64,000 nucleotides of DNA. Origin: Cenarchaeum symbiosum A. Lineage in GTDB: Archaea > Thermoproteota > Nitrososphaeria > Nitrososphaerales > Nitrosopumilaceae. This document shows positions 1 through 64,000 of the stretch, piece after piece (the first letter of the stretch is position 1; each line of letters opens with the position of its first letter). The stretch covers positions 1,414,009-1,478,008 of the forward strand of contig DP000238.1 of assembly GCA_000200715.1 (NCBI GenBank). The letters run 5' to 3'. The notes beneath the pieces are model-generated. The model made no database searches. It saw nothing but the letters and a program-made list of their open reading frames with translations, and was not told the DNA's origin. Position numbers and translations under genes: made by a program.

Positions 1-1283
1 CCAAGCTCCTCTGAGAGAACGGTAATCCGCGCTTCGGCCTCCTTGTCTGTCTTTCCCACAGTGTCGGGCTCGGGCACCATGCCGTCAAAGCGCTTTGCTG
101 CAAATCCGAGCGCCCTGTTGACAAAGTTTCCCACGTTTCCTATCAGCTCAGAGTTTATCCTTGCCGCAAAGTCGCCCCAGTCAAAGTTGAGGTCGTCTTG
201 CGCGTACGGGTTTATGTAGGCTAGATAGAACCGCAGATAGTCGGCAGGGTACTCGCCGAGAAACTCGCGCAGGCCGATATACCAGTTCCTGCTCTTTGAT
301 ATCTTTTTTGATTCAAGGGTGAGGTGCCCCCTGGTTGGGATGTAGTCGGGCAGCTTGTACTCGCCTGTGCCCAGCCGGATGGCGGGCAGGAACAGGTAGT
401 GGTGGTATACGATATCCTTTCCTATGAAATGGTATATGTCGGCCGAGTTCCAGAACTCTTTTGCGTCTATCCCCCTTTTGCCCAAGAATTCTGATGCTGC
501 AGATATGTACGCCAGATGGTTGTCAAACCACCCGTAGAATACCTTGCCTGCCGCCCCATCTAGCGGTATGGGGACGCCCCACGGTATGTCCCGCGTTATA
601 TCCCAGTCGGAGAGCCCCGACTTTATCCAGTTCTGGACGTACTTTTTGACATCCTCCTGCAGGTTGGTGTTCCCCTCGAGCCACTCGGAGAGCCTGCCGG
701 AGAACCCCCCCAGCCTGAAGAAATAGTGCCGGGAGCTCCTCTTGACGGGCGTATTCCCGCAGATGGCGCAGTGCGGGTCGGCTATCTCTTCGGGCACCCT
801 GCCGCAGCTCTCGCACAAATCCGAGTACTGCTCTGCCGCTTTACAGTGCGGGCACGTCCCGCGCACGTACCTGTCCGGCAGGAACTTTGAATCGTTCTCG
901 CAATAGAACTGCACCACCTCATCCTCGTATATGTGGCCCCCCTCGTTCAATACGGTAAAGACGTGCTGGACAAACTCTGTATTGGCAGGCGAGCTGGTCC
1001 TCGAGAAAAAGTCAAACGATATTCCCAGTGCCTCAAAGTCCTCGCGGTCGCGCCTGTTCCAGTGCTCCACATATTCCTCGGGCGTCTTGCCCTCTTTTTC
1101 CGACTGGATAAGTATCGGGGTGCCGTAGTCGTCAGACGCGCAGATATAGTACGCCTCTACCCCCTTGAGCCGCAGGAATCTTGTGGTGACGTCCGCCGGC
1201 AGGTATGTCGACGCTATGTGCCCGAGATGGATCTCGCCGTTGGCATAGGGCAGGGCGCTTGTGATTATAGCCCTGTCCCTCAT
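1..1283 (-). CDS. metG: Methionyl-tRNA synthetase, C-terminal end outside the window
   Basis: Class I aminoacyl-tRNA synthetase that charges tRNA-Met in the cytoplasm. The N-terminus reads MRDRAIITSALPYANGEIH and continues into the HLGH form of the HIGH motif. Two CxxC knuckle pairs (CPHC, CESC, CAIC) make the zinc-binding connective domain. The second signature is KISKS, in ESKKISKSRNW near base 315. The ATG at 1283 is the only start, because an in-frame stop lies nine codons upstream. About 427 codons are visible; the anticodon-binding end runs off the left edge. The gene lies 42 bases downstream of ahcY on the same strand, so co-transcription within a methionine/SAM unit is plausible (inference). 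Identity is secure. Confidence 0.96.
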   Translation of the reverse strand, partial: MRDRAIITSALPYANGEIHLGHIASTYLPADVTTRFLRLKGVEAYYICASDDYGTPILIQSEKEGKTPEEYVEHWNRRDREDFEALGISFDFFSRTSSPANTEFVQHVFTVLNEGGHIYEDEVVQFYCENDSKFLPDRYVRGTCPHCKAAEQYSDLCESCGRVPEEIADPHCAICGNTPVKRSSRHYFFRLGGFSGRLSEWLEGNTNLQEDVKKYVQNWIKSGLSDWDITRDIPWGVPIPLDGAAGKVFYGWFDNHLAYISAASEFLGKRGIDAKEFWNSADIYHFIGKDIVYHHYLFLPAIRLGTGEYKLPDYIPTRGHLTLESKKISKSRNWYIGLREFLGEYPADYLRFYLAYINPYAQDDLNFDWGDFAARINSELIGNVGNFVNRALGFAAKRFDGMVPEPDTVGKTDKEAEARITVLSEEL

Positions 1284-1325
1284 GCGGCGCGTCGGCCCCT
1301 GCGGGGTTAAGAAGTTTCGCCGGCC

Positions 1326-2576
1326 CTACCAGCTGTCGCCGTACTTGGCCTGCTCGGCGTTGAGCCTGTCTATCCTGATTCCCATGGCGGCAAGCGCGTC
1401 GCGCGCTATGCTCTGGTCTATCTCTACAGGCACGGGGATCAGCCTGTTCTCCATTTTTTTGTGGTGGTTCAGTATGTGCAGTATGGCGAGTATCTGGTTG
1501 GAGAACGACTGCGCCATCACCTCCGGCGGGTGCCCCTCTGCGGCTACAAGGTTTGCAAGCCAGCCCTTGCCCACAAGGTATACGCGCCTGCCGTTTTTCA
1601 GCACGCATTCGTCAAGATTCGGCCTTATCTCCCGCACCGAGCGCGACTTTTTGAGCAGGTACTTTGTGTCAATCTCCACGTCAAAGTGGCCCACGTTGCC
1701 CATCACCGCACCGTCCTTCATCTTGTCGATGTGCTCTTTTCGTATTATCCCGGTCATCCCTGTGCACGTTATGAAGATGTCGCCGGCGGGGGCTGCCCGG
1801 GACATGGGGACAACCTCGTAGCCCTCCATGTGCGCCTCGAGCGCCCTTACCGGGTTTACCTCTGTCACCATAACGCGCGAGCCCATGCCGCGGCAGCGGG
1901 CGGCCACGCCCTTGCCCACCCATCCGTATCCTGCAACTACGACCCTCTTGGAGGCGAGCAGCAGGTTCATCGAGCGCAGGTATCCGTCTATCGTGCTCTG
2001 GCCGGTCCCGTACCTGTTGTCAAACATGTGCTTTGTATCCGCGTCGTTTACGGCTATTACCGGATACCTGAGTCTGCCCTGCTTTTCCATTGCGCGGATC
2101 CTGTTGATGCCGGCGGTGGTCTCCTCGGTGGAGCCGAGTATCGGCATTTTCGAGAACCGGCCGTCAAAGTGGGCCTTGACATTCATGTCCGCGCCGTCAT
2201 CTGTTATCACGGACGGCCCGTGAGATAGGACCTGGTCTATGCACCAGTCGTATTCCTTTGGGTTCTGGCCTGCCCATGCGTAGATGTGTATTCCCCGGGA
2301 TGCAAGAAATGCGGCCACATCATCCTGGGTGGTCAGCGGGTTGCCGCTGCAAGCTGCAACCCTGGCGCCAAGCTCCTTTGCGCCGATCAATAACACTGCC
2401 GTCTCCTTTGTTATATGCAGGCAAAAGCCTAGCGTGACGCCCTTTAGAGGCATGGACCGCTTGAGCCTGCCGAGCGTGCTGTCTAGTATCTCCATGTGAT
2501 CCCGGGCCCACTCGTAGGAGGCCTGGCCCTTTTTGGCCAGCCGGATGTCTTTTACCTTGTATTTCGGGGGCGCCAT
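1326..2576 (-). CDS. ahcY: Adenosylhomocysteinase (S-adenosylhomocysteine hydrolase)
   Basis: NAD-dependent enzyme that splits S-adenosylhomocysteine into homocysteine and adenosine and so relieves product inhibition of methyltransferases. The 416-residue product has the family features: LGFCLHITKETAVL near the N-terminus, the NAD-binding stretch VVVAGYGWVGKGVAARCRGM, and a C-terminal PPEVMAQSFSNQ segment. The frame is open further upstream. I chose the ATG at 2576 because the protein then starts MAPPKYKVKDIRLAKKG as expected, and because a TATA-like box (TTTTAATA on the minus strand, 2598-2605) sits about 25 bases before it. metG follows 42 bases downstream, linking methionine charging with the methyl cycle. 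Confidence 0.96.
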   Translation of the reverse strand: MAPPKYKVKDIRLAKKGQASYEWARDHMEILDSTLGRLKRSMPLKGVTLGFCLHITKETAVLLIGAKELGARVAACSGNPLTTQDDVAAFLASRGIHIYAWAGQNPKEYDWCIDQVLSHGPSVITDDGADMNVKAHFDGRFSKMPILGSTEETTAGINRIRAMEKQGRLRYPVIAVNDADTKHMFDNRYGTGQSTIDGYLRSMNLLLASKRVVVAGYGWVGKGVAARCRGMGSRVMVTEVNPVRALEAHMEGYEVVPMSRAAPAGDIFITCTGMTGIIRKEHIDKMKDGAVMGNVGHFDVEIDTKYLLKKSRSVREIRPNLDECVLKNGRRVYLVGKGWLANLVAAEGHPPEVMAQSFSNQILAILHILNHHKKMENRLIPVPVEIDQSIARDALAAMGIRIDRLNAEQAKYGDSW

Positions 2577-2729
2577 GCAGACGGCCCCGATGCTCGGTAT
2601 TAAAACTCTGTCAAGGGGAACCCCGGCACCGGGCCCCTCAAGGGGCGGATTCTGCGGCTTTCCCACATTTTACCCGGGACGCCGGGGGAGATGCGAATGT
2701 ACATAAGTATCAAGCACATCCGTGGGGCC

Positions 2730-3032
2730 ATGGCATGGAAGAGGGTCGCCGCCAAGGGATCAATAAAGAGCGGCAAGAGCTCGGATTTCAGGGTCAACGG
2801 CAAGAGGATCACCGTGATCAACAACGGGGGCTGGTATGCAGTGGACGCCATGTGCGTGCATCAGGAAAAGCCCATCACGGCAGGCAAGATAGAGGGCGAT
2901 GTGATCGAGTGCCCCCACCACTTTTGGCACTACAACTACAAGACGGGCGAGCTGCTCGACTATCTCAAGGACATCAAACTGGAGACGTTCAAGGTCGAAG
3001 AGAGGGACGACGGCATATACCTCGACGTCTGA
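2730..3032 (+). CDS. Rieske-type [2Fe-2S] ferredoxin
   Basis: Small soluble electron carrier of about 100 residues. The cluster ligands are visible as CVHQEKPI and CPHHFWHYNYKTG, the CxH...CxxH pattern of Rieske ferredoxins and dioxygenase ferredoxin components. There is no membrane anchor, so it is not a bc1-complex subunit. The frame is open to an ATG at 2691, but a TATA-like sequence (TACATAAGTA, 2699-2708) falls inside that extension. I therefore use the ATG at 2730 (MAWKRVAAKG), which is consistent with a leaderless mRNA. It is divergent from ahcY and followed 47 bases later by a PAP2 phosphatase. The redox partner cannot be told from the context. Confidence 0.88.
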   Translation: MAWKRVAAKGSIKSGKSSDFRVNGKRITVINNGGWYAVDAMCVHQEKPITAGKIEGDVIECPHHFWHYNYKTGELLDYLKDIKLETFKVEERDDGIYLDV

Positions 3033-3079
3033 TGCGGGCCGCTTAATCCAAATATCCGCAGGCGCCCACCCGGTATGGC

Positions 3080-3745
3080 TTGCAGGCGTGGATATTTGAC
3101 ATAAGATCGAGGCCCTTTGTGCTGCTGGTGGCGGCCTTCCTGGCAGTCTCCCTGCTGGTCTTTGTAGGGGCCACTGAAGGCATCGACCTGGCCGCATCCG
3201 GGTTCGCGCATGAATCCTCGGGGAATATAGTGCTGGACCTGTTCATGAGCTCGGTCACCGAGGTGGGGGACGTATTCTACATGCTAGTCTTTACCATAGT
3301 GCTGATCATAATCAGGCGGACCAGGAGGATAGGCATCGCGCTCTTGATCCTGCTGGTGCTCAGCACGCTGGTCACGGGCTATGTAAAGTGCGGCGTGAAC
3401 CGGGAGAGGCCGGATCTTGAGTTTGCCGGTAGCCCGTTCATAATAGACCTCAGCCCTGATACATTCTCGCTGTTCTGCGACGGCGGCTTCAACGCGTCTT
3501 ACCCGTCGGGGCATGTCAGCCGCGCCATGGTCTTTGCAGTCGTGCTCGGCTTTGCCTTATCCGAGAGGTTCCCAAGGGGGTGCTATTTTCTGCTGCTATA
3601 TCCCGCCCTGATGGGGCTGAGCAGGGTCTACCTTGTAGAGCACTTTCCAGCAGACGTGGTAGGCGGGGCCCTGCTTGGCGCGCTGCTGGCGGGGGCCGTC
3701 GGGGGCAAGACGGGCCTGCGCTCTGTGCTCCGTTCAAAGTCCTAG
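3080..3745 (+). CDS. PAP2-family membrane phosphatase
   Basis: Integral membrane phosphatase of the type-2 phosphatidic acid phosphatase family; lipid phosphates or undecaprenyl/dolichyl-type pyrophosphates are the usual substrates. The three catalytic signatures are present in order: KCGVNRERP, SYPSGHVSRA and SRVYLVEHFPADVVGG, which supply the phosphate-binding Lys/Arg and the catalytic His pair. About six hydrophobic helices surround them. The start is TTG at 3080. A nearby ATG at 3075 is in another frame and stops after nine codons. The last 12 bases overlap the convergent gene on the other strand. The true substrate is unknown. Confidence 0.85.
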   Translation: MQAWIFDIRSRPFVLLVAAFLAVSLLVFVGATEGIDLAASGFAHESSGNIVLDLFMSSVTEVGDVFYMLVFTIVLIIIRRTRRIGIALLILLVLSTLVTGYVKCGVNRERPDLEFAGSPFIIDLSPDTFSLFCDGGFNASYPSGHVSRAMVFAVVLGFALSERFPRGCYFLLLYPALMGLSRVYLVEHFPADVVGGALLGALLAGAVGGKTGLRSVLRSKS

Positions 3746-4045
3746 CTCGTTGAAGACGCCCGCGCCCACCAGCACTATCGCATAGTGCTCGTCGTCCTCG
3801 TGGTACGTCCAGTAGCGTATGTCGCGCTTCTGCCCCGTCCGGCCCAGCCCCGCGGTCACGCCGGTGGTTACCGCGTATCCTATCCTCTTGGCGAGCCTCT
3901 TCTCCTTTGGCATCAGCACCTTGAAGCCGTCCTTTCTGCCCTCAAAGCCCATCTCCACCATTTCTTCTGCCGCCAGGGCGGCAGACTCTACGTCGCCTAT
4001 CTCAAACGTCTTTGCAACCGGCACCTGCGACGGGTGGAACTCCAT
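3734..4045 (-). CDS. Conserved hypothetical protein, 103 aa
   Basis: I do not recognise a named family. The 103-residue product begins MEFHPSQVPVAKTFEIGD and has a balanced, soluble composition with an internal basic stretch (MPKEKRLAKR) and no membrane segment or cysteine motif. Gene status is supported by coding-like composition, a TATA-like box (TTAATAATAAA on the minus strand, about 4068-4078) placed about 25 bases before the ATG at 4045, and its fit between two real genes. It is convergent with the PAP2 gene and overlaps its last 12 bases. Confidence 0.7.
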   Translation of the reverse strand: MEFHPSQVPVAKTFEIGDVESAALAAEEMVEMGFEGRKDGFKVLMPKEKRLAKRIGYAVTTGVTAGLGRTGQKRDIRYWTYHEDDEHYAIVLVGAGVFNELGL

Positions 4046-4231
4046 CGCCTGCGGGGGGACCGCGTTTATTATTAATCCTTCACGCCCGCTCCCTCACCGG
4101 CGCCATGCCCTGTATGGCGCCTCTTCCATGTATACGGGCATCATGCCCCGCGATATACCCCGGTCCCAACCTGGCCTGCTGCCGTGCGCGATACTCCGGT
4201 TGGGCGCGGCCGGATCCGTGCGCTGCATGAG

Positions 4232-4256
4232 CAGCAGGATAAAAAAGATCGAAAAA
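4232..4256 (-). terminator. T-rich termination signal after the secreted EF-hand protein
   Basis: Read on the minus strand just after the stop at 4268, the sequence has two T runs (TTTTTCGATCTTTTTTATCC). This is the usual archaeal oligo-T termination pattern. There is no GC-rich hairpin. Confidence 0.5.
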
Positions 4257-4267
4257 TACTGGATATA

Positions 4268-5722
4268 TCAGCTATTATCAGATGAGATGTCGAGTGTGTA
4301 CGTTACTTCCACCCTGTCATCCGGGCCAGCCATCTGGCCGTCAAGGTCGATTATAGAGAACAAAAAGCCATCTTCGCCCGCTGCTAGATCACAGTCTGGA
4401 AATGTTGTGATAGGAGTGGGAAAAATGGCGCGGTTGTCATATATCGGATCGAGTGAGCATATCAACATGCTGTTGAGCGGTTGATCCGGTGCAAAATTGG
4501 CGGGGGTAGTGACAAAGCCACCTGCATCTATCGAGTATTCAATGGATCTGGTTGTGGTAAAGTTGGCCGATATTACCGCAGTACTGTTCTCCTCGTTGAG
4601 GGTAATATTCACTACCGAGCTGGGTATCACCGATATGGTGGTGTTTACAGGTATTGATTGGTTTATTAGAAAATGACTACCATTGAAAAAAGTATTATTG
4701 ATTGGACCGGGTATCACCTCTACGATGTTGTCTAGATTTGGTATGTCGCCCCTGCTTACAAGTGCACCATCGATTAGAAAGTTCTCGGTGACCAAAACGG
4801 TACTATTTGGAGAAGGTGAAACCATGCAGGGGGCGGTAGAACTCACCGGTGGAATAAAGATTACTTCCCATTCGCCTTCATCAATCATGCCGTTACCATC
4901 AAAATCAGCAGTCCTGTTTTCTGTATTGGGTGCTAATTCATACCTATCAAAGATGTCAGTAACATTACTTATGTTGAAAGAGTTCGGGGGCATATTAGTA
5001 CCCACTGGCAGTGGTGGAAAATCTGGCAGTTCAATAACGTAGAAGAATACATCATCAGCTTCAAGGGAGAAGCCGGGTTGATCAACAGGGCCATTGAAAG
5101 TGACGTTTTGTACACCGGGTAATCCTGAAGTAGGAACACTAAGAACAGTTCTACCAGCATTCAGAGTCGTTCTGACATCAAGTGTGACCTCTCTATCGTT
5201 AATTATAACCACGGTACCAGCAGGCACGATCGTTTCTTCAGTAGTCACGAACTCTGTATTATTAACCACTAGACTATCAACCACGGTCATCTCACGTGGA
5301 GTGGATATGTTTATCACTTCAACCTCGAATATCGGCCTGAAGAGTGGATCTGGTATCTCCATACCAGTAACGTTCGCAAGTGAAGCAAACGCGGGTGAAT
5401 GGCTGAACGTTTTGTTTGCTAGTTCCCTTGCTGCGTCATCCCCAGAATCCACATCACTCATGCATATCACTACAGGAGGATCCATAATCTGGTTCAGGAA
5501 TATCGCGTTCAAAATGGCCCGTTCGCCGTCATTGGTTATGGCGTTGTGGAGGGTATTGTATGAGAGCACGTCTCCGTTGGCGTCCCTGAACGTAACCTCG
5601 GCCATCCCGTACATTGTGGGACCGTCGTCGGTGATCGAAGCGCCGGATGGCACCATCATCAGGGTAAGGACTGCCGCGAGTGCGGTGCCTATCCCGCATG
5701 TTGCCATTCTGTATGTTGACAT
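4268..5722 (-). CDS. Secreted protein with EF-hand loop, member of a two-copy family
   Basis: Predicted extracellular protein of 484 residues. The N-terminus (MSTYRMATCGIGTALAAVLT, then LMMVPSGAS) is a signal peptide. A canonical calcium-binding EF-hand loop, DFDGNGMIDEGEW, lies in the middle, and many N-x-S/T sites suggest glycosylation. The first 110 or so residues and the last 60 resemble the 224-residue protein at 47399-48073: both share LMMxPSGA, YGMAEV, HN...D.GE..IL...F and a DVTYTxDxxS C-terminus. The middle (about 250 residues) is an insert absent from the shorter relative. The ATG at 5722 follows AT-rich TATA-like sequence at 5734-5750. The gene is visibly AT-richer than its neighbours. 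Function unknown; an S-layer or surface role is inference. Confidence 0.8.
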   Translation of the reverse strand: MSTYRMATCGIGTALAAVLTLMMVPSGASITDDGPTMYGMAEVTFRDANGDVLSYNTLHNAITNDGERAILNAIFLNQIMDPPVVICMSDVDSGDDAARELANKTFSHSPAFASLANVTGMEIPDPLFRPIFEVEVINISTPREMTVVDSLVVNNTEFVTTEETIVPAGTVVIINDREVTLDVRTTLNAGRTVLSVPTSGLPGVQNVTFNGPVDQPGFSLEADDVFFYVIELPDFPPLPVGTNMPPNSFNISNVTDIFDRYELAPNTENRTADFDGNGMIDEGEWEVIFIPPVSSTAPCMVSPSPNSTVLVTENFLIDGALVSRGDIPNLDNIVEVIPGPINNTFFNGSHFLINQSIPVNTTISVIPSSVVNITLNEENSTAVISANFTTTRSIEYSIDAGGFVTTPANFAPDQPLNSMLICSLDPIYDNRAIFPTPITTFPDCDLAAGEDGFLFSIIDLDGQMAGPDDRVEVTYTLDISSDNS

Positions 5723-7171
5723 TGATCCCGCGCATATATTCAGATTAATAACTATTTCTAACCGCCCGGCGTGCGTATTCATATCACGCATGGATTTGAT
5801 CGCACCCTGCAGGTAGATCCATGCATTGTGATCGCACAAAGCCCCCCTCTGCATGGGGGTGCGCTTAGGCTAGGCACAAGATGACCGTCCCCAGACCAAG
5901 GGATCCAGTTAGATCGCCATGCCTGCGTGGACTCTGGTAGGGCGCTGATGTGCAGGAGTGTATCCACATTATGGGGTTTTGGGCGCATGCTGCACAGCCG
6001 GGTATGGGGGGCTGGAAAAAAGCAGGCGCCGGGGCCGAGTAGTCTGCATGGCGCGCCTGGAGGCGGGGATGATCTGTGATGCGCGCACTTTGTCCAAGCC
6101 CCGTCCGGCAGCCCCCCGGGAAACCCGCGGGCACGACAGACAAGCCTGCCGGTGCGGACTCCCGGCATGGCGGGCAGGACGGAGAGCGCGGCCTCTGACG
6201 GCAGGCCGGGAGGCGCGCTGCAACGTGGATGCCCGCGGGGCCGGGTATCTGGCCTTTGGCGCAGGAGCCGCGGCTGTTGCCGCAGGTAATGCATCCCGCG
6301 GGGAGCCGCAAAAATACGACGGGTATACCGCCCCTGTACCGGCGGCCCTGCAAGCCGTGGTGCAAAAAGCCGGAGAAAAAACCAGGCAGAAAGCCGGGCC
6401 GCCCGCATAGTGCAGGAAGACGGACAGGAAGCCGTCCCTGCTGCATCGGCTGCCTTGGACTGTGCGGCAGGATGATTGCTTACATGCCGCCCCTGGCCTG
6501 TCGGGCCCGAAGATCAGCTCCAGGGAGATGCAGTACTTGCCAGATGCCGTAAAGTGGGGATAGTTCAAGAGATGATCAAGCAGACGGCGGCCGTGTGCGG
6601 CGTGGACGGGGCGGGCCGCCTTCCCAACGGGCGGGAGCACGGGAGCGTGGGTGCGCTACGGAAAGAACTGCGATGGAGGGGCCGATACGGCACCTGCCGC
6701 TTAACACTGATCACATGCGACGGGAGCGCATATGTTTTTGTTAAGGTACAAGGCGGCGCTGCAGGGCGCGCGCTTCCCTGTGGAAGATGTGCGGCATGCC
6801 GCACGGCCCATGCCGCAATTCCAATGATCTGCCGGGCCGCGGAAAGCCGCGGCCTCGCATGGCAGAGCCCGGGATGCCGGCCTCCGAAGAGCGGGTTCGG
6901 GGGCACCCGGGACAGGGCCGCCCCCCTATCTGCATGTGTACACGGCATCACGTCCCGGCATCTGCCAGTCCCCCCGTCATGCCATGGATCAGCGCAGGTG
7001 CATGACGGCAGGCGGCTCTCCGGTCCTGCGCGCATCCGATAGCAAAAGCGGGGCCTGCAGGGGGACGGGCACCCGCACGGCTCATGGTTAATATGATCAG
7101 GTTTCGCGCGCACCTGAAATGCGCGCAGATGCAAAGCCAGGTCCCGCCAGAAAGTGCCGCGGAGCAGGACC
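5723..7171. other. 1.4-kb stretch with no convincing gene
   Basis: Very G+C-rich. Open frames of up to about 220 codons occur on both strands, but all are rich in Arg, Pro, Cys and Ala, lack TATA-like boxes at the right distance and match no family I know. A dispersed repeat sits at 5865-5922. At 5851-5862 a short inverted repeat (CCCCC...GGGGG) precedes it. The segment near 6560-6760 reads slightly more protein-like on the plus strand but has no start context. Confidence 0.5.
5865..5922 (+). repeat. Dispersed repeat, copy A
   Basis: Begins TTAGGCTAGGCAC and aligns over about 55 bases with 59457-59515, which begins with the same 13 bases and then shares a diverged tail (CCCCAGACCAAGGGATC against CCCCAAGCCAAAAGATC). 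Both copies lie next to an AT-rich, probably acquired gene. Confidence 0.6.
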
Positions 7172-7762
7172 ATGAGAAAGAGAGGTCCCGTCGTCATGCT
7201 CGCCGGTGCCGTGGTGGCGGCAGCATCGCTTGCAACCGTGCTCTATTTCATCCCCGACGCGGGCCCGATAGTAAACAACCAGCTGCCCGTCGACGACCTG
7301 CTCGAGGGAATATTCACCGAGGTATCAGGCGAGGTGCTGCTGTATCCCGGCGAGGCAAACACGTTCAGCCACACGCCGTCCGATCCCGGGGTGACTGTCA
7401 TGTGGGGCCTGCAGGTGCCGGAGCACCGAAGCGGGGATGTCTTTACAGTCTCAGTTATAGCGGGGGGAGAGGAGCTCGGATCCCACAGAATATCGGGGCC
7501 CGTACACTTTAGCGTCCTGGCGCCAGACACAGGCGCCGCGGACTTTCATGTAGAGAACACAGGGGGGCGACCTGCGGCAGTAGTTATGATGTTCGTCGAC
7601 GATCCAGAGAACTCGGAGGCGCTAAACAACCCGGACTCGCCCCTGCTGACCGTGCTGCTGCCCCTGGCAGTGGCGGGAACGCTGCTGATGATCGGCATCA
7701 TATCCGCTGCATCAGGGGGAATAATCACCCTGGTCGACTGGAACAGATCACGCAGTCAGTGA
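7172..7762 (+). CDS. Membrane-anchored hypothetical protein, two TM segments
   Basis: The 196-residue product starts MRKRGPVVMLAGAVVAAAS, an N-terminal membrane segment or signal anchor, followed by an extracellular beta-rich region (residues about 35-140) and a second hydrophobic helix near the C-terminus (LLTVLLPLAVAGTLLMIGII). A GTG at 7154 is in frame upstream, but the ATG at 7172 gives the cleaner signal anchor. I do not recognise the family. It converges with the OB-fold gene at 7820 and has no obvious partner. Surface or envelope function is an inference from topology. Confidence 0.7.
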   Translation: MRKRGPVVMLAGAVVAAASLATVLYFIPDAGPIVNNQLPVDDLLEGIFTEVSGEVLLYPGEANTFSHTPSDPGVTVMWGLQVPEHRSGDVFTVSVIAGGEELGSHRISGPVHFSVLAPDTGAADFHVENTGGRPAAVVMMFVDDPENSEALNNPDSPLLTVLLPLAVAGTLLMIGIISAASGGIITLVDWNRSRSQ

Positions 7763-7819
7763 TGTACGCCGCGGCAAAAATGATGACTCTGGCCGACTGT
7801 AATAGGTCAAGCGTGGGTC

Positions 7820-8122
7820 TTAGGAGTTAATGACCTCGATCTGCCCGAATTTGCCCTTTCCAAGAGAGACCTCGCCCTTGAAGGTGTTGGTGTACCCCTT
7901 GGTGATCTTTACTCTGTCGCCGTTCTTGACCAGGTTTATGTCCTCGGCCCAGAGCGTGAGTTTTATCTCGCCACGGTCGTCCTTCAGGTAGGCATCGCAG
8001 ACATCGATGGTTCCGCCGGACCTCTTGTTTACGGTCCGCGTCTCGCCCTTGTTGACGATCTCGCCCTCGATGTTCACGTCGCTCCTCATGTTCTTGGCAT
8101 CTTCGGTGTTTGTGAAGCTCAT
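7820..8122 (-). CDS. Single OB-fold nucleic-acid-binding protein (RPA/SSB-like)
   Basis: One hundred residues forming a single OB fold. The strand pattern VNIEGEIVNKGETRTV, GTIDVCDAYLKDDRGEIKLT, LWAEDINLVKNGDRVKI is typical of the RPA1-type domains that bind single-stranded DNA in archaea. Many crenarchaeal and thaumarchaeal SSBs consist of one such domain plus a tail; the acidic or flexible tail is missing here, so this may be an accessory SSB. The ATG at 8122 is preceded by a clear TATA-like box (CTTTATAAT on the minus strand, about 8146-8154). Upstream in-frame codons run into that promoter and are left out. Confidence 0.83.
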   Translation of the reverse strand: MSFTNTEDAKNMRSDVNIEGEIVNKGETRTVNKRSGGTIDVCDAYLKDDRGEIKLTLWAEDINLVKNGDRVKITKGYTNTFKGEVSLGKGKFGQIEVINS

Positions 8123-8220
8123 GGAGTGGCGTATAAACCGGGCAATTATAAAGTTTTTTTTTGCACCGTACAGGCCGCCAAAGCGCAATCGACAAATAAC
8201 GCGCCCCCGCTGAACCATCT

Positions 8221-8321
8221 GCAGGGGTATCGAAGCCCGGTCAACCGAGAAGGACTCAAGATCACGGTGGGTGATCCTTTCCCCCAGGGGTTCGTGGGTT
8301 CAAATCCCACCTCCTGCACCA
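8221..8321 (+). tRNA. tRNA-Leu (CAA anticodon) with a 13-nt intron
   Basis: The acceptor stem GCAGGGG (8221-8227) pairs with CTCCTGC (8311-8317) and is followed by an encoded ACCA end. The long variable arm (CCCCCAGGGG) marks a class II tRNA. The T arm is GTGGGTTCAAATCCCAC. The anticodon stem AAGGA/TCCTT forms only if 13 bases starting ATCACGG after CAAG (8261-8273) are removed. That is the canonical 37/38 intron position, and the intron and flanks form GATCAC/GTGATC pairs as expected of a bulge-helix-bulge. The anticodon then reads CAA, decoding UUG. Confidence 0.9.
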
Positions 8322-8336
8322 GAGGCACCGGCTCCG

Positions 8337-8456
8337 CTATGCCGCGACCTGCTTTATCTTGGATACCGAATGCTTCGAGATCTCCTTGTGCATGATGGCG
8401 TGGGTCTGGTTCTGGAACACCAGATCACAGCGGTAGCACTTCCAAGATTCGGACAT
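8337..8456 (-). CDS. Very small zinc-finger protein, 39 aa
   Basis: The product begins MSESWKCYRCDLVFQNQTH and continues with an AIMHKEISKH segment. CxxC plus two spaced histidines makes a single C2H2-type finger. Total length is 39 residues, with a basic tail. A TATA-like box (TTTATAAG on the minus strand, 8479-8486) sits about 25 bases before the ATG at 8456. It lies immediately downstream of the tRNA gene on the opposite strand. A DNA-, RNA- or ribosome-binding role is inference. Such tiny zinc proteins are common in archaea and easily missed by gene callers. Confidence 0.7.
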   Translation of the reverse strand: MSESWKCYRCDLVFQNQTHAIMHKEISKHSVSKIKQVAA

Positions 8457-8620
8457 GATTAGAATAAGTGATTTTTACTTATAAAGATGTTGTACGATTG
8501 ATCCATTATTGTATACAAGTTGATCTTTTGGGCATAAAACCTGCGATATTTGCAGCTTATCCGCCCCGGGATATATTCCACCGCAAGGGTTTACAAGTGA
8601 ATGGCACCAAAGGAACCGGT

Positions 8621-9241
8621 ATGGCCGATCTTATCGAGGTGGTGGCAGAGCTCTCATACCTAGGGATATTCCCGGTGCTAGTAGCGCTCAACGCCGTCCC
8701 GATTCTTGTGCCGCCCACGTGGATCATCCTGTCGTCATTTTACGCAGTGGACCCGACGCTCGACCCGCTGGCGCTGGCGCTGGTGGGCGCCACCGCGGCG
8801 ACCATAGGCAGGCTCGTCCTCAAGCAGACAAGCGGGCTGTTCAGGAGGTTCGCGGGCCCAGAACAGGAGGCCAACCTTGACGCGATAGGCGGATACCTCG
8901 GCAAAAAAAGGTACGGGTACGCCCTGGCCTCGTTTCTCTTTGCGTCTACACCTCTGCCGAGCAACATGCTCTTTGTCGCATACGGCCTGATGAAGGCCCG
9001 CGGGGCCGCGTTATACGCCGGCTTCTGGGCGGGCAGGGCGATCTCATATTATGTCATGATATCCGTGGCAGAAGTGGTGCTGCTTCCCCTGCTGGATCTC
9101 TTCGAGGACAGGCTGGTGGGCATACTGGTGGCCGACGGCATGGGGGTGGCCCTGGTGGTGCTCTTCGCATGCATAAACTGGAAGCTGCTCATAACCAAGA
9201 AAAGGATAGGCTTTACAAGGCCCAAGCTCTGGAGGCTCTAG
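8621..9241 (+). CDS. DedA/VTT-like integral membrane protein
   Basis: A 206-residue membrane protein with about four to five hydrophobic helices. Features recalling the DedA/SNARE-associated (VTT) fold are the re-entrant-like segment around PPTWIILSSFYAV and the helix pair FLFASTPLPSNMLFVAYGLM followed by GRAISYY. Family placement is moderate. DedA proteins act in lipid scrambling or membrane homeostasis. The frame opens at 8468, but MADLIEVVAELS from the ATG at 8621 is the first plausible start; the upstream part is AT-rich promoter sequence. The last four bases overlap the convergent gene at 9238. Confidence 0.65.
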   Translation: MADLIEVVAELSYLGIFPVLVALNAVPILVPPTWIILSSFYAVDPTLDPLALALVGATAATIGRLVLKQTSGLFRRFAGPEQEANLDAIGGYLGKKRYGYALASFLFASTPLPSNMLFVAYGLMKARGAALYAGFWAGRAISYYVMISVAEVVLLPLLDLFEDRLVGILVADGMGVALVVLFACINWKLLITKKRIGFTRPKLWRL

Positions 9242-9549
9242 CCGTAGTCGATGTACCTTTTGTATCTTTTTTCTATCTCGCCGTTCTCGCCAGCTATTAC
9301 CCTCTTGGCCTCTGCCCCGGAGCGGCCCCGGATGTACTTGTTCATCTCGGCAAACTCTTCTGTATCACCGTAGGCAGAGTAAAGTGGCTCAAGCAGGGCC
9401 ATGTATTCTGCAACCTTGGCCCGGAACTCTTCGGCAGACGGGCGCTTGTTTCCGTTTAATCTGAACCAGACCGAGGCCCAGCTGGCCCCTGCCACGTGCG
9501 GCAGCAGGTCAAATGCGCGCTCGATCTCAAATCGATCGTCGTCCCTCAT
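9238..9549 (-). CDS. Conserved hypothetical protein, last gene of the hem cluster
   Basis: A soluble, charged 103-residue protein (MRDDDRFEIERAFDLLPHV at the start) with no cysteine motif or membrane helix. I do not recognise the family. Its ATG at 9549 lies 23 bases inside the end of hemB, so it is translationally coupled and very likely in the hemA-hemB transcript. A role in tetrapyrrole metabolism is suggested only by position. Its own 3' end overlaps the convergent membrane-protein gene by four bases. Confidence 0.7.
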   Translation of the reverse strand: MRDDDRFEIERAFDLLPHVAGASWASVWFRLNGNKRPSAEEFRAKVAEYMALLEPLYSAYGDTEEFAEMNKYIRGRSGAEAKRVIAGENGEIEKRYKRYIDYG

Positions 9550-10516
9550 TTTGGATCATGCCTGCCGCTAACTTTGCAAAGTATGTAACTATCATGTCGG
9601 CGCCCGCCCTCTTTATCGAGTGGAGTATCTCGCGGACCATGTCTTCTTCCCTCATCCAGCCCTGCATGGATGCCGCCTTGACCAGCGCATACTCCCCCGA
9701 GACGCTGTATGCCGCAACCGGGACGTCAAAGCGCCTCCTAGTCTCAGCTATGAGGTCAAGGTATGCAAGCGCCGGCTTTATCATTACTATATCGGCGCCC
9801 TCCTCGATGTCTGCTGCCACCTCCCTTATCGGCTCGCGCGAGCCCGTATACGGCGTCTGGTACGTCCTCCTGTCCCCGAACTTTGGCGCACAGTCCGCCG
9901 CGTCGCGAAACGGCGCATAGAACGCCGAGCTGTGCTTTGCAGAATGGGGCATTGTGGAGACGCCACTGTGCCCCGCAGAATCCAGCGCGGACCTTATCGC
10001 GGCCACCTGCCCGTCCATCATGGCCGACGGCGAGATCACGTCCGCCCCCGCGCCCGCCAGGCTCACCGCAATCCTGGACAGCGCGGCCAGGCTGGAATCG
10101 TTGTCGACAATCCCGTCCCGGACCAGCCCGCAGTGGCCCGACGTGGTATAGTGGCAGAGGCAGGCGTCGGCCATTATCACCATGTCCTTGCATGCGTCAC
10201 GGACGGCAGGTATCGCCTTTTGGACAATCCCGTCCCGCTGGGAGGCGGCAGAACCCTCGTCATCCTTGTTCTCGGGTATCCCAAAGAGCATCACGGCACG
10301 TATACCCAGGGCCGATATCCTCTCAATTTCGGCAGCCAGGCCCGATAGCGGCAGCCTCTCCATGCCGGGCATCGAGCCGACGCTGCTCTGCTCCCCGGAT
10401 TCCTGCACGAATACAGGGCAGATGAGGTCGTCTACGGATACCGACGTCTCGCGGACCAGCGCCCGCATGCCCTCTGACCGCCTGAGCCTCCGGAGGCGCA
10501 CGGCAGGAAAAGTCAT
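9527..10516 (-). CDS. hemB: Delta-aminolevulinic acid dehydratase (porphobilinogen synthase)
   Basis: Condenses two 5-aminolevulinate molecules into porphobilinogen, the second committed step of tetrapyrrole synthesis. The zinc-site cysteines are in ADACLCHYTTSGHCG. The two active-site lysines are in PHSAKHSSAFYAPFRDA and MIKPALAYLDLI. The 329-residue length is normal. The ATG at 10516 (MTFPAVRLRRLRRSEG) is preceded by a TATA-like box (GATTATATTTG on the minus strand, about 10536-10546), so hemB may have its own promoter just after the hemA stop. The 3' end overlaps a small unknown gene by 23 bases. Confidence 0.97.
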   Translation of the reverse strand: MTFPAVRLRRLRRSEGMRALVRETSVSVDDLICPVFVQESGEQSSVGSMPGMERLPLSGLAAEIERISALGIRAVMLFGIPENKDDEGSAASQRDGIVQKAIPAVRDACKDMVIMADACLCHYTTSGHCGLVRDGIVDNDSSLAALSRIAVSLAGAGADVISPSAMMDGQVAAIRSALDSAGHSGVSTMPHSAKHSSAFYAPFRDAADCAPKFGDRRTYQTPYTGSREPIREVAADIEEGADIVMIKPALAYLDLIAETRRRFDVPVAAYSVSGEYALVKAASMQGWMREEDMVREILHSIKRAGADMIVTYFAKLAAGMIQNEGRRSI

Positions 10517-10547
10517 GCGCCTGCAAGCCCCTCCTTCAAATATAATC

Positions 10548-11801
10548 CTAGCCGGGCCGCCGGTAGTCAAAGAGCCGGGCTGCAGCATCTACTACGTCCG
10601 CGTCGCCCTCTTCGGAGGCGCGCCGGAGGTTGTTCATGGGAGCAGACATGATGCTCTCTACCAACGCCCGGGTCAGGTCGTCTATCACTTTCGCGTCATT
10701 CCCGCCTATGTTTCCGAGCATCTGCAGGGCCTTTGCAAGCTCGCGCCTGCGGAGCGCGTCGGCCTCCTTGAAGGCCGCCTCCGCTATGGGCTCGGCATCG
10801 AGCCTGTTCATCGCTGCCTCCATGACCGGGACCTCGCCGCTTATCATCTGCTCGACCTTGCCGACGCTGCTCATCCTGTTCCGCATGTTCTTGGACACCA
10901 TCTCGGCTATCTGGTCGAGGTTCATCAGTTTTATCCCGCCGAGCGTGGCCACCTTTTCGTCGACGGTCCGCGGGTTCGACAGGTCGAGGATCATCATGCC
11001 GCCGCGGGATTCCAGCACCTCCGATATCTTGTCGTATGTGACTAAAAAGTACGGCGCCCCCGTGGCCACAAACAATACATCGTACCCGCCAAAGCCGTCG
11101 AGCACATCCTCGAAGAGCACGGGGCTGCCGCCCATCGCCGAGCAGAACGCCTGCGAGCGCTGCAGCGTCCTGCTGGCCACGGAAAAGTCGTACCCCCTCT
11201 TGCCGAGCGACTTTGCCACAAGGGTGGAGACCTCCCCCGTGCCGATTAACAGTATGCTCCTCGAGTGCAGGTCGTCCATGTTCTCCTCTACCAGCCTGAC
11301 TGCCATCGAGCCTACCGAGACGCCGCCGCTGCCTATCCCCGTCGAGTTCCTTATGCGGGTCCCCGAGCGTATGGCCCGGTCGAATAGCGTGTTGAGCCGC
11401 CTGCCCGACGCGCCCGACGTGCGGGCGGATGTGATGGCGTTTTTGACCTGGCCTAGTATCTGCTCCTCTCCCACCACCATAGAGTCAAGGCCGGACGTCA
11501 GGCGGAGCAGGTGCTCGAGCACCTCGCCGCCGCCGGATGACTCCAGGTGCCCCCCGAACAGGGATTCATCTATGCCGGCAAGCGACGCCCACGTGCGCCT
11601 TATGCTGCCCATGTCGGGGCTCGCCGAGGCGCCAAAGAGCTCGACGCGGTTGCACGTCTGCACTATCACGCATTCGTCTAGGCCCGAGCCCGCCCGGAAG
11701 CCCTCGAGCGCGGCGCCTACATCCCTGAAGGTGAACCGCTCGAGCGCGTGGACCGGCGAGTTGTGGAAGGTCACGCGCGCGTTTATCAGGCCCGGGATCA
11801 T
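10548..11801 (-). CDS. hemA: Glutamyl-tRNA reductase
   Basis: NADPH-dependent reduction of glutamyl-tRNA to glutamate-1-semialdehyde, the entry to the C5 tetrapyrrole pathway. The catalytic cysteine is in VQTCNRVELF, followed by the GEEQILGQVK signature and the nucleotide-binding segment SILLIGTGEVSTLVAKSLG. The product is 417 residues from the ATG at 11801, which overlaps the upstream stop codon as ATGA. A GTG six bases earlier is also possible. The gene sits between precorrin-2 dehydrogenase and hemB in one operon. No glutamate-1-semialdehyde aminotransferase (hemL) lies in the window. Confidence 0.96.
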   Translation of the reverse strand: MIPGLINARVTFHNSPVHALERFTFRDVGAALEGFRAGSGLDECVIVQTCNRVELFGASASPDMGSIRRTWASLAGIDESLFGGHLESSGGGEVLEHLLRLTSGLDSMVVGEEQILGQVKNAITSARTSGASGRRLNTLFDRAIRSGTRIRNSTGIGSGGVSVGSMAVRLVEENMDDLHSRSILLIGTGEVSTLVAKSLGKRGYDFSVASRTLQRSQAFCSAMGGSPVLFEDVLDGFGGYDVLFVATGAPYFLVTYDKISEVLESRGGMMILDLSNPRTVDEKVATLGGIKLMNLDQIAEMVSKNMRNRMSSVGKVEQMISGEVPVMEAAMNRLDAEPIAEAAFKEADALRRRELAKALQMLGNIGGNDAKVIDDLTRALVESIMSAPMNNLRRASEEGDADVVDAAARLFDYRRPG

Positions 11802-12451
11802 CGCCACCCGTCCAGCATGACTGCCGCCCTCTCCCTGGCCATGTCAAGCCTGTCGTCTCGTATCAGCTGCATTATACGGTCGTCGTTGATTATAGAGTAC
11901 ATGTATTTTTTGCGCCCCTCCTGGGAGCCTATCCTCTTTTTTGCCTCGCCGCGCATGCTGTCTTGCAGGCGTATCTGGAGTATGTCCTCCCGCTTTATCG
12001 TGCTCCTGAATATCCTCTCGGCCTCCTGCCTTATCTTGCGCGCCATCGCGGGGCTCCTGCCGCCTGTCGAGACTGCCACCTGTACTGTATCCTCTATGTT
12101 GATTACTGACGGGTGCGCAAAGTCGCTCGATTCCGGGTCGTCTGACGCATACGCCAGGCATCCAGCCGCCCGGGCCTTGCTGACTATCTCCCTGTTCAGG
12201 TCCCGGTCGTCCGTTGTCGCCATTACCACGCGCGGCGCGTACCCGGACAGGAATCCGGCATCCTCCAGCGACGACTGCTGCAGCCTGACCCGCCCGTCCA
12301 GGGCGTACTCCTCCATCCGGGGCCCAAACTCCCTGCTGACCACCAGTATTTTGCAGTCCTGGGTGAGCAGCGACTTTACCTTCTTCTGTCCCTCGGCCCC
12401 CGCACCAACCACGATGACAAGGCCCCCCTTGAGGTGCAGGTCTACAATCAT
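11798..12451 (-). CDS. Precorrin-2 dehydrogenase / siroheme ferrochelatase-like (Met8/CysG-N family)
   Basis: NAD-dependent oxidation of precorrin-2 to sirohydrochlorin, with possible iron insertion, feeding siroheme or cobalamin. The Rossmann signature is VIVVGAGAEGQKKVKSLL, and the family motif continues in VVMATTDDRDLNREIV and INIEDTVQVAVSTGGRSPA. The 217-residue length fits the single-domain Met8 type. It is the first gene of the hem operon: a strong TATA-like box lies about 25 bases before the ATG, and its stop overlaps the hemA start. A cbiH gene at 32 kb shows that corrin synthesis is also present. Confidence 0.9.
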   Translation of the reverse strand: MIVDLHLKGGLVIVVGAGAEGQKKVKSLLTQDCKILVVSREFGPRMEEYALDGRVRLQQSSLEDAGFLSGYAPRVVMATTDDRDLNREIVSKARAAGCLAYASDDPESSDFAHPSVINIEDTVQVAVSTGGRSPAMARKIRQEAERIFRSTIKREDILQIRLQDSMRGEAKKRIGSQEGRKKYMYSIINDDRIMQLIRDDRLDMARERAAVMLDGWR

Positions 12452-12470
12452 CGATCCGGCAACCCGGATT

Positions 12471-12482
12471 TTCTATTTATAA
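12471..12482 (-). promoter_or_regulatory. TATA-like promoter of the hem operon
   Basis: The minus-strand sequence TTATAAATAG lies about 25 bases before the ATG at 12451, consistent with leaderless transcription of the precorrin-2 dehydrogenase-hemA-hemB genes. Confidence 0.65.
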
Positions 12483-12739
12483 CTATAATCCGGGGCACGG
12501 TGCAGGTGTTTGCGCCACGCCCGGATTTGTCGGCACCCGGCCGGAGGTTCGACGTAGTGTGATCGCATTCGGCCCCCGGCAGCAGTCTGCAGTGTTCAAA
12601 AGGATGTTCGCCGGCTAACTGCCTGGCCGGCCTGTCTTTGCCCGGTTTTGCGTCAAGAATATCCGATTATGAGGACAAGGTAATAACCCCCGATATCCGG
12701 AATCTATTCAGGACCTGGAAATGTAGAGGATATGGGCTC

Positions 12740-12925
12740 TCCAAAACCGCGGATCTTCTCTTAAATTAGTTCAAAGTGCGGATCTGTCCGGCTCCACCGG
12801 TCAACTGTGCAGAATCGCGGTCAAAATCAGCCCTCTGGCCGATTCCAACTCACTGCAGAATCGCGGACAAATGCCGGTCCCTCCGGACCGACTGCCCGAG
12901 GCAAGCATGATGGCACCTAAACTCC
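12740..12925 (+). repeat. Long inverted repeat, left arm
   Basis: Read forward, this segment aligns with the reverse complement of 13920-14055. Shared blocks are AAAACCGCGGATCTTCTCTT, GCGGATCTRTCCG, CAGAATCG.G.(T/A)CAAAATCAGCC and ACCGACTGC..GAGGCAAGCATG. The left arm carries about 50 extra bases that look like an internal duplication of the CAGAATCGCGG block. Confidence 0.7.
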
Positions 12926-12929
12926 GGAT

Positions 12930-13079
12930 CCGGGAAAGGCACTATCGGCGGGGGCGCATTCCTTCCATCAAAAGGGCGTTTATATCCCGGCAAAGGCGTG
13001 GTCTGAAGTCATAAATGCCCTGAAAAGGCAGATTAAGCCACTAGGTGTAAAAATAACCATGGAGAGTAACAAGGCGTGA
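12930..13079 (+). pseudogene. 3' remnant of a small gene (no start codon left)
   Basis: The reading frame ending at TGA 13077-13079 is protein-like over its last 45 codons (KGVYIPAKAWSEVINALKRQ, then IKPLGVKITMESNKA), but it is closed upstream by a stop near 12925 and has no usable start. The stop overlaps the GTG of the next small ORF as GTGA, the spacing typical of a real operon. This looks like the tail of a decayed gene. Family unknown. Confidence 0.35.
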
Positions 13080-13237
13080 CAGACAAAGAGGATCTTGACA
13101 TCCTGAATAAGGCGTTCCCAGACGACGGCGTGGATCCTCACATGGAGGCCATGTTGGCCGCGAATAAAAAACTCATCGAGGAATGTCGGCGAAGGAGACG
13201 CTATTCGTGTATAAAAAAATCTGTCGCCGATCCCTAA
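13076..13237 (+). CDS. Small ORF in a decayed operon, 53 aa
   Basis: Starts at GTG 13076 in a four-base overlap with the upstream remnant and encodes MTDKEDLDILNKAFPDDGVD followed by a helical, then strongly basic, C-terminus (ECRRRRRYSC). A better-looking frame begins inside it at ATG 13183, so the true product may end earlier. I do not recognise it. The set of three overlapping mini-ORFs resembles a toxin-antitoxin-sized operon in decay, but no known toxin fold is identifiable. Confidence 0.35.
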   Translation: MTDKEDLDILNKAFPDDGVDPHMEAMLAANKKLIEECRRRRRYSCIKKSVADP

Positions 13238-13343
13238 CTGCCCCCGACTTTAAGGAGCATCCCCGCGATGGCAAATTTACCTAGAGTGGTGTAAAGAGTA
13301 TGGGGAAATGCGCGATATTTTGAAGGGAAGCGGCTTGATCTAA
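13183..13343 (+). pseudogene. Small gene with a one-base frameshift
   Basis: From ATG 13183 the frame reads MSAKETLFVYKKICRRSLTA and then PDFKEHPRDGK before a stop at 13282-13284. If one A is restored in the AAA run at 13273-13275, it continues as IYLEWCKEYGEMRDILKGSG and ends LI at TAA 13341-13343. The continuity of sensible coding across one missing base suggests a recently broken gene of about 53 codons. Function unknown. Confidence 0.4.
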
Positions 13344-13748
13344 ATTCCACAATTATCATCTTTTTGTATATCGATAGATGTCGGTACGATCATTCCAGAC
13401 CTGAAAGATCGAATAGGAGGCGTTCCATTCTACGGCTTTAACACCGTATAGCCAGATACGACGGGGCAGGAAGTCCCCCAGGCTGTGTGTTGGTCCTGAA
13501 ATCACCCCCCATCACATTTTTATTTCCATAGAATACGACCCTCTATGCTGTCAAGGCCGGGAAGTGCAGCACGGAATGGACCGTTCCATAGCGACCCGGA
13601 AGCCAGGAAGACGGCGTTGCGGGCCTGGAGTGTCTGTTGGCTACGTCCTCGCGTACGAGGAACCCCGCACGCCACCTCTATTACACGGCATAATGGACAT
13701 CCCATGTGCTGGGCCTGGTTGGTGCAGCAGTGTTGTAAAGCACGCCAT

Positions 13749-13808
13749 GATGTCCCCGGCTCCTGACATTTTTTGGGTCATGTCCCCGTAACTTAACAGA
13801 GCCGATCG
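13749..13808 (+). repeat. Direct repeat, copy 1
   Basis: About 60 bases aligning with 14680-14741 in the same orientation. Shared core: ATGTCCNCGGCTC, then CTTTTTGGG.CATG, then CTAACAGAGCC or CTTAACAGAGCC. Confidence 0.6.
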
Positions 13809-13919
13809 AATGTCTGGGGAATCTCCCAAATTGGTACTCTATACGGCCGAAGACAGGGGGCCTGACGCCGGTCCCAGCGTTACCCCGCCAAGAACGGCCC
13901 AGTGAGTGGCCGAGCCTTG

Positions 13920-14055
13920 GGATTTAGATGTCGTCATGCTTGCCTCATGCAGTCGGTCAGGAGAGGCTGATTTTGGTCACGATTCTGGACAGTGAGCCGG
14001 AGGGGCGGATAGATCCGCGCTTTGGCCATATTCAAGAGAAGATCCGCGGTTTTGA
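13920..14055 (-). repeat. Long inverted repeat, right arm
   Basis: The reverse complement matches 12740-12925 in ordered blocks, including the 20-base AAAACCGCGGATCTTCTCTT. It directly abuts a second repeat family at 14061-14147, so the two together form a composite element read on the minus strand. Confidence 0.7.
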
Positions 14056-14060
14056 ACAGA

Positions 14061-14147
14061 GTCAGGATATGGACTCTGGTAAGTCTCCGGGTGGTTTTAC
14101 TGCACTGCTAAGTTCGGGTGTTTTCCATGCCTGTGGGTAATATTCTC
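14061..14147 (-). repeat. 85-bp repeat, inverted copy
   Basis: On the minus strand it reads GAGAATATTACCCACAGGCA... and aligns over about 85 bases with the plus-strand copy at 14748-14832 (ACTTARCAGTGCAGT and GAGACTTACCAGAG-type blocks). A partial third copy (CTCGGAGACTTACCAGAGCA) lies at about 14398-14417. Confidence 0.75.
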
Positions 14148-14460
14148 TTAAAGGAGGCGTGTTTGAAGAAAAGAATGATCGCTCGCAGATGTGGGCATAC
14201 CGTCCTTGTGTGGAGTCTGCGAGCACGTTCTGTGTACAGCAGCCGTCGTCCCCGGGTATCCGGAGAAAACCATGTCCACTCAGGATTCCGTTTATCACGC
14301 CTTACAGTTCTCTGCGGAACCATGTCTTTGGAATCCCCCGTACAGATTACAAGTGAGCCGGATGTGCGAGCCTGATCCTTGTCGGGATGAAAACCACTCG
14401 GAGACTTACCAGAGCAACCATAAAACATGGTATAAATAATCACTAGACATTGTATATTCT

Positions 14461-14586
14461 ATGTATACGTGCGAAGATTGTGGTGCGCCGCTAGATAGCG
14501 AGCGTATGGCAGAATCAGACAAATATTCTCCAGAAGCAGGTAAATTTTGTATGGATTGTGTATTCAAAAATCCTAAAACCGAATAA
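14461..14586 (+). CDS. Tiny zinc-ribbon protein, 41 aa
   Basis: The sequence MYTCEDCGAPLDSERMAESD continues to FCMDCVFKNPKTE: two CxxC pairs 30 residues apart, a minimal zinc ribbon. A good TATA-like box (GGTATAAATAATC, 14428-14440) is spaced for leaderless initiation at the ATG at 14461. The gene is intact and AT-richer than its surroundings, and it sits between the two inverted copies of the 85-bp repeat, so it may be cargo of that element (inference). Function unknown; nucleic-acid or protein binding is likely from the fold. Confidence 0.65.
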   Translation: MYTCEDCGAPLDSERMAESDKYSPEAGKFCMDCVFKNPKTE

Positions 14587-14679
14587 CCGTACTCTTAAGT
14601 TACAGGTACGGCCATATTTTTGTTAAGCATTAGGGACATGGTCAAGTCTCCTTAAATATTGTCAGGCACCAGAAAATAT

Positions 14680-14741
14680 TTCATGTCCACGGCTCAACAC
14701 TTTTTGGGCCATGCCACCTCAACCTAACAGAGCCAGAGCCG
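14680..14741 (+). repeat. Direct repeat, copy 2
   Basis: Matches 13749-13808 in the same orientation and leads directly into the 85-bp repeat at 14748. The two families are therefore adjacent here. Confidence 0.6.
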
Positions 14742-14747
14742 TCATTA

Positions 14748-14832
14748 GAGAACATTATCCACAGGCACGAAAACACTCGTACTTAACAGTGCAGTGAAAC
14801 TGCCCGCAGACTTACCAGAGCAAGGATATGGC
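14748..14832 (+). repeat. 85-bp repeat, forward copy
   Basis: Reads GAGAACATTATCCACAGGCA onward and is the inverted partner of 14061-14147. It ends just before the TATA-like sequence GTTATATGAG (14835-14844) of the next small gene, so it may supply its upstream region. Confidence 0.75.
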
Positions 14833-14867
14833 ATGGTTATATGAGAGGGGAGGGTGTTAGAAAATGC

Positions 14868-15089
14868 ATGGAACTAAAAGATAGTATGGGATTTGCCAAG
14901 TGGGGCTTCGGCCCCGGTGGCAGGACCCTGCAAGCCATTAAATTATTAAAACAAAAGGCCCGCCGGCGCTGTGCCGGGGAGACCTATGCGGAGCTCATGC
15001 GCACAACCTGCGGGGAGCGCAGGGAAGTAGATGCTGCAGAAGTTATCGTAAAAAAATACAGGGAGGTGGCACATCTTGTCAGAGCATGA
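14868..15089 (+). CDS. Hypothetical protein, 73 aa, first of a small operon
   Basis: A basic small protein starting MELKDSMGFAKWGFGPGGRT with two cysteines and several Arg/Lys clusters (KQKARRRC). The frame is open from ATG 14841, but a TATA-like GTTATATGAG at 14835-14844 favours the ATG at 14868. I do not recognise the family. The stop overlaps the next gene's TTG start region by 14 bases, so the two are coupled. It lies at the edge of the repeat-rich region and may belong to the same accessory island. Confidence 0.5.
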   Translation: MELKDSMGFAKWGFGPGGRTLQAIKLLKQKARRRCAGETYAELMRTTCGERREVDAAEVIVKKYREVAHLVRA

Positions 15090-15345
15090 CTGCATAATGC
15101 TGCTGGACGGAAATTATCTAGAGGTGGATGACCTGTCCAAGACCGTCCATATAGTAGCACAGATAGGGGACAAATGGATAAGCCGCCGGGTGGTTCCAGG
15201 AAATCCGAATCCCATGGCAGTTGCGTACAGGCCTGATCATGAGGAATTTGAGAGAAGGTGGGAGGATGTTCCCGGGCTTGCCTCATACGTTGATGCCAAG
15301 TCCTCAAATTCCGACGAGAGTCCGGAAGATGCTCGGGCCCCCTGA
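15076..15345 (+). CDS. Hypothetical protein, 89 aa, second of a small operon
   Basis: An acidic soluble protein beginning MSEHDCIMLLDGNYLEVDDL if it starts at TTG 15076. An ATG at 15097 is the alternative and would remove seven residues. A beta-rich N-terminal half (DDLSKTVHIVAQIGDKWISR) is followed by a polar tail (SSNSDESPEDARAP). No family recognised. It overlaps the upstream basic protein; a basic/acidic coupled pair could be interacting partners, which is inference only. Confidence 0.5.
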   Translation: MSEHDCIMLLDGNYLEVDDLSKTVHIVAQIGDKWISRRVVPGNPNPMAVAYRPDHEEFERRWEDVPGLASYVDAKSSNSDESPEDARAP

Positions 15346-15495
15346 TCCATGAAGTCGCGGGACTGCGCTTTCGGTGCTTGTCGGCCGGATGCAGCCCGCC
15401 TGCATGGACAAAACCCCGGTGCACGGTCTGGATGTTCTTTCTACACCGGGTGTCTGATTTCGTAAAGACTCTCACTGCACGGTAATGCGCACTAC

Positions 15496-16572
15496 CTAGG
15501 GGTTGATCACGGCGCGGCCGTTGATCTTCCGCGCCTTGAGATCGCCCAGCGCCTCGTTTGCCTCGTCCAGGCCGTACCGGCGGGTGATCTTGGGCTTTAT
15601 GATGCCCTTTCTTGCCAGCTCGACGAGCTCCTTCATGTCGGAGTAGCTGCCCGTGTAGGCGCCCTGGATGGTTATCGATTTGAGCGGTATAGTGACCAGT
15701 GAGAGCTCCATCTTGCCCCCAAAGAGTCCCACGAGAATAAGGCTGCCCCGCTTTCTGAGCACCGCAAGGCCCATCTGTGCCGTCTGCGGCGAGTTTACAA
15801 AGTCGATCACGCTCTCGGCGCCCTTGCCGTCGCACAGCGAGATGATCTTTTGCGCGGCGCTCCCGGAGCCTGCAGAGACCGAGCCTATCACGTTGGAGTT
15901 GACCACAAAGTCGGCGCCCATCTCGCGCGCCATCTTGAGCTTGTTGTCGTCAAGGTCCACGCAGATGATCTTGGCTTTTGTCACCGCCTTTGCTATCTGG
16001 ACACCCATGAGGCCCAGCCCGCCTGCCCCTATCACCACTATGAAGCCCGGCGAGGCGGCATCGGCCTTTTTTACCGAGTTGTACGCGGTGAGCGCGGCGC
16101 ACGCAAGCGAGGTGGCGCCGTCGGGGTCGATCCCGTCTATTCCCACAAGGTACCTGTAACTTGGGACCCGGACGAGCTCGGCATATCCGCCGTCCAGAAA
16201 GAGCCCCACGGATCCCGGCGTATCACAGAGGTTCTCGCTGCCTTCCCTGCACGCGGGGCACCTGCCGCAGCCGACCCATGGATAGATGAGCACCGGATCA
16301 CCCTTTGAGAACCCCTTTGCGTCGGGGCCCGCCTCGAGCACGGTGCCCGCTATCTCGTGCCCCGGCGTTACAGGATACTTTATCCCCCGGTCTGTAACCT
16401 TGAGGAACTCGCCGTCGCCCATGTCGTACCCGCCCTCCCAGAGGTGCAGGTCGCTGTGGCATACCCCGGCCGATGTGACCTTGACTATCACCTCTTCGCC
16501 GCGTGGCGAGGGGCTCTCAAGCTCGGATACCTCGAGCGGCTTGCCCGGTTCCATTATGCGCGCGGCCTTCAA
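15496..16572 (-). CDS. Zinc-dependent alcohol dehydrogenase (MDR family)
   Basis: A 358-residue medium-chain dehydrogenase. The catalytic zinc ligands are in AGVCHSDLH and TPGHEIAGT. The structural zinc tetrad is CGRCPACREGSENLC. The NAD(P) Rossmann motif is VVIGAGGLGLMGVQIAKA. The start is TTG at 16572 (MKAARIMEPGKPLEVSELES), supported by a TATA-like box (CTTATATTG on the minus strand, about 16595-16603). The substrate is not predictable from sequence; related archaeal enzymes oxidise primary or aromatic alcohols or reduce aldehydes. It stands alone with its own promoter. Confidence 0.93.
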   Translation of the reverse strand: MKAARIMEPGKPLEVSELESPSPRGEEVIVKVTSAGVCHSDLHLWEGGYDMGDGEFLKVTDRGIKYPVTPGHEIAGTVLEAGPDAKGFSKGDPVLIYPWVGCGRCPACREGSENLCDTPGSVGLFLDGGYAELVRVPSYRYLVGIDGIDPDGATSLACAALTAYNSVKKADAASPGFIVVIGAGGLGLMGVQIAKAVTKAKIICVDLDDNKLKMAREMGADFVVNSNVIGSVSAGSGSAAQKIISLCDGKGAESVIDFVNSPQTAQMGLAVLRKRGSLILVGLFGGKMELSLVTIPLKSITIQGAYTGSYSDMKELVELARKGIIKPKITRRYGLDEANEALGDLKARKINGRAVINP

Positions 16573-16703
16573 CGGGCGGGCTGACCCCGCCTAACAATAT
16601 AAGTTGTTGAGGGGCCCCGGCTGCTGCAGAGTCCTGCAGTGCATGAAATCCCGGCGCCGCGGGTGGCGGCAAGTGTTATTAGATTGTGTGGCGGACCTGC
16701 CGC

Positions 16704-17372
16704 ATGGACGGTGAAAAGCCGGGGGACATATCGCAGGCGCCCGTCAACATACTGTTCAACCCGTCATCGATAGCAAAGAGCGACGTCTGGGAGATCGATC
16801 TTGTAAAGATCCTCGACATGCTAGTCGAGATCCTCGAGAGGTCCGGCAAGCGGGACCTCAAGGTTGCCGGCATGGCCGCGCTCTCCTCGTCCCTGATATA
16901 CAGGATGAAGGTCGAGAGCATATTCGCCTTGCAGAGGATGGCGATGGAGAGGGGGCCGGACTCCAGGAGGGCCAGCGTGGACGTTGACCCGATAAGCATG
17001 CCGTACCGGCACGAATCCACGTACCCGGTGACCCTCGACGAGCTGCTGGGAATACTCAACAGCCTGATATGGTCGATAGCAAACCCCGGCACCAGAAAGC
17101 CGAGGCCCAGCTTTGAGCCTGCAGATGTGCCAGATCTTCGCGACGTCATGAATACGCTCGAGAATGTAATAGGCAGGTACGAGGAGCTCATCGAGTCCAA
17201 GATCCGGAAGGCAGGCAGCGGGCTCTTGGGGGAGATAACATCAGGCCTGGAACTGGTGGACGCCATACGGTGCTTTTTTGCCGTGCTGTTCATGGCAAGG
17301 GACGGCAGGGTCTGGCTGGAGCAGTCGGGCGAGGACATACTGATCACCCTGTCGGACGGCCGGGGCGAGTAA
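16704..17372 (+). CDS. scpA: Segregation and condensation protein A (kleisin)
   Basis: Kleisin subunit that bridges SMC heads in chromosome condensation and segregation. The N-terminal helix region NILFNPSSIAKSDVWEIDLV followed by KILDMLVEILERSGKRDLKVAG matches ScpA, and a C-terminal winged helix is visible (EITSGLELVDAIRCFFAVLF, then DILITL). The ATG at 16704 gives 222 residues. scpB follows after three bases, the standard scpA-scpB order. No SMC gene is in the window. Confidence 0.85.
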   Translation: MDGEKPGDISQAPVNILFNPSSIAKSDVWEIDLVKILDMLVEILERSGKRDLKVAGMAALSSSLIYRMKVESIFALQRMAMERGPDSRRASVDVDPISMPYRHESTYPVTLDELLGILNSLIWSIANPGTRKPRPSFEPADVPDLRDVMNTLENVIGRYEELIESKIRKAGSGLLGEITSGLELVDAIRCFFAVLFMARDGRVWLEQSGEDILITLSDGRGE

Positions 17373-17375
17373 AAA

Positions 17376-17969
17376 ATGGCAGGCAGGCGGGACCGCGGAG
17401 GAGATGACGAGGCATCGGCCGGGATAGAGGCCGCCCTATATTCCGCGGGCAGGCCGCTGTCAATGGAGGAGCTGGTGCGCGCGTCGGGCACAAAGTCGCG
17501 CACCAAAACCGCATCCATCCTGCTCTCCCTGATGAAGAGGACAAAGTCCGTCTTCAGGGCGCTCGAGGTGGCGATGCTGCCCGACGGCACCTACGTGTTC
17601 CAGCTAAAACCGGAATACAGCGGGGCCGCAAGACAGTACGCGTCGAGGCCCATGCTGCCAAAGGCCACCCTCAAGACGCTCTCGTATATAGCGCTCCAGC
17701 AGCCGATCTCGTCAAAGGAGCTAGTAGAGGCGAGGGGCTCGGGCGCGTACGCGCACGTCAAGGAGCTCAGGCAGCTCGACTTTGTCTCGCACCAGAGCGT
17801 CGGAAGGTTCAGGATTTACAGCACGACCGACAAGTTCCGCAAGTACTTTGGGATAAGCGGAGACCCGGACGAGCTCAAGCGCGAGCTTATCCGGAGGATG
17901 AGAAAGGCCCCCCGGGGGCGCACCGCGGAGGCCCCCGTACCTGCCGGGACCGGCGCCCCGGGCCCATGA
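17376..17969 (+). CDS. scpB: Segregation and condensation protein B
   Basis: Partner of ScpA in the SMC complex. The 197-residue product has two winged helices: AALYSAGRPLSMEELVRASG at the N-terminus and LPKATLKTLSYIALQQPISS in the middle, the family hallmark. The C-terminal tail is Arg/Pro-rich and variable. It starts three bases after scpA and is clearly in the same transcript. The next gene, rps8e, has its own TATA-like box. Confidence 0.9.
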   Translation: MAGRRDRGGDDEASAGIEAALYSAGRPLSMEELVRASGTKSRTKTASILLSLMKRTKSVFRALEVAMLPDGTYVFQLKPEYSGAARQYASRPMLPKATLKTLSYIALQQPISSKELVEARGSGAYAHVKELRQLDFVSHQSVGRFRIYSTTDKFRKYFGISGDPDELKRELIRRMRKAPRGRTAEAPVPAGTGAPGP

Positions 17970-18031
17970 GGGCCGAAGGCCCGTTTACGCACCGGCGTTT
18001 TGTATAAATTAGAGTGCCGGGGCGGATCAGC

Positions 18032-18421
18032 ATGAGAAAGTGCGTCGAGAACCTGGCCACAAGCAAGCTTACCGGCGGCAGGCGCCACCCCCTGCGCACG
18101 CGCAGAAAGTACGAGATTGACAGGTATCCAAACGAGGCGCTCTCCGGGGCGCAGGAGACCGTGACGAGGAAGGTCCGCGGCAAGCGCACAAAGACCGCGC
18201 TCAAGACGATAGACTTTGTCAACCTGGCAGTGCAGGGCGCCAAGGTCAAAAAGAGCAAGATCGTCAAAGTGCTGGAGAACCCGACCAACAACGACTACCG
18301 GAGGCGGGGCGTGATAACCAGGGGCGCGGTCCTGGAAACCGAGGACGGCAGGTGCAGGGTCGTCTCAAGGCCGGGGCAGGACGGCGCGGTCAACGCAGTC
18401 CCCATAATCCCCGTGCAGTGA
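18032..18421 (+). CDS. rps8e: 30S ribosomal protein S8e
   Basis: Archaeal/eukaryotic small-subunit protein. The signature KLTGGRRHPLRTRRKYEIDR lies near the N-terminus, and the C-terminal half holds KVLENPTNNDYRRRGVITRG, typical of S8e. A start at ATG 18032 gives 129 residues and is supported by the TATA-like GTATAAATT at about 18002-18010. The frame opens at 18014, but those codons lie within the promoter spacing. srp19 follows four bases after the stop and is probably co-transcribed. Confidence 0.95.
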   Translation: MRKCVENLATSKLTGGRRHPLRTRRKYEIDRYPNEALSGAQETVTRKVRGKRTKTALKTIDFVNLAVQGAKVKKSKIVKVLENPTNNDYRRRGVITRGAVLETEDGRCRVVSRPGQDGAVNAVPIIPVQ

Positions 18422-18425
18422 TCCC

Positions 18426-18731
18426 ATGAAGGACTACGAGCACGTAGTGGTCTGGCTGGACTATTTCAACAAGAACCTTACAAGGTCCAAGGGCAGGCGC
18501 CTCGGAAGGGAGAGGTGCGTCTTCGACCCGTCATTCAAGGAGCTTGCAGACGCGGCTGCAGCAGCCGGCCTGGAGGTCTCGGAGAGCAACGAGGGCGCAA
18601 GGCACCCGAGGCGGCCGTACGTGAGGTCCGGGTACGTGGCAGTCCCCAAGAGCCCCCCCAAGGGGCGCATCCTGGAGAGGATAGCGTCAGGCATGCTATC
18701 TAAGAGGGCGGGGCGCTCCAAAAAGGGGTGA
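18426..18731 (+). CDS. srp19: Signal recognition particle protein SRP19
   Basis: Binds 7S RNA and promotes SRP54 assembly in co-translational targeting. The 101-residue product begins MKDYEHVVVWLDYFNKNLTR and contains the SRP19 core motifs SKGRRLGRERCVFDPSFKEL and RPYVRSGYVAVPK, with a basic C-terminus. It is coupled to rps8e, from whose stop it is separated by four bases. Confidence 0.93.
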   Translation: MKDYEHVVVWLDYFNKNLTRSKGRRLGRERCVFDPSFKELADAAAAAGLEVSESNEGARHPRRPYVRSGYVAVPKSPPKGRILERIASGMLSKRAGRSKKG

Positions 18732-18811
18732 GCGGGGCGCAAAATATAGCTCGAAATGCAAATTATGTTGACCGCGCTAGTATGATAATGGCACGGATCC
18801 CATCCATCTGA

Positions 18812-19057
18812 ATGAAGAACGCAGGCAGCATAATGCACATTGCAGGGAGCGGCAGGGCGATAATCCGGCTCAAGGCGGCGCTGCCGGAAGGCCAGGTTCT
18901 ATACGATTCAAAGGGGACAAAGGTTGCGCGGGTCATGGAGCTCATAGGGCCGGTATCGGGCCCCATGGCATCGGCTGCGCTGCTAACCAATAATACAAAA
19001 AAGAGCGCGGGTTCAGACGTCTTTACAAAGGACGGGCCCGCAGGGGGGAGGAGATGA
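18812..19057 (+). CDS. gar1: H/ACA RNP protein Gar1
   Basis: Core component of H/ACA guide RNPs that turn uridine into pseudouridine in rRNA. The 81-residue product has the Gar1 beta-barrel pattern: LPEGQVLYDSKGTKVARVME followed by LIGPVSGPMASA. Its stop overlaps the TFB start as ATGA, an archaeal gene pairing seen elsewhere (gar1-tfb). Glycine-rich tails found in eukaryotes are absent, as expected for archaea. Confidence 0.88.
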   Translation: MKNAGSIMHIAGSGRAIIRLKAALPEGQVLYDSKGTKVARVMELIGPVSGPMASAALLTNNTKKSAGSDVFTKDGPAGGRR

Positions 19058-20019
19058 GCGCGCTCGAGCCCCAGGGCTGCCCCGAATGCAAGTCCGCGCT
19101 TGTGGATGATGCACAGAACGGCGAGACTGTCTGCTCGTCCTGCGGAATAGTCATATCCGAGCAGCTCGAGGACCGCGGCCCAGAACCCACGGGCGGCGGC
19201 ACAGATGGAGTGGCAAGGCTCGCGCGCGCCACGGGGATGACCACATACGCGCAGCACGATCTTGGCATAACCACGGACATAGCGGCAAGCAGGACCGACT
19301 TTTCCGGCAAGAGGATAAACCCCGCGGTAAACGGGCAGATGAACAACCTAAGAAAGTGGCAGCAAAGAATCAGGGTCTCCACGCCCCGCGAGAGGCGGCT
19401 TGCCAACGTGCTCGCAAAGATAGGCGAGATCTGCCAGGGATCCATGCTGCCGAGAAACATACTGGAGACGGCATCCGTGATATACCGCAATCTTGACGCC
19501 AGGGTGGACGTCAAGGGAAGATCGGTGGCCAGCATGTCCGTCGCGGCGGTATACATGGCATGCAAGCGGTGCGGCGTGGTAAGGTCGATAGACGAGATCT
19601 GCGGCAACGCCTGCCCCGCAAGAAACGTCAAGGCGACATCGAAGCTTGCCGCAAAGTACTACCGGACCATGGTAATGGAGATGGGCGCAGAGCCAGCCCC
19701 GGTCATAACCATGGACAAGCACATATCGAGGATAGCAAACGTCACAAAGACGGACGCGCGCATAGAGAGGCTGGCCCTCGAGATCGCCGCCAAGACCGGC
19801 GGAGGCACTCTCGGGGACGGCAAGGCGCCAAGCGGCATGGCCGCCGCATACCTGTACGTCTCATCCGTCCTGCTCGGCCAGAACGTCCCGCAGCGGGACG
19901 TCTCGGCGACCGCCGGCGTGACCGAGGTGACAATCAGGGCGAGGTGCAGGGACATACTGGAATCGTCAAAGTTCAAGATTACCCTAAAGCCGTCGCTCCG
20001 GCGCGACGATCAGGATTAG
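19054..20019 (+). CDS. tfb: Transcription initiation factor B with an atypical B-reader
   Basis: Recruits RNA polymerase to the TBP-TATA complex. The N-terminal zinc ribbon is CPECKSALVDDAQNGETVCSSCG. Two cyclin-like repeats follow (residues about 105-200 and 205-310), and an HTH-like end (DVSATAGVTEVTIRARCRDI) recognises the BRE. The unusual part is the B-reader/linker: where most archaeal TFBs have GPEWRAF followed by a basic RxG-type segment, this one has RGPEPTGGGTDGVARLARATG. The aromatic/acidic reader residues are missing, so start-site function may differ. Other TFB copies probably exist outside the window (inference from the group). Confidence 0.93.
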   Translation: MSALEPQGCPECKSALVDDAQNGETVCSSCGIVISEQLEDRGPEPTGGGTDGVARLARATGMTTYAQHDLGITTDIAASRTDFSGKRINPAVNGQMNNLRKWQQRIRVSTPRERRLANVLAKIGEICQGSMLPRNILETASVIYRNLDARVDVKGRSVASMSVAAVYMACKRCGVVRSIDEICGNACPARNVKATSKLAAKYYRTMVMEMGAEPAPVITMDKHISRIANVTKTDARIERLALEIAAKTGGGTLGDGKAPSGMAAAYLYVSSVLLGQNVPQRDVSATAGVTEVTIRARCRDILESSKFKITLKPSLRRDDQD

Positions 20020-20070
20020 GATCAGCTAAAATCCGTCTCTTATATATAGAAAACATGCGCGGTACTATAC

Positions 20071-20838
20071 ATGACGGAGCTTGAGATAAGGGACCTTCAC
20101 GCCAGCAGGGACGGCAAGGAGATCCTCAAGGGGGTCAACCTCAAGACGAGCAAGGGCGAGGTGCACGCGATAATGGGGCCCAACGGGTCCGGCAAGAGCA
20201 CGCTCGCGTATACGCTCCTTGCGCACCCAAAATACGAGGTCACCTCCGGCGACATACTAGTCGACGGCGAGAGCATACTGGAACTCAAGCCCGACGAGAG
20301 GGCAAAGAAGGGATTGTTCCTGGGCTTTCAGTATCCCACAGAGGTGTCCGGCGTGGGCTTTTCACACTTTCTTAGGACATCATACAACGGGCTGAGCAAG
20401 GCGCTCCAGGGCGAATCGAGGGAGGTCTTTATCACGGTAAGGGAGTTCCAGAAATACCTAAAGGAGAACCTGAAGCAGGTGGGCCTCAAGGACGAGTTCC
20501 TGTCTAGATACCTCAACGAGGGCTTTTCGGGGGGCGAGAAAAAGCGCTCCGAGGTGCTCCAGATGGCCGTTCTCAAGCCGACCGTATCGATACTTGACGA
20601 GCCCGATTCAGGGCTCGACGTGGACGCGGTCCAGTCCGTGGCCAAGGCGATAAGCGAGGTCTCCGGCAAGGACTCTACTGTGATTGTGATCACCCACTAT
20701 GCCAGGATACTAAAGTTCCTCAACAAGCTGGACCATGTGCACGTCTTTTACGACGGCAGAATAATCAAGAGTGGCGGCGCGTCTCTCGCGGACGAGCTCG
20801 ACGCAAAGGGCTACGACTGGGTAGTCCAGAACGTCTAG
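20071..20838 (+). CDS. sufC: Fe-S assembly ATPase SufC
   Basis: ATPase of the SUF Fe-S cluster scaffold. Walker A is GPNGSGKSTLAYTLLAHP, the ABC signature is FSGGEKKRSEVLQ, and Walker B is VSILDEPDSGLDVDA. A 255-residue length and the RAKKGLFLGFQYPTEVSGV segment are specific to SufC rather than to transport ATPases. The ATG at 20071 has TATA-like AT-rich sequence (CTTATATATAG, about 20039-20049). sufB and sufD are not adjacent on this side, as only a tandem repeat follows. Confidence 0.96.
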   Translation: MTELEIRDLHASRDGKEILKGVNLKTSKGEVHAIMGPNGSGKSTLAYTLLAHPKYEVTSGDILVDGESILELKPDERAKKGLFLGFQYPTEVSGVGFSHFLRTSYNGLSKALQGESREVFITVREFQKYLKENLKQVGLKDEFLSRYLNEGFSGGEKKRSEVLQMAVLKPTVSILDEPDSGLDVDAVQSVAKAISEVSGKDSTVIVITHYARILKFLNKLDHVHVFYDGRIIKSGGASLADELDAKGYDWVVQNV

Positions 20839-20859
20839 CTTCTGGCATCATCATCTGCG

Positions 20860-21017
20860 GTTTGATCACCATATATGCCGCGGCTGCACGGAACATCTAG
20901 CGCGCAAACATCAGCAGTTTGATCACCATATATGCCGCGGCTGCACGGAACATCTAGCGCGCAAACATCAGCAGTTTGATCACCATCTATGCCGCGGCTG
21001 CACGGAACATCTAGCGC
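20860..21017. repeat. 57-bp tandem repeat, 2.8 copies, including a stop codon
   Basis: Units start at 20860, 20917 and 20974 with GTTTGATCACCATATATGCC followed by GCGGCTGCACGGAACATCTA and GCGCGCAAACATCAGCA; copy 3 has one change (CATCTATG). The last partial unit runs into CTAGCGC at 21011, which is the stop codon and final codon of the minus-strand gene at 21011-21979. The end of sufC (AACGTCTAGC...CTGCGGTTTGATCACC) looks like a diverged extra unit. No spacers are present, so it is not a CRISPR array. Confidence 0.9.
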
Positions 21018-21979
21018 CTGCGGGCAAGTATCACTATCTGGAGCGCCACTATTATGCTGATGACGGCTATGACGGGAAAGAGCAGCGAGTTGAGCTGCAG
21101 CGACGCCTCCTCTATGTTGGCAACAGATGACGAGACCGAGTCCACGCTGTCGTCGATATTCTCGCTGGCGGTCTCGAGCACGGAGCCGAACTCCGATACC
21201 TCGGAGTTGAGGCGGTCGAGCTCCTCGAGTGTCTCGTCAAGTATTGTGTTGAGCCGGACTATCTGGTCGGATATCCCCCCGATGTCCTGGCTCAGCACGT
21301 TGGTGGCGGCAGAACCATGCGAGACGGTCCCCTGGTGGAAGGTCACCACGTGGAAGACGTACGTGCCGAGCTGGTCTGGGGAATAGTCCACAAAGTAGAG
21401 CCCCTGATGGAGCGTCTGGAACGATCCTGCCAGGTCCTCAACGTTTCCGCTGGGCAGGTGGACGTGGGTGGTATCCAGTAGGTTCGACGGGTCTCCGCCT
21501 ATGAGAAGCCCGTCGCTGGTGGTCTGGACAAAGATCCGCATGGGGGTGTTTATCCCCGAGGTCTCTGGGGCAAAGACGGTGGTGCTGACCCGCCGCTCTA
21601 TCGGGATGTCGACGAGCTCCGTGCTCGAGGTGAACTTGACGTCGATCGACTTTGAGAGCCCGTCTTGCACGGCGCTGATCACCTCCACCGTATACGTCCC
21701 GTATGGAAAGCCCGTGGACGACTCGGGCCAAGTGAGCAGCACGTGGTTGAACGAGCCGTCATCATCGGCCGTTATCTGGTCGAACTTTGCTATGGTCCCG
21801 TCGGGGGCGAACAATCTGACTACCAGGTTCTCGCCCGGCGTGGCCGTCCCGTAGACGAACAGCGGCTGCCCGTCGCTGTACACCAGGCTGTTGGTAAAGG
21901 CCCCAAGCTGCTGCGCCGAGGCCGCGCCCGCCTGAACAGCCACCAGTGCCACGAGTACCGCCGCCAGTATCTTCAACAC
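21011..21979 (-). CDS. Secreted protein with C-terminal coiled coil and membrane anchor
   Basis: Predicted cell-surface protein of 322 residues: signal peptide (MLKILAAVLVALVAVQAGAA, then SAQQ), two beta-rich domains (the first containing VYGTATPGENLVVRLFAPDG, an Ig/FN3-like style seen in archaeal surface proteins), a coiled-coil stretch near residues 235-295 (ILDETLEELDRLNSEVSEFG) and a C-terminal transmembrane helix (VIAVISIIVALQIVIL) ending in RRR. The start is GTG at 21979 with TATA-like AATATTTAATC about 25 bases before. Function unknown. Its stop codon is part of the 57-bp tandem repeat. Confidence 0.8.
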   Translation of the reverse strand: MLKILAAVLVALVAVQAGAASAQQLGAFTNSLVYSDGQPLFVYGTATPGENLVVRLFAPDGTIAKFDQITADDDGSFNHVLLTWPESSTGFPYGTYTVEVISAVQDGLSKSIDVKFTSSTELVDIPIERRVSTTVFAPETSGINTPMRIFVQTTSDGLLIGGDPSNLLDTTHVHLPSGNVEDLAGSFQTLHQGLYFVDYSPDQLGTYVFHVVTFHQGTVSHGSAATNVLSQDIGGISDQIVRLNTILDETLEELDRLNSEVSEFGSVLETASENIDDSVDSVSSSVANIEEASLQLNSLLFPVIAVISIIVALQIVILARRR

Positions 21980-22193
21980 GGATCCGCCCCCACGCGATTA
22001 AATATTGTTTCTGCAAACCGGCGTGCGGGCCGCCCCCCGGCAGCAGATGCCCACTCCCGTATGATGCTTTTCCGCGGGCCATCCCCGCAGCCAAGCGCCC
22101 GTCCTGCAGGGGCCGGCCCTTAGGCTCGGATCCTGTTGCCCCCCGCGGGCCGCGGGGTTTTTTGTTTAAATAAGGCGTGCGCCGATGTGTACC

Positions 22194-22865
22194 ATGTCGG
22201 ATGAGCCAACCTACTACATCAGCCATTCGTTCTACAAGCTTGACTCCAAGTGGAGGTGGATGGCGGACCTGGCCAAGGAGGAATCCGCAAGGGAGGTCGA
22301 GAATATAATAAAAAACTCAGGCATCAGGTTCAGGTCGTACTCGACCCTGGGGCTGCGTGCGGACGCCGACTTTATGTTCTGGCTTGCCGCAAGCAGCGCC
22401 GACGAGATACAGGACGCAGTCTCCAGGCTGTACCTGACCGTCTTTGGCAAGTACATACTTCCCACCATGACGTACCTGTCATGCACGCGCACGTCAATCT
22501 ACACCCAGGTCCCAAGGACGCTGCCCGTCGTGGCAGGCGATCCCCCCAGAAAGTACGCGATAGTCTACCCCCTCACCAAGACAAGGGAGTGGTACCTGCT
22601 GCCGGAGGATCGGAGGCGGGAGATGATGGACCAGCACATAAGGGTGGGCCAAAAGTACCCCGGAATACTCCTGAATACCACGTACTCGCTCGGCATGCAC
22701 GACGAGGACTTTATGCTTGCATTCGAGTGCGACAACCTCAAGGAGTTCCAGGACCTGATGATGGACCTCAGGGAGACCGAGGTCTCGCGCTATGTGGCAG
22801 TCGACACGCCGATGATCACCTGCATAAGCAAGGATATAGTACCGCTCATCTCCAGCCTGGGCTGA
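22194..22865 (+). CDS. Chlorite-dismutase-family heme protein
   Basis: Member of the Cld/HemQ superfamily (heme-dependent, dimeric ferredoxin-like folds). The C-terminal core TREWYLLPEDRRREMMDQHI, then RVGQKYPGILLNTTYSLGMH and DEDFMLAFECD, is diagnostic; the His in DQHIRVG is the likely proximal heme ligand. The protein is 223 residues. It could be a coproheme decarboxylase-like enzyme or a heme-dependent detoxifying protein; sequence alone does not decide. The ATG at 22194 is preceded by a TATA-like TTTAAATAAG (about 22165-22174). Confidence 0.85.
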   Translation: MSDEPTYYISHSFYKLDSKWRWMADLAKEESAREVENIIKNSGIRFRSYSTLGLRADADFMFWLAASSADEIQDAVSRLYLTVFGKYILPTMTYLSCTRTSIYTQVPRTLPVVAGDPPRKYAIVYPLTKTREWYLLPEDRRREMMDQHIRVGQKYPGILLNTTYSLGMHDEDFMLAFECDNLKEFQDLMMDLRETEVSRYVAVDTPMITCISKDIVPLISSLG

Positions 22866-22871
22866 CTATAA

Positions 22872-23612
22872 TCATGCCAGGAACTCGGAGAGGTTCCTGC
22901 CCTCTTCTGTGAGCTCCACGTGGTGGTTCCTGCCCACCTTGTTCACGCTGATCAGGTTCCACTGGTCCTTGAGCGGCCGTATGATGTTCTTGTCAAGTGT
23001 TGTATACCTTACCTGGGAGTAGTTGTCCTTCTTGGCGTTTATCTTTACCAGGCCCTTCTCGTCGGCGATCTCGGCTAGCTTCTTTTTTGTGATCCTGCCC
23101 CCGTTCTCCCTTACTATCCCCAGCACCTGGATCAGGTCGGCCCGCGGGGTGTGGATCTCAAACGTGGGCAGCTGCTGTATCTCCCCGACGCCCGTCGACT
23201 GCTGCGTTCCCTTGAAACCCGCGTACTCTTCCGCCTCGGGATAAAACGGCCGTATGTTCCGCCTGTCCTTTGCCATCATGCACGCCATCATGCACCCGAG
23301 CGCCTGTATCTTTGAGCCCGATGCCACGTTGACGTATATCGTGCCGTCCTCTTCAAGCTCCAGCACCTCCCGGACTGTCCTTATCACCTCGAAGAGGTTG
23401 GACCTATCTGCGGAGATATCCCGGACTTCAATATCCGGCCCCAGTGCTTCCCTTATCCTGCCGGCGTACGACGTAGCCTTGTCCGCCGACGGGTTGGAAT
23501 GCATCAGGAGGTAGAGCCTGTCTGCCTTGAGCCGCTTGGCTGGAATCACAATCCGGTCGATCTCAAACCCCACGGGGGCTATCTGTATGCGTAGATTCTC
23601 CAGTCCTTTCAT
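22872..23612 (-). CDS. CARF/DUF6293-like winged-helix transcriptional regulator
   Basis: A 246-residue protein with two parts. The N-terminal half is Rossmann-like, with IAPVGFEIDRIVIPAKRLKA and the GTIYVNVASGSKIQALGCMM loop typical of CARF-type ligand pockets. The C-terminal half is a winged helix (ILGIVRENGGRITKKKLAEI and a basic ...HHVELTEEGRNL end). This resembles the archaeal HFX_2341/Csa3-style regulators, which sense small (possibly cyclic) nucleotides. No Cas genes are near. Three 9-bp repeats cover its start codon, suggesting autoregulation. Family placement is moderate. Confidence 0.7.
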   Translation of the reverse strand: MKGLENLRIQIAPVGFEIDRIVIPAKRLKADRLYLLMHSNPSADKATSYAGRIREALGPDIEVRDISADRSNLFEVIRTVREVLELEEDGTIYVNVASGSKIQALGCMMACMMAKDRRNIRPFYPEAEEYAGFKGTQQSTGVGEIQQLPTFEIHTPRADLIQVLGIVRENGGRITKKKLAEIADEKGLVKINAKKDNYSQVRYTTLDKNIIRPLKDQWNLISVNKVGRNHHVELTEEGRNLSEFLA

Positions 23613-23652
23613 AGTATCTATAGTATTGATAGTATCAAGATGATATATAATA
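23610..23652. promoter_or_regulatory. Divergent AT-rich promoter with three 9-bp operator repeats
   Basis: On the minus strand, GATACTATC, AATACTATA and GATACTATG follow one another with no gap (23610-23636); the last includes the ATG of the CARF-like regulator. A TATA-like TTATATATCA (about 23641-23650) lies just upstream and is also suitably placed for the short plus-strand ORF at 23675. Confidence 0.65.
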
Positions 23653-23674
23653 ATTTTGGCGAATCAGGTCAGGT

Positions 23675-23779
23675 ATGAAATCACAGAAGACAGGCAACAG
23701 GGGCCGCTCACTGTTCCCGAGGATAAAGAGGGAGTTTGACGACGGACCTGATGAGGGCCCGTTGATCTACCGAAGGTAG
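23675..23779 (+). CDS. Small basic peptide, 34 aa, divergent from the regulator
   Basis: Encodes MKSQKTGNRGRSLFPRIKRE followed by FDDGPDEGPLIYRR. The AT-rich TATA-like stretch (23641-23656) lies about 25 bases before the ATG, as in other genes here. No family is known. Its divergent arrangement with the CARF-like regulator makes it a candidate target of the operator repeats. It may also be chance. Confidence 0.4.
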   Translation: MKSQKTGNRGRSLFPRIKREFDDGPDEGPLIYRR

Positions 23780-23877
23780 GCGTGTGTCCGTCGGCTGGCG
23801 GAGCGGCGTTCTACTGGAATGCAGGTACCTGCAAGGAGGGCCATCCGCGCCGGCCTGACCGATTAGATTACTGGGAT

Positions 23878-24570
23878 GTGTACCGCGGCGCCCGAATATT
23901 GTTCGGGGTGTTAGTGGTAGCCTTATTAATTCCATCATTTTTTGGAACGGCCGTGGCGCAGAGTGATACTAGCCAGAACGAACAGGAACTGATCAACGAA
24001 CTGAGACAGATCAGGGAATCCTTGGACAGAATCGATGACGGTAGTTTTAGGAACTTCGTCGTAAGCATGGGAATAGTGTCAATCGCCATAATCGCCACCG
24101 TATACACCGGCTGGCAGCTAAACAAGCAGCTAAGAGTGGCAAAACGGGAAGTGCGCCATCGAGTAAGGCCAATCATGGTTCAAAGTAGGACTAAAGATGA
24201 AAGACCATACAGGATAGAACAACACCCAACATTCAGTGAGCTCATGATGAAAATTACAAACGCGGGGCCCTTGCCTGCAGTCAACATAAAGTCATCAATC
24301 GGAGGGGGCATAATAAAAAATGGCGAACAAAGTGTGATAAACCAGAAACTGAGCCAAAGAAAAAATGGATCGTTGGGACCAGGAGAGCACATTCATTACG
24401 TGTTGAGATTGTCCTTAGAGGATCACAAAGAGGTGTACTGCGGTAATATGTATCACTTTGAACTCAATATAACATATGAAAGCCCCGATGAGGGTGAGGA
24501 ATACTATTATTTGTTCCGAGGTCATTTTGAGAAAAGTGGTTTAATCGTAGATGTTAAAGATATGAATTGA
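23878..24570 (+). CDS. AT-rich membrane protein, unknown
   Basis: The frame is open from 23782, but the first convincing start is GTG 23878, giving a signal-peptide-like VYRGARILFGVLVVALLIPS followed by FFGTAVAQ. A short coiled segment (QELINELRQIRESLDRIDDG), a second TM helix (VVSMGIVSIAIIATVYTGWQ) and a C-terminal beta-rich domain follow. No family recognised. The C-terminal half is much richer in A and T than neighbouring genes, with many AAA and GAA codons, which suggests relatively recent acquisition (inference). It is convergent with the asparaginase gene and separated from it by three bases. Confidence 0.65.
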   Translation: MYRGARILFGVLVVALLIPSFFGTAVAQSDTSQNEQELINELRQIRESLDRIDDGSFRNFVVSMGIVSIAIIATVYTGWQLNKQLRVAKREVRHRVRPIMVQSRTKDERPYRIEQHPTFSELMMKITNAGPLPAVNIKSSIGGGIIKNGEQSVINQKLSQRKNGSLGPGEHIHYVLRLSLEDHKEVYCGNMYHFELNITYESPDEGEEYYYLFRGHFEKSGLIVDVKDMN

Positions 24571-24573
24571 AAT

Positions 24574-25407
24574 CTAACCGGACACTTCCGGTTCGTCCAT
24601 TGTATCGTTGATGTACGCATGCAGCATCGCTTTTGTGTTAAACGTGGCCCCAAAGGAACCCCTGCCGTCGATGGATATTATCCCGCCACTGCCGCGGGGA
24701 AACAGGCCCAGCTCCGTGATGACCGTTTTCGACGCCTCCTGGGCGGCCATGCCGCCTGCCATCAAGCTGCAGCACCTGCCTGCAATGCCCGCTTTCATTA
24801 TGATGTCGCCGTCGCCGGTGGAGACTGCCGCCCCCGCCCTGTCCGCATAGTATCCCGCACCCACCACGGCCGAGTCACCCACCCTGCCGGGCAATTTCGA
24901 GACGGTTCCGCCGGTGGAGACGGCTGCGGCCGTGCCACCGCGGCTGTCCAGTACGGCCGCTCCGACCGTGCCGAACTTGCCGGGTTCCGTGGAAATCTCC
25001 CGGGGCCGTATCTCATACGGGGCAATCCCGTGCAAGAGGGCAAACTCGAGGGCCCATTCGGCCACCATCAGCGAGTGTTCTGATTTCTTCATTACGGCCG
25101 ATGCCGCGGTGACGGGATTTTTTACTCCATATATGGCGCCCACCGCGCCACATTCGAGGGATTGGCCGTCCATTATGCCTGCATCCATCTGGATGGTCCC
25201 GTCCTGTGCGGGATATGACCCTGTACCTGCGTTGAACAGGCCGCTGTCCTCCATGAGTACAACCGCACGTTCTGCCGCATCGGTCGCGCCAAGCCCGCCG
25301 CCTATCTCTTTCCATGTAGAGGCCGCCATGTCTCGCATAAAGGCCCTCTTCTTATCGTCATCGGGGCCCCGGTTGCCCGCGCCACCGTGTATTATCAGTC
25401 CCGGCAT
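24574..25407 (-). CDS. Isoaspartyl peptidase / L-asparaginase (Ntn hydrolase)
   Basis: Plant-type asparaginase that removes isoaspartyl residues or hydrolyses asparagine after self-cleavage. Visible motifs: HGGAG at the N-terminus, LFNAGTGSYPAQDGTIQMDA, the autoproteolysis site with its nucleophile Thr in KFGTVGAAVLDSRGGTAAAV, and GRVGDSAVVGAGYYAD. The length of 277 residues is slightly short of bacterial forms but complete. It stands alone with no operon partner. Confidence 0.93.
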   Translation of the reverse strand: MPGLIIHGGAGNRGPDDDKKRAFMRDMAASTWKEIGGGLGATDAAERAVVLMEDSGLFNAGTGSYPAQDGTIQMDAGIMDGQSLECGAVGAIYGVKNPVTAASAVMKKSEHSLMVAEWALEFALLHGIAPYEIRPREISTEPGKFGTVGAAVLDSRGGTAAAVSTGGTVSKLPGRVGDSAVVGAGYYADRAGAAVSTGDGDIIMKAGIAGRCCSLMAGGMAAQEASKTVITELGLFPRGSGGIISIDGRGSFGATFNTKAMLHAYINDTMDEPEVSG

Positions 25408-25639
25408 GCCACATGTAACATGAGCAGGTATTTTAGATTCACCCCGTCGATTATGCAGGTGCGGGGTATCTCCGCATGCCCCACCGTTCCGGGCGCCGGC
25501 GACATGCCCGGTCCCTTGTCGCGCCCGCAGATATGGTGCCAGCGTATCCGACCCCGATTGGCGCCATCACCGGCCGGGGGACAGGCGCCACGCAGGGCAC
25601 GATGATTGATTTATATCCGCTATTCCGCCCCGACGCTGC

Positions 25640-25924
25640 ATGCATGCCCGGCTGGTCAGCGCCTCGCAGAAAGAGGCCAACCTCTCCATAAGGGAATCCG
25701 ACATAGGCATACTGTACATAGTGCAGCATGAACTGCTCAAAAAGTCCGGGATCGAGTTTGCAGGCGTCATACTAAAGCACCAGCTTACCAGCGAGATCTG
25801 GATGAGGGTCAACACGTCAAGCGGCAGCCCCGTAAAGGCGATAACCGATGCGGCTGATGCATCCGTCAGCACCTTTGGCGATCTGGAGAAACTGTTCAAG
25901 TCAAAGATCAAGGTAGACAAATGA
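25640..25924 (+). CDS. rpoL: DNA-directed RNA polymerase subunit L
   Basis: Archaeal Rpb11 homologue, which pairs with subunit D in the assembly platform. The 94-residue product has the Rpb11 core ILYIVQHELLKKSGIEFAGV, then ILKHQLTSEIWMRVNTSSGS. A TATA-like GATTTATATCC (about 25605-25615) sits about 25 bases before the ATG. Its stop overlaps the TFS start as ATGA, so polymerase subunit and cleavage factor are co-translated. Confidence 0.9.
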   Translation: MHARLVSASQKEANLSIRESDIGILYIVQHELLKKSGIEFAGVILKHQLTSEIWMRVNTSSGSPVKAITDAADASVSTFGDLEKLFKSKIKVDK

Positions 25925-26232
25925 GGTTCTGCCCCAAGTGCGAAGACAGGCTTAGAAAGAACGGCGACGCATCCGTCTGCCCCAAGTGCGGATACACAGA
26001 GTCCGCGGCCCGCGGGCCCACCAAGGCAAAGCCTGCCGAGGGCACGCCCGAGATCAACGTGCTAGACGGACCGGTGGACGAGAAGCTCCTGTCTACGATC
26101 AAGATCGAGTGCGAAAAGTGCGGGCATGGGGAGGCCGTCTGGTGGATGCTCCAGACCAGGAGTGCCGACGAGCCCACGACACAGTTCTACCGGTGCATAA
26201 AGTGCAGCCACACGTGGAGATCCTATGCATGA
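25921..26232 (+). CDS. tfs: Transcript cleavage factor TFS (TFIIS/Rpb9-like)
   Basis: Stimulates RNA cleavage in backtracked polymerase. The N-terminal zinc ribbon is CPKCEDRLRKNGDASVCPKC. The C-terminal ribbon is CEKCGHGEAVWWMLQ...YRCIKC, and between its cysteine pairs lies the acidic hairpin RSADEPTTQF needed for catalysis. The 103-residue length is standard. It forms an operon with rpoL (four-base overlap). Confidence 0.95.
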   Translation: MRFCPKCEDRLRKNGDASVCPKCGYTESAARGPTKAKPAEGTPEINVLDGPVDEKLLSTIKIECEKCGHGEAVWWMLQTRSADEPTTQFYRCIKCSHTWRSYA

Positions 26233-26304
26233 TCCCCGCACTCGCGGCTCTGATCAGCCCTAGGCATTAGACTTTTAATAAAGCCGTAGAACAGCCGTTG
26301 CAGG

Positions 26305-27051
26305 TTGGCATTTTCTGCAAAGACGAGCGGATCGGACGATCTCAAGGCTATAATCTCCGCGATCTCCACCCTTGTCGAAGAAGCCACTTTTGTGGCCACC
26401 GCCGAGGGGATCACCTTCCGCGGCATGGACCCCTCCCACGTGGCATTGATCGACATATCCTGGCCCAACTCGGCCTTTGAAAAGTACGAGTGCGACAGCA
26501 ACATAAAGTTCGGCGTCAGGATAGACGAGTTTACAAAGCTGATCAAGAGGGCCGACAAAAAGGACAGCATAACCATCAGCGTCTCCAAGGACAGCATGCT
26601 GCTGATAGATATAGGCTCCAACAAAAAGTACAAGATAAGGCTGATAGAGAGCTCCGCCACCGATACTCCACTCCCAAAGATAAGCTATGATGCCAAGATA
26701 GAGCTGGCCACTACATCGTTTGAAAAGATACTAGGGGACGTGCAGGTCGTCTCGGACTACCTTACCATAAAGGCAAAGCCGACAGGCGTCGAGTTCGCCG
26801 GCAAGGGGGACTCGGGCGAGGCTGCAATCGACGTCAAAAAGGACGACGACAGCATGGAGGCGCTCAAGGTAAAAAAAGAATCAGAGGGCACGTACAGTCT
26901 AGAGTACCTCAACCCGATAGTCAGGGCGGTCGGCGGCGCGGCAGGCTCGGTCACCTGCGAGTTCTCTGACGCAAAGCCGCTCAGGGTAGAGTTCAAGGTG
27001 GCCAACATAGGAAGAATCCACTTTTACCTGGCCCCGCGGGTCAGCAGCTGA
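26305..27051 (+). CDS. pcn: DNA polymerase sliding clamp PCNA
   Basis: A 248-residue toroidal clamp that tethers polymerase, FEN1 and ligase. Recognisable parts: the N-terminal FRGMDPSHVALIDI, the interdomain connecting loop region DTPLPKISYDAKIELATTSF, and the C-terminal GRIHFYLAPRVSS. The start is TTG at 26305, supported by the TATA-like TTTTAATAAA (about 26272-26281) 25-30 bases before it. Aspartokinase follows 25 bases downstream. Confidence 0.96.
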   Translation: MAFSAKTSGSDDLKAIISAISTLVEEATFVATAEGITFRGMDPSHVALIDISWPNSAFEKYECDSNIKFGVRIDEFTKLIKRADKKDSITISVSKDSMLLIDIGSNKKYKIRLIESSATDTPLPKISYDAKIELATTSFEKILGDVQVVSDYLTIKAKPTGVEFAGKGDSGEAAIDVKKDDDSMEALKVKKESEGTYSLEYLNPIVRAVGGAAGSVTCEFSDAKPLRVEFKVANIGRIHFYLAPRVSS

Positions 27052-27076
27052 GAACAGGTACTGCAGGTGCGGCAGT

Positions 27077-28489
27077 TTGAGGCTGGTCATAAAATACGGG
27101 GGGACGTCGATGGACGAGCCCGGCAAGATAAGGGACGCCGCGGCATTTGTGGCCTCGCAGGGGGGCGAGGTGGTGGCCGTCTGCTCGGCCGCCAGCGGAA
27201 CCACAGACAACCTCATGGGCATATCAGGCCTGATAAGAAAGGGAGACGGAAAGGGCGCCAGGGCTGCAGCAGACGGGATCATGCGGTATACGAGGGAGCT
27301 GGCCGAGGGGGCGGTCTCTGTAGAAGAGGACAGGGAGAGGCTCTCGGCGGCGCTCGACGGGGCTCTTGCGGAGCTCAACGGGCTGATAGACGGGATGGCC
27401 CTGCTCGGAGAAGTCACGCCGCGCTCGTCGGACTATCTGTTGTCCTTCGGTGAGAGGCTCTCGTCGGAGATTCTCGCATCAGCCATAAGCGAGCGGGACA
27501 GAAAGGCGGAGGCCCTTGCGGGAAACGAGGCGGGCATTGTAACCGATTCGAACTTTGGCGGTGCGAGGCCGCTGATGGATACCACAGGCCTGCGCGTATC
27601 CAAAAAGATAGGCGGGCTGCTCTTGGAAGGCGTCATCCCGGTGGTGGGGGGATTCGTGGGGGCCGACCAGTACGGGAGGATCACCACGCTGGGCAGGGGC
27701 GGCACGGACTATACCGCCACGACGGTGGGCGCCAGCATAAAGGCCGACGAGATCTGGCTGATGAGCGATATGGACGGGCTGATGACGGCGAACCCAAGGG
27801 TTGTGGGCGGGGCCAGGGTGCTCGACGAGGTGTCGTATGCTGAGGCAGTGGAGATGGCCATGTTTGGCGCCAAGCAGATCCACCCGAGGACGTTTGAGCC
27901 GTTAATGGGCACAAGGATTCCCATGAGGATAAGGAGCGCCGTCAACACGGGAAACCCCGGCACGCTGGTCACCGCGTCCCCGGGGCCAGAATCGGGCAGG
28001 ACCATCAAGTGCGTAAGCGCGCTGCGCCACAACGCGCTAATCGACATCAGGGGCGGCGGCATGGTCGGCGAGGCCGGCACCGCAGCAGGCATATTCTCGA
28101 CGCTGGCCGGCGCCGGCGTAAACGTGATGATGATCTCGCAGAACCCGTCCGAGTCCAGCATCACCGTTGTCATCAAAAAATCCGACATGGACAGGGCGGT
28201 GGACGCGCTGGAGATAGGCCTGGCGGGCAAGGTCATCAAAAAGCTCGAGGTCACCCCGGACGTGGCGATTGTAGCGCTGATAGGATCCGGCATGCGCGGG
28301 ACGGTGGGGATTGCATCCAGGGTCTTTGGGGCGGCAGCCAGCAAGGGCCTCAACGTGGTGATGATCACCCAGGGCTCCTCCGAGCTCAACCTGGCGTTTG
28401 TAGTAGGGGATGACGACTGCTGGGAGGCGGTAAGGGCCCTTCACGACGAGTTCGGCCTCGGGGCGCCGGGCGGCCGGGCTGCAGGCTGA
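27077..28489 (+). CDS. lysC: Aspartate kinase with two ACT domains
   Basis: Phosphorylates aspartate as the first step toward threonine, methionine and (where made this way) lysine. The N-terminal motif is VIKYGGTSM, with LLSFGERLSSEILAS and GRGGTDYTATTVGASIKADE in the kinase domain. Two ACT regulatory domains lie in the last 150 residues (TAAGIFSTLAGAGVNVMMIS and GIASRVFGAAASKGLNVVMI). The start is TTG at 27077. At 470 residues it is a monofunctional archaeal form. Because lysW is present at 53.9 kb, lysine may be made by the LysW route, which would leave this enzyme for threonine/methionine (inference). Confidence 0.94.
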   Translation: MRLVIKYGGTSMDEPGKIRDAAAFVASQGGEVVAVCSAASGTTDNLMGISGLIRKGDGKGARAAADGIMRYTRELAEGAVSVEEDRERLSAALDGALAELNGLIDGMALLGEVTPRSSDYLLSFGERLSSEILASAISERDRKAEALAGNEAGIVTDSNFGGARPLMDTTGLRVSKKIGGLLLEGVIPVVGGFVGADQYGRITTLGRGGTDYTATTVGASIKADEIWLMSDMDGLMTANPRVVGGARVLDEVSYAEAVEMAMFGAKQIHPRTFEPLMGTRIPMRIRSAVNTGNPGTLVTASPGPESGRTIKCVSALRHNALIDIRGGGMVGEAGTAAGIFSTLAGAGVNVMMISQNPSESSITVVIKKSDMDRAVDALEIGLAGKVIKKLEVTPDVAIVALIGSGMRGTVGIASRVFGAAASKGLNVVMITQGSSELNLAFVVGDDDCWEAVRALHDEFGLGAPGGRAAG

Positions 28490-28611
28490 GGGCGCGCATT
28501 CAGGGCTGGCGGGGGTGCCTGATCCGTGCCTGTAAACAACCGGTGCGGCTGTTTTTGCACGGGCCCGGCGGCTAGACAATAAATTTAAGGCGTTATACGC
28601 GCGGTAGGGCG

Positions 28612-30213
28612 TTGAAGACAGCACTAATCCTGGCCGCGCTGGTCCTGTCATCTGGCGCGATAGTGGCAGCCACCCTTGCAGCAGACCAGCCCGCCCAGGC
28701 GGGCGTGACAAGAAAGATGCACTTTACCCAGACGGTTGAATCATCGCCGGATCCCGGCATGGACCGCGGGGGCGACCAGATGGCCATCATACTCTCCCCC
28801 AACGAGGGCACCCTCTATGACGGCTCGATGACCTATGCGGCCGACGGGCCGGTACAGGTGATGGTGCTCCACAGGATAGACGGGGATGGGTCCGGCGGGC
28901 AGGCCGTCTGGACGGTAGACGGGGAGGACCACTTTGCAGTATCTCTCATAGGGCCGGGCGCCTCCTCCGGCTCGTCTGAGTTTACGGGCTCGGCGCTTGC
29001 GCTCCACGCAGAAGACGGGTTTACGGCCACGGTCAGCGTGGACGGGTGGATGCGAGGGCAGCTCACCGAGGTGGTCGTGCAGACCGTGAATATAGAAGAG
29101 GAGGCCCCGCCGCTAAAGCTCTCAAGGGCCCGCGTCCCGGTGGAGATGCCCCTGGTCCACGGGCTGTATGGCGGGGAGGGCGTGCTGTATGTGCTGACCG
29201 ATGCCAGCGATCTAGAGTATTCGGCATTTGCGTCCGAGAGGATCGGATGGGATGTGGCGTTCTCGCCCCTGCTTGCAAACGCCACCGCGCCCGCACTATC
29301 CGACGTGTATGTATTTACGAACGGCGTCGAGGGCAACGGGTCGGGCAGATACCAGGATGATGTCTTTACCGATACGCCCGGGCAGCCCGGGGGGTACAGC
29401 CCGCTCAGGAGGGTAAACGAGGTGGAGTGGAAGTTCGGGCAGAACCCGGAGATGCTATCTTCTGCAGAGGAGGTGCTCGGCGCCGAAGAAGACGGCAGGG
29501 TGGAGATTGAAGATACCGGAATAGTGGCCAACATGCCGCATGTAAAGTGGCCCGACGGACAGATGGACGTAAGGGATAGCGCCGAGATTACTAGCGATTC
29601 CGAGTACGGCGGGGCGCAGCTGGCTGCGCTCGACGAGGCCAACATGACTGTAACCTTTGTGGCGCACAGGGGGTGGGGGCCCGACGGCAGGACCGTATAC
29701 CACATTATAACGGGCGCCACACCGGCTGGGCCCGCCGGCATGATGGGGGCAGTAGACTCGCCCGCGCTTGAGGACCTCGCAGGAGGAGCAGCGGCAGCAG
29801 CAGTATACCAGTTCAACAACGGGATAAGGGGCCCGGGCCCGCTGGGCTTCCAGCCGTCGGTATTCTCTACAGTAAGGGACGATGACAACTATACGCCCAT
29901 CTGGAGCGCCCTCCTGGTCAGCTGGGACGACCCGTCGGATGCGGCCATACTGGGCACGGTGGCAGATATAGAGGCGCTAGAGCCGGGCGAGGTGATAACC
30001 GTGGCTGCAGCCAGGCCCCTGAACAGCGCGCATGTAATCAACGCCCCGCTGGTGGACCCGTTCCAGATGCAAGAGGGCACAGATGCGGCAGATGACCAGG
30101 GCATGGCAGAAGACGGCGCGGATGAAGGCGGCCAGGATGCGGCAGAAGATGACCAAGCAGATGAAGACGGAGGGATGAATTCACAGGCCTCCGGAAACTC
30201 GACTGGCCCCTAG
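28612..30213 (+). CDS. Secreted acidic protein with a duplicated module
   Basis: A 533-residue extracellular protein: signal peptide (MKTALILAALVLSSGAIVAA), two related modules, and a strongly acidic tail (DAADDQGMAEDGADEGG-type). The duplication is visible by eye: VYVFTNGVEGNGSGRYQDDV in the first half against VYQFNNGIRGPGPLGFQPSV in the second. Similar secreted proteins are common in ammonia-oxidising archaea and may be copper-associated, but I cannot assign a function. The start is TTG at 28612 after a TATA-like AATAAATTTAAGG (about 28578-28590). Confidence 0.75.
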   Translation: MKTALILAALVLSSGAIVAATLAADQPAQAGVTRKMHFTQTVESSPDPGMDRGGDQMAIILSPNEGTLYDGSMTYAADGPVQVMVLHRIDGDGSGGQAVWTVDGEDHFAVSLIGPGASSGSSEFTGSALALHAEDGFTATVSVDGWMRGQLTEVVVQTVNIEEEAPPLKLSRARVPVEMPLVHGLYGGEGVLYVLTDASDLEYSAFASERIGWDVAFSPLLANATAPALSDVYVFTNGVEGNGSGRYQDDVFTDTPGQPGGYSPLRRVNEVEWKFGQNPEMLSSAEEVLGAEEDGRVEIEDTGIVANMPHVKWPDGQMDVRDSAEITSDSEYGGAQLAALDEANMTVTFVAHRGWGPDGRTVYHIITGATPAGPAGMMGAVDSPALEDLAGGAAAAAVYQFNNGIRGPGPLGFQPSVFSTVRDDDNYTPIWSALLVSWDDPSDAAILGTVADIEALEPGEVITVAAARPLNSAHVINAPLVDPFQMQEGTDAADDQGMAEDGADEGGQDAAEDDQADEDGGMNSQASGNSTGP

Positions 30214-30317
30214 ATGGCTCAGAGATTGCCTGAAGTGGCGTGCGAGCCCCCCCAAGCCCCCTCATGCGTGCCGCGGATGGCATGATTTTGCAGCCTGTAG
30301 AAACGCACTAAGCGGGT

Positions 30318-31397
30318 TCATTCGTAAGAACCAAGGTGGCTCTTGACGCGCTGTGATGCCAACTTGTACATTTTGGGGTCGTTTTCATAGGTAATCGACT
30401 TTCTGTTCTGGTTCATCGCTGCAATCATGGTGGTGGCGGAGCCCCCGAACGGGTCTAGGACCAGGTCCCCCTTGTCGCTCATAAGCTGGATTAACTCCTC
30501 CATCAGGCCGAGGGGCTTCTGCGTGGGGTGTATCCGCTGTGCCGGGGACGGAGACTTGTACGTAAAGACGTTGTGAACGGATTTGCCGTTGAACTTGGTG
30601 CTAGGCCTCTTGCCCATCACGGCCGACTCCCAGGCGCTGAGCATTTTGAACTTGTGGTTGAATGGCACGGGGTTCGTCTTGTGCCACACCAGAGCGTTTA
30701 CCGCCACGAATCCATTCCCGGACAGTATCTCCGTGTAATCCTTTATCTGCACATGGGCGCAGAATATCACGGCCCACCCCTTTATCTTTGGAAGCACGAC
30801 CTTGGTCCATGCGGCGGGGTCAGAATCGTGGTCCCATTCTCCAAACTCCCCCTTCGGCATGATAAAGTCCCCGCCATTTTTGCGCACCCGGCGCGGTATC
30901 TGCCTTTCAGTGGCATACGGACTGCTTATCCCGTATGGCGGGTCTGTAAGAAGCAGGTCCACCGAATTGTCCTTTAACTTGGCACACTCCACCATGCTGT
31001 CGGCGCATGACATGCGGTGTTTTTTCAGTTTCACATCGCCATGCACGATATCAGACCCAAGGCGGGCCTTGTTCCTTCTTGCGCCATTCTTCATCACAGT
31101 TATGGGCGTAAAGTCCGCTATCTTCATTTCATCATCTATGTTTACATGGCCTATCACCTTCTTGGTGCCATCCACCTGTATGTCGACTTTCCACTGCCCG
31201 CTGACTCTGCGTGCGTTGCCCACCGCCAGGCTGGTTCTCATCTTGCCGAATGTATTGTTTATCCATGTATTTGCCACAAACTTTAGCGCCGCCTTGTTGT
31301 CGAACTTGCCAGCCTGTTTGCGTCTTCCGTCAAGGCCCTTCTGAATCTTGATGTCAAGCTTGTTGCGGTCCATATTGCCTATGGACTGTTTCTTCAT
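30318..31397 (-). CDS. Orphan site-specific DNA methyltransferase (beta-type order)
   Basis: SAM-dependent N6-adenine or N4-cytosine DNA methyltransferase. The catalytic motif is LLTDPPYGIS (near residue 160 of 359) and the SAM-binding motif comes later as DPFGGSATTMIAAMNQNRKS, the beta-group order. HPTQKPLGLMEELIQLMSDK lies between them. The first 130 residues (WKVDIQVDGTKKVIGHVNID region) form an extra domain I do not recognise, perhaps for target or DNA binding. No restriction endonuclease is adjacent. The ATG at 31397 is five bases after the stop of a small upstream ORF. AT-richer than its neighbours; probably acquired. Confidence 0.87.
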   Translation of the reverse strand: MKKQSIGNMDRNKLDIKIQKGLDGRRKQAGKFDNKAALKFVANTWINNTFGKMRTSLAVGNARRVSGQWKVDIQVDGTKKVIGHVNIDDEMKIADFTPITVMKNGARRNKARLGSDIVHGDVKLKKHRMSCADSMVECAKLKDNSVDLLLTDPPYGISSPYATERQIPRRVRKNGGDFIMPKGEFGEWDHDSDPAAWTKVVLPKIKGWAVIFCAHVQIKDYTEILSGNGFVAVNALVWHKTNPVPFNHKFKMLSAWESAVMGKRPSTKFNGKSVHNVFTYKSPSPAQRIHPTQKPLGLMEELIQLMSDKGDLVLDPFGGSATTMIAAMNQNRKSITYENDPKMYKLASQRVKSHLGSYE

Positions 31398-31402
31398 CAA
31401 TT

Positions 31403-31585
31403 TTAACCGCCAGCCTTCCTTGCGGCTGCCATCCATCTGTTGTTTGCCTTGTCCATGTCCCGCTCTGTGCGGCCCCCGCCAAGCAAGCCGGGTTTTTTTG
31501 ACATGCCCGCGGGAACTGTGATCCTCAACGAGGTGCTCGTCGGTATGGCGGGTGTAAGAGATGTTATGTTGGTATCAAGTTTCAT
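31403..31585 (-). CDS. Small ORF upstream of the methyltransferase, 60 aa
   Basis: Begins MKLDTNITSLTPAIPTSTSL and continues RITVPAGMSKKPGLLGGGRT with a basic tail. A TATA-like GGTTATAATTC (minus strand, about 31607-31617) is placed about 25 bases before the ATG, making this the probable first gene of the methyltransferase transcript. The ITVPAG stretch faintly recalls AbrB-type proteins, but that is weak. It may be a small regulator or controller. Confidence 0.5.
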   Translation of the reverse strand: MKLDTNITSLTPAIPTSTSLRITVPAGMSKKPGLLGGGRTERDMDKANNRWMAAARKAGG

Positions 31586-31726
31586 GTGGATATAAGAAAC
31601 AATCTGAATTATAACCGTACCTATTAGCTGGGTAATACCGGAACGGCCTGCAGGAAATAAAAGGAAATTGTATTTGCCCGCATGTGCGGACGGGATGTGT
31701 CTTTGTTACAGGAGTCATAGTATGGC

Positions 31727-31915
31727 CTATTCATTTTCCAACTGCTTGAGCTCACGCTTCATTTCTCCAACCAGTTTTCTATGCATGTCTGACTGCTCCA
31801 ACATGTCAATTTCGAGCTCAAGTGCCCTCTTCTTGCATTCTTGCTCCCCTCGGCCCCACAGTACGCCTGGGGTTTCTTGCCCCCCTCTGTAAGCCGCCCA
31901 ACGGGCCGCGTTCAA
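31727..31915 (-). CDS. Possible small coiled-coil protein, 62 aa
   Basis: If it starts at TTG 31915, it encodes an N-terminal part with RGGQETPGVLWGRGEQECKK and a charged helical C-terminus (LELEIDMLEQSDMHRKLVGE, then MKRELKQLENE) that would form a coiled coil. No clear TATA-like box or family. It shares the methyltransferase's strand. Low confidence. Confidence 0.3.
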   Translation of the reverse strand: MNAARWAAYRGGQETPGVLWGRGEQECKKRALELEIDMLEQSDMHRKLVGEMKRELKQLENE

Positions 31916-32008
31916 AATGATACTTTGAAGACAGCCCTATCTCGTGGAGATCACATGCCGGCCAGATCCCCTAAAAGGATAAAATAAGTGCCGGCGCCCT
32001 GCGGGATC

Positions 32009-32794
32009 ATGGAGGGCAGGCTGTACATAGTGGGGGTAGGCCCCGGGCACCAGGACCACATGACGTTCCGGGCGAAACAGGCCATCGAGGAGAGCGACAC
32101 GATAATCGGGTACGAGACGTATGTAGGCCTGGTACGCGGCCTCATAGAGGGCAAGGAGATACACAGGTATGCCATGACGCAGGAGGTCGAGCGCGCCCAG
32201 CAGTGCATAGACCTTGCCAGGTCCGGGCGGACGGTCTCGCTTGTATCGAGCGGCGATCCGGGGATATACGGCATGGCCGGCCTCATATACGAGACGCTAG
32301 CCGAGCAGGGCTGGGACCCTGCATCCGGCATGCATGTAGAGGTCATACCCGGGGTCTCGGCGCTCAGCTCCTGCGCGTCCATAGTTGGATCCCCCCTGAT
32401 GACCGACTTTGCCGTAGTCAGCATGAGCGACCTGATGGTCCCGTGGGAGATCATAGCAAAGAGGGTCGAGGCCGCAGCCATCGGCGACTTTGTGACGGTG
32501 ATATACAACCCTGCGAGCAAGAAGCGGGTCCGGCAGCTCGCCGAGGCGCGCAAGATACTGCTAAAGCACAGAAAGCCGTCGACCCCGGTGGCGATAATAA
32601 AGGGCGCCTACAGGGACGCGCAGTCTGTCGTGATGACCGACCTTGGCAGCCTCGAAGAGCACGCCGAAATGCTCGGCATGACGTGCACGGTCATAGTTGG
32701 CAACTCGTCGACCTACAGCTACAGGGATCTTATGATCAACCCACGCGGATACAAGTCAAAGTATACGCTGGGCACTAGCCCCGGGAACCCATGA
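32009..32794 (+). CDS. cbiH: Precorrin-3B C17-methyltransferase
   Basis: SAM-dependent ring-contracting methyltransferase of corrin synthesis (CobJ/CbiH). Family motifs: LYIVGVGPGHQDHMTFRAKQ at the N-terminus, VSSGDPGIYGMAGLIYE, and VEVIPGVSALSSCASIVGSP. The product is 261 residues from the ATG at 32009. A TATA-like GGATAAAATAAG (about 31977-31988) precedes it. It stands apart from other cob genes in this window but supports cobalamin synthesis by this organism. Its 3' end overlaps the convergent tyrS by 20 bases. Confidence 0.93.
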   Translation: MEGRLYIVGVGPGHQDHMTFRAKQAIEESDTIIGYETYVGLVRGLIEGKEIHRYAMTQEVERAQQCIDLARSGRTVSLVSSGDPGIYGMAGLIYETLAEQGWDPASGMHVEVIPGVSALSSCASIVGSPLMTDFAVVSMSDLMVPWEIIAKRVEAAAIGDFVTVIYNPASKKRVRQLAEARKILLKHRKPSTPVAIIKGAYRDAQSVVMTDLGSLEEHAEMLGMTCTVIVGNSSTYSYRDLMINPRGYKSKYTLGTSPGNP

Positions 32795-33812
32795 TCCCCC
32801 GGATCTCCTCGCCAGGCGAGGCCTTGTCCGCCAGGCCCTCCACCAGCGGGACGACATACCGGGCGACCGACGACTTTAGGTCCGACGGGTGCAGGTCCCC
32901 CGAGCCGAACGCCGCCTCGAGCTCCGCGTACCCCGCATAGCTTGCGTTGCCCCCGAATTTTTCGGGGCGCTCTACCTCCATGGTCTTGTTCTCGTGGAAT
33001 ATTATCTGCCGCGCTATCTCGAGAAGCGGGTTGTTCTTTGTGTTTTTCTCCTCGCACCAGGCCTTTCTTATCTTTGAGCGCACCTCGTCGGATGTATCGT
33101 GCATGAATATCCCCGAGCCCGGGTCGGACTTGCTCATCTTGGCGGGCGCGGAGCTGTCCGCCGGCCGCGAAAGGCCGGGGAGCAGCCTCTGGTGGAGTGC
33201 CACTGGGACCTTCCAGCCCATCTTGGGGTAGATCTCCCGGACCAGCATGTGGATTCTTCTCTGGTCCATCCCCGCATGGGCAATGTCCACGTCCAGAAAG
33301 TGGATGTCGACTGCCTGCATGGCGGGGTATATCAGCTTGCCAAGGTCCAGCTTCTCGGCATCCTCCGACCTTCCCATTATCGTAAGGGCCCTCATTGTCC
33401 TGGCCAGGGGCATGTGCATTGTAAACCGGACAAGCTCCGTCCAGTATTCCGGGTGCTCGTCGTACAGATCAGTCCCGGTGATAATCTCGGCCGTGGGGCA
33501 GACTGCCCCAAACGCCCTCCTGTAATAGTCCGCCACCCGGGCGATCCTGTCCATGTCGCCCCCGAGCTTGTCGTTTATCATGGTGTGCCAGTCGGCAAGA
33601 AATATCGTACAGTCGACGCCGGCCTTTGCCAGGTCGTTTACCTTGTAGCCCGTGCTGACCAGGCTTCCAAGGTGCAGAAATCCCGAGATCTCGAGGCCTA
33701 TGTAATGCCGGGGATGTGCCTCCGAGCCGAGCAGCTCGTGCATTTCATCCTCGGTGACGATCTCCTCGGTGGGCGGCCTCCCCACCAGCTCCATCCTGCC
33801 CCACGTGTCCAT
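32775..33812 (-). CDS. tyrS: Tyrosyl-tRNA synthetase
   Basis: Class I synthetase of archaeal type, 345 residues. The HIGH-type motif is in HYIGLEISGFLHLGSLVSTG and the KMSKS motif in SSAPAKMSKSDPGSGI. Tyrosine-pocket features such as FLADWHTMINDKLGG and the DIAHAGMDQRRIHML segment favour TyrRS over the related TrpRS. The frame starts at ATG 33812. Its last 20 bases overlap the end of cbiH on the other strand. Confidence 0.94.
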   Translation of the reverse strand: MDTWGRMELVGRPPTEEIVTEDEMHELLGSEAHPRHYIGLEISGFLHLGSLVSTGYKVNDLAKAGVDCTIFLADWHTMINDKLGGDMDRIARVADYYRRAFGAVCPTAEIITGTDLYDEHPEYWTELVRFTMHMPLARTMRALTIMGRSEDAEKLDLGKLIYPAMQAVDIHFLDVDIAHAGMDQRRIHMLVREIYPKMGWKVPVALHQRLLPGLSRPADSSAPAKMSKSDPGSGIFMHDTSDEVRSKIRKAWCEEKNTKNNPLLEIARQIIFHENKTMEVERPEKFGGNASYAGYAELEAAFGSGDLHPSDLKSSVARYVVPLVEGLADKASPGEEIRGIMGSRG

Positions 33813-33900
33813 CCTCTACGGGCGTGCGGCCGAAAGCCTATAAACTGTTGGCAGCGGGGGCGGGGGTTATTTTGAAATATGCCGGATGCGGGGGGCCCGT

Positions 33901-34131
33901 ATGACTGTGGCATATGTGCTGATAAAGTGCGACCTTGGCGCCGAGGAGGACGTGGCAGGAGCCCTCAAGGAGATGGAGGAGGTCCTCTGGGTGGACCAAA
34001 CGTACGGCGCCTACGACCTGCTCGCCAAGGTGGAGGCCTCAAACGTGGAGAAGCTCAAGGAGTTCCTCTCGAGGAACGTCCAGGGGGCGGACAAGGTGCG
34101 CTCGACTCTTACCGTGAACAGAAGGGGATAG
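33901..34131 (+). CDS. Stand-alone Lrp/AsnC ligand-binding (RAM) domain protein
   Basis: A 76-residue protein with only the RAM/ACT-like effector domain of Lrp/AsnC regulators: VAYVLIKCDLGAEEDVAGAL, then VDQTYGAYDLLAKVEASNVE. The DNA-binding HTH is missing. Such single domains bind amino acids and may co-assemble with full-length regulators. The ATG at 33901 is used; an in-frame start at 33886 lies inside the promoter region. The convergent membrane-protein gene ends one base downstream. Confidence 0.85.
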   Translation: MTVAYVLIKCDLGAEEDVAGALKEMEEVLWVDQTYGAYDLLAKVEASNVEKLKEFLSRNVQGADKVRSTLTVNRRG

Positions 34132-34132
34132 A

Positions 34133-34696
34133 TCAGTCTTTGGGGCTCTTGCGCGGCCTAGTGCTCAGGTAGAACGCGTGCGCGCTTATCAAAAACCCCG
34201 AGAGGAATATCTTGGTGGCAAATATGAGGTTCCACGGCCGGTCAACATCCGGGTATGCGACGGTCAGCGTGTCAATATCCGGCACCGCCCCGCCCGCTAT
34301 CCCGGCTGCTATCTGCGCGTTGAGGACGGTAAAGTTCCACAGCACCTCGTAGAGGCAGATTATTGCAAACCCGAGCAGCATGAGCTGGAGCAGCGGCATC
34401 CGGACTCCAGGTATCTTGTCGCCGGCAGTCCTCTTCCACCCTATGCGGGATACGCAGTACCAGCTCATTATGGTGGAAAAGAACAGCCAGGTCGACAGGC
34501 GCGCAAAGTTCTCAAACGGGATGACCGTCGTGTTTAGCACCTCGCCCATCACGTACGAGCCGTCCTCCGCCCAGTCGACATACATTGCATACCCCCCGTA
34601 GACGGCTATCGAGCACATCATGGCGGCGCTCGTATAGAATATGTACAGAAACACCCGGTAGTCCCTGCCGCGCTCCTGCAGGTGCCGGCTTGCCAT
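34133..34696 (-). CDS. Multi-pass membrane protein, unknown
   Basis: A 187-residue protein with four to five transmembrane helices (for example FLYIFYTSAAMMCSIAVYGG, STWLFFSTIMSWYCVSRIGW, LLQLMLLGFAIICLYEVLWN and a C-terminal FATKIFLSGFLISAHAFYLS). No family recognised; it looks typical of thaumarchaeal-specific membrane proteins. The ATG at 34696 is chosen because a TATA-like CTTATATCTCC (minus strand, about 34717-34727) lies 25 bases before it; the longer frame to 34732 would include the promoter. Confidence 0.7.
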   Translation of the reverse strand: MASRHLQERGRDYRVFLYIFYTSAAMMCSIAVYGGYAMYVDWAEDGSYVMGEVLNTTVIPFENFARLSTWLFFSTIMSWYCVSRIGWKRTAGDKIPGVRMPLLQLMLLGFAIICLYEVLWNFTVLNAQIAAGIAGGAVPDIDTLTVAYPDVDRPWNLIFATKIFLSGFLISAHAFYLSTRPRKSPKD

Positions 34697-34782
34697 CGAG
34701 CGGCGGCCCCACGCGGAGATATAAGAGTTCACGGGTGCGGCGGGAAAGAGGTTTTATTAGCGGGGCCGCCCGCACCGCACGC

Positions 34783-35865
34783 GTGAGGGTGCCCATAAAC
34801 GCCCCCCTGCTCGGCAGGAGGGAGCTAAGCGCCGCTGCAGCCGTGCTGAAGGAGGGCGCACTGACCTCCGCCGGCAGCGCGGGCGGCAGGCGCGTCCAGG
34901 AGCTCGAAAAGGCCGCCGCATCGTTTACGGGCTCAAAGTATGCAGTGGTGGTCAACTCCGGAACCGCCGCACTGCAGGCGGGCCTGCTAGCTCTCGGCGT
35001 GAAACAGGGGGACGAGGTACTGTTGCCGTCGTTTACTTTTGTGGCAACCGCAAACGCCGTGGCCACGGTCGGCGCAAAGCCCGTCTTTGTGGACATAGGC
35101 AGGGGGTACGCGATGGACCCGGCAGACCTCGAGGCAAAGATCACCCGCAGGTCCAGGGCGGCAATCCCCGTGCATCTGTACGGGGGAATGGCCCCGATGG
35201 GCGAAATAAAGAGGATCGCCAGAAAGTCGGGGCTCGCGGTGCTCGAGGATGCCGCGCAGGCGCTCGGCTCCGCCCTTGACGGCAGGCACGCGGGAACGAT
35301 CGGCGATGCAGGATGCTACAGCCTGTACCCCGCAAAGGTGCTGACGTCGGGAGAAGGGGGGATTGTAGTGACGGGCAGCAAAAGAATCCGGGACAGGCTG
35401 CGGATGATCAGAAACCACGGCATGGTGCGCGGAAACGACACGAGGATGCCGGGCATGAACCTGAGGATGCCCGAGGTGGGGGCCGCCATAGCAGTAGAGC
35501 AGTTCAAGAGGCTGCCGGGGTTCCTCAGCAAGCGCAGGAGAAACGCGGGGGCGCTTGCCGCACTGCTCAAAGGGTCCGGCGTGCTGACGCCGTCTGAGCG
35601 GCCGGGCGAGCGTGCAAACTGGTACCTGTACACGATAGAGGCCCGGGGCCGCGGCAGGCTCATGGGCAGGCTCAACGCGGCCGGATACGGGGCGGCAGCG
35701 TACTATCCCGTCCCGGTCCACAGGATGCCGTACTATAAGGACGGGACGTCGCTCCCGGCAACAGAGCGGGCCGCAGGCAGGGTGCTCTCGCTGCCGATAC
35801 ACCCCGGCGTCACCCGGCGCGACCTGGAGGGGATGGCCCGGATAATCAGGGGTGCAGCCCGCTGA
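34783..35865 (+). CDS. DegT/DnrJ/EryC1-type PLP aminotransferase
   Basis: Sugar aminotransferase that makes amino sugars from keto-sugar nucleotides, usually for glycans or glycoproteins. Features: VVNSGTAALQAGLLALGVKQ, LPSFTFVATANAVATVGAKP, VLEDAAQALGS (the Asp that binds the pyridine nitrogen) and the Schiff-base lysine in YSLYPAKVLTSGEGG. The product is 360 residues from GTG 34783, which follows the TATA-like GGTTTTATTAG (about 34750-34760). The next gene (MtrA-like) starts right after or slightly inside its end. Confidence 0.9.
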   Translation: MRVPINAPLLGRRELSAAAAVLKEGALTSAGSAGGRRVQELEKAAASFTGSKYAVVVNSGTAALQAGLLALGVKQGDEVLLPSFTFVATANAVATVGAKPVFVDIGRGYAMDPADLEAKITRRSRAAIPVHLYGGMAPMGEIKRIARKSGLAVLEDAAQALGSALDGRHAGTIGDAGCYSLYPAKVLTSGEGGIVVTGSKRIRDRLRMIRNHGMVRGNDTRMPGMNLRMPEVGAAIAVEQFKRLPGFLSKRRRNAGALAALLKGSGVLTPSERPGERANWYLYTIEARGRGRLMGRLNAAGYGAAAYYPVPVHRMPYYKDGTSLPATERAAGRVLSLPIHPGVTRRDLEGMARIIRGAAR

Positions 35866-35912
35866 GCGCGGTAGAGCGGATCCTGGGAGAGGCTTGCAGG
35901 ATCCTGATCCCG

Positions 35913-36338
35913 GTGCGCGGGACAGTCCACCTTGGCAACCCGGAATCGACTGTCGCAGTCTGCACTCTTTCAAGCATGGACCTGCTCGACAGGATAGCAG
36001 GCTCGGAGCTGATGGAAGAGATAGCCCTGGCGGGCAGGCTGCTCTCGGAGAACGAGGGAATAGACGCGCTAATCCGCTCGGCAAACTCTGGGAACATCAG
36101 GACTGTCGTGCTCTGCGGCAGGGAGGTGCGGGGGCACCTGGCGGGACACTCGCTTCTGGAACTGCACAAAAACGGCATCGGTCCCGGTGGCAGGATAGCC
36201 GGTTCTGCCAGCCCCCATCCCGTGCTGGAGTCGGGCCAGGCCGAGGTGGATCTCTTCCGGGGCAGGGTGGATATCATAGACGCGATAGGCGAGACCGGCC
36301 TTGATGATATAGGCAGGCTGGTCCGCTCCGCTCAGTAG
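35913..36338 (+). CDS. MtrA-like protein (H4MPT S-methyltransferase subunit A family)
   Basis: The product contains the conserved core of methanogen MtrA: STVAVCTLSSMDLLDRIAGS, SENEGIDALIRSANSGNIRT, VVLCGREVRGHLAGHSLLEL and HKNGIGPGGRIAGS. In MtrA this domain binds a corrinoid; methanogenesis does not occur here, so a different corrinoid or one-carbon role is likely (inference). The frame stays open upstream and reads LSAVERILGEACRILIPVRG, which looks like real protein, but no standard start lies there. A CTG start, or a one-base error near 35858-35860, is possible. I report the GTG at 35913. Confidence 0.75.
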   Translation: MRGTVHLGNPESTVAVCTLSSMDLLDRIAGSELMEEIALAGRLLSENEGIDALIRSANSGNIRTVVLCGREVRGHLAGHSLLELHKNGIGPGGRIAGSASPHPVLESGQAEVDLFRGRVDIIDAIGETGLDDIGRLVRSAQ

Positions 36339-36676
36339 CCGCTCTTCTGCCGGTCCCTGTTTATCGCATTCTTCCTGCGGTACTCTTGCAAAACATCGTC
36401 GGGATCCATGCCCATCTCAAGCGAGGCCTGGACCACAAAATGCCAGATGTCAATCAGCTCCTCCCTGGCTGCCGCCTCGTCAAACGGCCCCGGCCTCTTC
36501 CACCACTTCCAGTCGGTGGTGGCCTGCAGCTCGACTGCCTCGTGCATTATTGCCGTGCAGAGCGCCGAGATTCTCCCCGTCCTGTCCTTGGGGTATCTAG
36601 ACAGGTCTGTAGTATCTGCAAACTCCCTCTGCATCTGAAAGATCGACTCCAGCCGGTCCCCTGTTGACTGCGCCAC
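36332..36676 (-). CDS. All-alpha dUTP diphosphatase (MazG-like)
   Basis: Small NTP pyrophosphatase that keeps dUTP low. The motif HEAVELQATTDWKWWKRPGP, then AAREELIDIWHFVVQASLEM supplies the metal-binding ExxE and ExxD residues. The C-terminal YRRKNAINRDRQKSGY matches dimeric dUTPases. The product is 114 residues from GTG 36676, with a TATA-like GGTTTTATTG on the minus strand around 36700. It overlaps the end of the MtrA-like gene by seven bases. Confidence 0.85.
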   Translation of the reverse strand: MAQSTGDRLESIFQMQREFADTTDLSRYPKDRTGRISALCTAIMHEAVELQATTDWKWWKRPGPFDEAAAREELIDIWHFVVQASLEMGMDPDDVLQEYRRKNAINRDRQKSGY

Positions 36677-36734
36677 CGGGCGGCCGGGGTGCCCGAAACA
36701 ATAAAACCCTTGGGATCAGGACAGGCGGGCCGCG

Positions 36735-37628
36735 CTAGAACCGGGCCATCTTCTCATAGGCCCGCATCCTTGCCGCAATGTCCCGCTTTTTGAGCCTCAA
36801 CAGCCGGGACAGGCCGTACCCCTCGACAGCAAATGAGCCCATCACGTTGCCCTGTACGACCGCCTTTTTTACCGATGACAAGCTGGCGGAGCCTCCCGCA
36901 GCAAGCTTTCCTATCATTGCCCCCGCAAACGAATCCCCCGCGCCTGTCGGATCCACTACATCCCCGAGCGAGAAGCCCGGCGAGTGGAATATCACGTCGT
37001 CATAGAACATCAGCGAGCCGTGCTCGCCCTTTTTTATTATCACATAGGTGGCGCCCCACTTCATCATCTTTTTCGCGCACCGGACCAGGTTGTGCTCCTT
37101 TGTGAGCAGCTTGGCCTCCTCGTCGTTTATGACCACCGCGTCTACCGACCTTATCATCTTTCTGACGGCCTCCCTCTTTGTAGAGATCCAAAAGTCTATC
37201 GTGTCGCACATGGAGAATTTCACCCTGTCAAACTGTTCCAGTATGGAGACGTTCTGCACGGGATCATTGTTTGCCAGATAGACGAACCTCGAGTCCCGGT
37301 ACTCTTCGGGAACCACCGGCCTGAAGCCCTCCAGCACGTTGAGCTCCGTCTTGAGCGTCCTGCGGGTGCTGAGAGTCTCGTCGTATTTTCCGTCATATCT
37401 GAACGTCCTTCCATTGCCAGTCGAGAGCCCGCGCAGGTCCAGATATTCGGCAAGCGTCCTGCGGTGCCTCCGCGGAAAGTCCCCGCCGACCACCGCCACT
37501 AGGCCCGCATCCACAAAAAAGCTCGCAGAGATGCCTGCGTATACGGCGGCGCCGCCAAGTGCGTCCTGGAGGGTCCTCGCCGGGGTCCTTATTGTATCAA
37601 GGGCGGTCGAGCCAAAGACGGTCAGCAC
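36735..37628 (-). CDS. PfkB-family carbohydrate/nucleoside kinase
   Basis: Ribokinase-fold kinase of 297 residues. The C-terminal anion-hole and catalytic motif is VVDPTGAGDSFAGAMIGKLA; the N-terminal GGAAVYAGISASFFVDAGLV segment matches PfkB enzymes. The substrate (ribose, nucleoside or another sugar) is not predictable. The start is GTG at 37628. A LEA14-like gene lies just upstream on the same strand and may share the transcript. Confidence 0.88.
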   Translation of the reverse strand: MLTVFGSTALDTIRTPARTLQDALGGAAVYAGISASFFVDAGLVAVVGGDFPRRHRRTLAEYLDLRGLSTGNGRTFRYDGKYDETLSTRRTLKTELNVLEGFRPVVPEEYRDSRFVYLANNDPVQNVSILEQFDRVKFSMCDTIDFWISTKREAVRKMIRSVDAVVINDEEAKLLTKEHNLVRCAKKMMKWGATYVIIKKGEHGSLMFYDDVIFHSPGFSLGDVVDPTGAGDSFAGAMIGKLAAGGSASLSSVKKAVVQGNVMGSFAVEGYGLSRLLRLKKRDIAARMRAYEKMARF

Positions 37629-37637
37629 GGGGCCGCT

Positions 37638-38090
37638 CTAGCTGGTGTGTATAAATCCCCTTGCCTGCTCGGCGGTGGGATAGTATACGAACGGTACGTC
37701 TATCGACGTGAACAGCGCGTCGTACCGGGTCACGCCGTTTATCCGGACCTCGGGGTCACCCTCGTATTCATCCTCGTCCTCTATCAGAAACGTGCCGCTC
37801 ACCTCCGTGCTGTCCATTGCGGATAATACAAACGGCTCGAGCGTCCCGTCGCCTATGCGCCGGTCGTCTGCAGTCAGGGTAAACTCGGTCTCGCCGGCGG
37901 TCAGCACCAGCAGCGACGGGTTCTCAAACTCCAGCATCAGGTCGTAGGTCGAGCCGTCTGCCCCCTCGGCCACCAGCCGGCTCTCCGTGATGACGACCCC
38001 TATCTGCGTGGCCGATGCATACTGCGTATAGCCGAATATGCCCAGCCCAGCCACCAGCGCTATGATTATGGCCTTTCTGGAGTTCCTCAT
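37638..38090 (-). CDS. Membrane-anchored LEA14/WHy-like protein
   Basis: A 150-residue protein with an N-terminal anchor (MRNSRKAIIIALVAGLGIFG) and one beta-sandwich domain of the LEA14/WHy type (YDLMLEFENPSLLVLTAGET, then LSAMDSTEVSGTFLIEDEDE). These domains are linked to desiccation or stress protection in many organisms. The ATG at 38090 has a TATA-like TTTAAAAAG-type box about 25 bases before it (minus strand, about 38110-38120). Lies nine bases upstream of the PfkB kinase. Confidence 0.72.
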   Translation of the reverse strand: MRNSRKAIIIALVAGLGIFGYTQYASATQIGVVITESRLVAEGADGSTYDLMLEFENPSLLVLTAGETEFTLTADDRRIGDGTLEPFVLSAMDSTEVSGTFLIEDEDEYEGDPEVRINGVTRYDALFTSIDVPFVYYPTAEQARGFIHTS

Positions 38091-38218
38091 GGCGGACAGT
38101 CGCGCGGCCGTCTTTTTAACCCGGGTGGAAAAAAATCCAGATAACGTGTGTAAAAGTTTTGAGTTAGATGCCCCGGAGGCCGGGGCCGCCATCCTGCGTT
38201 CCGTTATCCTGCATGCCC

Positions 38219-38280
38219 GCTATCCCGCGTATACGCTATCCCGCGTATACGCTATCCCGCGTATACGCTATCCCGCGTAC
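38219..38280. repeat. 16-bp tandem repeat, nearly 4 copies, including a stop codon
   Basis: Unit GCTATCCCGCGTATAC starts at 38219, 38235, 38251 and 38267 (last copy partial). The final copy holds the stop codon and last codons of the minus-strand zinc protein (CTA at 38268-38270). Each unit contains the palindrome GTATAC. Confidence 0.9.
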
Positions 38281-38453
38281 CCGCACTGCTCGCACCTGTC
38301 AAAGACGGTCCCCTCAAGGTGGTCAAAGTGGGCGTTGCAGTCCTGGCACGTATGGTGCATGTCGCAGTACCCGTCGGCCTCCACCTCACCTGTCCGCGCC
38401 GACTCGAGTCTGATGCTGCCGCACCTTATGCAGTGGCACCCGCATACAGCCAT
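38268..38453 (-). CDS. Small multi-cysteine zinc protein, 61 aa
   Basis: Begins MAVCGCHCIRCGSIRLESAR and has CDMHHTCQDC and CEQCGYAG, enough Cys/His for two zinc sites. A TATA-like GATTATAAACC (minus strand, about 38465-38475) is correctly placed for the ATG at 38453. It is divergent from another small zinc protein that uses the same AT-rich block. Function unknown; nucleic-acid binding likely. Confidence 0.7.
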   Translation of the reverse strand: MAVCGCHCIRCGSIRLESARTGEVEADGYCDMHHTCQDCNAHFDHLEGTVFDRCEQCGYAG

Positions 38454-38462
38454 GTGTGCGCT

Positions 38463-38482
38463 CGGTTTATAATCAATATAGC
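38463..38482. promoter_or_regulatory. Shared divergent promoter of two zinc-protein genes
   Basis: The AT-rich GGTTTATAATCAATATAG serves as a TATA-like box on both strands: about 20 bases before ATG 38453 (minus) and 25 bases before GTG 38495 (plus). Confidence 0.55.
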
Positions 38483-38494
38483 CCTAGTGGGCGC

Positions 38495-38644
38495 GTGGCA
38501 GGCGACGTGCCCGACGAGATAGACGACCATCAGAAGCTCTTCGGCAAGGAGGCGTGGGAGGTAGAATATGGCGAAAAGTGCCCCGTATGTGAAAAGCGCA
38601 TAGATGAATACGGCTTTTGCTCCTGCGGGTCTAGCGGAGACTGA
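38495..38644 (+). CDS. Small zinc-binding protein, 49 aa
   Basis: From GTG 38495 the product reads VAGDVPDEIDDHQKLFGKEA and ends CPVCEKRIDEYGFCSCGSSG with a final D: one zinc ribbon-like knot at the C-terminus. The start follows the shared divergent promoter. The last 14 bases overlap the convergent secreted-protein gene. Function unknown. Confidence 0.6.
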   Translation: MAGDVPDEIDDHQKLFGKEAWEVEYGEKCPVCEKRIDEYGFCSCGSSGD

Positions 38645-39527
38645 GCACGCCCCGGTGCCTTAGCAGTATCGCGGCGGATACTGCAACTGCCAGCACCGGC
38701 AGAACAAGCGGGAATTCCGGCACGACAGACGCCCCGGTTATCGAGGCTGTGCCCGCGCCGTCAAGCTTCAGGCTTACGCCATGGCGCCCCTCGTCGAGCT
38801 CAAAGACGTGCGTGAATATTTTCTCGCCGTTGAACGACGCCTGGTAGGGGCCCCAGAGGAGCTCCTGCGGTATGATCAATGTAACCCACCTCTCTGTATC
38901 ATCAAATGAATAGCTTATGCTCTTGGAGGGCTGGTCGAACCGGAACGATTCGATCTCGGTCGACGCCCACACCTCCACCTCGAACTCCCTCTCATCCCAC
39001 GTGGCTGTCTCGGCGGTACGCCCCTCGCCGGGCACAAACTCAAGATCTGCGCTGCAGCCGTGGCAGTTAAACGACCTTGCCCCCTCAAAGTAGACTGGAG
39101 TCTCGTTGACAAATACAAGGTCCACCGATTCCGGAAAGTGAAAGGTCACTGTAGACGTGTACAGGAACGGCCACGACCAGGTCGTGTCGTGCTTTGTATG
39201 CATCACATCGGACAGCGTGTATTTTACAAAGGCCTCCCCTCCCGAGAAGATGGCCACGGTCGTGCCGCCAAAGCCTTCTGAGACGCCGTGCTGGACCTCC
39301 CTGCCCTCATCGTCCACCACCTCTATATCGGAGACGGTCCCCTCGATCAGCTCGACATACCGGGCGGAACCGCCCCGGGAGACCTCGTGGACCACGCTTA
39401 TCTGGTCCAGATCCTCTATCGTCACGTCTATGCTCCGCACGTTTGCCGGCTGGCCTATCCCCAGCTGGGCATGGGCCGCACCCGCCCCCAGTATCAGCAC
39501 GACGGCTACGGCTAGTCCTAGGATCAT
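38631..39527 (-). CDS. Secreted protein with PEF-like C-terminal anchor
   Basis: A 298-residue surface protein: signal peptide (MILGLAVAVVLILGAGAAHA), beta-rich domains, a CHGC pair (SFNCHGCSADLEF), and a C-terminal VVPEFPLVLPVLAVAVSAAI helix followed by basic residues. The PEF motif plus helix plus basic end resembles archaeosortase-type (PEF-CTERM) sorting tails, so covalent anchoring is possible (inference). Its ATG overlaps the cyclophilin stop as ATGA, so the two are co-translated. The 3' end overlaps a convergent small zinc gene. Confidence 0.72.
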   Translation of the reverse strand: MILGLAVAVVLILGAGAAHAQLGIGQPANVRSIDVTIEDLDQISVVHEVSRGGSARYVELIEGTVSDIEVVDDEGREVQHGVSEGFGGTTVAIFSGGEAFVKYTLSDVMHTKHDTTWSWPFLYTSTVTFHFPESVDLVFVNETPVYFEGARSFNCHGCSADLEFVPGEGRTAETATWDEREFEVEVWASTEIESFRFDQPSKSISYSFDDTERWVTLIIPQELLWGPYQASFNGEKIFTHVFELDEGRHGVSLKLDGAGTASITGASVVPEFPLVLPVLAVAVSAAILLRHRGVLSLR

Positions 39528-40003
39528 TCCAGAAGCGTGACCCGGATCATCCGGGCCTCTTCGTGGGGGCAGTCGTTGGTGTCCCTCTCGAGGGCAACTA
39601 TCCTGTCGGCTACATCCATGCCCTCGGAGACCTCCCCAAAGGCAGTGTACTGGCGGTCAAGAAACGGGCTGTCCTTGACCACTATAAAGAACTGCGAGCC
39701 GGCGCTGTCCGGATCCGTAGACCGGGCCATAGAGACAGCTCCCCTCTTGTGGGGCCGGGAGTTGAACTCGGCCTTTATCGAATACCCCGGGCCGCCCGTC
39801 CCCCACGAGTGCTTGTCTGTCCCCTTGGTGTTCGGATCGCCCCCCTGTATCATAAAGTCGGGGATCACGCGGTGGAAGAGCGTGCCGTCGTAAAAGCCGG
39901 AGCCCACCAGCTTCTCAAAGTTGCGCACAGTCTCGGGCGCCGCCTCGCGGTCCAGAGCGAATACTATCTTTCCGTGGTTGGTCTCTATCTTTACACTGGT
40001 CAC
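39524..40003 (-). CDS. Cyclophilin-type peptidyl-prolyl isomerase
   Basis: Cis-trans prolyl isomerase of 159 residues. The active-site pattern is visible as FHRVIPDFMIQGGDP (catalytic Arg), GAVSMARSTDPDSAGSQFFI (QFFI pocket) and YTAFGEVSEGMDV. The start is GTG at 40003, with TATA-like GATAAAATAAG on the minus strand about 20 bases away. It is coupled to a secreted protein downstream, suggesting a folding role for exported proteins (inference), although it lacks a signal peptide itself. Confidence 0.93.
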   Translation of the reverse strand: MTSVKIETNHGKIVFALDREAAPETVRNFEKLVGSGFYDGTLFHRVIPDFMIQGGDPNTKGTDKHSWGTGGPGYSIKAEFNSRPHKRGAVSMARSTDPDSAGSQFFIVVKDSPFLDRQYTAFGEVSEGMDVADRIVALERDTNDCPHEEARMIRVTLLE

Positions 40004-40246
40004 TGATGTCCCGCCCTTATTTTATCATAATAATCTTTTGGAGTCGGCGCAGGCGGGCCGGCCCCGCAGATAGATCGCAATCGATCTGCTGTACCTGATC
40101 GCACCGGGCCGGCACGGCATCTGATCGCTGGGGAAACCGGGCGCGCTGCGTGCGGCTGCAGGCCGGGGCCCTGCCGCCGCGCCGGGGCCCGCAGATCGCC
40201 GCCCCGGAGTTATAGTGTTATATAGAACGGGAAAATCTGTCAACCC

Positions 40247-40558
40247 GTGAACCGATCTAATGACGCCATAAACCAGGGAACGGTAATCAAAAAAGCAATC
40301 AACTCTTGTCTCGAAAAGGGATTGACCGACAAAAAGGACATCTACACCAAGGTGGTAGACGAGCTTGGGGTGCCAAGGCCCACCGTCAGGAGGGTGGCCC
40401 GGGATCTCAGGAATGATTTACAGGTGGAACTGCAAGGACTGGAATCAGACCAGCCGGCCAAGAAGGCCGCGAGGGCCCTTAGAGACAAACTGCTGCAAAA
40501 GATTAGCATTTTACAGTCCGAGGCACGGCTGGAAAACACCGTGCAACAGGCAAACTAG
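40247..40558 (+). CDS. HTH DNA-binding protein, 103 aa
   Basis: A basic helical protein. The N-terminal half reads as a helix-turn-helix (GLTDKKDIYTKVVDELGVPR, then PTVRRVARDLRNDL) and the C-terminal half as an amphipathic helix (ALRDKLLQKISILQSEARLE) likely used for dimerisation. I do not know a characterised homologue. The start is GTG at 40247 with a TATA-like GTTATATAGAAC (40217-40228). A pyrimidine-rich stop signal follows. A chromatin or regulator role is inference. Confidence 0.7.
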   Translation: MNRSNDAINQGTVIKKAINSCLEKGLTDKKDIYTKVVDELGVPRPTVRRVARDLRNDLQVELQGLESDQPAKKAARALRDKLLQKISILQSEARLENTVQQAN

Positions 40559-40561
40559 CAC

Positions 40562-40580
40562 CCGTTATCTTCTTTTTACA
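40562..40580 (+). terminator. T-rich termination signal
   Basis: CCGTTATCTTCTTTTTACA directly after the stop of the HTH gene; a pyrimidine/oligo-T signal without a hairpin. Confidence 0.4.
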
Positions 40581-40775
40581 CATGGGCCCCCAAGGGCCCT
40601 GCGCAGTAGCCCGGTGTTGCATTCAGGCACGCAGGATCAGGGCAGGCCCGGCGGCAGGCACCAAAAGCCGGCATTCCCGGACCATTCACGCCGTCATATA
40701 CGGGACTGTCCCCCTGCAAAGGCGCGGCGGCAGGCACGAAATGGCTGTTCTGTCCCCAGGGGCACACATGCGGCC

Positions 40776-41705
40776 CTAGAAGCCGCCCTCGTTGAGCACA
40801 AGCCCGAGCAGGGCGGCCCGGGTATACACGCCGTATTCAGCCTGCACAAAGTACTTTGCCTTGTCGGTTCCGTCTACCTCGCCCGAGATCTCGTCGAGCC
40901 GCGGCAGCGGATGCAGTATTATGGCGCCATCCTTCATCTTGCGCAGCATGTCCAGCCCGATGACATAGCTCCCTTTTACCTTGAGGTACTCCTCCTCGTC
41001 GGGAAACCGCTCCTTTTGTATCCTGGTCACATACACCACGTCGAGCTCGTCCACATACTCGTCGAGGCTCTCTGATTCCGCAAAGTCGAGCTTTGTCCTT
41101 ATGTCATATATCGAATCCGTCCGGATCCTGAGCGGTTCAGGCGATATCAGGCTCACCTTTACGTCATAGTTGCCCAGTGCGTGCAAAAGCGAATAGACCG
41201 TCCTTCCATACTTGAGGTCGCCCACCACGCCTATGTTGAGCCCGTCTATGCCGCCCTTCTCCCTCCTTATCGTAAACAGGTCCTGTATCGCCTGCGTCGG
41301 GTGCTCTTCTGTGCCGCTGCCCGCGTTTATCACAGGCTTGTCGGACACCTCTGCTGCGAACCTGCTCGATCCATCCAGCGGGTGCCTCAGCACCAGGGCA
41401 TCAGAGTACATCGCCATCATCCGGACCGTATCTGCCAGGCTCTCCCCCTTTTGTATCGACGACGACGAGACGTCCGCTATGCCAAGAGAGGTCCCGCCTG
41501 CAGACGCCATGGCGGCCTGAAAGCTCAGCCGAGTCCTCGTGCTCGGCTCGTAGAACAGATACCCAAGCGTCCTTCCGCCCGCTACAGAGCGCCTCTCTGA
41601 CGGCGTCATCTTGACGAATTTTTCCGTATACCGGAATACCTCCTCGAGCGCCTGCCGGTCCAGATCCCTGACCGATATTATGTCCCTGCCGTAAAAGCCC
41701 GCCAT
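40776..41705 (-). CDS. pyrB: Aspartate carbamoyltransferase catalytic chain
   Basis: Condenses carbamoyl phosphate with aspartate in pyrimidine synthesis. The carbamoyl-phosphate loop is FYEPSTRTRLSFQAAM; further motifs are SGTEEHPTQAIQDLFT and AIILHPLPRLDEI. It is 309 residues long. It is transcribed away from pyrI, with only 39 bases between the two starts and an overlapping divergent promoter, instead of the usual pyrB-pyrI operon. Confidence 0.97.
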   Translation of the reverse strand: MAGFYGRDIISVRDLDRQALEEVFRYTEKFVKMTPSERRSVAGGRTLGYLFYEPSTRTRLSFQAAMASAGGTSLGIADVSSSSIQKGESLADTVRMMAMYSDALVLRHPLDGSSRFAAEVSDKPVINAGSGTEEHPTQAIQDLFTIRREKGGIDGLNIGVVGDLKYGRTVYSLLHALGNYDVKVSLISPEPLRIRTDSIYDIRTKLDFAESESLDEYVDELDVVYVTRIQKERFPDEEEYLKVKGSYVIGLDMLRKMKDGAIILHPLPRLDEISGEVDGTDKAKYFVQAEYGVYTRAALLGLVLNEGGF

Positions 41706-41713
41706 CCCCGGAC

Positions 41714-41736
41714 GGTATATACATTAGATATACAAA
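41714..41736. promoter_or_regulatory. Overlapping divergent promoters of pyrB and pyrI
   Basis: GGTATATACA (41714-41723) is about 27 bases before the pyrI ATG at 41745. GATATACAAA (41727-41736, minus strand TTTGTATATC) is about 26 bases before the pyrB ATG at 41705. Each TATA box lies inside the other gene's promoter region, so the two promoters probably compete or are co-regulated. Confidence 0.65.
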
Positions 41737-41744
41737 TCATTCCC

Positions 41745-42206
41745 ATGCGCGAATCCGAGCTCATAGTGCGCAGGATCAGGGAGGGCACGGTCATAGACCA
41801 CATAGACGGCGGAAGGGGCCTGCAGGTGCTCTCCGCCCTGGGCATAGACGGCGGGGACGGCAGCCTCATCACGGTGGCGCTCAACGTGCCCAGCGGCAAG
41901 TTCAGCAAAAAGGACATAATCAAGGTGGAGAACCGCTTCCTCAAGGACGACGACACCAACAGGCTCGCGCTGATAGCGCCGAGCGCCACTGTCAACATAA
42001 TACGCGACTACAAGCTCGCCGAAAAGCGCCGCGTGGCCCTGCCCAACGAGATAGGCAGGATCTTCCGGTGCACAAACCCCGACTGCATAACCAACAGCAG
42101 CGAGCGGATAGAATCCGTGATGGATGTCGCCAGCAGGGAGGGCCCCGTCCTCAAGTGCAGGTACTGCAGCCGGATCCTCGACGTCAGCCGCATGGACTAT
42201 ACCTAG
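41745..42206 (+). CDS. pyrI: Aspartate carbamoyltransferase regulatory chain
   Basis: Nucleotide-binding regulatory subunit. N-terminal allosteric domain: VRRIREGTVIDHIDGGRGLQ. C-terminal zinc domain: CTNPDCITNSSER...LKCRYCSRILDV, with the four zinc cysteines. It is 153 residues and complete. Its presence implies feedback control of PyrB by nucleotides. Divergent from pyrB with overlapping promoters. Confidence 0.96.
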   Translation: MRESELIVRRIREGTVIDHIDGGRGLQVLSALGIDGGDGSLITVALNVPSGKFSKKDIIKVENRFLKDDDTNRLALIAPSATVNIIRDYKLAEKRRVALPNEIGRIFRCTNPDCITNSSERIESVMDVASREGPVLKCRYCSRILDVSRMDYT

Positions 42207-42233
42207 CCTGCAAAAAATCGTGTTCGTTCCCGG

Positions 42234-42533
42234 CTATTGGCCGAGTATGATGAACATCATCACTATCCCATAGATGGCGATCGACTCCACCATGCCGATG
42301 AAGATGAACACCTTGGACTGGAGTGCCGGATTCTCGCTGATCACTGCAAGGCCTGCGGATCCCACATAGCCCAGCCCGATCCCCGCGCCGCCTGCAGCCA
42401 GGCCAAACGCAAGGCCCGCCCCCAGCAGCTTGTCGCCGCCGGAGCCCTCGCCCTGCGCGTACGCCAGCTCGACAGAACCGGCCGTCAGGAAAGCTCCCGA
42501 TGCGGCCAGCAACAGAATCATAACTGTTTTCAT
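42234..42533 (-). CDS. atpK: A-type ATP synthase subunit K (proteolipid ring)
   Basis: Membrane rotor subunit. A signal-peptide-like N-terminus (MKTVMILLLAASGAFLTAGS) is followed by two transmembrane helices: GLAFGLAAGGAGIGLGYVGS and SKVFIFIGMVESIAIYGIVM, the second holding the ion-binding Glu (MVESIAIYG). It is 99 residues long, one hairpin. It is the last gene of the E-A-B-D-small ORF-K block and lies 50 bases after the small ORF. Confidence 0.93.
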   Translation of the reverse strand: MKTVMILLLAASGAFLTAGSVELAYAQGEGSGGDKLLGAGLAFGLAAGGAGIGLGYVGSAGLAVISENPALQSKVFIFIGMVESIAIYGIVMMFIILGQ

Positions 42534-42582
42534 GACAGACCAGCCTCTTTATTGTCCATATTTAAATCATAATATTTTTTCG

Positions 42583-42714
42583 TCATACTCTGTCCATCGC
42601 CTTTCCCTTGAACTTTTGCAGGTCCGCCCGCACAGAATCTGCAAGCTCGTCGTGCTCGCGCCCGAGGGCCTCCTCTGATTCTTTGATCATCCGCTCTATG
42701 CCCTCCCGCACCAT
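42583..42714 (-). CDS. Small charged helical protein coupled to atpD, 43 aa
   Basis: Encodes MVREGIERMIKESEEALGRE followed by HDELADSVRADLQKFKGKAM and DRV, a single charged helix. Its ATG overlaps the atpD stop (TAATG), so it is translationally coupled and sits between atpD and atpK. Length and charge recall a fragment of peripheral-stalk subunit H or G, but no firm homology can be claimed. A genuine ATP-synthase accessory subunit is the likely reading. Confidence 0.6.
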   Translation of the reverse strand: MVREGIERMIKESEEALGREHDELADSVRADLQKFKGKAMDRV

Positions 42715-43347
42715 TATTTCTTCCTCTCCATTGCCGCCTTGACCTTCTTTAGCTTTGCAAACTCCTCCCTCTCCCTCTCCTCGAGGGTGGACAGTATGAA
42801 CTTGATCCGCTGCTGGTACTGGGGTATTATTATATTCTCGAGAGCGTTGAGCAGCTTTTGCGTCTTTTCAAGCGCCTTTGCAAGGCTGAATATGGAATTC
42901 TCGTACTCGGCCGCCTTGCATATGCCGGGGAGCAGCTCCTTGATCTGCTTTGCCGCCCTGTCTATCGACGAGTTGGTGTCGGCAAGGCCGTACGGCATGC
43001 CGCCGCCCCCTTTTTCCGAGACGGAGAGCGCCGGGATCTTTACGTCCACCACCCTCTTGATCTTTACATCCACCTCCATGACCGCGGGCGCCGAGCGCGC
43101 GACAGAATCGACAGTGGCCGTCCCCAGCGCCAGGTACGCCTCCCTTACCGCCCCGTAGATGTCCTGGAGCGGGTCCCAGATGCCGCCCCCTGGCCTTTGA
43201 CGCCTCGTCTATCATCTCCTCGATGTTCTTTAGCAATACCTTGCGCTTGTCGTCTAGGATCTTTTGGACCATCGCGGCCACCTGGCTTGAGCGCTTGTAC
43301 TTTAGCAGCTCGATCTTTGTGGCCGCCACATTCTGACCAAACGACAT
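42714..43347 (-). CDS. atpD: A-type ATP synthase subunit D, apparent +1 frameshift
   Basis: Central-stalk subunit. The N-terminal part (MSFGQNVAATKIELLKYKRS, up to MIDEASKAR) is in one frame. The rest (GIWDPLQDIYGAVREAYLAL onward to AAMERKK) is in another. The frames join if one base is removed from the run of five Cs at 43186-43190 (plus strand), restoring ARGGIWDP and a 210-residue protein of normal size. Because the enzyme is essential and the rest is perfectly conserved-looking, a sequencing error or a programmed shift is more likely than a dead gene. The start directly follows the atpB stop. Confidence 0.85.
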
Positions 43348-44736
43348 CTAGGCACTTCCCTTGTAGAATTTTTCCACATACTTGTCCTTTACCTTGGTAA
43401 GCTCGTTCTTTGGCAGCCCCGAGACTGTATCCCACATTATCCCGAGCGTCTCCTCGATGGTCCTGTTCTCGTCTGTCGCCTGTGTGAGCAGCCTCTGTTC
43501 TAGTGAATCGCCCACGCCCATGTACCTAAGATCTATATCAGTCAGGCCCGCCTTGCCCACTATCCCGGCAAGCGCCCTGACCTCCTGGGCGCGCGAATAC
43601 GCGTCATAATTCTGGTTGGAGATCTCCTGGTGGTCCTCCCTTGTGCGGCCCTCGCCTATGCCGTCCTTCATCAGCCTGCTCAGGCTCATCAGTATGTTGA
43701 CCGGCGGGTAGACCCCCTGCCTGAACAGGTCCCTTCCCAGCACGACCTGCCCCTCTGTAATGTACCCTGTAAGGTCCGGTATCGGGTGGGTGATATCATC
43801 AGAAGGCATCGTAAGTATGGGCACCTGCGTGACGCTCCCCTTTCTGCCCACCAGCCTGCCTGCCCTCTCGTATATTGTCGACAGGTCGGTATACAGGTAT
43901 CCGGGATAGCCCTTTCTGCCTGGGACCTCTTCTCTTGCCGCGCTGATCTCCCGGAGAGCCTCTGCATAGTTGGTCATATCAGTGAGTATTACCAGGACAT
44001 GCATTCCAAGATCGAATGCCAGGTATTCTGCAACAGTCAGGGCGACACGCGGCGTGATGATCCTCTCGATGGCGGGATCGTTTGCCAGGTTGAGGAACAG
44101 GACGCTCCTCTTTAGGGCGCCCGATTCCTCCAGGCTCCTCCTAAAGTATTCCGCCTCGCTGTACTGGACGCCGATGGCCGCAAAGACCACCGCAAAGTCG
44201 TCCCCCGTCCCGACCACCGATGCCTGCCGCGCTATCTGGGCGGCCAGTATGTTGTGCGACATGCCGGATCCTGAGAATATCGGGAGCTTCTGCCCGCGGA
44301 CAAGCGTCATTATCCCGTCGATAGCCGAGACGCCGGTCTGGATAAAGTCCTTGGGGTACTCGCGCTGCTCGGGGTTCATGGCCTCGCCGTTTATGTCAAT
44401 GAACTTGTCGGCTATCGGGTCCGGCAGCTTGTCCTTTGGCCTGCCGAGCCCGTCGAATATCCTGCCCAGCACCTCCCGGGACACTGGCATCTCCATCACC
44501 TTGCCTACAAACCTCGCGTTTGTGCCGGCCACTGATAAGCCGGTTGTTCCCTCGAAGACCTGCACGATGGCCTTGCCGTTTCCTATCTCGAGCACCTTGC
44601 CGAGGCGCCTGCCGCCTTCGTTGGTCTCTATCTCGACGAGCTCGTCGAATGCGGCATTCTCCACGCCGTCGACTATTACCAGCGGGCCCTTGATCTCAGC
44701 TATCCTGCTGTACTGGACTCCCCCTTCGACGGTCAA
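43348..44736 (-). CDS. atpB: A-type ATP synthase subunit B
   Basis: Non-catalytic nucleotide-binding subunit, 462 residues. The degenerate P-loop [20 protein letters not shown] lacks the Walker lysine, as is normal for B. Other family segments: [38 protein letters not shown], and [20 protein letters not shown]. It overlaps the atpA end by four bases and abuts atpD, all in one operon. Confidence 0.97.
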
Positions 44737-46511
44737 CTCGCCACCTTGACCCCCGTTATGCCCTTGTACTGCTCGTCCATGGCGCCCGCCAGCTCATCGA
44801 GCTTTGGCATCTCGTCGTCCTTGATATCCATCTTGGCCTTGAGCAGGCCCGATATGACCGGCATTGCGCGTATGTCGGCAAGCTCCGCGCCCTCCTTGAG
44901 CGCCTGCTGGCCGCGCTTGTAAAAGTCCACCTGCATCTTGAGCAGCTTGTACTGTTTCTCCGGGCTGCAGTATGTGTCAACATCGTCAAAAGAGTTCTGC
45001 TGGAGCAGCCCTATCTTCATCATCCTGGCAACCTCCAGTATGAGCTTCTCCTCGTCGGGAAGGGCCTCGGGCCCGAGCAGGCGGACTATCTCCTTTAGGG
45101 TGTCCTCCCTTTGGAGTATCCCGTACGCCTCGCTGCGCGTATCAAGCCAGTCCTTGCTGACGTTCTCGCCCCACCACTTTGCTATGTCAGCCAGATAGCC
45201 GGAATAGCTGTTCATCCAGTTTATCGACGGATAGTGCCTGGAATATGCGAGCTTTGCGTCTAGCGCCCAGAACGTCTTGATGAACCTCATGGTATGCGTG
45301 GTGACAGGCTCCGTAAAGTCCCCGCCAGACGGCGAGACGGCGCCCACCAGTGTGACCGAGCCGTTTCTCTCGGGCGACCCAAGTGCGCGCACCCTGCCTG
45401 CCCTCTCGTAGAACTCGGCCAGCCTTGATGCAAGATACGACGGATAGCCCTCTTCTGCGGGCATCTCTTCGAGGCGCCCGCTCATCTCCCGGAGCGCTTC
45501 TGCCCACCGGCTGGTCGAATCCGCCACCAGTACTACATCCTTGCCCATGTCGCGGTAATATTCCGCTATTGTAACACCGGTGTATATGCTGGCCTCCCTT
45601 GCGGCGACCGGCATGTTGCTGGTGTTGGCGACAAGGACGGTCCTGTCCATCAATGGCTTGTCGGTGCGGGGATCCTTTAGATGCGGGAACTCTACTAGCA
45701 CCTCGGTCATCTCGTTGCCCCGCTCGCCGCAGCCAATGTAGACCACCACCTGCGAGTCGGCCCACTTTGCTATCTGGTGCAGGGTGACAGTCTTGCCGGT
45801 GCCAAAGCCGCCGGGTATCGATCCCGTCCCTCCTTTTGCAATGGGAAAGAACGTATCTATCACGCGCTGGCCCGTGATCAGCGGGACTGTCGGGTCGTAC
45901 TTTGTATGGTATGAACGCGGCTGCCTTACAGGCCACCTGTGGTACATCTTGAGCGGGATGGTCTTGCCGTCTTTCTCTATGCCGGCCATCTCCGTCTCCA
46001 AATCGTATTCGCCCTCGGATACGATGCTCTTTATCTTGCCGCCCGCGTGATCCGGCGGAACCATTATGCTGTGGTCTATGAGGTCGGTCTCCTTGACCGT
46101 GCCGATTACCGTTCCAGGTATGACATCATCGCCCACCGAGACTGAAGGCACAAAGTGGTACTTTTTTGTCATGTCGACCGGGCTGGTGGTTATGCCCCTG
46201 CCGATAAACGAGCCGGACTTTTTGGAGAGCTCCTTCAGGGGCCGCTGTATCCCATCGTATATCTGGCCTATGATGCCCGGCCCCAGCAGAACGCTCAGCG
46301 GGTTTCCCGTCCCCTCGACGGGCTCGCCCGGCTTGAGGCCGCTAGTCGATTCGTACACCTGTATGAATGCCACGTCGCCGGTGAGCCGGATGACCTCACC
46401 TATCAGCCTCGCCTCGCCGACAGTTACAGTCTCGTACATCTTGGCCTCGGACATGCCGTCGGCCTTGACGGCAGGACCGCTGACCCAGACAATCTTTCCC
46501 CGTGCCGTCAT
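44733..46511 (-). CDS. atpA: A-type ATP synthase catalytic subunit A
   Basis: Catalytic subunit, 592 residues. Walker A is [20 protein letters not shown]; the non-homologous insert typical of A subunits lies around residues 110-200; [20 protein letters not shown] carries the Walker B/arginine-region signature. It has no intein. It begins one base after the atpE stop and overlaps atpB by four bases. Confidence 0.98.
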
Positions 46512-46512
46512 C

Positions 46513-47112
46513 TCAAATACCTATACCGAATTTGGAGACGATCTCCTTCCTAATTAAAGGCTTCATGCGGTCGAAACGGGCGTCGATCGTGTTGTCCAGC
46601 GTCATGCTGCCGTCCTTTGAGCTGACCTTGACCCCCCCGAGGCACTCGATGGGCTCCTGTGCCAGCTCCGCCCCGGGAAATCCCCCGAGCGATGCCTGGA
46701 CTACGTCCTTGTCCCGGCTGCCCGCGCGGACTACAACCTGTGTCGTGCCCAGCGTGGCCGTGGCCTCCCCGATGAGCGATTTTATCATATCAGGATACCC
46801 CGGGCCCCTCTCGGCAGAGATGCTGGCAAGCACCTTCTCTAGGACCCGGTCTATGGCCGTCTCCAGCAGCAGGATCTGCTTGTTTCTGGCCTCAAGGTCC
46901 GCACTGCCCACTATCTTCCGGTGTATCTTGTCTGCCTCCTTTCTGCCCTCTTCGACTATCCGGTCGTACTCGCGCTCGAGCGTCTTGGCGGATCCCGCCA
47001 GAGCCTCGGCTGCCTCCTTCCGGGACTCCCCCAGCCCCGAGAGGATCTCCTCTCCTGTCCTGTCCAGTATCTTGTCAACGGCGGCCTCCAGCCGGGGATC
47101 GGGTGGCATCAT
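46513..47112 (-). CDS. atpE: A-type ATP synthase subunit E
   Basis: Peripheral-stalk subunit, 199 residues, with the long N-terminal helix expected ([20 protein letters not shown], then [20 protein letters not shown]) and a mixed C-terminal domain ([20 protein letters not shown]). The frame opens at 47130, but the ATG at 47112 fits the TATA-like CATTAAAATCC (minus strand, about 47131-47141). It is the first gene of the block. Subunit F is not found in this window. Confidence 0.9.
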
Positions 47113-47398
47113 CTGCCGCCCGCCAGCCAATGGATTTTAATGTTTTGAAGAAAAACCGGCGCGCCGCGGGGCCGGCTGGTGCGGGATTACCGGCAGTATG
47201 TCGGAAAGTGCAGCTGGAGAAGGTCGGGAATGTCATAATCGGGCCCCGGGGGACGGCCGGATGCCGCCTTGGAGGCACCTTCCGGCCGGGCAGGGTTTGC
47301 CCCATGACAAACCGCCCAAGGACACACAGGTATGGAGACACGGAGGACATCATGCCCGATCAAAAAAGCATATAAGCATATGAATCAGCGCCCAAACC

Positions 47399-48073
47399 AT
47401 GATTTCAAAAACGACCAAAAAGACGACGTATACAGCAACGGCAATCGGCTTCGCGGCATTCTTTGCCCTGATGATGACCCCATCAGGTGCATTCAGCACC
47501 AGTCCGGCTTCTGACATTACCGCATACGGTATGGCAGAAGTGGTCCAGAGGAACGGAGACGGAGAGATACTCTCCTCATCGGTGACACACAACCGCCTGC
47601 TGGATGCCGGCGAGACCTTCATACTGCATTCAGTCTTTGCTACTAGTGGTCCCGCTACGGCCGACGCGCAGAGGCTTGACACCGTCTGTATCAGTGACTT
47701 TGATGGTGGCGAGCAAGCGGACGCATCTGCGAACAACCTAGCAGAGGGCGACACTGCATCTACATACCCACGCCCAGACGGACCAAGTGGTAGCTTTGCA
47801 TGTATAACAGATGATGAGGTGGATGCCACTACCAATCAGGGCGAGGCAGTAATAGGGCCACTCAGGTTTACAACTGGCACTGACATTGATGCCAGCGAGA
47901 CAGTGGATGTAATAGCCGTATGCTACGATCCTACTCCCGGTGCTCCAGACCTTACGGACTGCGGTACCCTGGGCTTTGCCTTTGCGGCAGTTGACGTTCC
48001 CGATGTCGCCCCTACGGGCACCGACACCGTTGACGTAACGTACACGTTCGACCTCAAATCTCCCGATAACTAG
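47399..48073 (+). CDS. Secreted protein, shorter member of the two-copy family
   Basis: A 224-residue extracellular protein. Signal peptide: TATAIGFAAFFALMMTPSGA. It then shares with the 484-residue protein at 4268-5722 the YGMAEV segment, a GExILHSVF-type motif, a CISDFDGG...ANN stretch and the C-terminal VDVTYTFDLKSPDN. There are four or more cysteines in the mature part, possibly disulphides. A TATA-like GCATATAAGC (about 47367-47376) precedes the ATG. Function unknown; the pair probably forms a surface-protein family. Confidence 0.78.
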   Translation: MISKTTKKTTYTATAIGFAAFFALMMTPSGAFSTSPASDITAYGMAEVVQRNGDGEILSSSVTHNRLLDAGETFILHSVFATSGPATADAQRLDTVCISDFDGGEQADASANNLAEGDTASTYPRPDGPSGSFACITDDEVDATTNQGEAVIGPLRFTTGTDIDASETVDVIAVCYDPTPGAPDLTDCGTLGFAFAAVDVPDVAPTGTDTVDVTYTFDLKSPDN

Positions 48074-48106
48074 GGATCCGACTTTTTTATCCTTTTTTGA
48101 AGCTCT
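48074..48106 (+). terminator. T-rich termination signal
   Basis: GACTTTTTTATCCTTTTTTG directly after the stop of the secreted protein: two T6 runs, a strong archaeal-type terminator. Confidence 0.6.
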
Positions 48107-48512
48107 TCAATCTAGGTTGATCCGCTTCTGATTCTGTAGAGTCATGCCCGTCTTTGTATCCCTGCTTCCGGCTGCCCAACCCTTGAAACGTCCGTCCCGG
48201 CTTGTCCCCCGGGCACCCGCTCGGGCCCTACGAGCCCTGCCCGCCCCGCCTCAATCTCAAACTCCAAGGCCTTTTTTTCGCCTGCACAGAACCCTCCGGC
48301 CTCCCGATATACGGCCCCCGGGGAGACCGGTCCCGTCCCGGGAAGGCCGGTCCGGCACCCCGCAGGCGTCAAAAAGTTTGGGAGAGAATTCGTCGCCGGG
48401 TACACTGCTGAATAAGCCACTTCTTAACACTGTATACGGGTAGATCAGTTTGTCCTGGAAGAGCCCCGTGCCGGGAAAGATTTTAAACTCACAATCTGCG
48501 GGGCGCAGTATC
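48107..48512. other. Intergenic stretch before atpI, no gene seen
   Basis: Pro/Arg-rich spurious frames only. The 3' part holds the atpI promoter (GATTTTAAACTC, about 48480-48491). Confidence 0.5.
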
Positions 48513-50606
48513 TTGGTAGTGGCCGATCTCATGCTGGGGACCGTTATACTGCCGCGGTCCGACTCTCCCAGGGCGATCTCGCGGCTGGCCGAGTTCGACT
48601 GGTTCCACAAGGTGGACGCAGAGAACGAGACCGTGACGCCGGAGATAGACGACCTGCTGCTCAGGGCCCAGAAGGTCTTCCAGTCGGTTGACGACGTGGT
48701 CAAGGGCCTCGGGATCCCGCCGCGCGTGGGCATACTGGAGATCCTCTTCAAGGGGACGATGTTCAAGAAAAAAGAGTACGAGCTCGACGAGGTGGCCAGG
48801 ATGGTCGCCGATATAGAGGGCGAGGCGCATGTTACAATAGACGAGATAGCGAGGCTGCTGGCCGAGATCGAAGAGGTGGAAAAGTCGCTCGAGGAGCACC
48901 GCACCCTCACGGACGCCCTGCGGGTTATCCGCGGGCTGGACGTGGATCTCGGGAGCTTTGGCCCCATGAAGAGGTTCTTTGGCGACATATTTCTCGTCGG
49001 CTCGGCGGACTATCCGGAGGTTGAGAGGTCTCTCGAGGGGAGCGCGATGTACAGGTACGAGCTGGACTCCAAGGATACCGTCGCGGTGGCGGTCTTTGCC
49101 GATGCGCGCGATACCGACGACATACTCAGGGTGATGAGGGCAGTCAACGCCAGCTCGTTTACCATACCCGCCGGATTCTCCCAGGTGCCCAGCAAGGCGT
49201 TTGAGGCGGCAGAGGCAGCCATCAAGAAGCTGGAGTCAAGGCAGGCGGCCTTGAAGAAGCGGCTTGCTGCAATGACCAAAAAGATCAGGGGCAGGGTGCT
49301 CACCGTCCACGAGAGGGCCATGGTTGCAAAGGACGTGCTCGAATCACTGCGCAAGCCCGGCGGCACAAGGAGGTTCGCCGTTATACAGGGGTACATACCG
49401 CGCAATCTTGAGGGCAAGTTCAAGGAGACGACAGGCGAGTGGATGAGCATCGTAGAGGACCTGCCCGGGGAAGAGGAGAAAAAGGCGCCCACGCTGTTTA
49501 GGAATCCCAGATTTGTAAGGACATTCGAGGTGATAACAGAAAGCCAGGGCATACCCAAAAAGGGCGAGCTTGATCCGACCCCGATGATAGCCCTCATGTG
49601 GCCGATATTCTACGGGATAATGTTCGCCGATGTCGGGCACGGCCTGCTGCTGATGGGAATGGGGCTGCTCTTCAAGCTAAAGGGCCAGGGAAACCTGGCA
49701 CGCTGGGGAATGCTGATTGCCATATCGGGCGCTGCAGCATCGATAGCAGGCGTGGGATCCGGCGAGGCGTTTGGATTCCACATAGACCACCTGGAGCCCT
49801 TTGAGTCGCTGCTCGAGGAAGGCGGCATACTGCACCCCGTATCGTGGCTGGTGGGCGTGATGAGCGTGGCCGAGCTCAACTTTGAGCAGGTGATAAACAT
49901 CCTCAAGGTCTCGCTGTTCATAGGGATACTGCACCTGCTGGCGGCTATGCTGCTCAGGGTAAGGAGGCTCTACAAGGAGGGCAAGAAGCTGGTAATGTAC
50001 ATGGAGGCAATCCCCAACATCACCCTCTACCTCGGGATAGTGGCCATCATGATGTGCGCGATAGGCTCGGGATACGACGTGATCAACATGTACTCGAAAA
50101 TCCACACGGAGCCGGTCCCCTGGGTGACCATATTCCTGGGCGACTGGGCGCAGGTGTGGATAATCACAAGAATATCCATCTCGGTGGTCATAGCCTCTGT
50201 TGTGATAATGATAATCGGCGGCATGAAGCACGCAAGGGCCCACCCGGAGGAGGGGGCCGATCCTGCCAGCGTCGTAATGGAGACGCTGCTGGGCAAGACC
50301 ATAGAGGCGCTGGCGCACACGATAAGCTATGCAAGAATAGGGATAATGCTGCTGGTGCATGCGGCGCTGCTGCTTACAGTCAACAACGCGTTCAAGTCGC
50401 TCGGCGGAATAGAATCCCCGGGTGCGCTCGCCCTGATAATTGGCGGCAACTTGGGCATAATGATGATCGAGGGGCTCATTGTATACATACAGTCGCTCAG
50501 GCTCCACCTCTACGAGTATTTCACAAAATGGTACGACGGCGGGAACCAGCCGTTTAGAAAGCTGCTCCCCGAGATAGTCTACAACGCGGTCAGCTGGAAG
50601 CGCTGA
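48513..50606 (+). CDS. atpI: A-type ATP synthase subunit I
   Basis: Stator membrane subunit that forms the ion half-channels, about 700 residues. The soluble N-terminal half holds coiled coils (for example DEIARLLAEIEEVEKSLEEH) and the membrane half about seven to eight helices, including MWPIFYGIMFADVGHGLLLM and the channel helix ALAHTISYARIGIMLLVHAA with its conserved Arg. The frame opens at 48450. A TATA-like box at 48480-48491 favours TTG 48513; GTG 48519 and ATG 48531 are alternatives. It is on the strand opposite the E-A-B-D-K block. Confidence 0.95.
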   Translation: MVVADLMLGTVILPRSDSPRAISRLAEFDWFHKVDAENETVTPEIDDLLLRAQKVFQSVDDVVKGLGIPPRVGILEILFKGTMFKKKEYELDEVARMVADIEGEAHVTIDEIARLLAEIEEVEKSLEEHRTLTDALRVIRGLDVDLGSFGPMKRFFGDIFLVGSADYPEVERSLEGSAMYRYELDSKDTVAVAVFADARDTDDILRVMRAVNASSFTIPAGFSQVPSKAFEAAEAAIKKLESRQAALKKRLAAMTKKIRGRVLTVHERAMVAKDVLESLRKPGGTRRFAVIQGYIPRNLEGKFKETTGEWMSIVEDLPGEEEKKAPTLFRNPRFVRTFEVITESQGIPKKGELDPTPMIALMWPIFYGIMFADVGHGLLLMGMGLLFKLKGQGNLARWGMLIAISGAAASIAGVGSGEAFGFHIDHLEPFESLLEEGGILHPVSWLVGVMSVAELNFEQVINILKVSLFIGILHLLAAMLLRVRRLYKEGKKLVMYMEAIPNITLYLGIVAIMMCAIGSGYDVINMYSKIHTEPVPWVTIFLGDWAQVWIITRISISVVIASVVIMIIGGMKHARAHPEEGADPASVVMETLLGKTIEALAHTISYARIGIMLLVHAALLLTVNNAFKSLGGIESPGALALIIGGNLGIMMIEGLIVYIQSLRLHLYEYFTKWYDGGNQPFRKLLPEIVYNAVSWKR

Positions 50607-51381
50607 CGGGCCCATCCACCGGAAGCCCCGCCCTGTTCCCCCACTCGCCCCATGATCCCAGGTATACCCTGACGTTGGAATACCCGGCACTCTTTAGCGC
50701 TACATAGGTGTTGGCGGCCCTGTAGGCGCCTTGGCAGTACGCGACGATCTCCGCATCAAGCGGCGCGCGATACAGGCCGCGTATCTTCTCCCGCGGCAGA
50801 AATGTACCGTCGTCTGACATGTTGAGGCGGTACTCGATATTTTCGGCGCCCGGCATGTGCCCGCCCCGGGCCGCCCTAACCACCGAGCCGTCAAACTCGC
50901 CGGGCGAGCGCGCGTCGATCAGGGTAAGGCGGCCCAGGTTGTCCCGTATGTATCCAAAGCCGGCGAGTAGATCCGGATCCGGCCTGCCTTCAAACGGCCG
51001 GGGATCAAACGGGTTTGTGCCAGCCTCTGAGGGCCGGCCCCCTGCAGTCCAGCCGCGGAAACCCCCATCGAGCATCTGCGCATCCCCGTGGGATAGATAC
51101 TCCAGCAGCCAGACCCCCCGGGGCGCCACCATGCCCGAGCCGTCGTCATAGAATACCGCCTTTCTGCCGGCCACCCCGCAGTGTGTGAACATCTGCACTG
51201 TCTGCTCGTTGAACGCCTCTATCCCCCGGGCGCTGGTGTCGGCCCAGTGGTATGCAAAGAGGTCAAGGTTTACAGCGCCTGGTATGTGGCCGCTAGAGTA
51301 TTCCCCAAAGTCCCGCACATCAATCACCACTGTATCCGCAGAGCCCAGCATTCCTTCAAGCTCCGCCGCGCCAACCAGCAT
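50590..51381 (-). CDS. Two-domain thiosulfate/3-mercaptopyruvate sulfurtransferase
   Basis: Rhodanese with two domains, 263 residues. First (inactive) domain: VIDVRDFGEYSSGHIPGAVN. Second domain: LIDARSPGEFDGSVVRAARG, then HMPGAENI, and the catalytic cysteine loop VAYCQGAYRAANTYVALKSA. It transfers sulfane sulfur to cyanide or thiols. It overlaps the 3' end of atpI by 17 bases in the convergent direction and has its own transcript. Confidence 0.93.
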   Translation of the reverse strand: MLVGAAELEGMLGSADTVVIDVRDFGEYSSGHIPGAVNLDLFAYHWADTSARGIEAFNEQTVQMFTHCGVAGRKAVFYDDGSGMVAPRGVWLLEYLSHGDAQMLDGGFRGWTAGGRPSEAGTNPFDPRPFEGRPDPDLLAGFGYIRDNLGRLTLIDARSPGEFDGSVVRAARGGHMPGAENIEYRLNMSDDGTFLPREKIRGLYRAPLDAEIVAYCQGAYRAANTYVALKSAGYSNVRVYLGSWGEWGNRAGLPVDGPVSASS

Positions 51382-51415
51382 GGCCTGCTGCAGGGCACGG
51401 CGCCGTTAATCTGTT

Positions 51416-51440
51416 ATGGATAAAAAGAAAGAAAGTTTGC
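51416..51440 (-). terminator. T-rich termination signal after amt
   Basis: On the minus strand after the amt stop the sequence is rich in T (CTTTCTTTCTTTTTATCC). Confidence 0.45.
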
Positions 51441-51444
51441 TTGT

Positions 51445-53010
51445 TTACTCGTTTACGTATGCCCTTTCGCCGTGCTGTGCGAGATCAAGGCCAAGCTCCT
51501 CTTCTTTGGGAGTGACCCTTATGCCGCCAGGCCATATTACATCCATGACCTTTAGTATCACAATCGTCACGCCAAACGCGTAGCCGATTGAGATTCCAGC
51601 ACCTATGATGCTGATTGCCTGCTGCTCAAAGCCCTCGGGGGTGCCAGTCCAGGCACCTATTCCGTCTCCAGTGTCCCATATGTGGGGACTGGCAAGTGTT
51701 CCGGTCAGTATGGCGCCCGTAAGGCCGCCCATGCCGTGGACACCCCATACATCTAGGGCATCATCCCACTTGCGCGCGTTCTTGAAGGCAACACAGCCGT
51801 AGCATACAGTGGCGCCCGCGATCCCTATTATGATCGCGGCCATGGGACCGACCCATCCGGATGCCGGCGTGATTGACACCAGCCCGGCGACGGCCCCAGT
51901 TGCGGCACCTACAATGCTTGGCTTGCCCGTATGGGCCCAGCTCATCAACATCCATGTAACAGCGGCCACGCCGGTGGCAAGATTGGTCACCACCCAGGCG
52001 CTTACGGTTATCCCGTCGACCATCACCTCGCTTCCCGCGTTGAAGCCGAACCACCCGAACCAGAGTATGGAAGCGCCAAGGACGACCATGGGCACGTTGT
52101 GCGGCTCCATAGGCACCTTGCCGTATCCCAGCCTCCGGCCGAGTATCAATGCGGCCGCCAATGCGGAGAATCCTGAAGTGATGTGTACGACGGTGCCGCC
52201 GGCAAAGTCAAGCGCGAATGTAGGAGAGAGATCCGGATCGAGGTCCAGTGTTCCGCCTCCTATGTATCCGCCGCCCCATACCCAGTGTGCCACCGGGTCG
52301 TAGACGAACGTACCCCAAAGGAGCACGAAGATGATCAATGCGCTGAACTTCATCCTGTCGATCAGGCCGCCCACTATGAGTGCGGGCGTGATTATCGCGA
52401 ACGTTCCCTGGAACGCCGCAAACAGTGCATGAGGCACTGTGCCCGGCCATGAATCGCTGCATGCCACATCAGGCTTCATCTGCTGCATCTGGTATGCATT
52501 GGACCATATGTCCCCGTCACATTCGGTCGGGGCGCCCAATGGTGCATAGTGAGATACCTGGTTGAAGCCTGCATAGTCCAATGCGCCCATGAACATGTTC
52601 GCATCGTTGTCTATGGGACCGAATGAGAGCGTGTACCCCCATGCGACCCACTGCCATGCCATGACGCCCATTATCACGAACGTCATACCAATCACATTGA
52701 CCGCGTTCTTTGAGCGGGCAAGCCCGCCGTAAAAGAACGCCACACCCGGAGTCATGAACAGCACCAGTGATGATGCAATGAGCATGAACCCAGTATCGCC
52801 CGTGTCTATGTAGCATGCTGTGAACGTCCCGTCACCGTTGTCAACCCAGCATTCATTGGGGTTGCCGGTGTAGATTCCGCTGTTACCTAGGACGTACCCA
52901 TCCATACCATCTTCTACGGACTGTGCGTACGCTGTCGACATTGCGCCTGTAGCCGTAACGGCCACCGCTGCCACAAGCATTAAGGCATACTTGTGGTTTT
53001 TAGTCTTCAT
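51445..53010 (-). CDS. amt: Ammonium transporter (Amt family)
   Basis: High-affinity ammonium channel/transporter, 521 residues. A cleavable signal peptide (MKTKNHKYALMLVAAVAVTA ... AYAQ) precedes about eleven transmembrane helices. Family signatures: FFYGGLARSKNAVNVIGMTF, the twin-histidine sites in DFAGGTVVHITSGFSALAAA and GVHGMGGLTGAIL, and FNAGSEVMVDG. Extra cysteine-containing loops (NECWVDNGDGTFTACY) lengthen the N-terminal external part. Ammonium is the energy substrate of this group, so the gene is central. A TATA-like CTTTAAATGAC (minus strand, 53031-53041) precedes the ATG. Confidence 0.97.
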   Translation of the reverse strand: MKTKNHKYALMLVAAVAVTATGAMSTAYAQSVEDGMDGYVLGNSGIYTGNPNECWVDNGDGTFTACYIDTGDTGFMLIASSLVLFMTPGVAFFYGGLARSKNAVNVIGMTFVIMGVMAWQWVAWGYTLSFGPIDNDANMFMGALDYAGFNQVSHYAPLGAPTECDGDIWSNAYQMQQMKPDVACSDSWPGTVPHALFAAFQGTFAIITPALIVGGLIDRMKFSALIIFVLLWGTFVYDPVAHWVWGGGYIGGGTLDLDPDLSPTFALDFAGGTVVHITSGFSALAAALILGRRLGYGKVPMEPHNVPMVVLGASILWFGWFGFNAGSEVMVDGITVSAWVVTNLATGVAAVTWMLMSWAHTGKPSIVGAATGAVAGLVSITPASGWVGPMAAIIIGIAGATVCYGCVAFKNARKWDDALDVWGVHGMGGLTGAILTGTLASPHIWDTGDGIGAWTGTPEGFEQQAISIIGAGISIGYAFGVTIVILKVMDVIWPGGIRVTPKEEELGLDLAQHGERAYVNE

Positions 53011-53030
53011 TGGGTTTCAGCGTCCCCGAT

Positions 53031-53041
53031 AGTCATTTAAA
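53031..53041 (-). promoter_or_regulatory. TATA-like promoter of amt
   Basis: CTTTAAATGAC on the minus strand, about 26 bases before the ATG at 53010. The rest of the 150-base divergent intergenic region is AT-rich and could hold regulator sites. Confidence 0.6.
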
Positions 53042-53159
53042 GAGAATTGGAACTGTATTTGCTTTGTAATGTATTTACCAGGAATATCTATTACAGGATT
53101 ATATCATGGAATACAAGAATTATGTCATGGTTTATTAACCCCTGACGCGTAATGTACCG

Positions 53160-53816
53160 ATGAACGGCCCAAACCTGTCCATATTTGATACCTTCAAGAC
53201 CAAGAAGGGGAGTCTGACGGGCGAGGCCAAGAGGCAGCGCCAGATAATAGCAGCACTTGCCGGCCAGTCGAATCCCGCAGGCAGGACGAGGACGGCAATA
53301 TCACAGGGCATAGCGGGGAAGAGGGGCAAGGCCTGGAAGAACATCTATTCAGGGATATTCAGGGATATGGACGAGACGCTGATCCCGCTGGGATTGGTGG
53401 AAGAAGAGGGCAGGCTGCCGCTCAAGCGGGGCCCAAGGGCCCTGCAGGAACAAGGCATACCATACTATCGCCTGACTTCCAGCGGGCTGCTAGTCTCCCT
53501 CTCTCTGGGGGAGATCCCAGGCGCTGAGGGGAACCTGAAGAGGTTCCTCGCCGGGGACGGATGCGGCGCCGGCGTGGAAAAGGCCCTCGGGACAGTCTTT
53601 GAGGCTGCTCCCGGGTTCGCCCACCACCTGCTGGAAGGGTACGTCAGGTCATACTGTATGGGAGAGCGGGAGGACCTGCTGCCGCTGGACTTTGAGGGGC
53701 TAAAGGCCGCCTCCGACGGGCAGGTCCGGATCCTCAAAGAGTTCATGGCAGGGTATTCCGGGAGCAACAAGACAGGCAGGGCCAGGCTCGACGGCTTTCT
53801 GGAAAGAATAGTATAA
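53160..53816 (+). CDS. Hypothetical protein, 218 aa, divergent from amt
   Basis: A soluble, basic protein beginning MNGPNLSIFDTFKTKKGSLT. The first 110 residues look like a DNA-binding winged helix (QRQIIAALAGQSNPAGRTRT, AISQGIAGKRGKAWKNIY, then YYRLTSSGLLVSLSLGEIPG), suggesting a regulator. The C-terminal half is helical, with no motif I know. A TATA-like GGTTTATTAAC (about 53129-53139) precedes the ATG. Divergence from amt makes it a candidate nitrogen regulator (inference). Confidence 0.65.
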   Translation: MNGPNLSIFDTFKTKKGSLTGEAKRQRQIIAALAGQSNPAGRTRTAISQGIAGKRGKAWKNIYSGIFRDMDETLIPLGLVEEEGRLPLKRGPRALQEQGIPYYRLTSSGLLVSLSLGEIPGAEGNLKRFLAGDGCGAGVEKALGTVFEAAPGFAHHLLEGYVRSYCMGEREDLLPLDFEGLKAASDGQVRILKEFMAGYSGSNKTGRARLDGFLERIV

Positions 53817-53871
53817 CCCCGGCAGATGCAAAGAGAATAGTATAAATTACAAAAGACGGGCCGGGGATAGC

Positions 53872-54039
53872 ATGAAATGTGAAGAGTGTGACGCGGTACT
53901 CAACCCGCCAAAAGACGCCATATCAGGCGAGATAATATCCTGCCCCGACTGCGGGTCTGACTATGAGATAGTCAAGAAGGAAGGGGGGGAGATAGAGCTC
54001 AAAAAGGCCGAGAAAGTGGCCGAGGACTGGGGAGAGTAG
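53872..54039 (+). CDS. lysW: Amino-group carrier protein LysW
   Basis: Carrier that blocks the amino group of 2-aminoadipate or glutamate during lysine/arginine synthesis. The 55-residue product has the zinc-ribbon CEECDAVLNPPKDAISGEII, then SCPDCGSDYEIV, and the hallmark C-terminus EDWGE, whose terminal Glu is the attachment point. A TATA-like AGTATAAATTAC (53839-53850) precedes the ATG. The partner enzymes LysX/ArgX, LysZ and others are not adjacent in this window. Confidence 0.92.
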   Translation: MKCEECDAVLNPPKDAISGEIISCPDCGSDYEIVKKEGGEIELKKAEKVAEDWGE

Positions 54040-54113
54040 GCGCAAGGCCGGCCTTGGTGCCGGGTGTATACAACTAAACATTAAAATCAATTGCAGGTGC
54101 CCGACAGCTTGTC

Positions 54114-55154
54114 ATGGCTTCCGGCTCCCAGAAGGTCTACGCATCTGTAAAGTCGTTCAGCCAGAGGGGCAAGCTGCTCTCGAGGGACGACCTCCAGACG
54201 CTAGCAGAATCCAGGAACCTCGACGAGCTGCTCACCCGGATAAAGAACACCTCGTATTCCGACGCGGTATCGGACGTGCCAAAGCCGCTTACCGCCGAGG
54301 GGATAGAGGCGGTCCTGATGGCGCACCTGGCCGACGTGCATTATTCGATAGCAAAGACTGCCGGAAACAAGGTGCTCGAGGCCTACTTTTTGCGGTTCAT
54401 GGCGCGCAACCTAAAGGTGATACTAAAGGGCAAGATCCTGGGCAGGCCGCAGGACGAGATAGAAGCAGGGGTCAACATGCATGCAGAGGAGCTTATCCGG
54501 CAGCGGGACGTGATACTCAAGGCGCTGATGTCCAAGGACCTTGGCGAGGCCGCATCGAGCCTCGGGGGGACTGTCTTTGGAGAGGATGCCGCAAAGGCCG
54601 TCGCGTTATACAACGAGACAGAGAACCTCCAGGTGATGGACACATACTTTGACAAGGCCCTGGCAAGGCAGCTCGGGCGCGCGCTGCAGCTGGCGGGCGA
54701 CAGGGATCTTTCGGGGCCCGTCACAATGGACATAGACTTTTACAACCTGCTCAGCGTGCTCCGGGGAAAGTTCTGGGGGCTCGGGGAGCAGCAGGTGATG
54801 GACCTGATGGATACATACTCGCCGAGCGCCCCGAGGGAGATGCTCGCGCGCATGGCGGCAGCCGGAACCCTGAAGGACGCCTTTGCTGAGCTGCAGGGCA
54901 CGCGCTACCGGGACCTGGCCCCCAAGGCAGAAGACGGCATAGGGGCAATCACCGAGTTTGAGCGCTCGTTCGAGATGATGATGTACAGGGGCGCGCTGTC
55001 GAGCTTTACGAGGATGTTCAGCTCTGGAACTAGCGTCGGCATAACAAAGCTTACCGCGTACGAGATAAGGAACATGGCCGCGATAGCGTTTGCAGTCGAG
55101 CATGGAATACCCGTCGAGACAACCATGTCCAAGCTGGTCGTCGAGGCGGAATGA
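54114..55154 (+). CDS. atpC: A-type ATP synthase subunit C
   Basis: Socket between the central stalk and the K ring, 346 residues, almost all helical. Family-typical segments: KVLEAYFLRFMARNLKVILK, YFDKALARQLGRALQLAGDR, and FYNLLSVLRGKFWGL. It is separated from the main ATP synthase block by more than 11 kb. Its stop overlaps the next small membrane gene as ATGA, so the two are co-translated. Confidence 0.92.
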   Translation: MASGSQKVYASVKSFSQRGKLLSRDDLQTLAESRNLDELLTRIKNTSYSDAVSDVPKPLTAEGIEAVLMAHLADVHYSIAKTAGNKVLEAYFLRFMARNLKVILKGKILGRPQDEIEAGVNMHAEELIRQRDVILKALMSKDLGEAASSLGGTVFGEDAAKAVALYNETENLQVMDTYFDKALARQLGRALQLAGDRDLSGPVTMDIDFYNLLSVLRGKFWGLGEQQVMDLMDTYSPSAPREMLARMAAAGTLKDAFAELQGTRYRDLAPKAEDGIGAITEFERSFEMMMYRGALSSFTRMFSSGTSVGITKLTAYEIRNMAAIAFAVEHGIPVETTMSKLVVEAE

Positions 55155-55384
55155 TAGGCCCGTCGCGCCGGGGCAGGGTGGATCCCGAGATCCTGACCCG
55201 GATGATCTGGGTCAGCACGATACTTGCGATGATCTTTGCGCTGCCCGGGCTGGGGTTGTTCTTTGCCGTATACCATGTGACAGAAAGCCTGGTGGCGGGG
55301 GCCGCCGTGGGCTTTGGGTCGCACTTTGTCACGCTGGCATTTGCGGGCAGGATCTCAAGGTTCATAACGGACGCGGTGAGCTGA
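55151..55384 (+). CDS. Small two-helix membrane protein coupled to atpC
   Basis: A 77-residue protein with two hydrophobic helices (WVSTILAMIFALPGLGLFFA and LVAGAAVGFGSHFVTLAFAG). The ATGA overlap with atpC suggests a role in ATP synthase assembly or membrane insertion, comparable in place and size to bacterial AtpI-type accessory proteins (inference; no clear homology). Confidence 0.65.
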   Translation: MIGPSRRGRVDPEILTRMIWVSTILAMIFALPGLGLFFAVYHVTESLVAGAAVGFGSHFVTLAFAGRISRFITDAVS

Positions 55385-55406
55385 GCCGCTCGTAGGGTGA
55401 TATTCC

Positions 55407-56054
55407 ATGACAATGGGTGACAGGGACTACCGCAGCCTAATCAAGAACTCGATAGACGCCATAGGCAGGGAGCTTGACACCCCCATAGACGCAAAGGACG
55501 CAGATACGATCCACCTCGACGAGGCCGTAAGGTGCCTAAGGCGGGCGTACTTTGACCGGACAGACCCGCTGCCCATAGAGAGGCGCGGATTCAACGACCT
55601 GTTGAGCGGCCTCCTTCGCAAGCTCGGCTACGGCTCGAAGGAGGGCGGCTACGACGTGGGCGGGGTAAGCCTGAGGGGCAGGGCGGACATGATAGTCGAT
55701 GATTCCGTCATACTGTACCGCTCCGCGCCAGAAGCGCCCCAGAACCCCCATGCGGCAGACATGCTGTTCCTCAATGCATGCCTGTGGATCTTTGACAAGA
55801 CGGACGGGGTGATAATCTACATCACAGGGGACAGAAAAGAGACGTCCTTCTCGCTCTCCAAGAACAAAAAGATGTTCGAGGAGCTGGCGAGGAGGGTCCG
55901 TGTTCTCAACGACCTGCTAAAGGGCGGCAAAGTCCCCATACTGGAGCCCTCGGAGGAGTGCTCGTCATGCCAGTACTACAACAGGTGCTACGCCAAGGAG
56001 AAGGTGGGCAGGTCAGTCTCGCTCACCGAGCTGATGGGAATGGGAAAAGACTGA
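55407..56054 (+). CDS. Cas4-like Fe-S nuclease-fold protein, active site doubtful
   Basis: A 215-residue protein with a C-terminal cysteine cluster CSSCQYYNRCYAKEKVGR and an N-terminal partner Cys in AVRCLRRAYFDRTD, the arrangement of the [4Fe-4S] cluster in Cas4/AddB-type PD-(D/E)XK proteins. The expected nuclease core is partly visible (LRGRADMIVDDSVILYRSAP: the Asp is there, but the ExK that should follow is not obvious). It may therefore be inactive or structural. No cas1, cas2 or CRISPR array is near, so a housekeeping repair role is more likely. Confidence 0.65.
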   Translation: MTMGDRDYRSLIKNSIDAIGRELDTPIDAKDADTIHLDEAVRCLRRAYFDRTDPLPIERRGFNDLLSGLLRKLGYGSKEGGYDVGGVSLRGRADMIVDDSVILYRSAPEAPQNPHAADMLFLNACLWIFDKTDGVIIYITGDRKETSFSLSKNKKMFEELARRVRVLNDLLKGGKVPILEPSEECSSCQYYNRCYAKEKVGRSVSLTELMGMGKD

Positions 56055-56132
56055 GAAAAATGCAGGGGCCCGCCGTACGGGCGCGTGCAAACTTGAAAGG
56101 AATAAGAAAAAGGTGTGCGTCGGACTGTTCCG

Positions 56133-56243
56133 CTAATCCAGCGGCTCTGGGTGTCCCTTGCCACGCAGTGCGAACGTGACTACTGCCAGCGCAACGGATA
56201 CGCCGATTGCGGCTCCAAATGCGCTCATTGCTGCTTCTGCCAT
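56133..56243 (-). CDS. Single-pass mini membrane protein, 36 aa
   Basis: Encodes MAEAAMSAFGAAIGVSVALA, then VVTFALRGKGHPEPLD, one transmembrane helix with a short tail. A clear TATA-like TTATATATGAC (minus strand, 56263-56273) lies about 27 bases before the ATG, so it is probably expressed. It could be a small subunit of a larger membrane complex (inference). Confidence 0.6.
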   Translation of the reverse strand: MAEAAMSAFGAAIGVSVALAVVTFALRGKGHPEPLD

Positions 56244-56262
56244 GTGCAGAATAGATTATCCT

Positions 56263-56273
56263 AGTCATATATA
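56263..56273 (-). promoter_or_regulatory. TATA-like promoter of the mini membrane protein
   Basis: TTATATATGAC on the minus strand, correctly placed for leaderless initiation at 56243. Confidence 0.55.
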
Positions 56274-56384
56274 ACTATGGCAATTTTGTTTGGACTTATA
56301 CATTATATCACAATTTTATAGAATTATGATACGCAGTAGAGAGCCGGGCATGGCGCGCACGCAGTACTAGGATATGCTAAAGAA

Positions 56385-56669
56385 TCAGATGGACAGGCCA
56401 AAGTCCTCTGCAAACCGGCTAAACTCCCTGTATGCCTGGAGGAACTCCCTCCCGGAGGTGCTGAGCCGGTATCTGGACGCCCCCCGGGAATCAACCTGTT
56501 CGAGGAGCCCCTGCGAGACCAGGAGCTTTAGGATGGGGAGGATCCTAGTATGTGATATGTTGGCCGCCCTTATCAGGTGTGTAACGTTCGTGCCGCCAGC
56601 CTGTGCATCGTCCTGGGTCGTGTCCAGGATCTCGCCTATGACCCGGATGTGGGTCCTGTGTACCGCCAA
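56385..56669 (-). CDS. Winged-helix transcriptional regulator, 94 aa
   Basis: One winged-helix domain: TNVTHLIRAANISHTRILPI, then LKLLVSQGLLEQVDSRGASR, YRLSTSGREFLQAYREF. This is the compact ArsR/PadR-like form common in thaumarchaea. The start is TTG at 56669; a stop three codons upstream excludes longer forms. The TATA-like TTGTATAAC (about 56721) would leave a leader of about 25 bases. Target unknown. Confidence 0.8.
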   Translation of the reverse strand: MAVHRTHIRVIGEILDTTQDDAQAGGTNVTHLIRAANISHTRILPILKLLVSQGLLEQVDSRGASRYRLSTSGREFLQAYREFSRFAEDFGLSI

Positions 56670-56752
56670 GCCGCCCTAACGTACGCGGCACGCACATGAT
56701 AAGGGCGGCATTTTCCCCGTTATACAAACAAGATAAAAGAATTTGACCGGGC

Positions 56753-57400
56753 CTATATGCCGCCGGGGGGCCCGTCAAACTTCATCCGGGTCATGGCCAC
56801 CCTGCTGACTGGGATGAAGAGGGAGATGAGGCCCGCTATCTTCATCATTATCGAGATATAGTTGAGCGCTGACTCGGGGAATACAAACGAGTACCAGCCC
56901 AGGAACTCGCCAAGCGAGAGCAGGGCGAGCCCCAGCGAGACCATGATGGCCCCCCGCCTCCTGTTCTCGGCGTATGAAAGCAGGGTCTCTATGGCGCCGT
57001 ATACCAGCAGTATGAACGAGGTGGCCCGGAGTATGTGCTCTATGGGGACAGTAGAGATAAGGATAAGCGGCATGGCCCCGACCGACCGGAGGTACCTGTT
57101 CTTGGGGAAGAACGACTTGATGCTGTGGGAGAAGGCTATGAAAAAGTAGCCGACGGTCTGTATTCCTATGCCGAGGGTCTGCACCCACCGCTCTATACGG
57201 TCGGCCTGCAGCACAAAGTCCGCGGCTACATATCCCAGCCAGATGACAAAAAAGCCGGCGCCGACGAGGAGAAACGCGAGGGTCAGCCGGAACAGTGTCG
57301 GGCTCCCCGTGTTCCGGAACCCCACATATGACACGGCCCCTATGGAGAACCCCACCAGAAACCCCGTCAGGTTCAGGATGTTCTCGAGGAGGAACTGCAA
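56753..57400 (-). CDS. Multi-pass membrane protein, unknown
   Basis: A 215-residue protein with about seven transmembrane helices (for example LLVGAGFFVIWLGYVAADFV and IVSLGLALLSLGEFLGWY-type segments) and the arrangement seen in several thaumarchaeal-specific membrane proteins. No family recognised. The start is TTG at 57400 after a TATA-like CTTAAAATACC (minus strand, about 57423-57433). Confidence 0.7.
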   Translation of the reverse strand: MQFLLENILNLTGFLVGFSIGAVSYVGFRNTGSPTLFRLTLAFLLVGAGFFVIWLGYVAADFVLQADRIERWVQTLGIGIQTVGYFFIAFSHSIKSFFPKNRYLRSVGAMPLILISTVPIEHILRATSFILLVYGAIETLLSYAENRRRGAIMVSLGLALLSLGEFLGWYSFVFPESALNYISIMMKIAGLISLFIPVSRVAMTRMKFDGPPGGI

Positions 57401-57552
57401 CAGGCGGAATCGCCGGTGATCGGTATTTTAAGATGGCCCCCGCGGGCGGGAAGGCCCCCGCAGTGGCGCGGGGACCCCCGGGCAGGGTGCAGGCAGACCC
57501 GCTCATGGTGCGAGTCGGAAAAAAATATTAACAGCAACGGACGGGCCTGCAC

Positions 57553-57843
57553 ATGGGAAGAACCTGCACAAAATGCAAGACAGATATCCCCGATGGGGAT
57601 GAGCTGCACCCCCAGGCGGAAAAGTACCCGTGCTGCAACAAGTGCTGGCACGATTGGCAAGAGTACCGCACGATAGTCATGAACGAGATGAAGCTGGACA
57701 TGTCGGTCGCCGATCACCGCAAGCTGATAAAAAAGCAGGAGAAGGTATTCGCCGGGGTGCTAACCACCCAGGGCGAGGTGGTCGACTTTAGCAAGGATGA
57801 GAACCGCAGGCCCGACGAGCCTACAGACCAAAAAGATCCCTAG
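57553..57843 (+). CDS. YggX-like iron-trafficking protein with an N-terminal cysteine site
   Basis: The C-terminal two thirds resembles bacterial YggX, the Fe(II) trafficking/oxidative damage protection protein: CWHDWQEYRTIVMNEMKLDM, then SVADHRKLIKKQEKVF, matching the W..W......NE..L......HR.L pattern. The N-terminus adds CTKCKTDIPDGDELH and YPCCNKCW, a possible zinc or iron site that bacterial YggX lacks. It is 96 residues. Its 3' end overlaps a convergent gene by 23 bases. Role in iron or redox protection is inferred from the family. Confidence 0.65.
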   Translation: MGRTCTKCKTDIPDGDELHPQAEKYPCCNKCWHDWQEYRTIVMNEMKLDMSVADHRKLIKKQEKVFAGVLTTQGEVVDFSKDENRRPDEPTDQKDP

Positions 57844-58282
57844 CCCGGGCGGGTATAACCAGCAGCACCCTCCGCCGTGACTCATCGTCCAGCCCGCCGA
57901 GTATCCGGCCGGCCGTGGCGGAGATCGTCCCCCTTTCATTCTCTGCGAGCGAGAGGTACACCTCGAGCATGCCGTCGAGGTTGAACGGTATGAGCTTTTG
58001 CGGGCTCTCCCGCACCTGGTCCACATACCCGGAGAAGAGCAGGGCCCGCTGATCCTCGGGGAACGACGCCAGGATCTCAAGCCAGGTCTTTAGCAGCTTT
58101 GCAAAGTTGGGAAACGGTATGGTGGGCCCCGCCTCTAGCGCGTTGCCGATGACCTCCTCCCTTTCGGCCGGGCCCATGGCAAAGAACTCTTTCATCCTCT
58201 TTGTCAGTATGGGCTTGCGCAAAAAGTCCGGCAGGCTGGCAAGGTTCACTATTATGCTGCCCGCATAGTTGTGCCCGCTCAT
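57821..58282 (-). CDS. Hypothetical helical protein, 153 aa
   Basis: A soluble, mostly helical protein starting MSGHNYAGSIIVNLASLPDF, with repeated short helices (FPNFAKLLKTWLEILASFPE and ISATAGRILGGLDDESRRRV). No family recognised. The ATG at 58282 is chosen over 58321 because a TATA-like AATTATTAGT (minus strand, about 58303-58312) lies 25 bases before it. It overlaps the YggX-like gene by 23 bases at the 3' end. Confidence 0.65.
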   Translation of the reverse strand: MSGHNYAGSIIVNLASLPDFLRKPILTKRMKEFFAMGPAEREEVIGNALEAGPTIPFPNFAKLLKTWLEILASFPEDQRALLFSGYVDQVRESPQKLIPFNLDGMLEVYLSLAENERGTISATAGRILGGLDDESRRRVLLVIPARARDLFGL

Positions 58283-58429
58283 CGATTCTACCGCGCCCGC
58301 TCTACTAATAATTTGTTGCAATGTGCCGCGGCCGGGCCGGGGCCCCGTCCACGCCTGAGCCCGGATCCGGGCCCCGGCGGACAGCGCCGCGTGGTTTGCT
58401 TAAAATAAACCCCGGTGCCGCACCTTGGC

Positions 58430-59446
58430 ATGCCCTGTACGGTAGTGGTTGGGGGTTTCTTTGGCGACGAAGGCAAGGGAAAGATCATCTCCCACATGGC
58501 CCAGAATGACGGGCCCTCGATAATAGTGCGCGGGGGGGCGGGGCCCAACGCGGGGCACACAATCAGGGACGGCGACAAGGTGTACAAGGTGAGGATGCTG
58601 CCCAGTGGATTTCTCAACAAGGATGCAAAGGTGATGATCGGCCCCGGGGTGGTGATTGATCCCGTCGTGCTAAAGGCGGAGATAGAGGAGTTCGGCGTCC
58701 GGGGCAGGGCGTTTGTGGATGCCAACTGCGGCATAATAGAGGAGGAGCACAAAAAGCTCGACTCCGGGGGGGACCTGAAGGGGAGGATCGGGAGCACCGG
58801 CTCCGGCACGGGCCCCGCAAACGCGGCCAGGGCCATGAGGACCCTGCGGCTGGCAGGCGACGAGCCGCGGCTCCTCCGGCTCCTCAAGGATGTGCCCCGG
58901 GCTGTAAACACAGCCCTCGACGACGGCGAGACCATCCTCGCCGAGGGCACCCAGGGGACGTTTCTCTCCCTCTGGCACGGGACGTACCCGTACGTTACAA
59001 CCAAGGACGTCACGGCATCGGGAATATGCGCCGACATAGGCATAGGCCCAAGGAGGGTAGACGAGGTGGTGGTGGTCTTCAAGTCGTACGTTACGAGGGT
59101 GGGCACAGGACCCCTTGAGGGCGAGCTGGATGACAAGGAGGTGGAGAAGCGCGGATGGGGCGAGTTTGGCACGGTAACCGGCAGGCCCAGACGGGCTGCC
59201 GACTTTGACTTTGAGCTGGCCGGCAGGGCCGTCATGCTCAACGGGGCCACGCAGGCGGCCATCACAAAGCTCGACGTCCGGTTCCCCGCGTGCAAGGGCA
59301 TCACCTCGTATGGCGAGCTACCCATGGAGGCGAGGACGTTTGTGGCATCGGTAGAGGAGCGGCTTGGCGTGCCCGTTACCATGCTGGGCACGGGGCCCGA
59401 CAAGGCGGAGATAGTCGACAGAAGGGTCGGCGCGGCGCAGGGCTAG
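58430..59446 (+). CDS. purA: Adenylosuccinate synthetase (short archaeal form)
   Basis: GTP-dependent condensation of IMP and aspartate in AMP synthesis. The GTP/IMP loop is GGFFGDEGKGKIISHMA; RGGAGPNAGHTI and EGTQGTFLSLWHGTYPYVTT follow. The 338-residue length matches the archaeal form that lacks segments found in bacterial enzymes. The ATG at 58430 follows a TATA-like CTTAAAATAAAC (about 58399-58410). Confidence 0.95.
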   Translation: MPCTVVVGGFFGDEGKGKIISHMAQNDGPSIIVRGGAGPNAGHTIRDGDKVYKVRMLPSGFLNKDAKVMIGPGVVIDPVVLKAEIEEFGVRGRAFVDANCGIIEEEHKKLDSGGDLKGRIGSTGSGTGPANAARAMRTLRLAGDEPRLLRLLKDVPRAVNTALDDGETILAEGTQGTFLSLWHGTYPYVTTKDVTASGICADIGIGPRRVDEVVVVFKSYVTRVGTGPLEGELDDKEVEKRGWGEFGTVTGRPRRAADFDFELAGRAVMLNGATQAAITKLDVRFPACKGITSYGELPMEARTFVASVEERLGVPVTMLGTGPDKAEIVDRRVGAAQG

Positions 59447-59456
59447 CCGTGTGTGT

Positions 59457-59515
59457 TTAGGCTAGGCACGAAATAATCATCCCCAAGCCAAAAGATCTAT
59501 TGATTATGAGATCGC
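59457..59515 (+). repeat. Dispersed repeat, copy B
   Basis: Partner of 5865-5922: identical TTAGGCTAGGCAC start and a diverged 40-base tail. It lies directly before a short coding remnant and an AT-rich gene. Confidence 0.6.
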
Positions 59516-59524
59516 AGCATCTGC

Positions 59525-59698
59525 ATGACCTCCGATATCACACTGTTACGCAAGGAGAACATCCGCGTCATCAAGGAACACGGGGCGGACATGGACCTGC
59601 TAGAGGAAACCCTGAAACAGCTGGACGAGGAGAGGGCGAGGGGTTGTTCTTGGTGGGCGAGGTAAACACACACGTGCAGCTAGCACAAGATTGTGTTG
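59525..59698 (+). CDS. Short, probably truncated ORF, 57 aa
   Basis: The first 40 codons encode a convincing charged helix (MTSDITLLRKENIRVIKEHG, then ADMDLLEETLKQLDEERARV). The rest (GGRGKHTRAASTRLC) does not look like protein and coincides with the change to AT-rich DNA near 59640. This looks like the 5' end of a gene cut by the insertion of the downstream AT-rich segment. Family unknown. Confidence 0.4.
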
Positions 59699-59754
59699 AT
59701 CGCCTTTCAATATGCACATAGCTAATATATATTTGCGAGCCGCAACAAGTTAAT

Positions 59755-60339
59755 GTGCTGCTTGTTGGCGGTATGGATGTTTCTGGAAATCCAAGAGAGG
59801 GTGATTACAAATTTATGGGCATAGTTGTCGGTTCACAAGAAATATTTGACCGGATTATGAAAAATTTTAATTCTGATCCGAGGCATGATACGAGATATAA
59901 AACCAACACAAATAGAAGATTTTTTATTAGCAAACTAAAACTTAAAAATAAAGAAGTTGTTGCACTTGCTGTCACAATAAATCGAGATGATATAATTAAT
60001 AAGGTCAGAGGCCAGTTGAGAATAAAACAAAAAGGTGTCTCATCCGGAAAGATCTACAAGGCATACAATTATTTGGTATGGAATAGGTCGCGTGATCGAA
60101 TACAGGAGTTCATAGTTGATCACCACCTCGAACTTTGTGATGTCATCTTTCAGTGCGATCGGGACTGTAGAATGTTTGCAAAGGAAAATGGGTTGCATAA
60201 TGCCGATCCGGGCAATGCACATTTTGTTGCAGATCTCATCGCATGGGCCCGGAACAATGGTATCAATATACCCGGCATGGTCACCATAGACGTAACAGAC
60301 CGTCTTGTGGAAGCGCTAAAGAAGTCGGTATTAAATTAA
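59755..60339 (+). CDS. AT-rich, probably acquired protein (DUF3800/RNase H-like?)
   Basis: A 194-residue protein starting at GTG 59755 after a TATA-like AATATATATTTG (about 59723-59734). An N-terminal GGMDVSGNPREGDYKFMGIV (an acidic D-x-S-G region) and a C-terminal FVADLIAWARNNG recall DUF3800-type RNase H-like proteins, often found on mobile DNA, but the match is only suggestive. Base composition is strikingly AT-rich against the G+C-rich chromosome, and a dispersed repeat lies upstream. Horizontal acquisition is the likely reading. Confidence 0.6.
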   Translation: MLLVGGMDVSGNPREGDYKFMGIVVGSQEIFDRIMKNFNSDPRHDTRYKTNTNRRFFISKLKLKNKEVVALAVTINRDDIINKVRGQLRIKQKGVSSGKIYKAYNYLVWNRSRDRIQEFIVDHHLELCDVIFQCDRDCRMFAKENGLHNADPGNAHFVADLIAWARNNGINIPGMVTIDVTDRLVEALKKSVLN

Positions 60340-60559
60340 GGTCGCACCCACGTTCCACCTACGTCCCCAACACAGTTGGTGCAGAAGATTCGGGTACGGT
60401 TGTTATGGTTACATCGTTATCATATATTAGTTTATCCATGGGCTTGTGTCGTAGTTTAAAGGTGAATCACTTAGTCATGATTCTCTTCTCATGTCCAAAC
60501 CTAAATACTCACCTAGCCGTCCCGGTTAGGTTTAATTTGGCCGGCCCGGCACGCCGGGC

Positions 60560-61228
60560 GTGGAGCAGACCGATCGCCTCCCAAGGTACATACAGCTTGG
60601 ATCAGAACTGGAGTTCTCGAGGCTTGTCTGCGCGCTAGAGAGGGCCCCGCTGGTCTCGTTTTTGCACGAGTTCGAGGGCAGGACGGTGCTCTCCGTCCAG
60701 ATGGACCTGCTCAAGGAGAGGCCCGTCATATACTATACGCCGCTCGACAACAAGGGGCATTACATCTGCTACGGCTTCAAGAGGGGCAGGGAGGAATCGT
60801 GCATGGTGGATGCGGCGGGCGACAACAGCCAGATCTACTCGCCGGTTGTAAGGATAAAGGCCCTCCCCAACAGCCTCAGGGCAGGCAACGGCGAGGGCCA
60901 CAAGTACCAGCCGATAGAGCTTGAGGACCTGGCCAGCCTCGCCAGGCTCAGCTATGGATACGAGGAGACCCCGTTTCCCGTCTTTGCGTTTCCCAGGGGC
61001 GGCAGGTGGTTCACCGGCGTGTTCGTAAACTTTAGCGAGGAGGGGGCGTCATACTTTTGCCACGTGGTGCTCGACGAGGAGCCCAGCAGGCCGTTCATCA
61101 GGTTCTCCTCCAATGGAGCCGAGCCATCATTTGTCGACAACATATCCGAGCACGGCTATTCATACATCAAGGTGATAAAGCTCAAGGAGACGCACCCGCT
61201 CGTAGACTATGAACAGATCCAGCGCTAG
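60560..61228 (+). CDS. Conserved hypothetical protein, 222 aa
   Basis: A soluble mixed alpha/beta protein from GTG 60560 (MEQTDRLPRYIQLGSELEFS) with no motif I recognise. Aromatic-rich segments (RPVIYYTPLDNKGHYICYGF) are notable. A TATA-like AGGTTTAATTTG (about 60528-60539) lies 25 bases before the start. pyrF follows 27 bases downstream and may be co-transcribed. Confidence 0.7.
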   Translation: MEQTDRLPRYIQLGSELEFSRLVCALERAPLVSFLHEFEGRTVLSVQMDLLKERPVIYYTPLDNKGHYICYGFKRGREESCMVDAAGDNSQIYSPVVRIKALPNSLRAGNGEGHKYQPIELEDLASLARLSYGYEETPFPVFAFPRGGRWFTGVFVNFSEEGASYFCHVVLDEEPSRPFIRFSSNGAEPSFVDNISEHGYSYIKVIKLKETHPLVDYEQIQR

Positions 61229-61255
61229 GCATCCCGGCGTGCGCAGAGGCCGGCG

Positions 61256-61984
61256 ATGAGCGGCTTCAGGGAGAGAATCCGGCGGGCCGCAGCCAAAGGC
61301 GGCCCGATTGTCCTTGCCGCCGACTACGATTCAGGCAGTGGGGCCGTATCCAGGGCAACAAGGCATGTCGAGGCGCTGCATCCGCATATCTGCGCGATAA
61401 AGCTGAACCTGCACCTGCTGCTGCCCCTGGGCCGGTCAGAGATCTCCGAGATCACCCGCGCCGCCAGGCGCCGCGGCCTGCTTGCCATAGCCGACATAAA
61501 GCTCAACGACATAGGGAATACCAACAGGGCCGCGGCCGGCGCCCTGTGGGGTGCGGGCTTTGACGCAGTCATAGCCAACCCGATAATGGGCAAAGAGGAG
61601 CTGAAAGAGCTGATCTCTGGAGCCCACAGGCGCGGCAAGGGCGTAATCGCCCTCTGCCACATGAGCTCGCCTGGGGCCGCCGCCTCCTATGAGATGGGGG
61701 CGGGCGGCGGAAAAAAGTTCTACGAGGTGTTCATGGACTGGGCCCTCGAGGCTGGCGCCGACGGGGTAGTGGCGGGCGCCACCTTCCCGGAGACGATCCG
61801 CTACTGCTCCCGCAGGGCAGGCGGCAAGCTTGACGTGTACTCGCCGGGAATAGGCGCCCAGGGCGGCAGCATGAGAGAGGCCATCTCGGCGGGCGCGGCA
61901 TACCCGATAGTTGGCAGGACCATAATCGGCGCGAGGAATCCCGCAGCCGCCGCGCAGAGGCTAGCAGAAGATACGCAGTCCTAG
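61256..61984 (+). CDS. pyrF: Orotidine 5'-phosphate decarboxylase
   Basis: Last step of UMP synthesis. The catalytic Asp-Lys-Asp set is in IADIKLNDIGNTNRAA; VLAADYDSGS and AIKLNLHLL form the other strands; the phosphate loop is in YPIVGRTIIGARNPAAAA. It is 242 residues, slightly long but complete. The 3' end overlaps the convergent Nudix gene by four bases. pyrB and pyrI lie 20 kb away. Confidence 0.92.
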   Translation: MSGFRERIRRAAAKGGPIVLAADYDSGSGAVSRATRHVEALHPHICAIKLNLHLLLPLGRSEISEITRAARRRGLLAIADIKLNDIGNTNRAAAGALWGAGFDAVIANPIMGKEELKELISGAHRRGKGVIALCHMSSPGAAASYEMGAGGGKKFYEVFMDWALEAGADGVVAGATFPETIRYCSRRAGGKLDVYSPGIGAQGGSMREAISAGAAYPIVGRTIIGARNPAAAAQRLAEDTQS

Positions 61985-62496
61985 TGCGCTGCTGCACGGC
62001 CAGCTTCACGGGGCCCGCGCGCGGGGCTCCGCCCCGCGGAGCGGCGCGCAAGCCGCCTCTCTGCAGCACCCAGGACTATCCGCGCGTTCTCGTATGTGAC
62101 CTTTCTCATTGACTCGCCGTATCCCAGCCACGTGTACCCGCGGTGCTCGTGCGATATGGTCACGCTGCTGGTCCTCGTCCGCGCAAGGTGGAATATCACC
62201 TTCTTTTGGACGGGCCTGCCGCGGAGCCGGAACTCGTACCTTATCACCCGCTCCATTCCGCCGACAAACTCTAGATCGTCTATGCCAGTCTCCTCCCGGG
62301 CCTCGCGCACTATGGTCTGCCGCGGCGACTCGCCGCCCTCCATCCGCCCCTTGACAAAGTCCCAGTGCCCCGACGGGTAGTTTAACAGCAGGTACACGCG
62401 CGAGCCGCGCTCCTCCCTGAATATGACCGCGCCCGCGGACGTCTCCCTCTTGGGGGCCGTGCACGTGCCCGCGGCCTGCCGGCCTGTCCCCCCCAT
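61981..62496 (-). CDS. Nudix hydrolase (Ap4A hydrolase-like)
   Basis: Hydrolyses nucleoside diphosphate-linked substrates. The Nudix box is complete: GRMEGGESPRQTIVREAREE, then TGI. WDFVKGRMEGGE is typical of diadenosine tetraphosphatases. The C-terminal 30 residues are Arg/Ala/Pro-rich and look like unstructured tail. The ORF opens immediately after uppS (one base apart), so it is in that operon. Confidence 0.9.
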   Translation of the reverse strand: MGGTGRQAAGTCTAPKRETSAGAVIFREERGSRVYLLLNYPSGHWDFVKGRMEGGESPRQTIVREAREETGIDDLEFVGGMERVIRYEFRLRGRPVQKKVIFHLARTRTSSVTISHEHRGYTWLGYGESMRKVTYENARIVLGAAERRLARRSAGRSPARGPREAGRAAAH

Positions 62497-62497
62497 C

Positions 62498-63286
62498 CTA
62501 CTTTCCTATCCTCCTCTTTCTCTTCTGGAACATCCTAATCGCCCTCATCAGGTCGATCTTCCTAAAGTCCGGCCAGAACACATCCATAAAGACAAGCTCG
62601 CTGTATGCGCTCTGCCAGAGGAGAAACCCGCTGAGCCTCTTCTCCCCCGACGTCCGGAGGATCATGTCCGGCGAGGACTGCGGCAGGTGCGAGGTGTACA
62701 GGTTGGACTCTATCTCGTCCTTGTCTATCTTGTCGGCATCAAGCTCTCCGTCCTGTATCTTTTTGCCTATCTTTTTTACCGCGTCGAGCATCTCGTCCTG
62801 GCCGCCGTACGCCACCGCTATGTTGAGAAAGTGCTCATCGTACCCCTTTGTGGCCTCGTCGAGCCTGTCGAGCACATCCCTTACCGGAGGGGGCATCAGC
62901 TCCTTTCTGCCCATCGCCTTTACGCGCATCTTCATCCTGTGGATCCGCGGATCAACGTACAGCTTCTCAAGCCTGGCCCGGATCAGGTCGTATAGCAGGT
63001 CGAGCTCCTCGTCCTTGCGGTCCAGGTTCTCGGCGGACAGCGCGTACAGCGTGACTATCTTGATGTCAAACTCCTCGCACCAGTCAAGAAGGTTCTCTAC
63101 TGCATCCGCGCCCCTCGTGTGCCCCGCCCCCGAAAAGTCAAGGTTCCTCCGGGCCCACCTGCGGTTGCCGTCGAGTATCAGGGCCACGTGCCGGGGTATG
63201 TCCCCCCGGCGGATCTCGCCCTCGAGGCGCCTCGAGTACAGCCGGTACAGCCCCGTCATGTGGAGGGCGGCCCCGCGCAGGTCCAT
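62498..63286 (-). CDS. uppS: Cis-prenyltransferase (undecaprenyl/dolichyl diphosphate synthase family)
   Basis: Chain elongation of isoprenoid diphosphates for glycan carrier lipids. Motifs: HVALILDGNRRWARRN (with the catalytic Asp), FDIKIVTLYALSAENLDR, and the C-terminal PDMILRTSGEKRLSGFLLWQ, then SAYSELVFMDVFWPDF. It is 262 residues from the ATG at 63286 (an internal ATG nine codons later is possible). It lies between DUF373 and the Nudix gene in one operon. Confidence 0.94.
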   Translation of the reverse strand: MDLRGAALHMTGLYRLYSRRLEGEIRRGDIPRHVALILDGNRRWARRNLDFSGAGHTRGADAVENLLDWCEEFDIKIVTLYALSAENLDRKDEELDLLYDLIRARLEKLYVDPRIHRMKMRVKAMGRKELMPPPVRDVLDRLDEATKGYDEHFLNIAVAYGGQDEMLDAVKKIGKKIQDGELDADKIDKDEIESNLYTSHLPQSSPDMILRTSGEKRLSGFLLWQSAYSELVFMDVFWPDFRKIDLMRAIRMFQKRKRRIGK

Positions 63287-63314
63287 CTATTCCCCCCCGC
63301 GGGCCGCTGCGCGG

Positions 63315-64000
63315 TCAGTCACCGGGCTGCTCGTCCCTCCGCCTGAACCGCCGGAAGAGCACCATGGCTGCAACCAAGGTTGCGGCAAGCCCGCCCAGCA
63401 GGGGCGGCACCAGGGTAAGCGAGCCCTCGCCGTGTATCAGTATGTTGGTAAACTGGTAGACCGTCGGGAACAATGCGGCGAGCACCACCAGCCGGAGGGT
63501 GTCGCTTATCTCGTGGCGCACGCCGCCAAGCCAGTTGCTCAGCAGTATCCCCGCAAATATCGTGCCCACCCCCGCCCACAGGGTGGGCAGCAGCCCGGCG
63601 ACGAACTTTCCCATTATCATCCTGTCGGATATCATCGATACAAGCTCCACGCCCTCCGTCAGCAGGGCGGGATCCACCTGGGCTACTCCCGCGGGAATGG
63701 ACGCCATCATCAGCACGGCGCCCGCCACCAGCGTGAACATCCTGACAAAGCCCGACGGCGTCGGCTTGGTCCATTTCGACCACGCCTTGTCCACGTCAAA
63801 TGCCCTGATCAGAAACGCGCCGCCCAGTATGCTGACGAGCACGGCGAGGATCTCGGCTGCATACCCGAGGACGGTGGCGACCCCGCCTATCAGCAGCAGC
63901 ATCCCCGGCAGCCCCAGAAAGAACTTTGAATACCGGGAATCGTATGCAATCATCTTTAGGTACTTGCCGAACACCGCATACGAGTACTCGACGCTCCTGC
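63315..64000 (-). CDS. DUF373-family membrane protein, N-terminal end outside the window
   Basis: The visible C-terminal part has about six transmembrane helices (FFLGLPGMLLLIGGVATVLG, FTLVAGAVLMMASIPAG and others), preceded in frame by RSVEYSYAVFGKYLKMIAYD, as in the archaeal DUF373 family. The frame runs open through the right edge, so the soluble N-terminal domain is missing here. Function unknown. It is the upstream neighbour of uppS, which suggests a link to lipid carrier or envelope metabolism (inference). Confidence 0.8.
   Translation of the reverse strand, partial: RSVEYSYAVFGKYLKMIAYDSRYSKFFLGLPGMLLLIGGVATVLGYAAEILAVLVSILGGAFLIRAFDVDKAWSKWTKPTPSGFVRMFTLVAGAVLMMASIPAGVAQVDPALLTEGVELVSMISDRMIMGKFVAGLLPTLWAGVGTIFAGILLSNWLGGVRHEISDTLRLVVLAALFPTVYQFTNILIHGEGSLTLVPPLLGGLAATLVAAMVLFRRFRRRDEQPGD

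Follow-up and report, generated by a model that had tools for sequence, protein, structure and literature searches.

The window analysed, which is the whole 64,000-nucleotide stretch of Cenarchaeum symbiosum A DNA, contains a gene for a putative ligand-sensing regulator and, divergent from it, a very short gene. Between the two lie a repeat and a promoter block. The features are as follows.

22872..23612, minus strand: CARF-winged-helix transcriptional regulator, 246 aa, with an HFX_2341-like N domain and a DUF6293 C-terminal winged helix (Pfam, PADLOC, AlphaFold/Foldseek)
23611-23635, within 23610-23636, minus strand: predicted 25-bp operator core, three ATA[C/G]TAT units at 9-bp pitch, over the regulator start codon (window sequence, orthologue conservation, genome uniqueness)
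23644..23655, no strand: TATA block TATATAATAATT, predicted to be common to both divergent promoters (column conservation)
23675..23779, plus strand: gene for microprotein A (34 aa, MKSQKTGNRGRSLFPRIKREFDDGPDEGPLIYRR), predicted to be leaderless; 39 bp separate its ATG from the edge of the operator (homologues, profile, pN/pS)

A chlorite dismutase/HemQ-like gene (22185-22865, plus strand) converges on the regulator gene and ends 6 bp from it. Microprotein A is followed by a 262-aa ORF (23782-24570, plus strand) that had no family match and has a hydrophobic N-terminal part; a GTG start is listed for it, and its true start is uncertain.

The regulator is assigned to the CARF superfamily on the Rossmann-like fold of its model and a conserved ligand motif. 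It matched PF19810 (HFX_2341_N; E 1.2e-34, 119.7 bits against a gathering threshold of 30) and the winged helix PF22665 (DUF6293; E 1e-23, 84.1 bits against 27), in agreement with an earlier note on this DNA that had called it CARF-like, and the PADLOC CARF3 model PDLC01847 matched its full length (E 4e-74). Csa3 and Card1 CARF models from Pfam also matched, below threshold, and the Csa3 models TIGR01884 (31.9 of 60.2 bits) and PF22662 (23.6 of 27 bits) both fell under their cut-offs. The NCBIfam HFX_2341 equivalog model gave 13.1 bits, far under its cut-off of 500. As the broad Pfam domains are present and the equivalog cut-off is missed, the protein belongs to the broad HFX_2341-like family and is not an HFX_2341 equivalog. 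Its AlphaFold model (pLDDT 88) has a Rossmann-type domain and a winged helix, and the best Foldseek matches in the PDB were Csm6, Can2, Csa3 with cA4, and Card1 (E down to 2e-8, with modest TM-scores of 0.4-0.5); a sequence search of the PDB gave no match. The CARF motif NxxSGSK (N95, S98-G99-S100-K101) and the residues R8, P13, G15, E17 and R20, which follow strand 1, were invariant in the aligned orthologues, so ligand binding is probably retained. Orthologues were present in 102 of 250 Nitrosopumilaceae genomes. The viral contigs searched contained no relative, which argues against a virus-borne regulator.

Read on the minus strand from 23636 down to 23610, the repeat is GATACTATC / AATACTATA / GATACTATG, three gapless 9-bp units, the last of which closes with the regulator ATG (23612-23610), in line with the earlier note. 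The core is AT-rich and every unit is a near-palindrome, ATA[C/G]TAT, as might be expected of a chance repeat in a promoter. The counts argue otherwise. ATACTAT occurred 13 times in the window, compared to 3.0 ± 1.6 in dinucleotide shuffles, and none of 3000 dinucleotide shuffles of the surrounding 60 bp produced the triple. A genome search, which the note had proposed, found the triple at 9-bp pitch at a single place in the 2,045,086-bp C. symbiosum genome, even with up to 3 mismatches tolerated. Shuffles, genome uniqueness and conservation in 91 of 98 orthologues (below) together rule out a chance repeat for practical purposes. A second match to the operator in the window, ATACTCGCCATACTGCACATACTGA (1469-1493, minus strand, 9.9 bits), lies inside coding sequence with no sensible start codon at 39 bp and is probably due to chance.

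Conservation of the site upstream of orthologues, which the note had set as a check, was extensive. Operators were called where at least 17 of 25 positions matched ATAGTATGCATACTGTAGATACTAT; the same 25-bp search of a control stretch reached a maximum of 16. By this measure, 91 of 98 orthologue upstreams in Nitrosopumilaceae (a near-identical second copy and the window rows being counted once or left out) carry a site with the consensus ATAGTATGC-ATACTGTAG-ATACTAT, in constant register beside the TATA box and at a distance of 26 or 23 bp from the start of the regulator. The operator columns held 0.6-2.0 bits, compared to mostly <0.6 in the upstream flanking columns. Conservation was measured in the very loci that had supplied the operator model, but neither the distant sites nor the 39-40 bp spacing described below entered the first matrix. 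All counts of genomes and loci include related genomes and are hence not counts of independent events. Beyond the family, 151 genomes of the order gave one weak match, which is about chance level. The repeats are thus part of what is, on this comparison, a conserved 25-bp operator of marine and soil ammonia-oxidising archaea.

The tandem arrangement holds for C. symbiosum but is not the basic design. Unit 1 has a central G (ATAGTAT, inverted) in 90 of 97 aligned loci, and ATACTAT in C. symbiosum and its sister species. The unit centres in relatives are therefore G, C and C, such that the two outer units are inverted relative to each other, ATAGTATG-N9-CATACTAT, and units 1 and 2 contain the palindrome AGTATGCATACT. 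The C in unit 1 of C. symbiosum produces the apparent direct triplet. The sister-species operator, ATACTATTG-ATACTAGGA-ATAGTAC, has the unit-1 change in common with C. symbiosum and has unit 3 flipped. As unit orientation varies among relatives, the 9-bp pitch is the constant, and the direct-repeat appearance is a lineage quirk.

The TATA block is conserved (~1.0-1.8 bits per column over 97 loci, compared to mostly <0.6 upstream of the block). On the regulator side, its centre lies ~37 bp from the ATG, so a leader of ~10 nt is expected and the regulator promoter is probably not leaderless. Here we depart from the earlier note, which had proposed leaderless transcription of the regulator; that layout fits the divergent gene, which is predicted to be leaderless. 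The divergent start codon lies 62-66 bp from the regulator start across orthologue loci, and the 34-aa ORF begins at this same place. The note's proposal that one AT-rich block can drive both directions is supported.

In most orthologue loci, the divergent gene encodes a protein of 22-44 aa with the core [FY]PR[IV]IREF[DE]DxDEPMxYG, which we call microprotein A; Nitrosotalea-type loci have the version YPRVRSVFEN. A profile of this family matched in 93 of 250 genomes, and matched the C. symbiosum protein with E 7e-14, a value to be read with that protein's own presence in the profile. Variation at the three codon positions of the long type was 0.085/0.072/0.489, with a pN/pS of 0.08, which indicates strong purifying selection; for the short type pN/pS was 0.25. 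Microprotein A is thus very probably translated and selected, and conservation and pN/pS rule out a spurious 34-aa ORF. Regulator and microprotein A were found together in 86 of the 250 genomes, with 16 having the regulator only, 5 the microprotein only and 143 neither (Fisher P 1e-43; for regulator and site 9e-32; both overstated because the genomes are related). All 5 genomes with microprotein A and no regulator match at the cut-off used are incomplete assemblies (53-85% complete). Nitrosopelagicus-type loci have the regulator and the sites, and microprotein A is absent.

In 12 of 96 orthologue loci, including that of the sister species, the divergent gene encodes instead a PIN domain protein of ~140 aa (PF01850). 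Microprotein A follows it in most cases, and a coiled-coil protein of ~57 aa often does. Explaining where PIN occurs takes 7 to 9 changes when mapped on a tree of the regulators, and PIN remnants persist (L018, L079), so PIN was lost, or gained, repeatedly here while microprotein A stayed. A three-part toxin-antitoxin system might account for this, with PIN as toxin, microprotein A as minimal antitoxin, the CARF protein as autoregulator, and the toxin lost in C. symbiosum, which has no PIN gene beside its operator, while the sister species keeps both PIN and A. PIN also comes first at several solo sites, and its turnover on the tree would suit such a system. VapBC-type operons are likewise autoregulated and place a PIN nuclease beside a very small acidic protein. 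In those operons, however, the regulator is not a separate divergent CARF protein, as it is here, where the small protein lacks a DNA-binding domain and mostly stands without a nuclease. Indeed, microprotein A is far commoner without PIN (about 60 loci), and purifying selection on it persists where no PIN gene is adjacent, while some PIN loci (L062, L068, L074) have the ~57-aa coiled-coil protein in place of A. The adjacency and co-conservation that characterise VapBC-type pairs are thus missing from the window and from most microprotein A loci, and we regard a toxin-antitoxin system as unlikely.

The operator also occurs away from the regulator gene. In a scan of whole genomes with the operator model, many species had several sites each, often grouped in a span of about 20 kb. 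Microprotein genes distant from the regulator bear the same operator (16-38 bits), and three weak, probably false microprotein matches had none. Among 161 unique sites, 86 lie at the regulator's own start, and in about 131-136 the operator edge is 39 or 40 bp from a target ATG, with mostly 0-3 at each other offset. Solo target promoters have a BRE-like CATG at -36..-33, TATA at -28..-23, A at -9 and C at -1 relative to the target ATG, positions that indicate a leaderless archaeal promoter layout with the operator abutting the BRE.

The genes preceded by the operator include microprotein A, PIN nuclease with A, and a second microprotein, B, followed by nurA-herA; others encode small cysteine-rich proteins and a membrane protein of the DUF7220 family. 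The same gene families stand behind sites that are distant from the regulator. In several nearly complete genomes, microprotein B is retained although the regulator is missing. Microprotein B (27-30 aa, ITNSQIITLGKYH, with ...ITNSQIITLGKYHTTQRGE... within it) overlaps the start of nurA (PF09376) by a few bases, and lies under the operator at L163, L164, L166-L170, L172, L179, L150, L151 and L148. NurA follows it at all 13 sites found, some of which are clipped by contig ends, and herA (PF01935) follows nurA wherever the contig reaches. An RNase H-fold protein is encoded on the other side of the operator from microprotein B-nurA. Families A and B are both conserved, and no Pfam model covers either. 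C. symbiosum itself has one operator site in the genome scan, and its own nurA has none (best score -6.5 bits), so its regulon appears to be reduced to the regulator and the microprotein. Small membrane proteins near operators (L143, L148, L102 and others) have a recurrent acidic C-terminal tail, such as FSEDVLEEMK, YDKDTVEEMR or FYDDDTVERMR.

Comparative sequence supports the predicted operator, its conservation and fixed geometry, the microprotein gene, its co-occurrence with the regulator, and the set of genes behind the operator. We infer that the regulator is the protein that binds it. The reading we favour, with a probability of roughly 70%, is that the neighbouring CARF-winged-helix regulator uses the three repeats as its operator; it would repress its own gene, activate the divergent leaderless gene and control a small regulon. 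One dimer of the regulator, or two, would bind the three units of the 25-bp site. At the regulator's own gene, this site is downstream of TATA and covers both the predicted transcription start and the start codon; binding there would shut off transcription. On the divergent side, the site is directly upstream of the BRE/TATA of leaderless microprotein A, where binding would most likely recruit or stabilise initiation factors. A single site could thus act in both directions, repressing the regulator while activating the divergent gene, and in relatives the operator-promoter module, placed before further genes, would bring these under the regulator. The trigger would probably be a nucleotide-type ligand in the CARF pocket, and the role may be a stress or anti-invader response. 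Activation at the targets is suggested by operator position.

Position also bears on whether the regulator is purely a repressor. It could silence both divergent genes until a ligand, for example a nucleotide from infection or damage, releases it and induces the microprotein and nuclease genes. HFX_2341 of Haloferax mediterranei is reported as a global repressor (PMC11434293), and PMC7465815 describes Csa3b as a repressor of interference cas genes. A protein bound at the operator could hinder TFB, since the site adjoins the target BRE and extends over the regulator start. The earlier note had placed the repeats where a repressor would block transcription, which agrees with the geometry at the regulator's own gene; at the other targets, however, the operator is upstream of BRE/TATA in an activator-like position. 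At solo targets it stands at a fixed 39-40 bp, clear of the start site; such a constant helical phase upstream of BRE is more typical of activators, and Csa3a, a reported activator, has a similar layout, its palindrome sitting 12 bp upstream of the target BRE/TATA (PMC8699464). Pure repression is therefore the less probable arrangement. A different transcription factor might instead bind the site and control the CARF regulator along with the other targets, the CARF protein acting elsewhere. Two near-complete genomes (G062, 99% complete; G070, 95%) have the operator at B-nurA and no detectable regulator, which regulator loss would explain, as would a different site-binding protein. In G053, which has the operator at B-nurA, only a regulator fragment is present. 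Against a different factor, the operator and the regulator gene co-occur tightly, more than half of the unique sites lie at the regulator's own start, regulator fragments occur in two exceptions, and the site is restricted to the family in which the regulator is found. We consider this improbable, and prefer the CARF regulator as the operator-binding protein.

The regulator appears to act away from CRISPR, as the earlier note had stated: neither Cas1 nor Cas10 was found in the C. symbiosum genome, and 24 relatives of the same family had no Cas10 above cut-off. The absence of a Cas10 match in these genomes argues against cA4 from type III CRISPR as the ligand. A diadenylate (c-di-AMP) cyclase (PF02457) was also not found in the C. 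symbiosum genome. A nucleotide ligand is nevertheless plausible. More tentatively, and at less than even odds, the locus may belong to a CRISPR-independent CARF circuit of ammonia-oxidising archaea. In it, a nucleotide signal would cause the self-regulating CARF-winged-helix protein to switch on a dispersed regulon made up of the leaderless microproteins of both families, a PIN RNase and the DNA-end resection proteins NurA-HerA, and the microproteins would act as peptides that modulate the nucleases transcribed with them.

The type of regulator is already known, and the operator, regulon and microprotein families appear to be undescribed; we found no paper on microproteins A or B or on the 25-bp operator. 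HFX_2341-like regulators (PMC11434293) share both domains (PF19810 and PF22665), occur in CRISPR-free genomes too and are reported as transcriptional repressors, but no operator, microprotein or nurA-herA regulon is described there. Csa3a and Csa3b of Sulfolobales, which are cA4-binding CARF-wHTH proteins, share the CARF fold and winged helix, a palindrome placed directly before the BRE/TATA of a target, and a link to nurA-herA DNA repair; over-expression of Csa3b in Sulfolobus raised nurA-rad50-mre11-herA (PMC7480081). Csa3, however, belongs to CRISPR loci and recognises TCCCN8GGGA, whereas the present system has no CRISPR, a three-unit AT-rich operator, predicted self-targeting and predicted microprotein targets. 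MM_0565 of Methanosarcina mazei (PMC7465815) is likewise an archaeal CARF-wHTH protein that has targets beyond CRISPR and prefers AT-rich DNA, but no distinct motif was found for it and its targets include a casposon cas1.

Archaea commonly have CARF regulators that are not part of a CRISPR locus, and no defined operator is reported for HFX_2341 (PMC11434293) or MM_0565 (PMC7465815). The 25-bp operator, with its exact geometry, provides a directly testable candidate binding site and lists of targets from about 100 genomes. It would connect an RNase and NurA-HerA with CARF sensing in the ammonia-oxidising archaea, a globally abundant group. The nearest relative is an uncultured Cenarchaeum MAG. 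Culturable relatives put the question of the ligand within reach. In one uncultured Cenarchaeum genome, the regulator locus is present twice (L004 and L016), the copies being nearly identical and separated by 1.1 Mb. An array of 30-bp tandem repeats, in the frame AARAAGPLTA x n, stands between the PIN gene and microprotein A; it is extended in one of the copies and almost missing from the other.

Follow-up and report, generated by a model that had tools for sequence, protein, structure and literature searches.

The atpD locus and the other ATP synthase genes

The window analysed here, a 64-kb stretch of the Cenarchaeum symbiosum A genome, carries on its minus strand an A-type ATP synthase subunit D gene (atpD) that, by direct reading, spans 634 bases (3n+1) and lies in two reading frames (Table 1). 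Frame 0, from the ATG at 43347, is AtpD-like through residue 53 (...DEASKAR) and then runs through 106 residues unrelated to AtpD before a stop, for a total of 159 aa. The +1 frame starts GGIWDPLQDIY..., and the junction of the two frames is the GGGGG run, read from 43190 down to 43186. When the frames are rejoined, the product is a 210-aa protein that matches Pfam ATP-synt_D (PF01813) over profile positions 1-196 of 196 with 171.3 bits (E 2.8e-50), exceeding the curated cut-off of 25.7 bits; the downstream part alone scores 137.7 bits. The first-pass annotation had described atpD as split by a one-base shift within this five-base run, with two minus-strand frames that together make a full-length, normal subunit D, and both descriptions hold.

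Table 1. Features of the atpD locus, the other ATP synthase genes and the further genes with frame jumps. Coordinates are window positions unless a sampled stretch (L number) is named.
Feature	Position	Strand	Basis or remark
atpD, A-type ATP synthase subunit D, two frames	42714..43347	-	reading frames, Pfam, relatives
atpD upstream part, frame 0, residues 1-53 (MSFGQ...ASKAR)	43189..43347	-	NCBIfam subunit D models match residues 5-52 and 5-54
Five-G run, frame jumps by +1	43186..43190	-	sequence; relatives' DNA compared
atpD downstream part, +1 frame, 157 residues before stop	42714..43187	-	first ATG/GTG/TTG at 43079
atpB, intact, just upstream of atpD	43348..44736	-	open frame, Pfam match
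atpA, intact	44733..46511	-	open frame, Pfam match
Subunit E, intact	46513..47130	-	open frame, Pfam match
Subunit K (c-type ring protein), intact	42234..42533	-	open frame, Pfam match
Subunit I (V_ATPase_I), intact	48450..50606	+	open frame, Pfam match
Subunit C (vATP-synt_AC39 match), open frame	54165..55121	+	genome 1468173-1469129 converted to window coordinates
RIO kinase, topoisomerase VI-B, conserved 169-aa protein	L199:2549, 4181, 6541 (genome ~732549, 734181, 736541)		frame jumps within 4 kb
CofC (CofC-like guanylyltransferase), frame jump	L204:9600	-	census
DsbA-like thioredoxin gene, frame jump	L064:9499	+	census

The position of the jump is supported by comparison with relatives, whose query matches (117 in number) place it at the same atpD site and thereby exclude chance; in the best match the indel is +1. 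A one-base change at the homopolymer accounts for the jump. We examined 130 loci of relatives, and in the 120 that gave 102 distinct proteins atpD is a single open frame in 102 of 102. The other ten lack a match at E 1e-30; they hold distant homologues of subunit D (65-81 bits), taken to be another ATPase type. At the shift site the relatives' DNA mostly reads AGR-GGN-GGN or CGN-GGN-GGN, and in one of them (L110), whose atpD is intact, the site holds five G in phase.

We further note that subunits A, B, E, K and I have open frames with Pfam matches and that the subunit C gene is also intact, which bears out the earlier remark that the remaining ATP synthase genes look undamaged. The source genome is a single contig of 2,045,086 bases, rated 99.91% complete. 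Across these 2.05 Mb there is a single PF01813 gene, the 85-base stretch around the five-G run occurs once, and a genome-wide search for a second intact atpD copy found none.

Frame jumps in other conserved genes

Frame jumps were counted by tblastn in a sample of 864 kb of this genome (42%), made up of the window and 40 spaced stretches, against ORFs from 800 kb of relative G003, 400 kb each of G001 (same genus) and G017, and the 130 atp-gene loci. An automatic rule called a candidate where both pieces had at least 28 bits and at least 35% identity and the indel was no more than 8 and not a multiple of 3. Relative to conserved sense places, this rule gave 10/331 candidates here, against 3/448 in G003, 0/168 in G001 and 2/275 in G017. 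The candidates were then sorted by eye, with the sorting not blind, and removal of rRNA, antisense and gene-junction cases left 6/331 jumps here versus 1/891 in the three relatives treated alike (1/448, 0/168 and 0/275; Fisher p 0.002), or 2/891 in the controls if one G003 candidate left uncounted without inspection (L184:16913, a 28-residue N-terminal match) is included. Leaving atpD out, the comparison is five jumps versus one (p 0.007); three of the jumps lie in one 4-kb stretch and are not independent, and counted as four regions versus one they give p 0.02. Jumps like that of atpD elsewhere in the same assembly thus occur at a rate exceeding that of comparable genomes. A first census, on about half the sample and with fewer references, had found one jump in 148 queries and none in 111 in the reverse direction.

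The 4-kb stretch (L199) holds the jumps in the RIO kinase, topoisomerase VI-B and the conserved 169-residue protein, the last of which has no Pfam match. Each of the three has one base too many; by reading of the alignments they sit, as in atpD, at homopolymers (G, A and G), and the stretch is probably a poorly finished part of the assembly. With atpD, CofC and the DsbA-like thioredoxin gene they make up the six. The RIO kinase split is also seen independently, in that the only strong RIO1 match in a whole-genome Pfam search is split. Topoisomerase VI-B is single-copy in this genome.

Several candidates did not survive sorting. Those dropped from this genome were L063:19026, which is 23S rRNA, L070:12962, where an antisense-like frame joins neighbouring genes, and two in the window, namely 43183 on the plus strand, which is the antisense of atpD itself, and 41735 on the minus strand, where an ORF antisense to the adjacent plus-strand gene is joined to the next gene. 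Among control candidates, L177 and L241 were dropped as rRNA and L236 as an antisense frame. Further candidates from this genome in a looser listing (L052, L055, two more in L070, L196 and the minus-strand position 43360 of the window) failed the automatic rule.

Two single events stand beside these counts. A fibronectin-type-III repeat protein at L064:1019 has a probable frame jump that failed the automatic rule and lies outside the six. The sole counted control event is a one-base frame jump in an MFS transporter of G003 (L087:19577).

Origin of the frame jump

The first-pass annotation had left the choice between a sequence error, a strain-specific defect and a translational frameshift. The error is favoured, because further core genes in this assembly have one-base slips too, at a rate above that of three relatives; the frameshift lacks a supporting signal, and a true defect is implausible unless it sits in one clone or cell, since this is the sole subunit D gene of a nearly complete genome. 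We therefore consider that the jump is most probably a one-base error left over from sequencing or cloning in the deposited C. symbiosum A sequence. Under this interpretation, the living organism would have a normal, functional atpD, and the deposited sequence would hold one surplus G in the homopolymer, five versus the four implied by the conserved protein. That G, presumably missing from the organism's own DNA, would have arisen in cloning, sequencing or consensus calling. The C. symbiosum genome was reportedly sequenced from sponge-derived fosmids. Fosmid libraries of planktonic archaea and of the sponge host are described in one paper (PMC7838436).

The open atpD frame in all scored relatives and the coding bias kept downstream of the jump speak for an error too. 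The other affected genes point the same way. With topoisomerase VI-B single-copy and the only strong RIO1 match split, it is unlikely that several core genes are all dead, and core genes that are one base over or short and otherwise sound have the look of residual sequence errors. Two observations qualify this. Runs of at least five G abound in this genome and almost never do harm (392 lie inside homologous spans of intact ORFs), so a five-G run alone is no predictor of error. The census also found no second frame jump elsewhere in the 64-kb window, so the stretch is not visibly poor, which counts against an error.

Rejoined AtpD resembles archaeal A-type subunit D (PF01813; TIGR00309) over the full profile, except that the deposited frame breaks off after residue 53. 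In the GeneTack survey (PMC3711429), singleton frame jumps are expected to be indel mutations or sequencing errors. Like those singletons, atpD is a lone jump in a conserved gene with full-length homologues of the rejoined product, and no scored relative shares it; no difference from the singleton transitions of that survey was found. Among titles and listings of literature on C. symbiosum, no paper was recognised as treating this atpD, and the word symbiosum is absent from the available part of an ATPase-operon paper (PMC6863869). In practical terms, residual one-base slips seem to be present in core genes of this assembly, at the frequency found among the sampled conserved places, and conserved genes that are missing or truncated in it should not be taken as biology until reads are checked.

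A real one-base insertion in the source cell or subpopulation of the clone, as a lethal or dying lineage or as a polymorphism in a composite genome, with other cells keeping an intact atpD, is the next most probable reading, though an unlikely one, and has some points in its favour. Homopolymers are mutational hot spots too, and the organism is, by inference, an uncultivated symbiont of a sponge, Axinella mexicana in the case of Cenarchaeum symbiosum A. Chromosomal variation in a natural population of the symbiont is reportedly the subject of a 1998 study by Schleper. Against such an insertion, the essential subunit is in single copy, atpD carries no other decay, and comparable slips found in several further core genes would call for several damaging mutations in the sequenced cells. 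We also considered atpD as a pseudogene and set this aside, as the downstream part does not show relaxed constraint. Its GC by codon position is 0.57/0.37/0.80, so that the coding bias is kept, and the ratio of C-part to N-part identity is 0.888, versus 0.892 (0.76/0.852) in the intact same-genus gene. This ratio is low among relatives (3 of 89 are lower), and its match to the same-genus gene suggests that the extra divergence belongs to the genus rather than to the lesion.

Recoding is far less probable still. At AGG-GGG-C, full-length AtpD could be produced by +1 ribosomal frameshifting, whether programmed or adventitious, or by slippage of the transcript, as both frames are open around the five-G run and joining them gives back exactly the conserved motif KARGGIWDPLQDIY. 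However, no relative needs a shift and the shift site is not conserved among orthologues. The site has no rare codon (in this genome AGG accounts for 37% of Arg codons and GGG for 29% of Gly codons) and no nearby stop, with frame 0 open over the 105 codons that follow the run. Among nested folds, the structure predicted for the RNA is no more stable than those of shuffled sequences (z +0.85; 160 of 200 shuffles are equal or better), and in eight other conserved ORFs the reading frame continues unshifted through an AGG-GGG-C in the same phase inside a homologous span. Just one archaeal programmed frameshift, of the -1 type, is reported in the abstract of a review (PMC8211752), namely that of the Saccharolobus solfataricus alpha-L-fucosidase. 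As described there, that case is like atpD in that the gene is archaeal, lies in two frames at a homopolymer and is full-length in most relatives. It differs in that atpD involves a +1 jump at five G, common codons, no special RNA structure, a housekeeping gene and an assembly with other slips. More doubtful again is the reading in which the organism truly has five G and AtpD is made by a +1 shift of its ribosomes at AGG-GGG-C; shifting would be needed also in topoisomerase VI-B and the RIO kinase. Were this so, the lineage would tolerate single-base slips in its core genes and would provide the first archaeal +1 recoding; if real, the slips would indicate an unusual frame tolerance in an archaeon.

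Finally, a genuinely split subunit D, made as two pieces from two ORFs, is scarcely credible: the downstream ORF of 121 aa does have its own ATG at 43079, but it is without residues 54-89 of rejoined AtpD, the +1 frame between the shift and 43079 offers no ATG, GTG or TTG, the upstream ORF carries the 106 extra unrelated residues, and in subunit D the N- and C-terminal helices form a hairpin.
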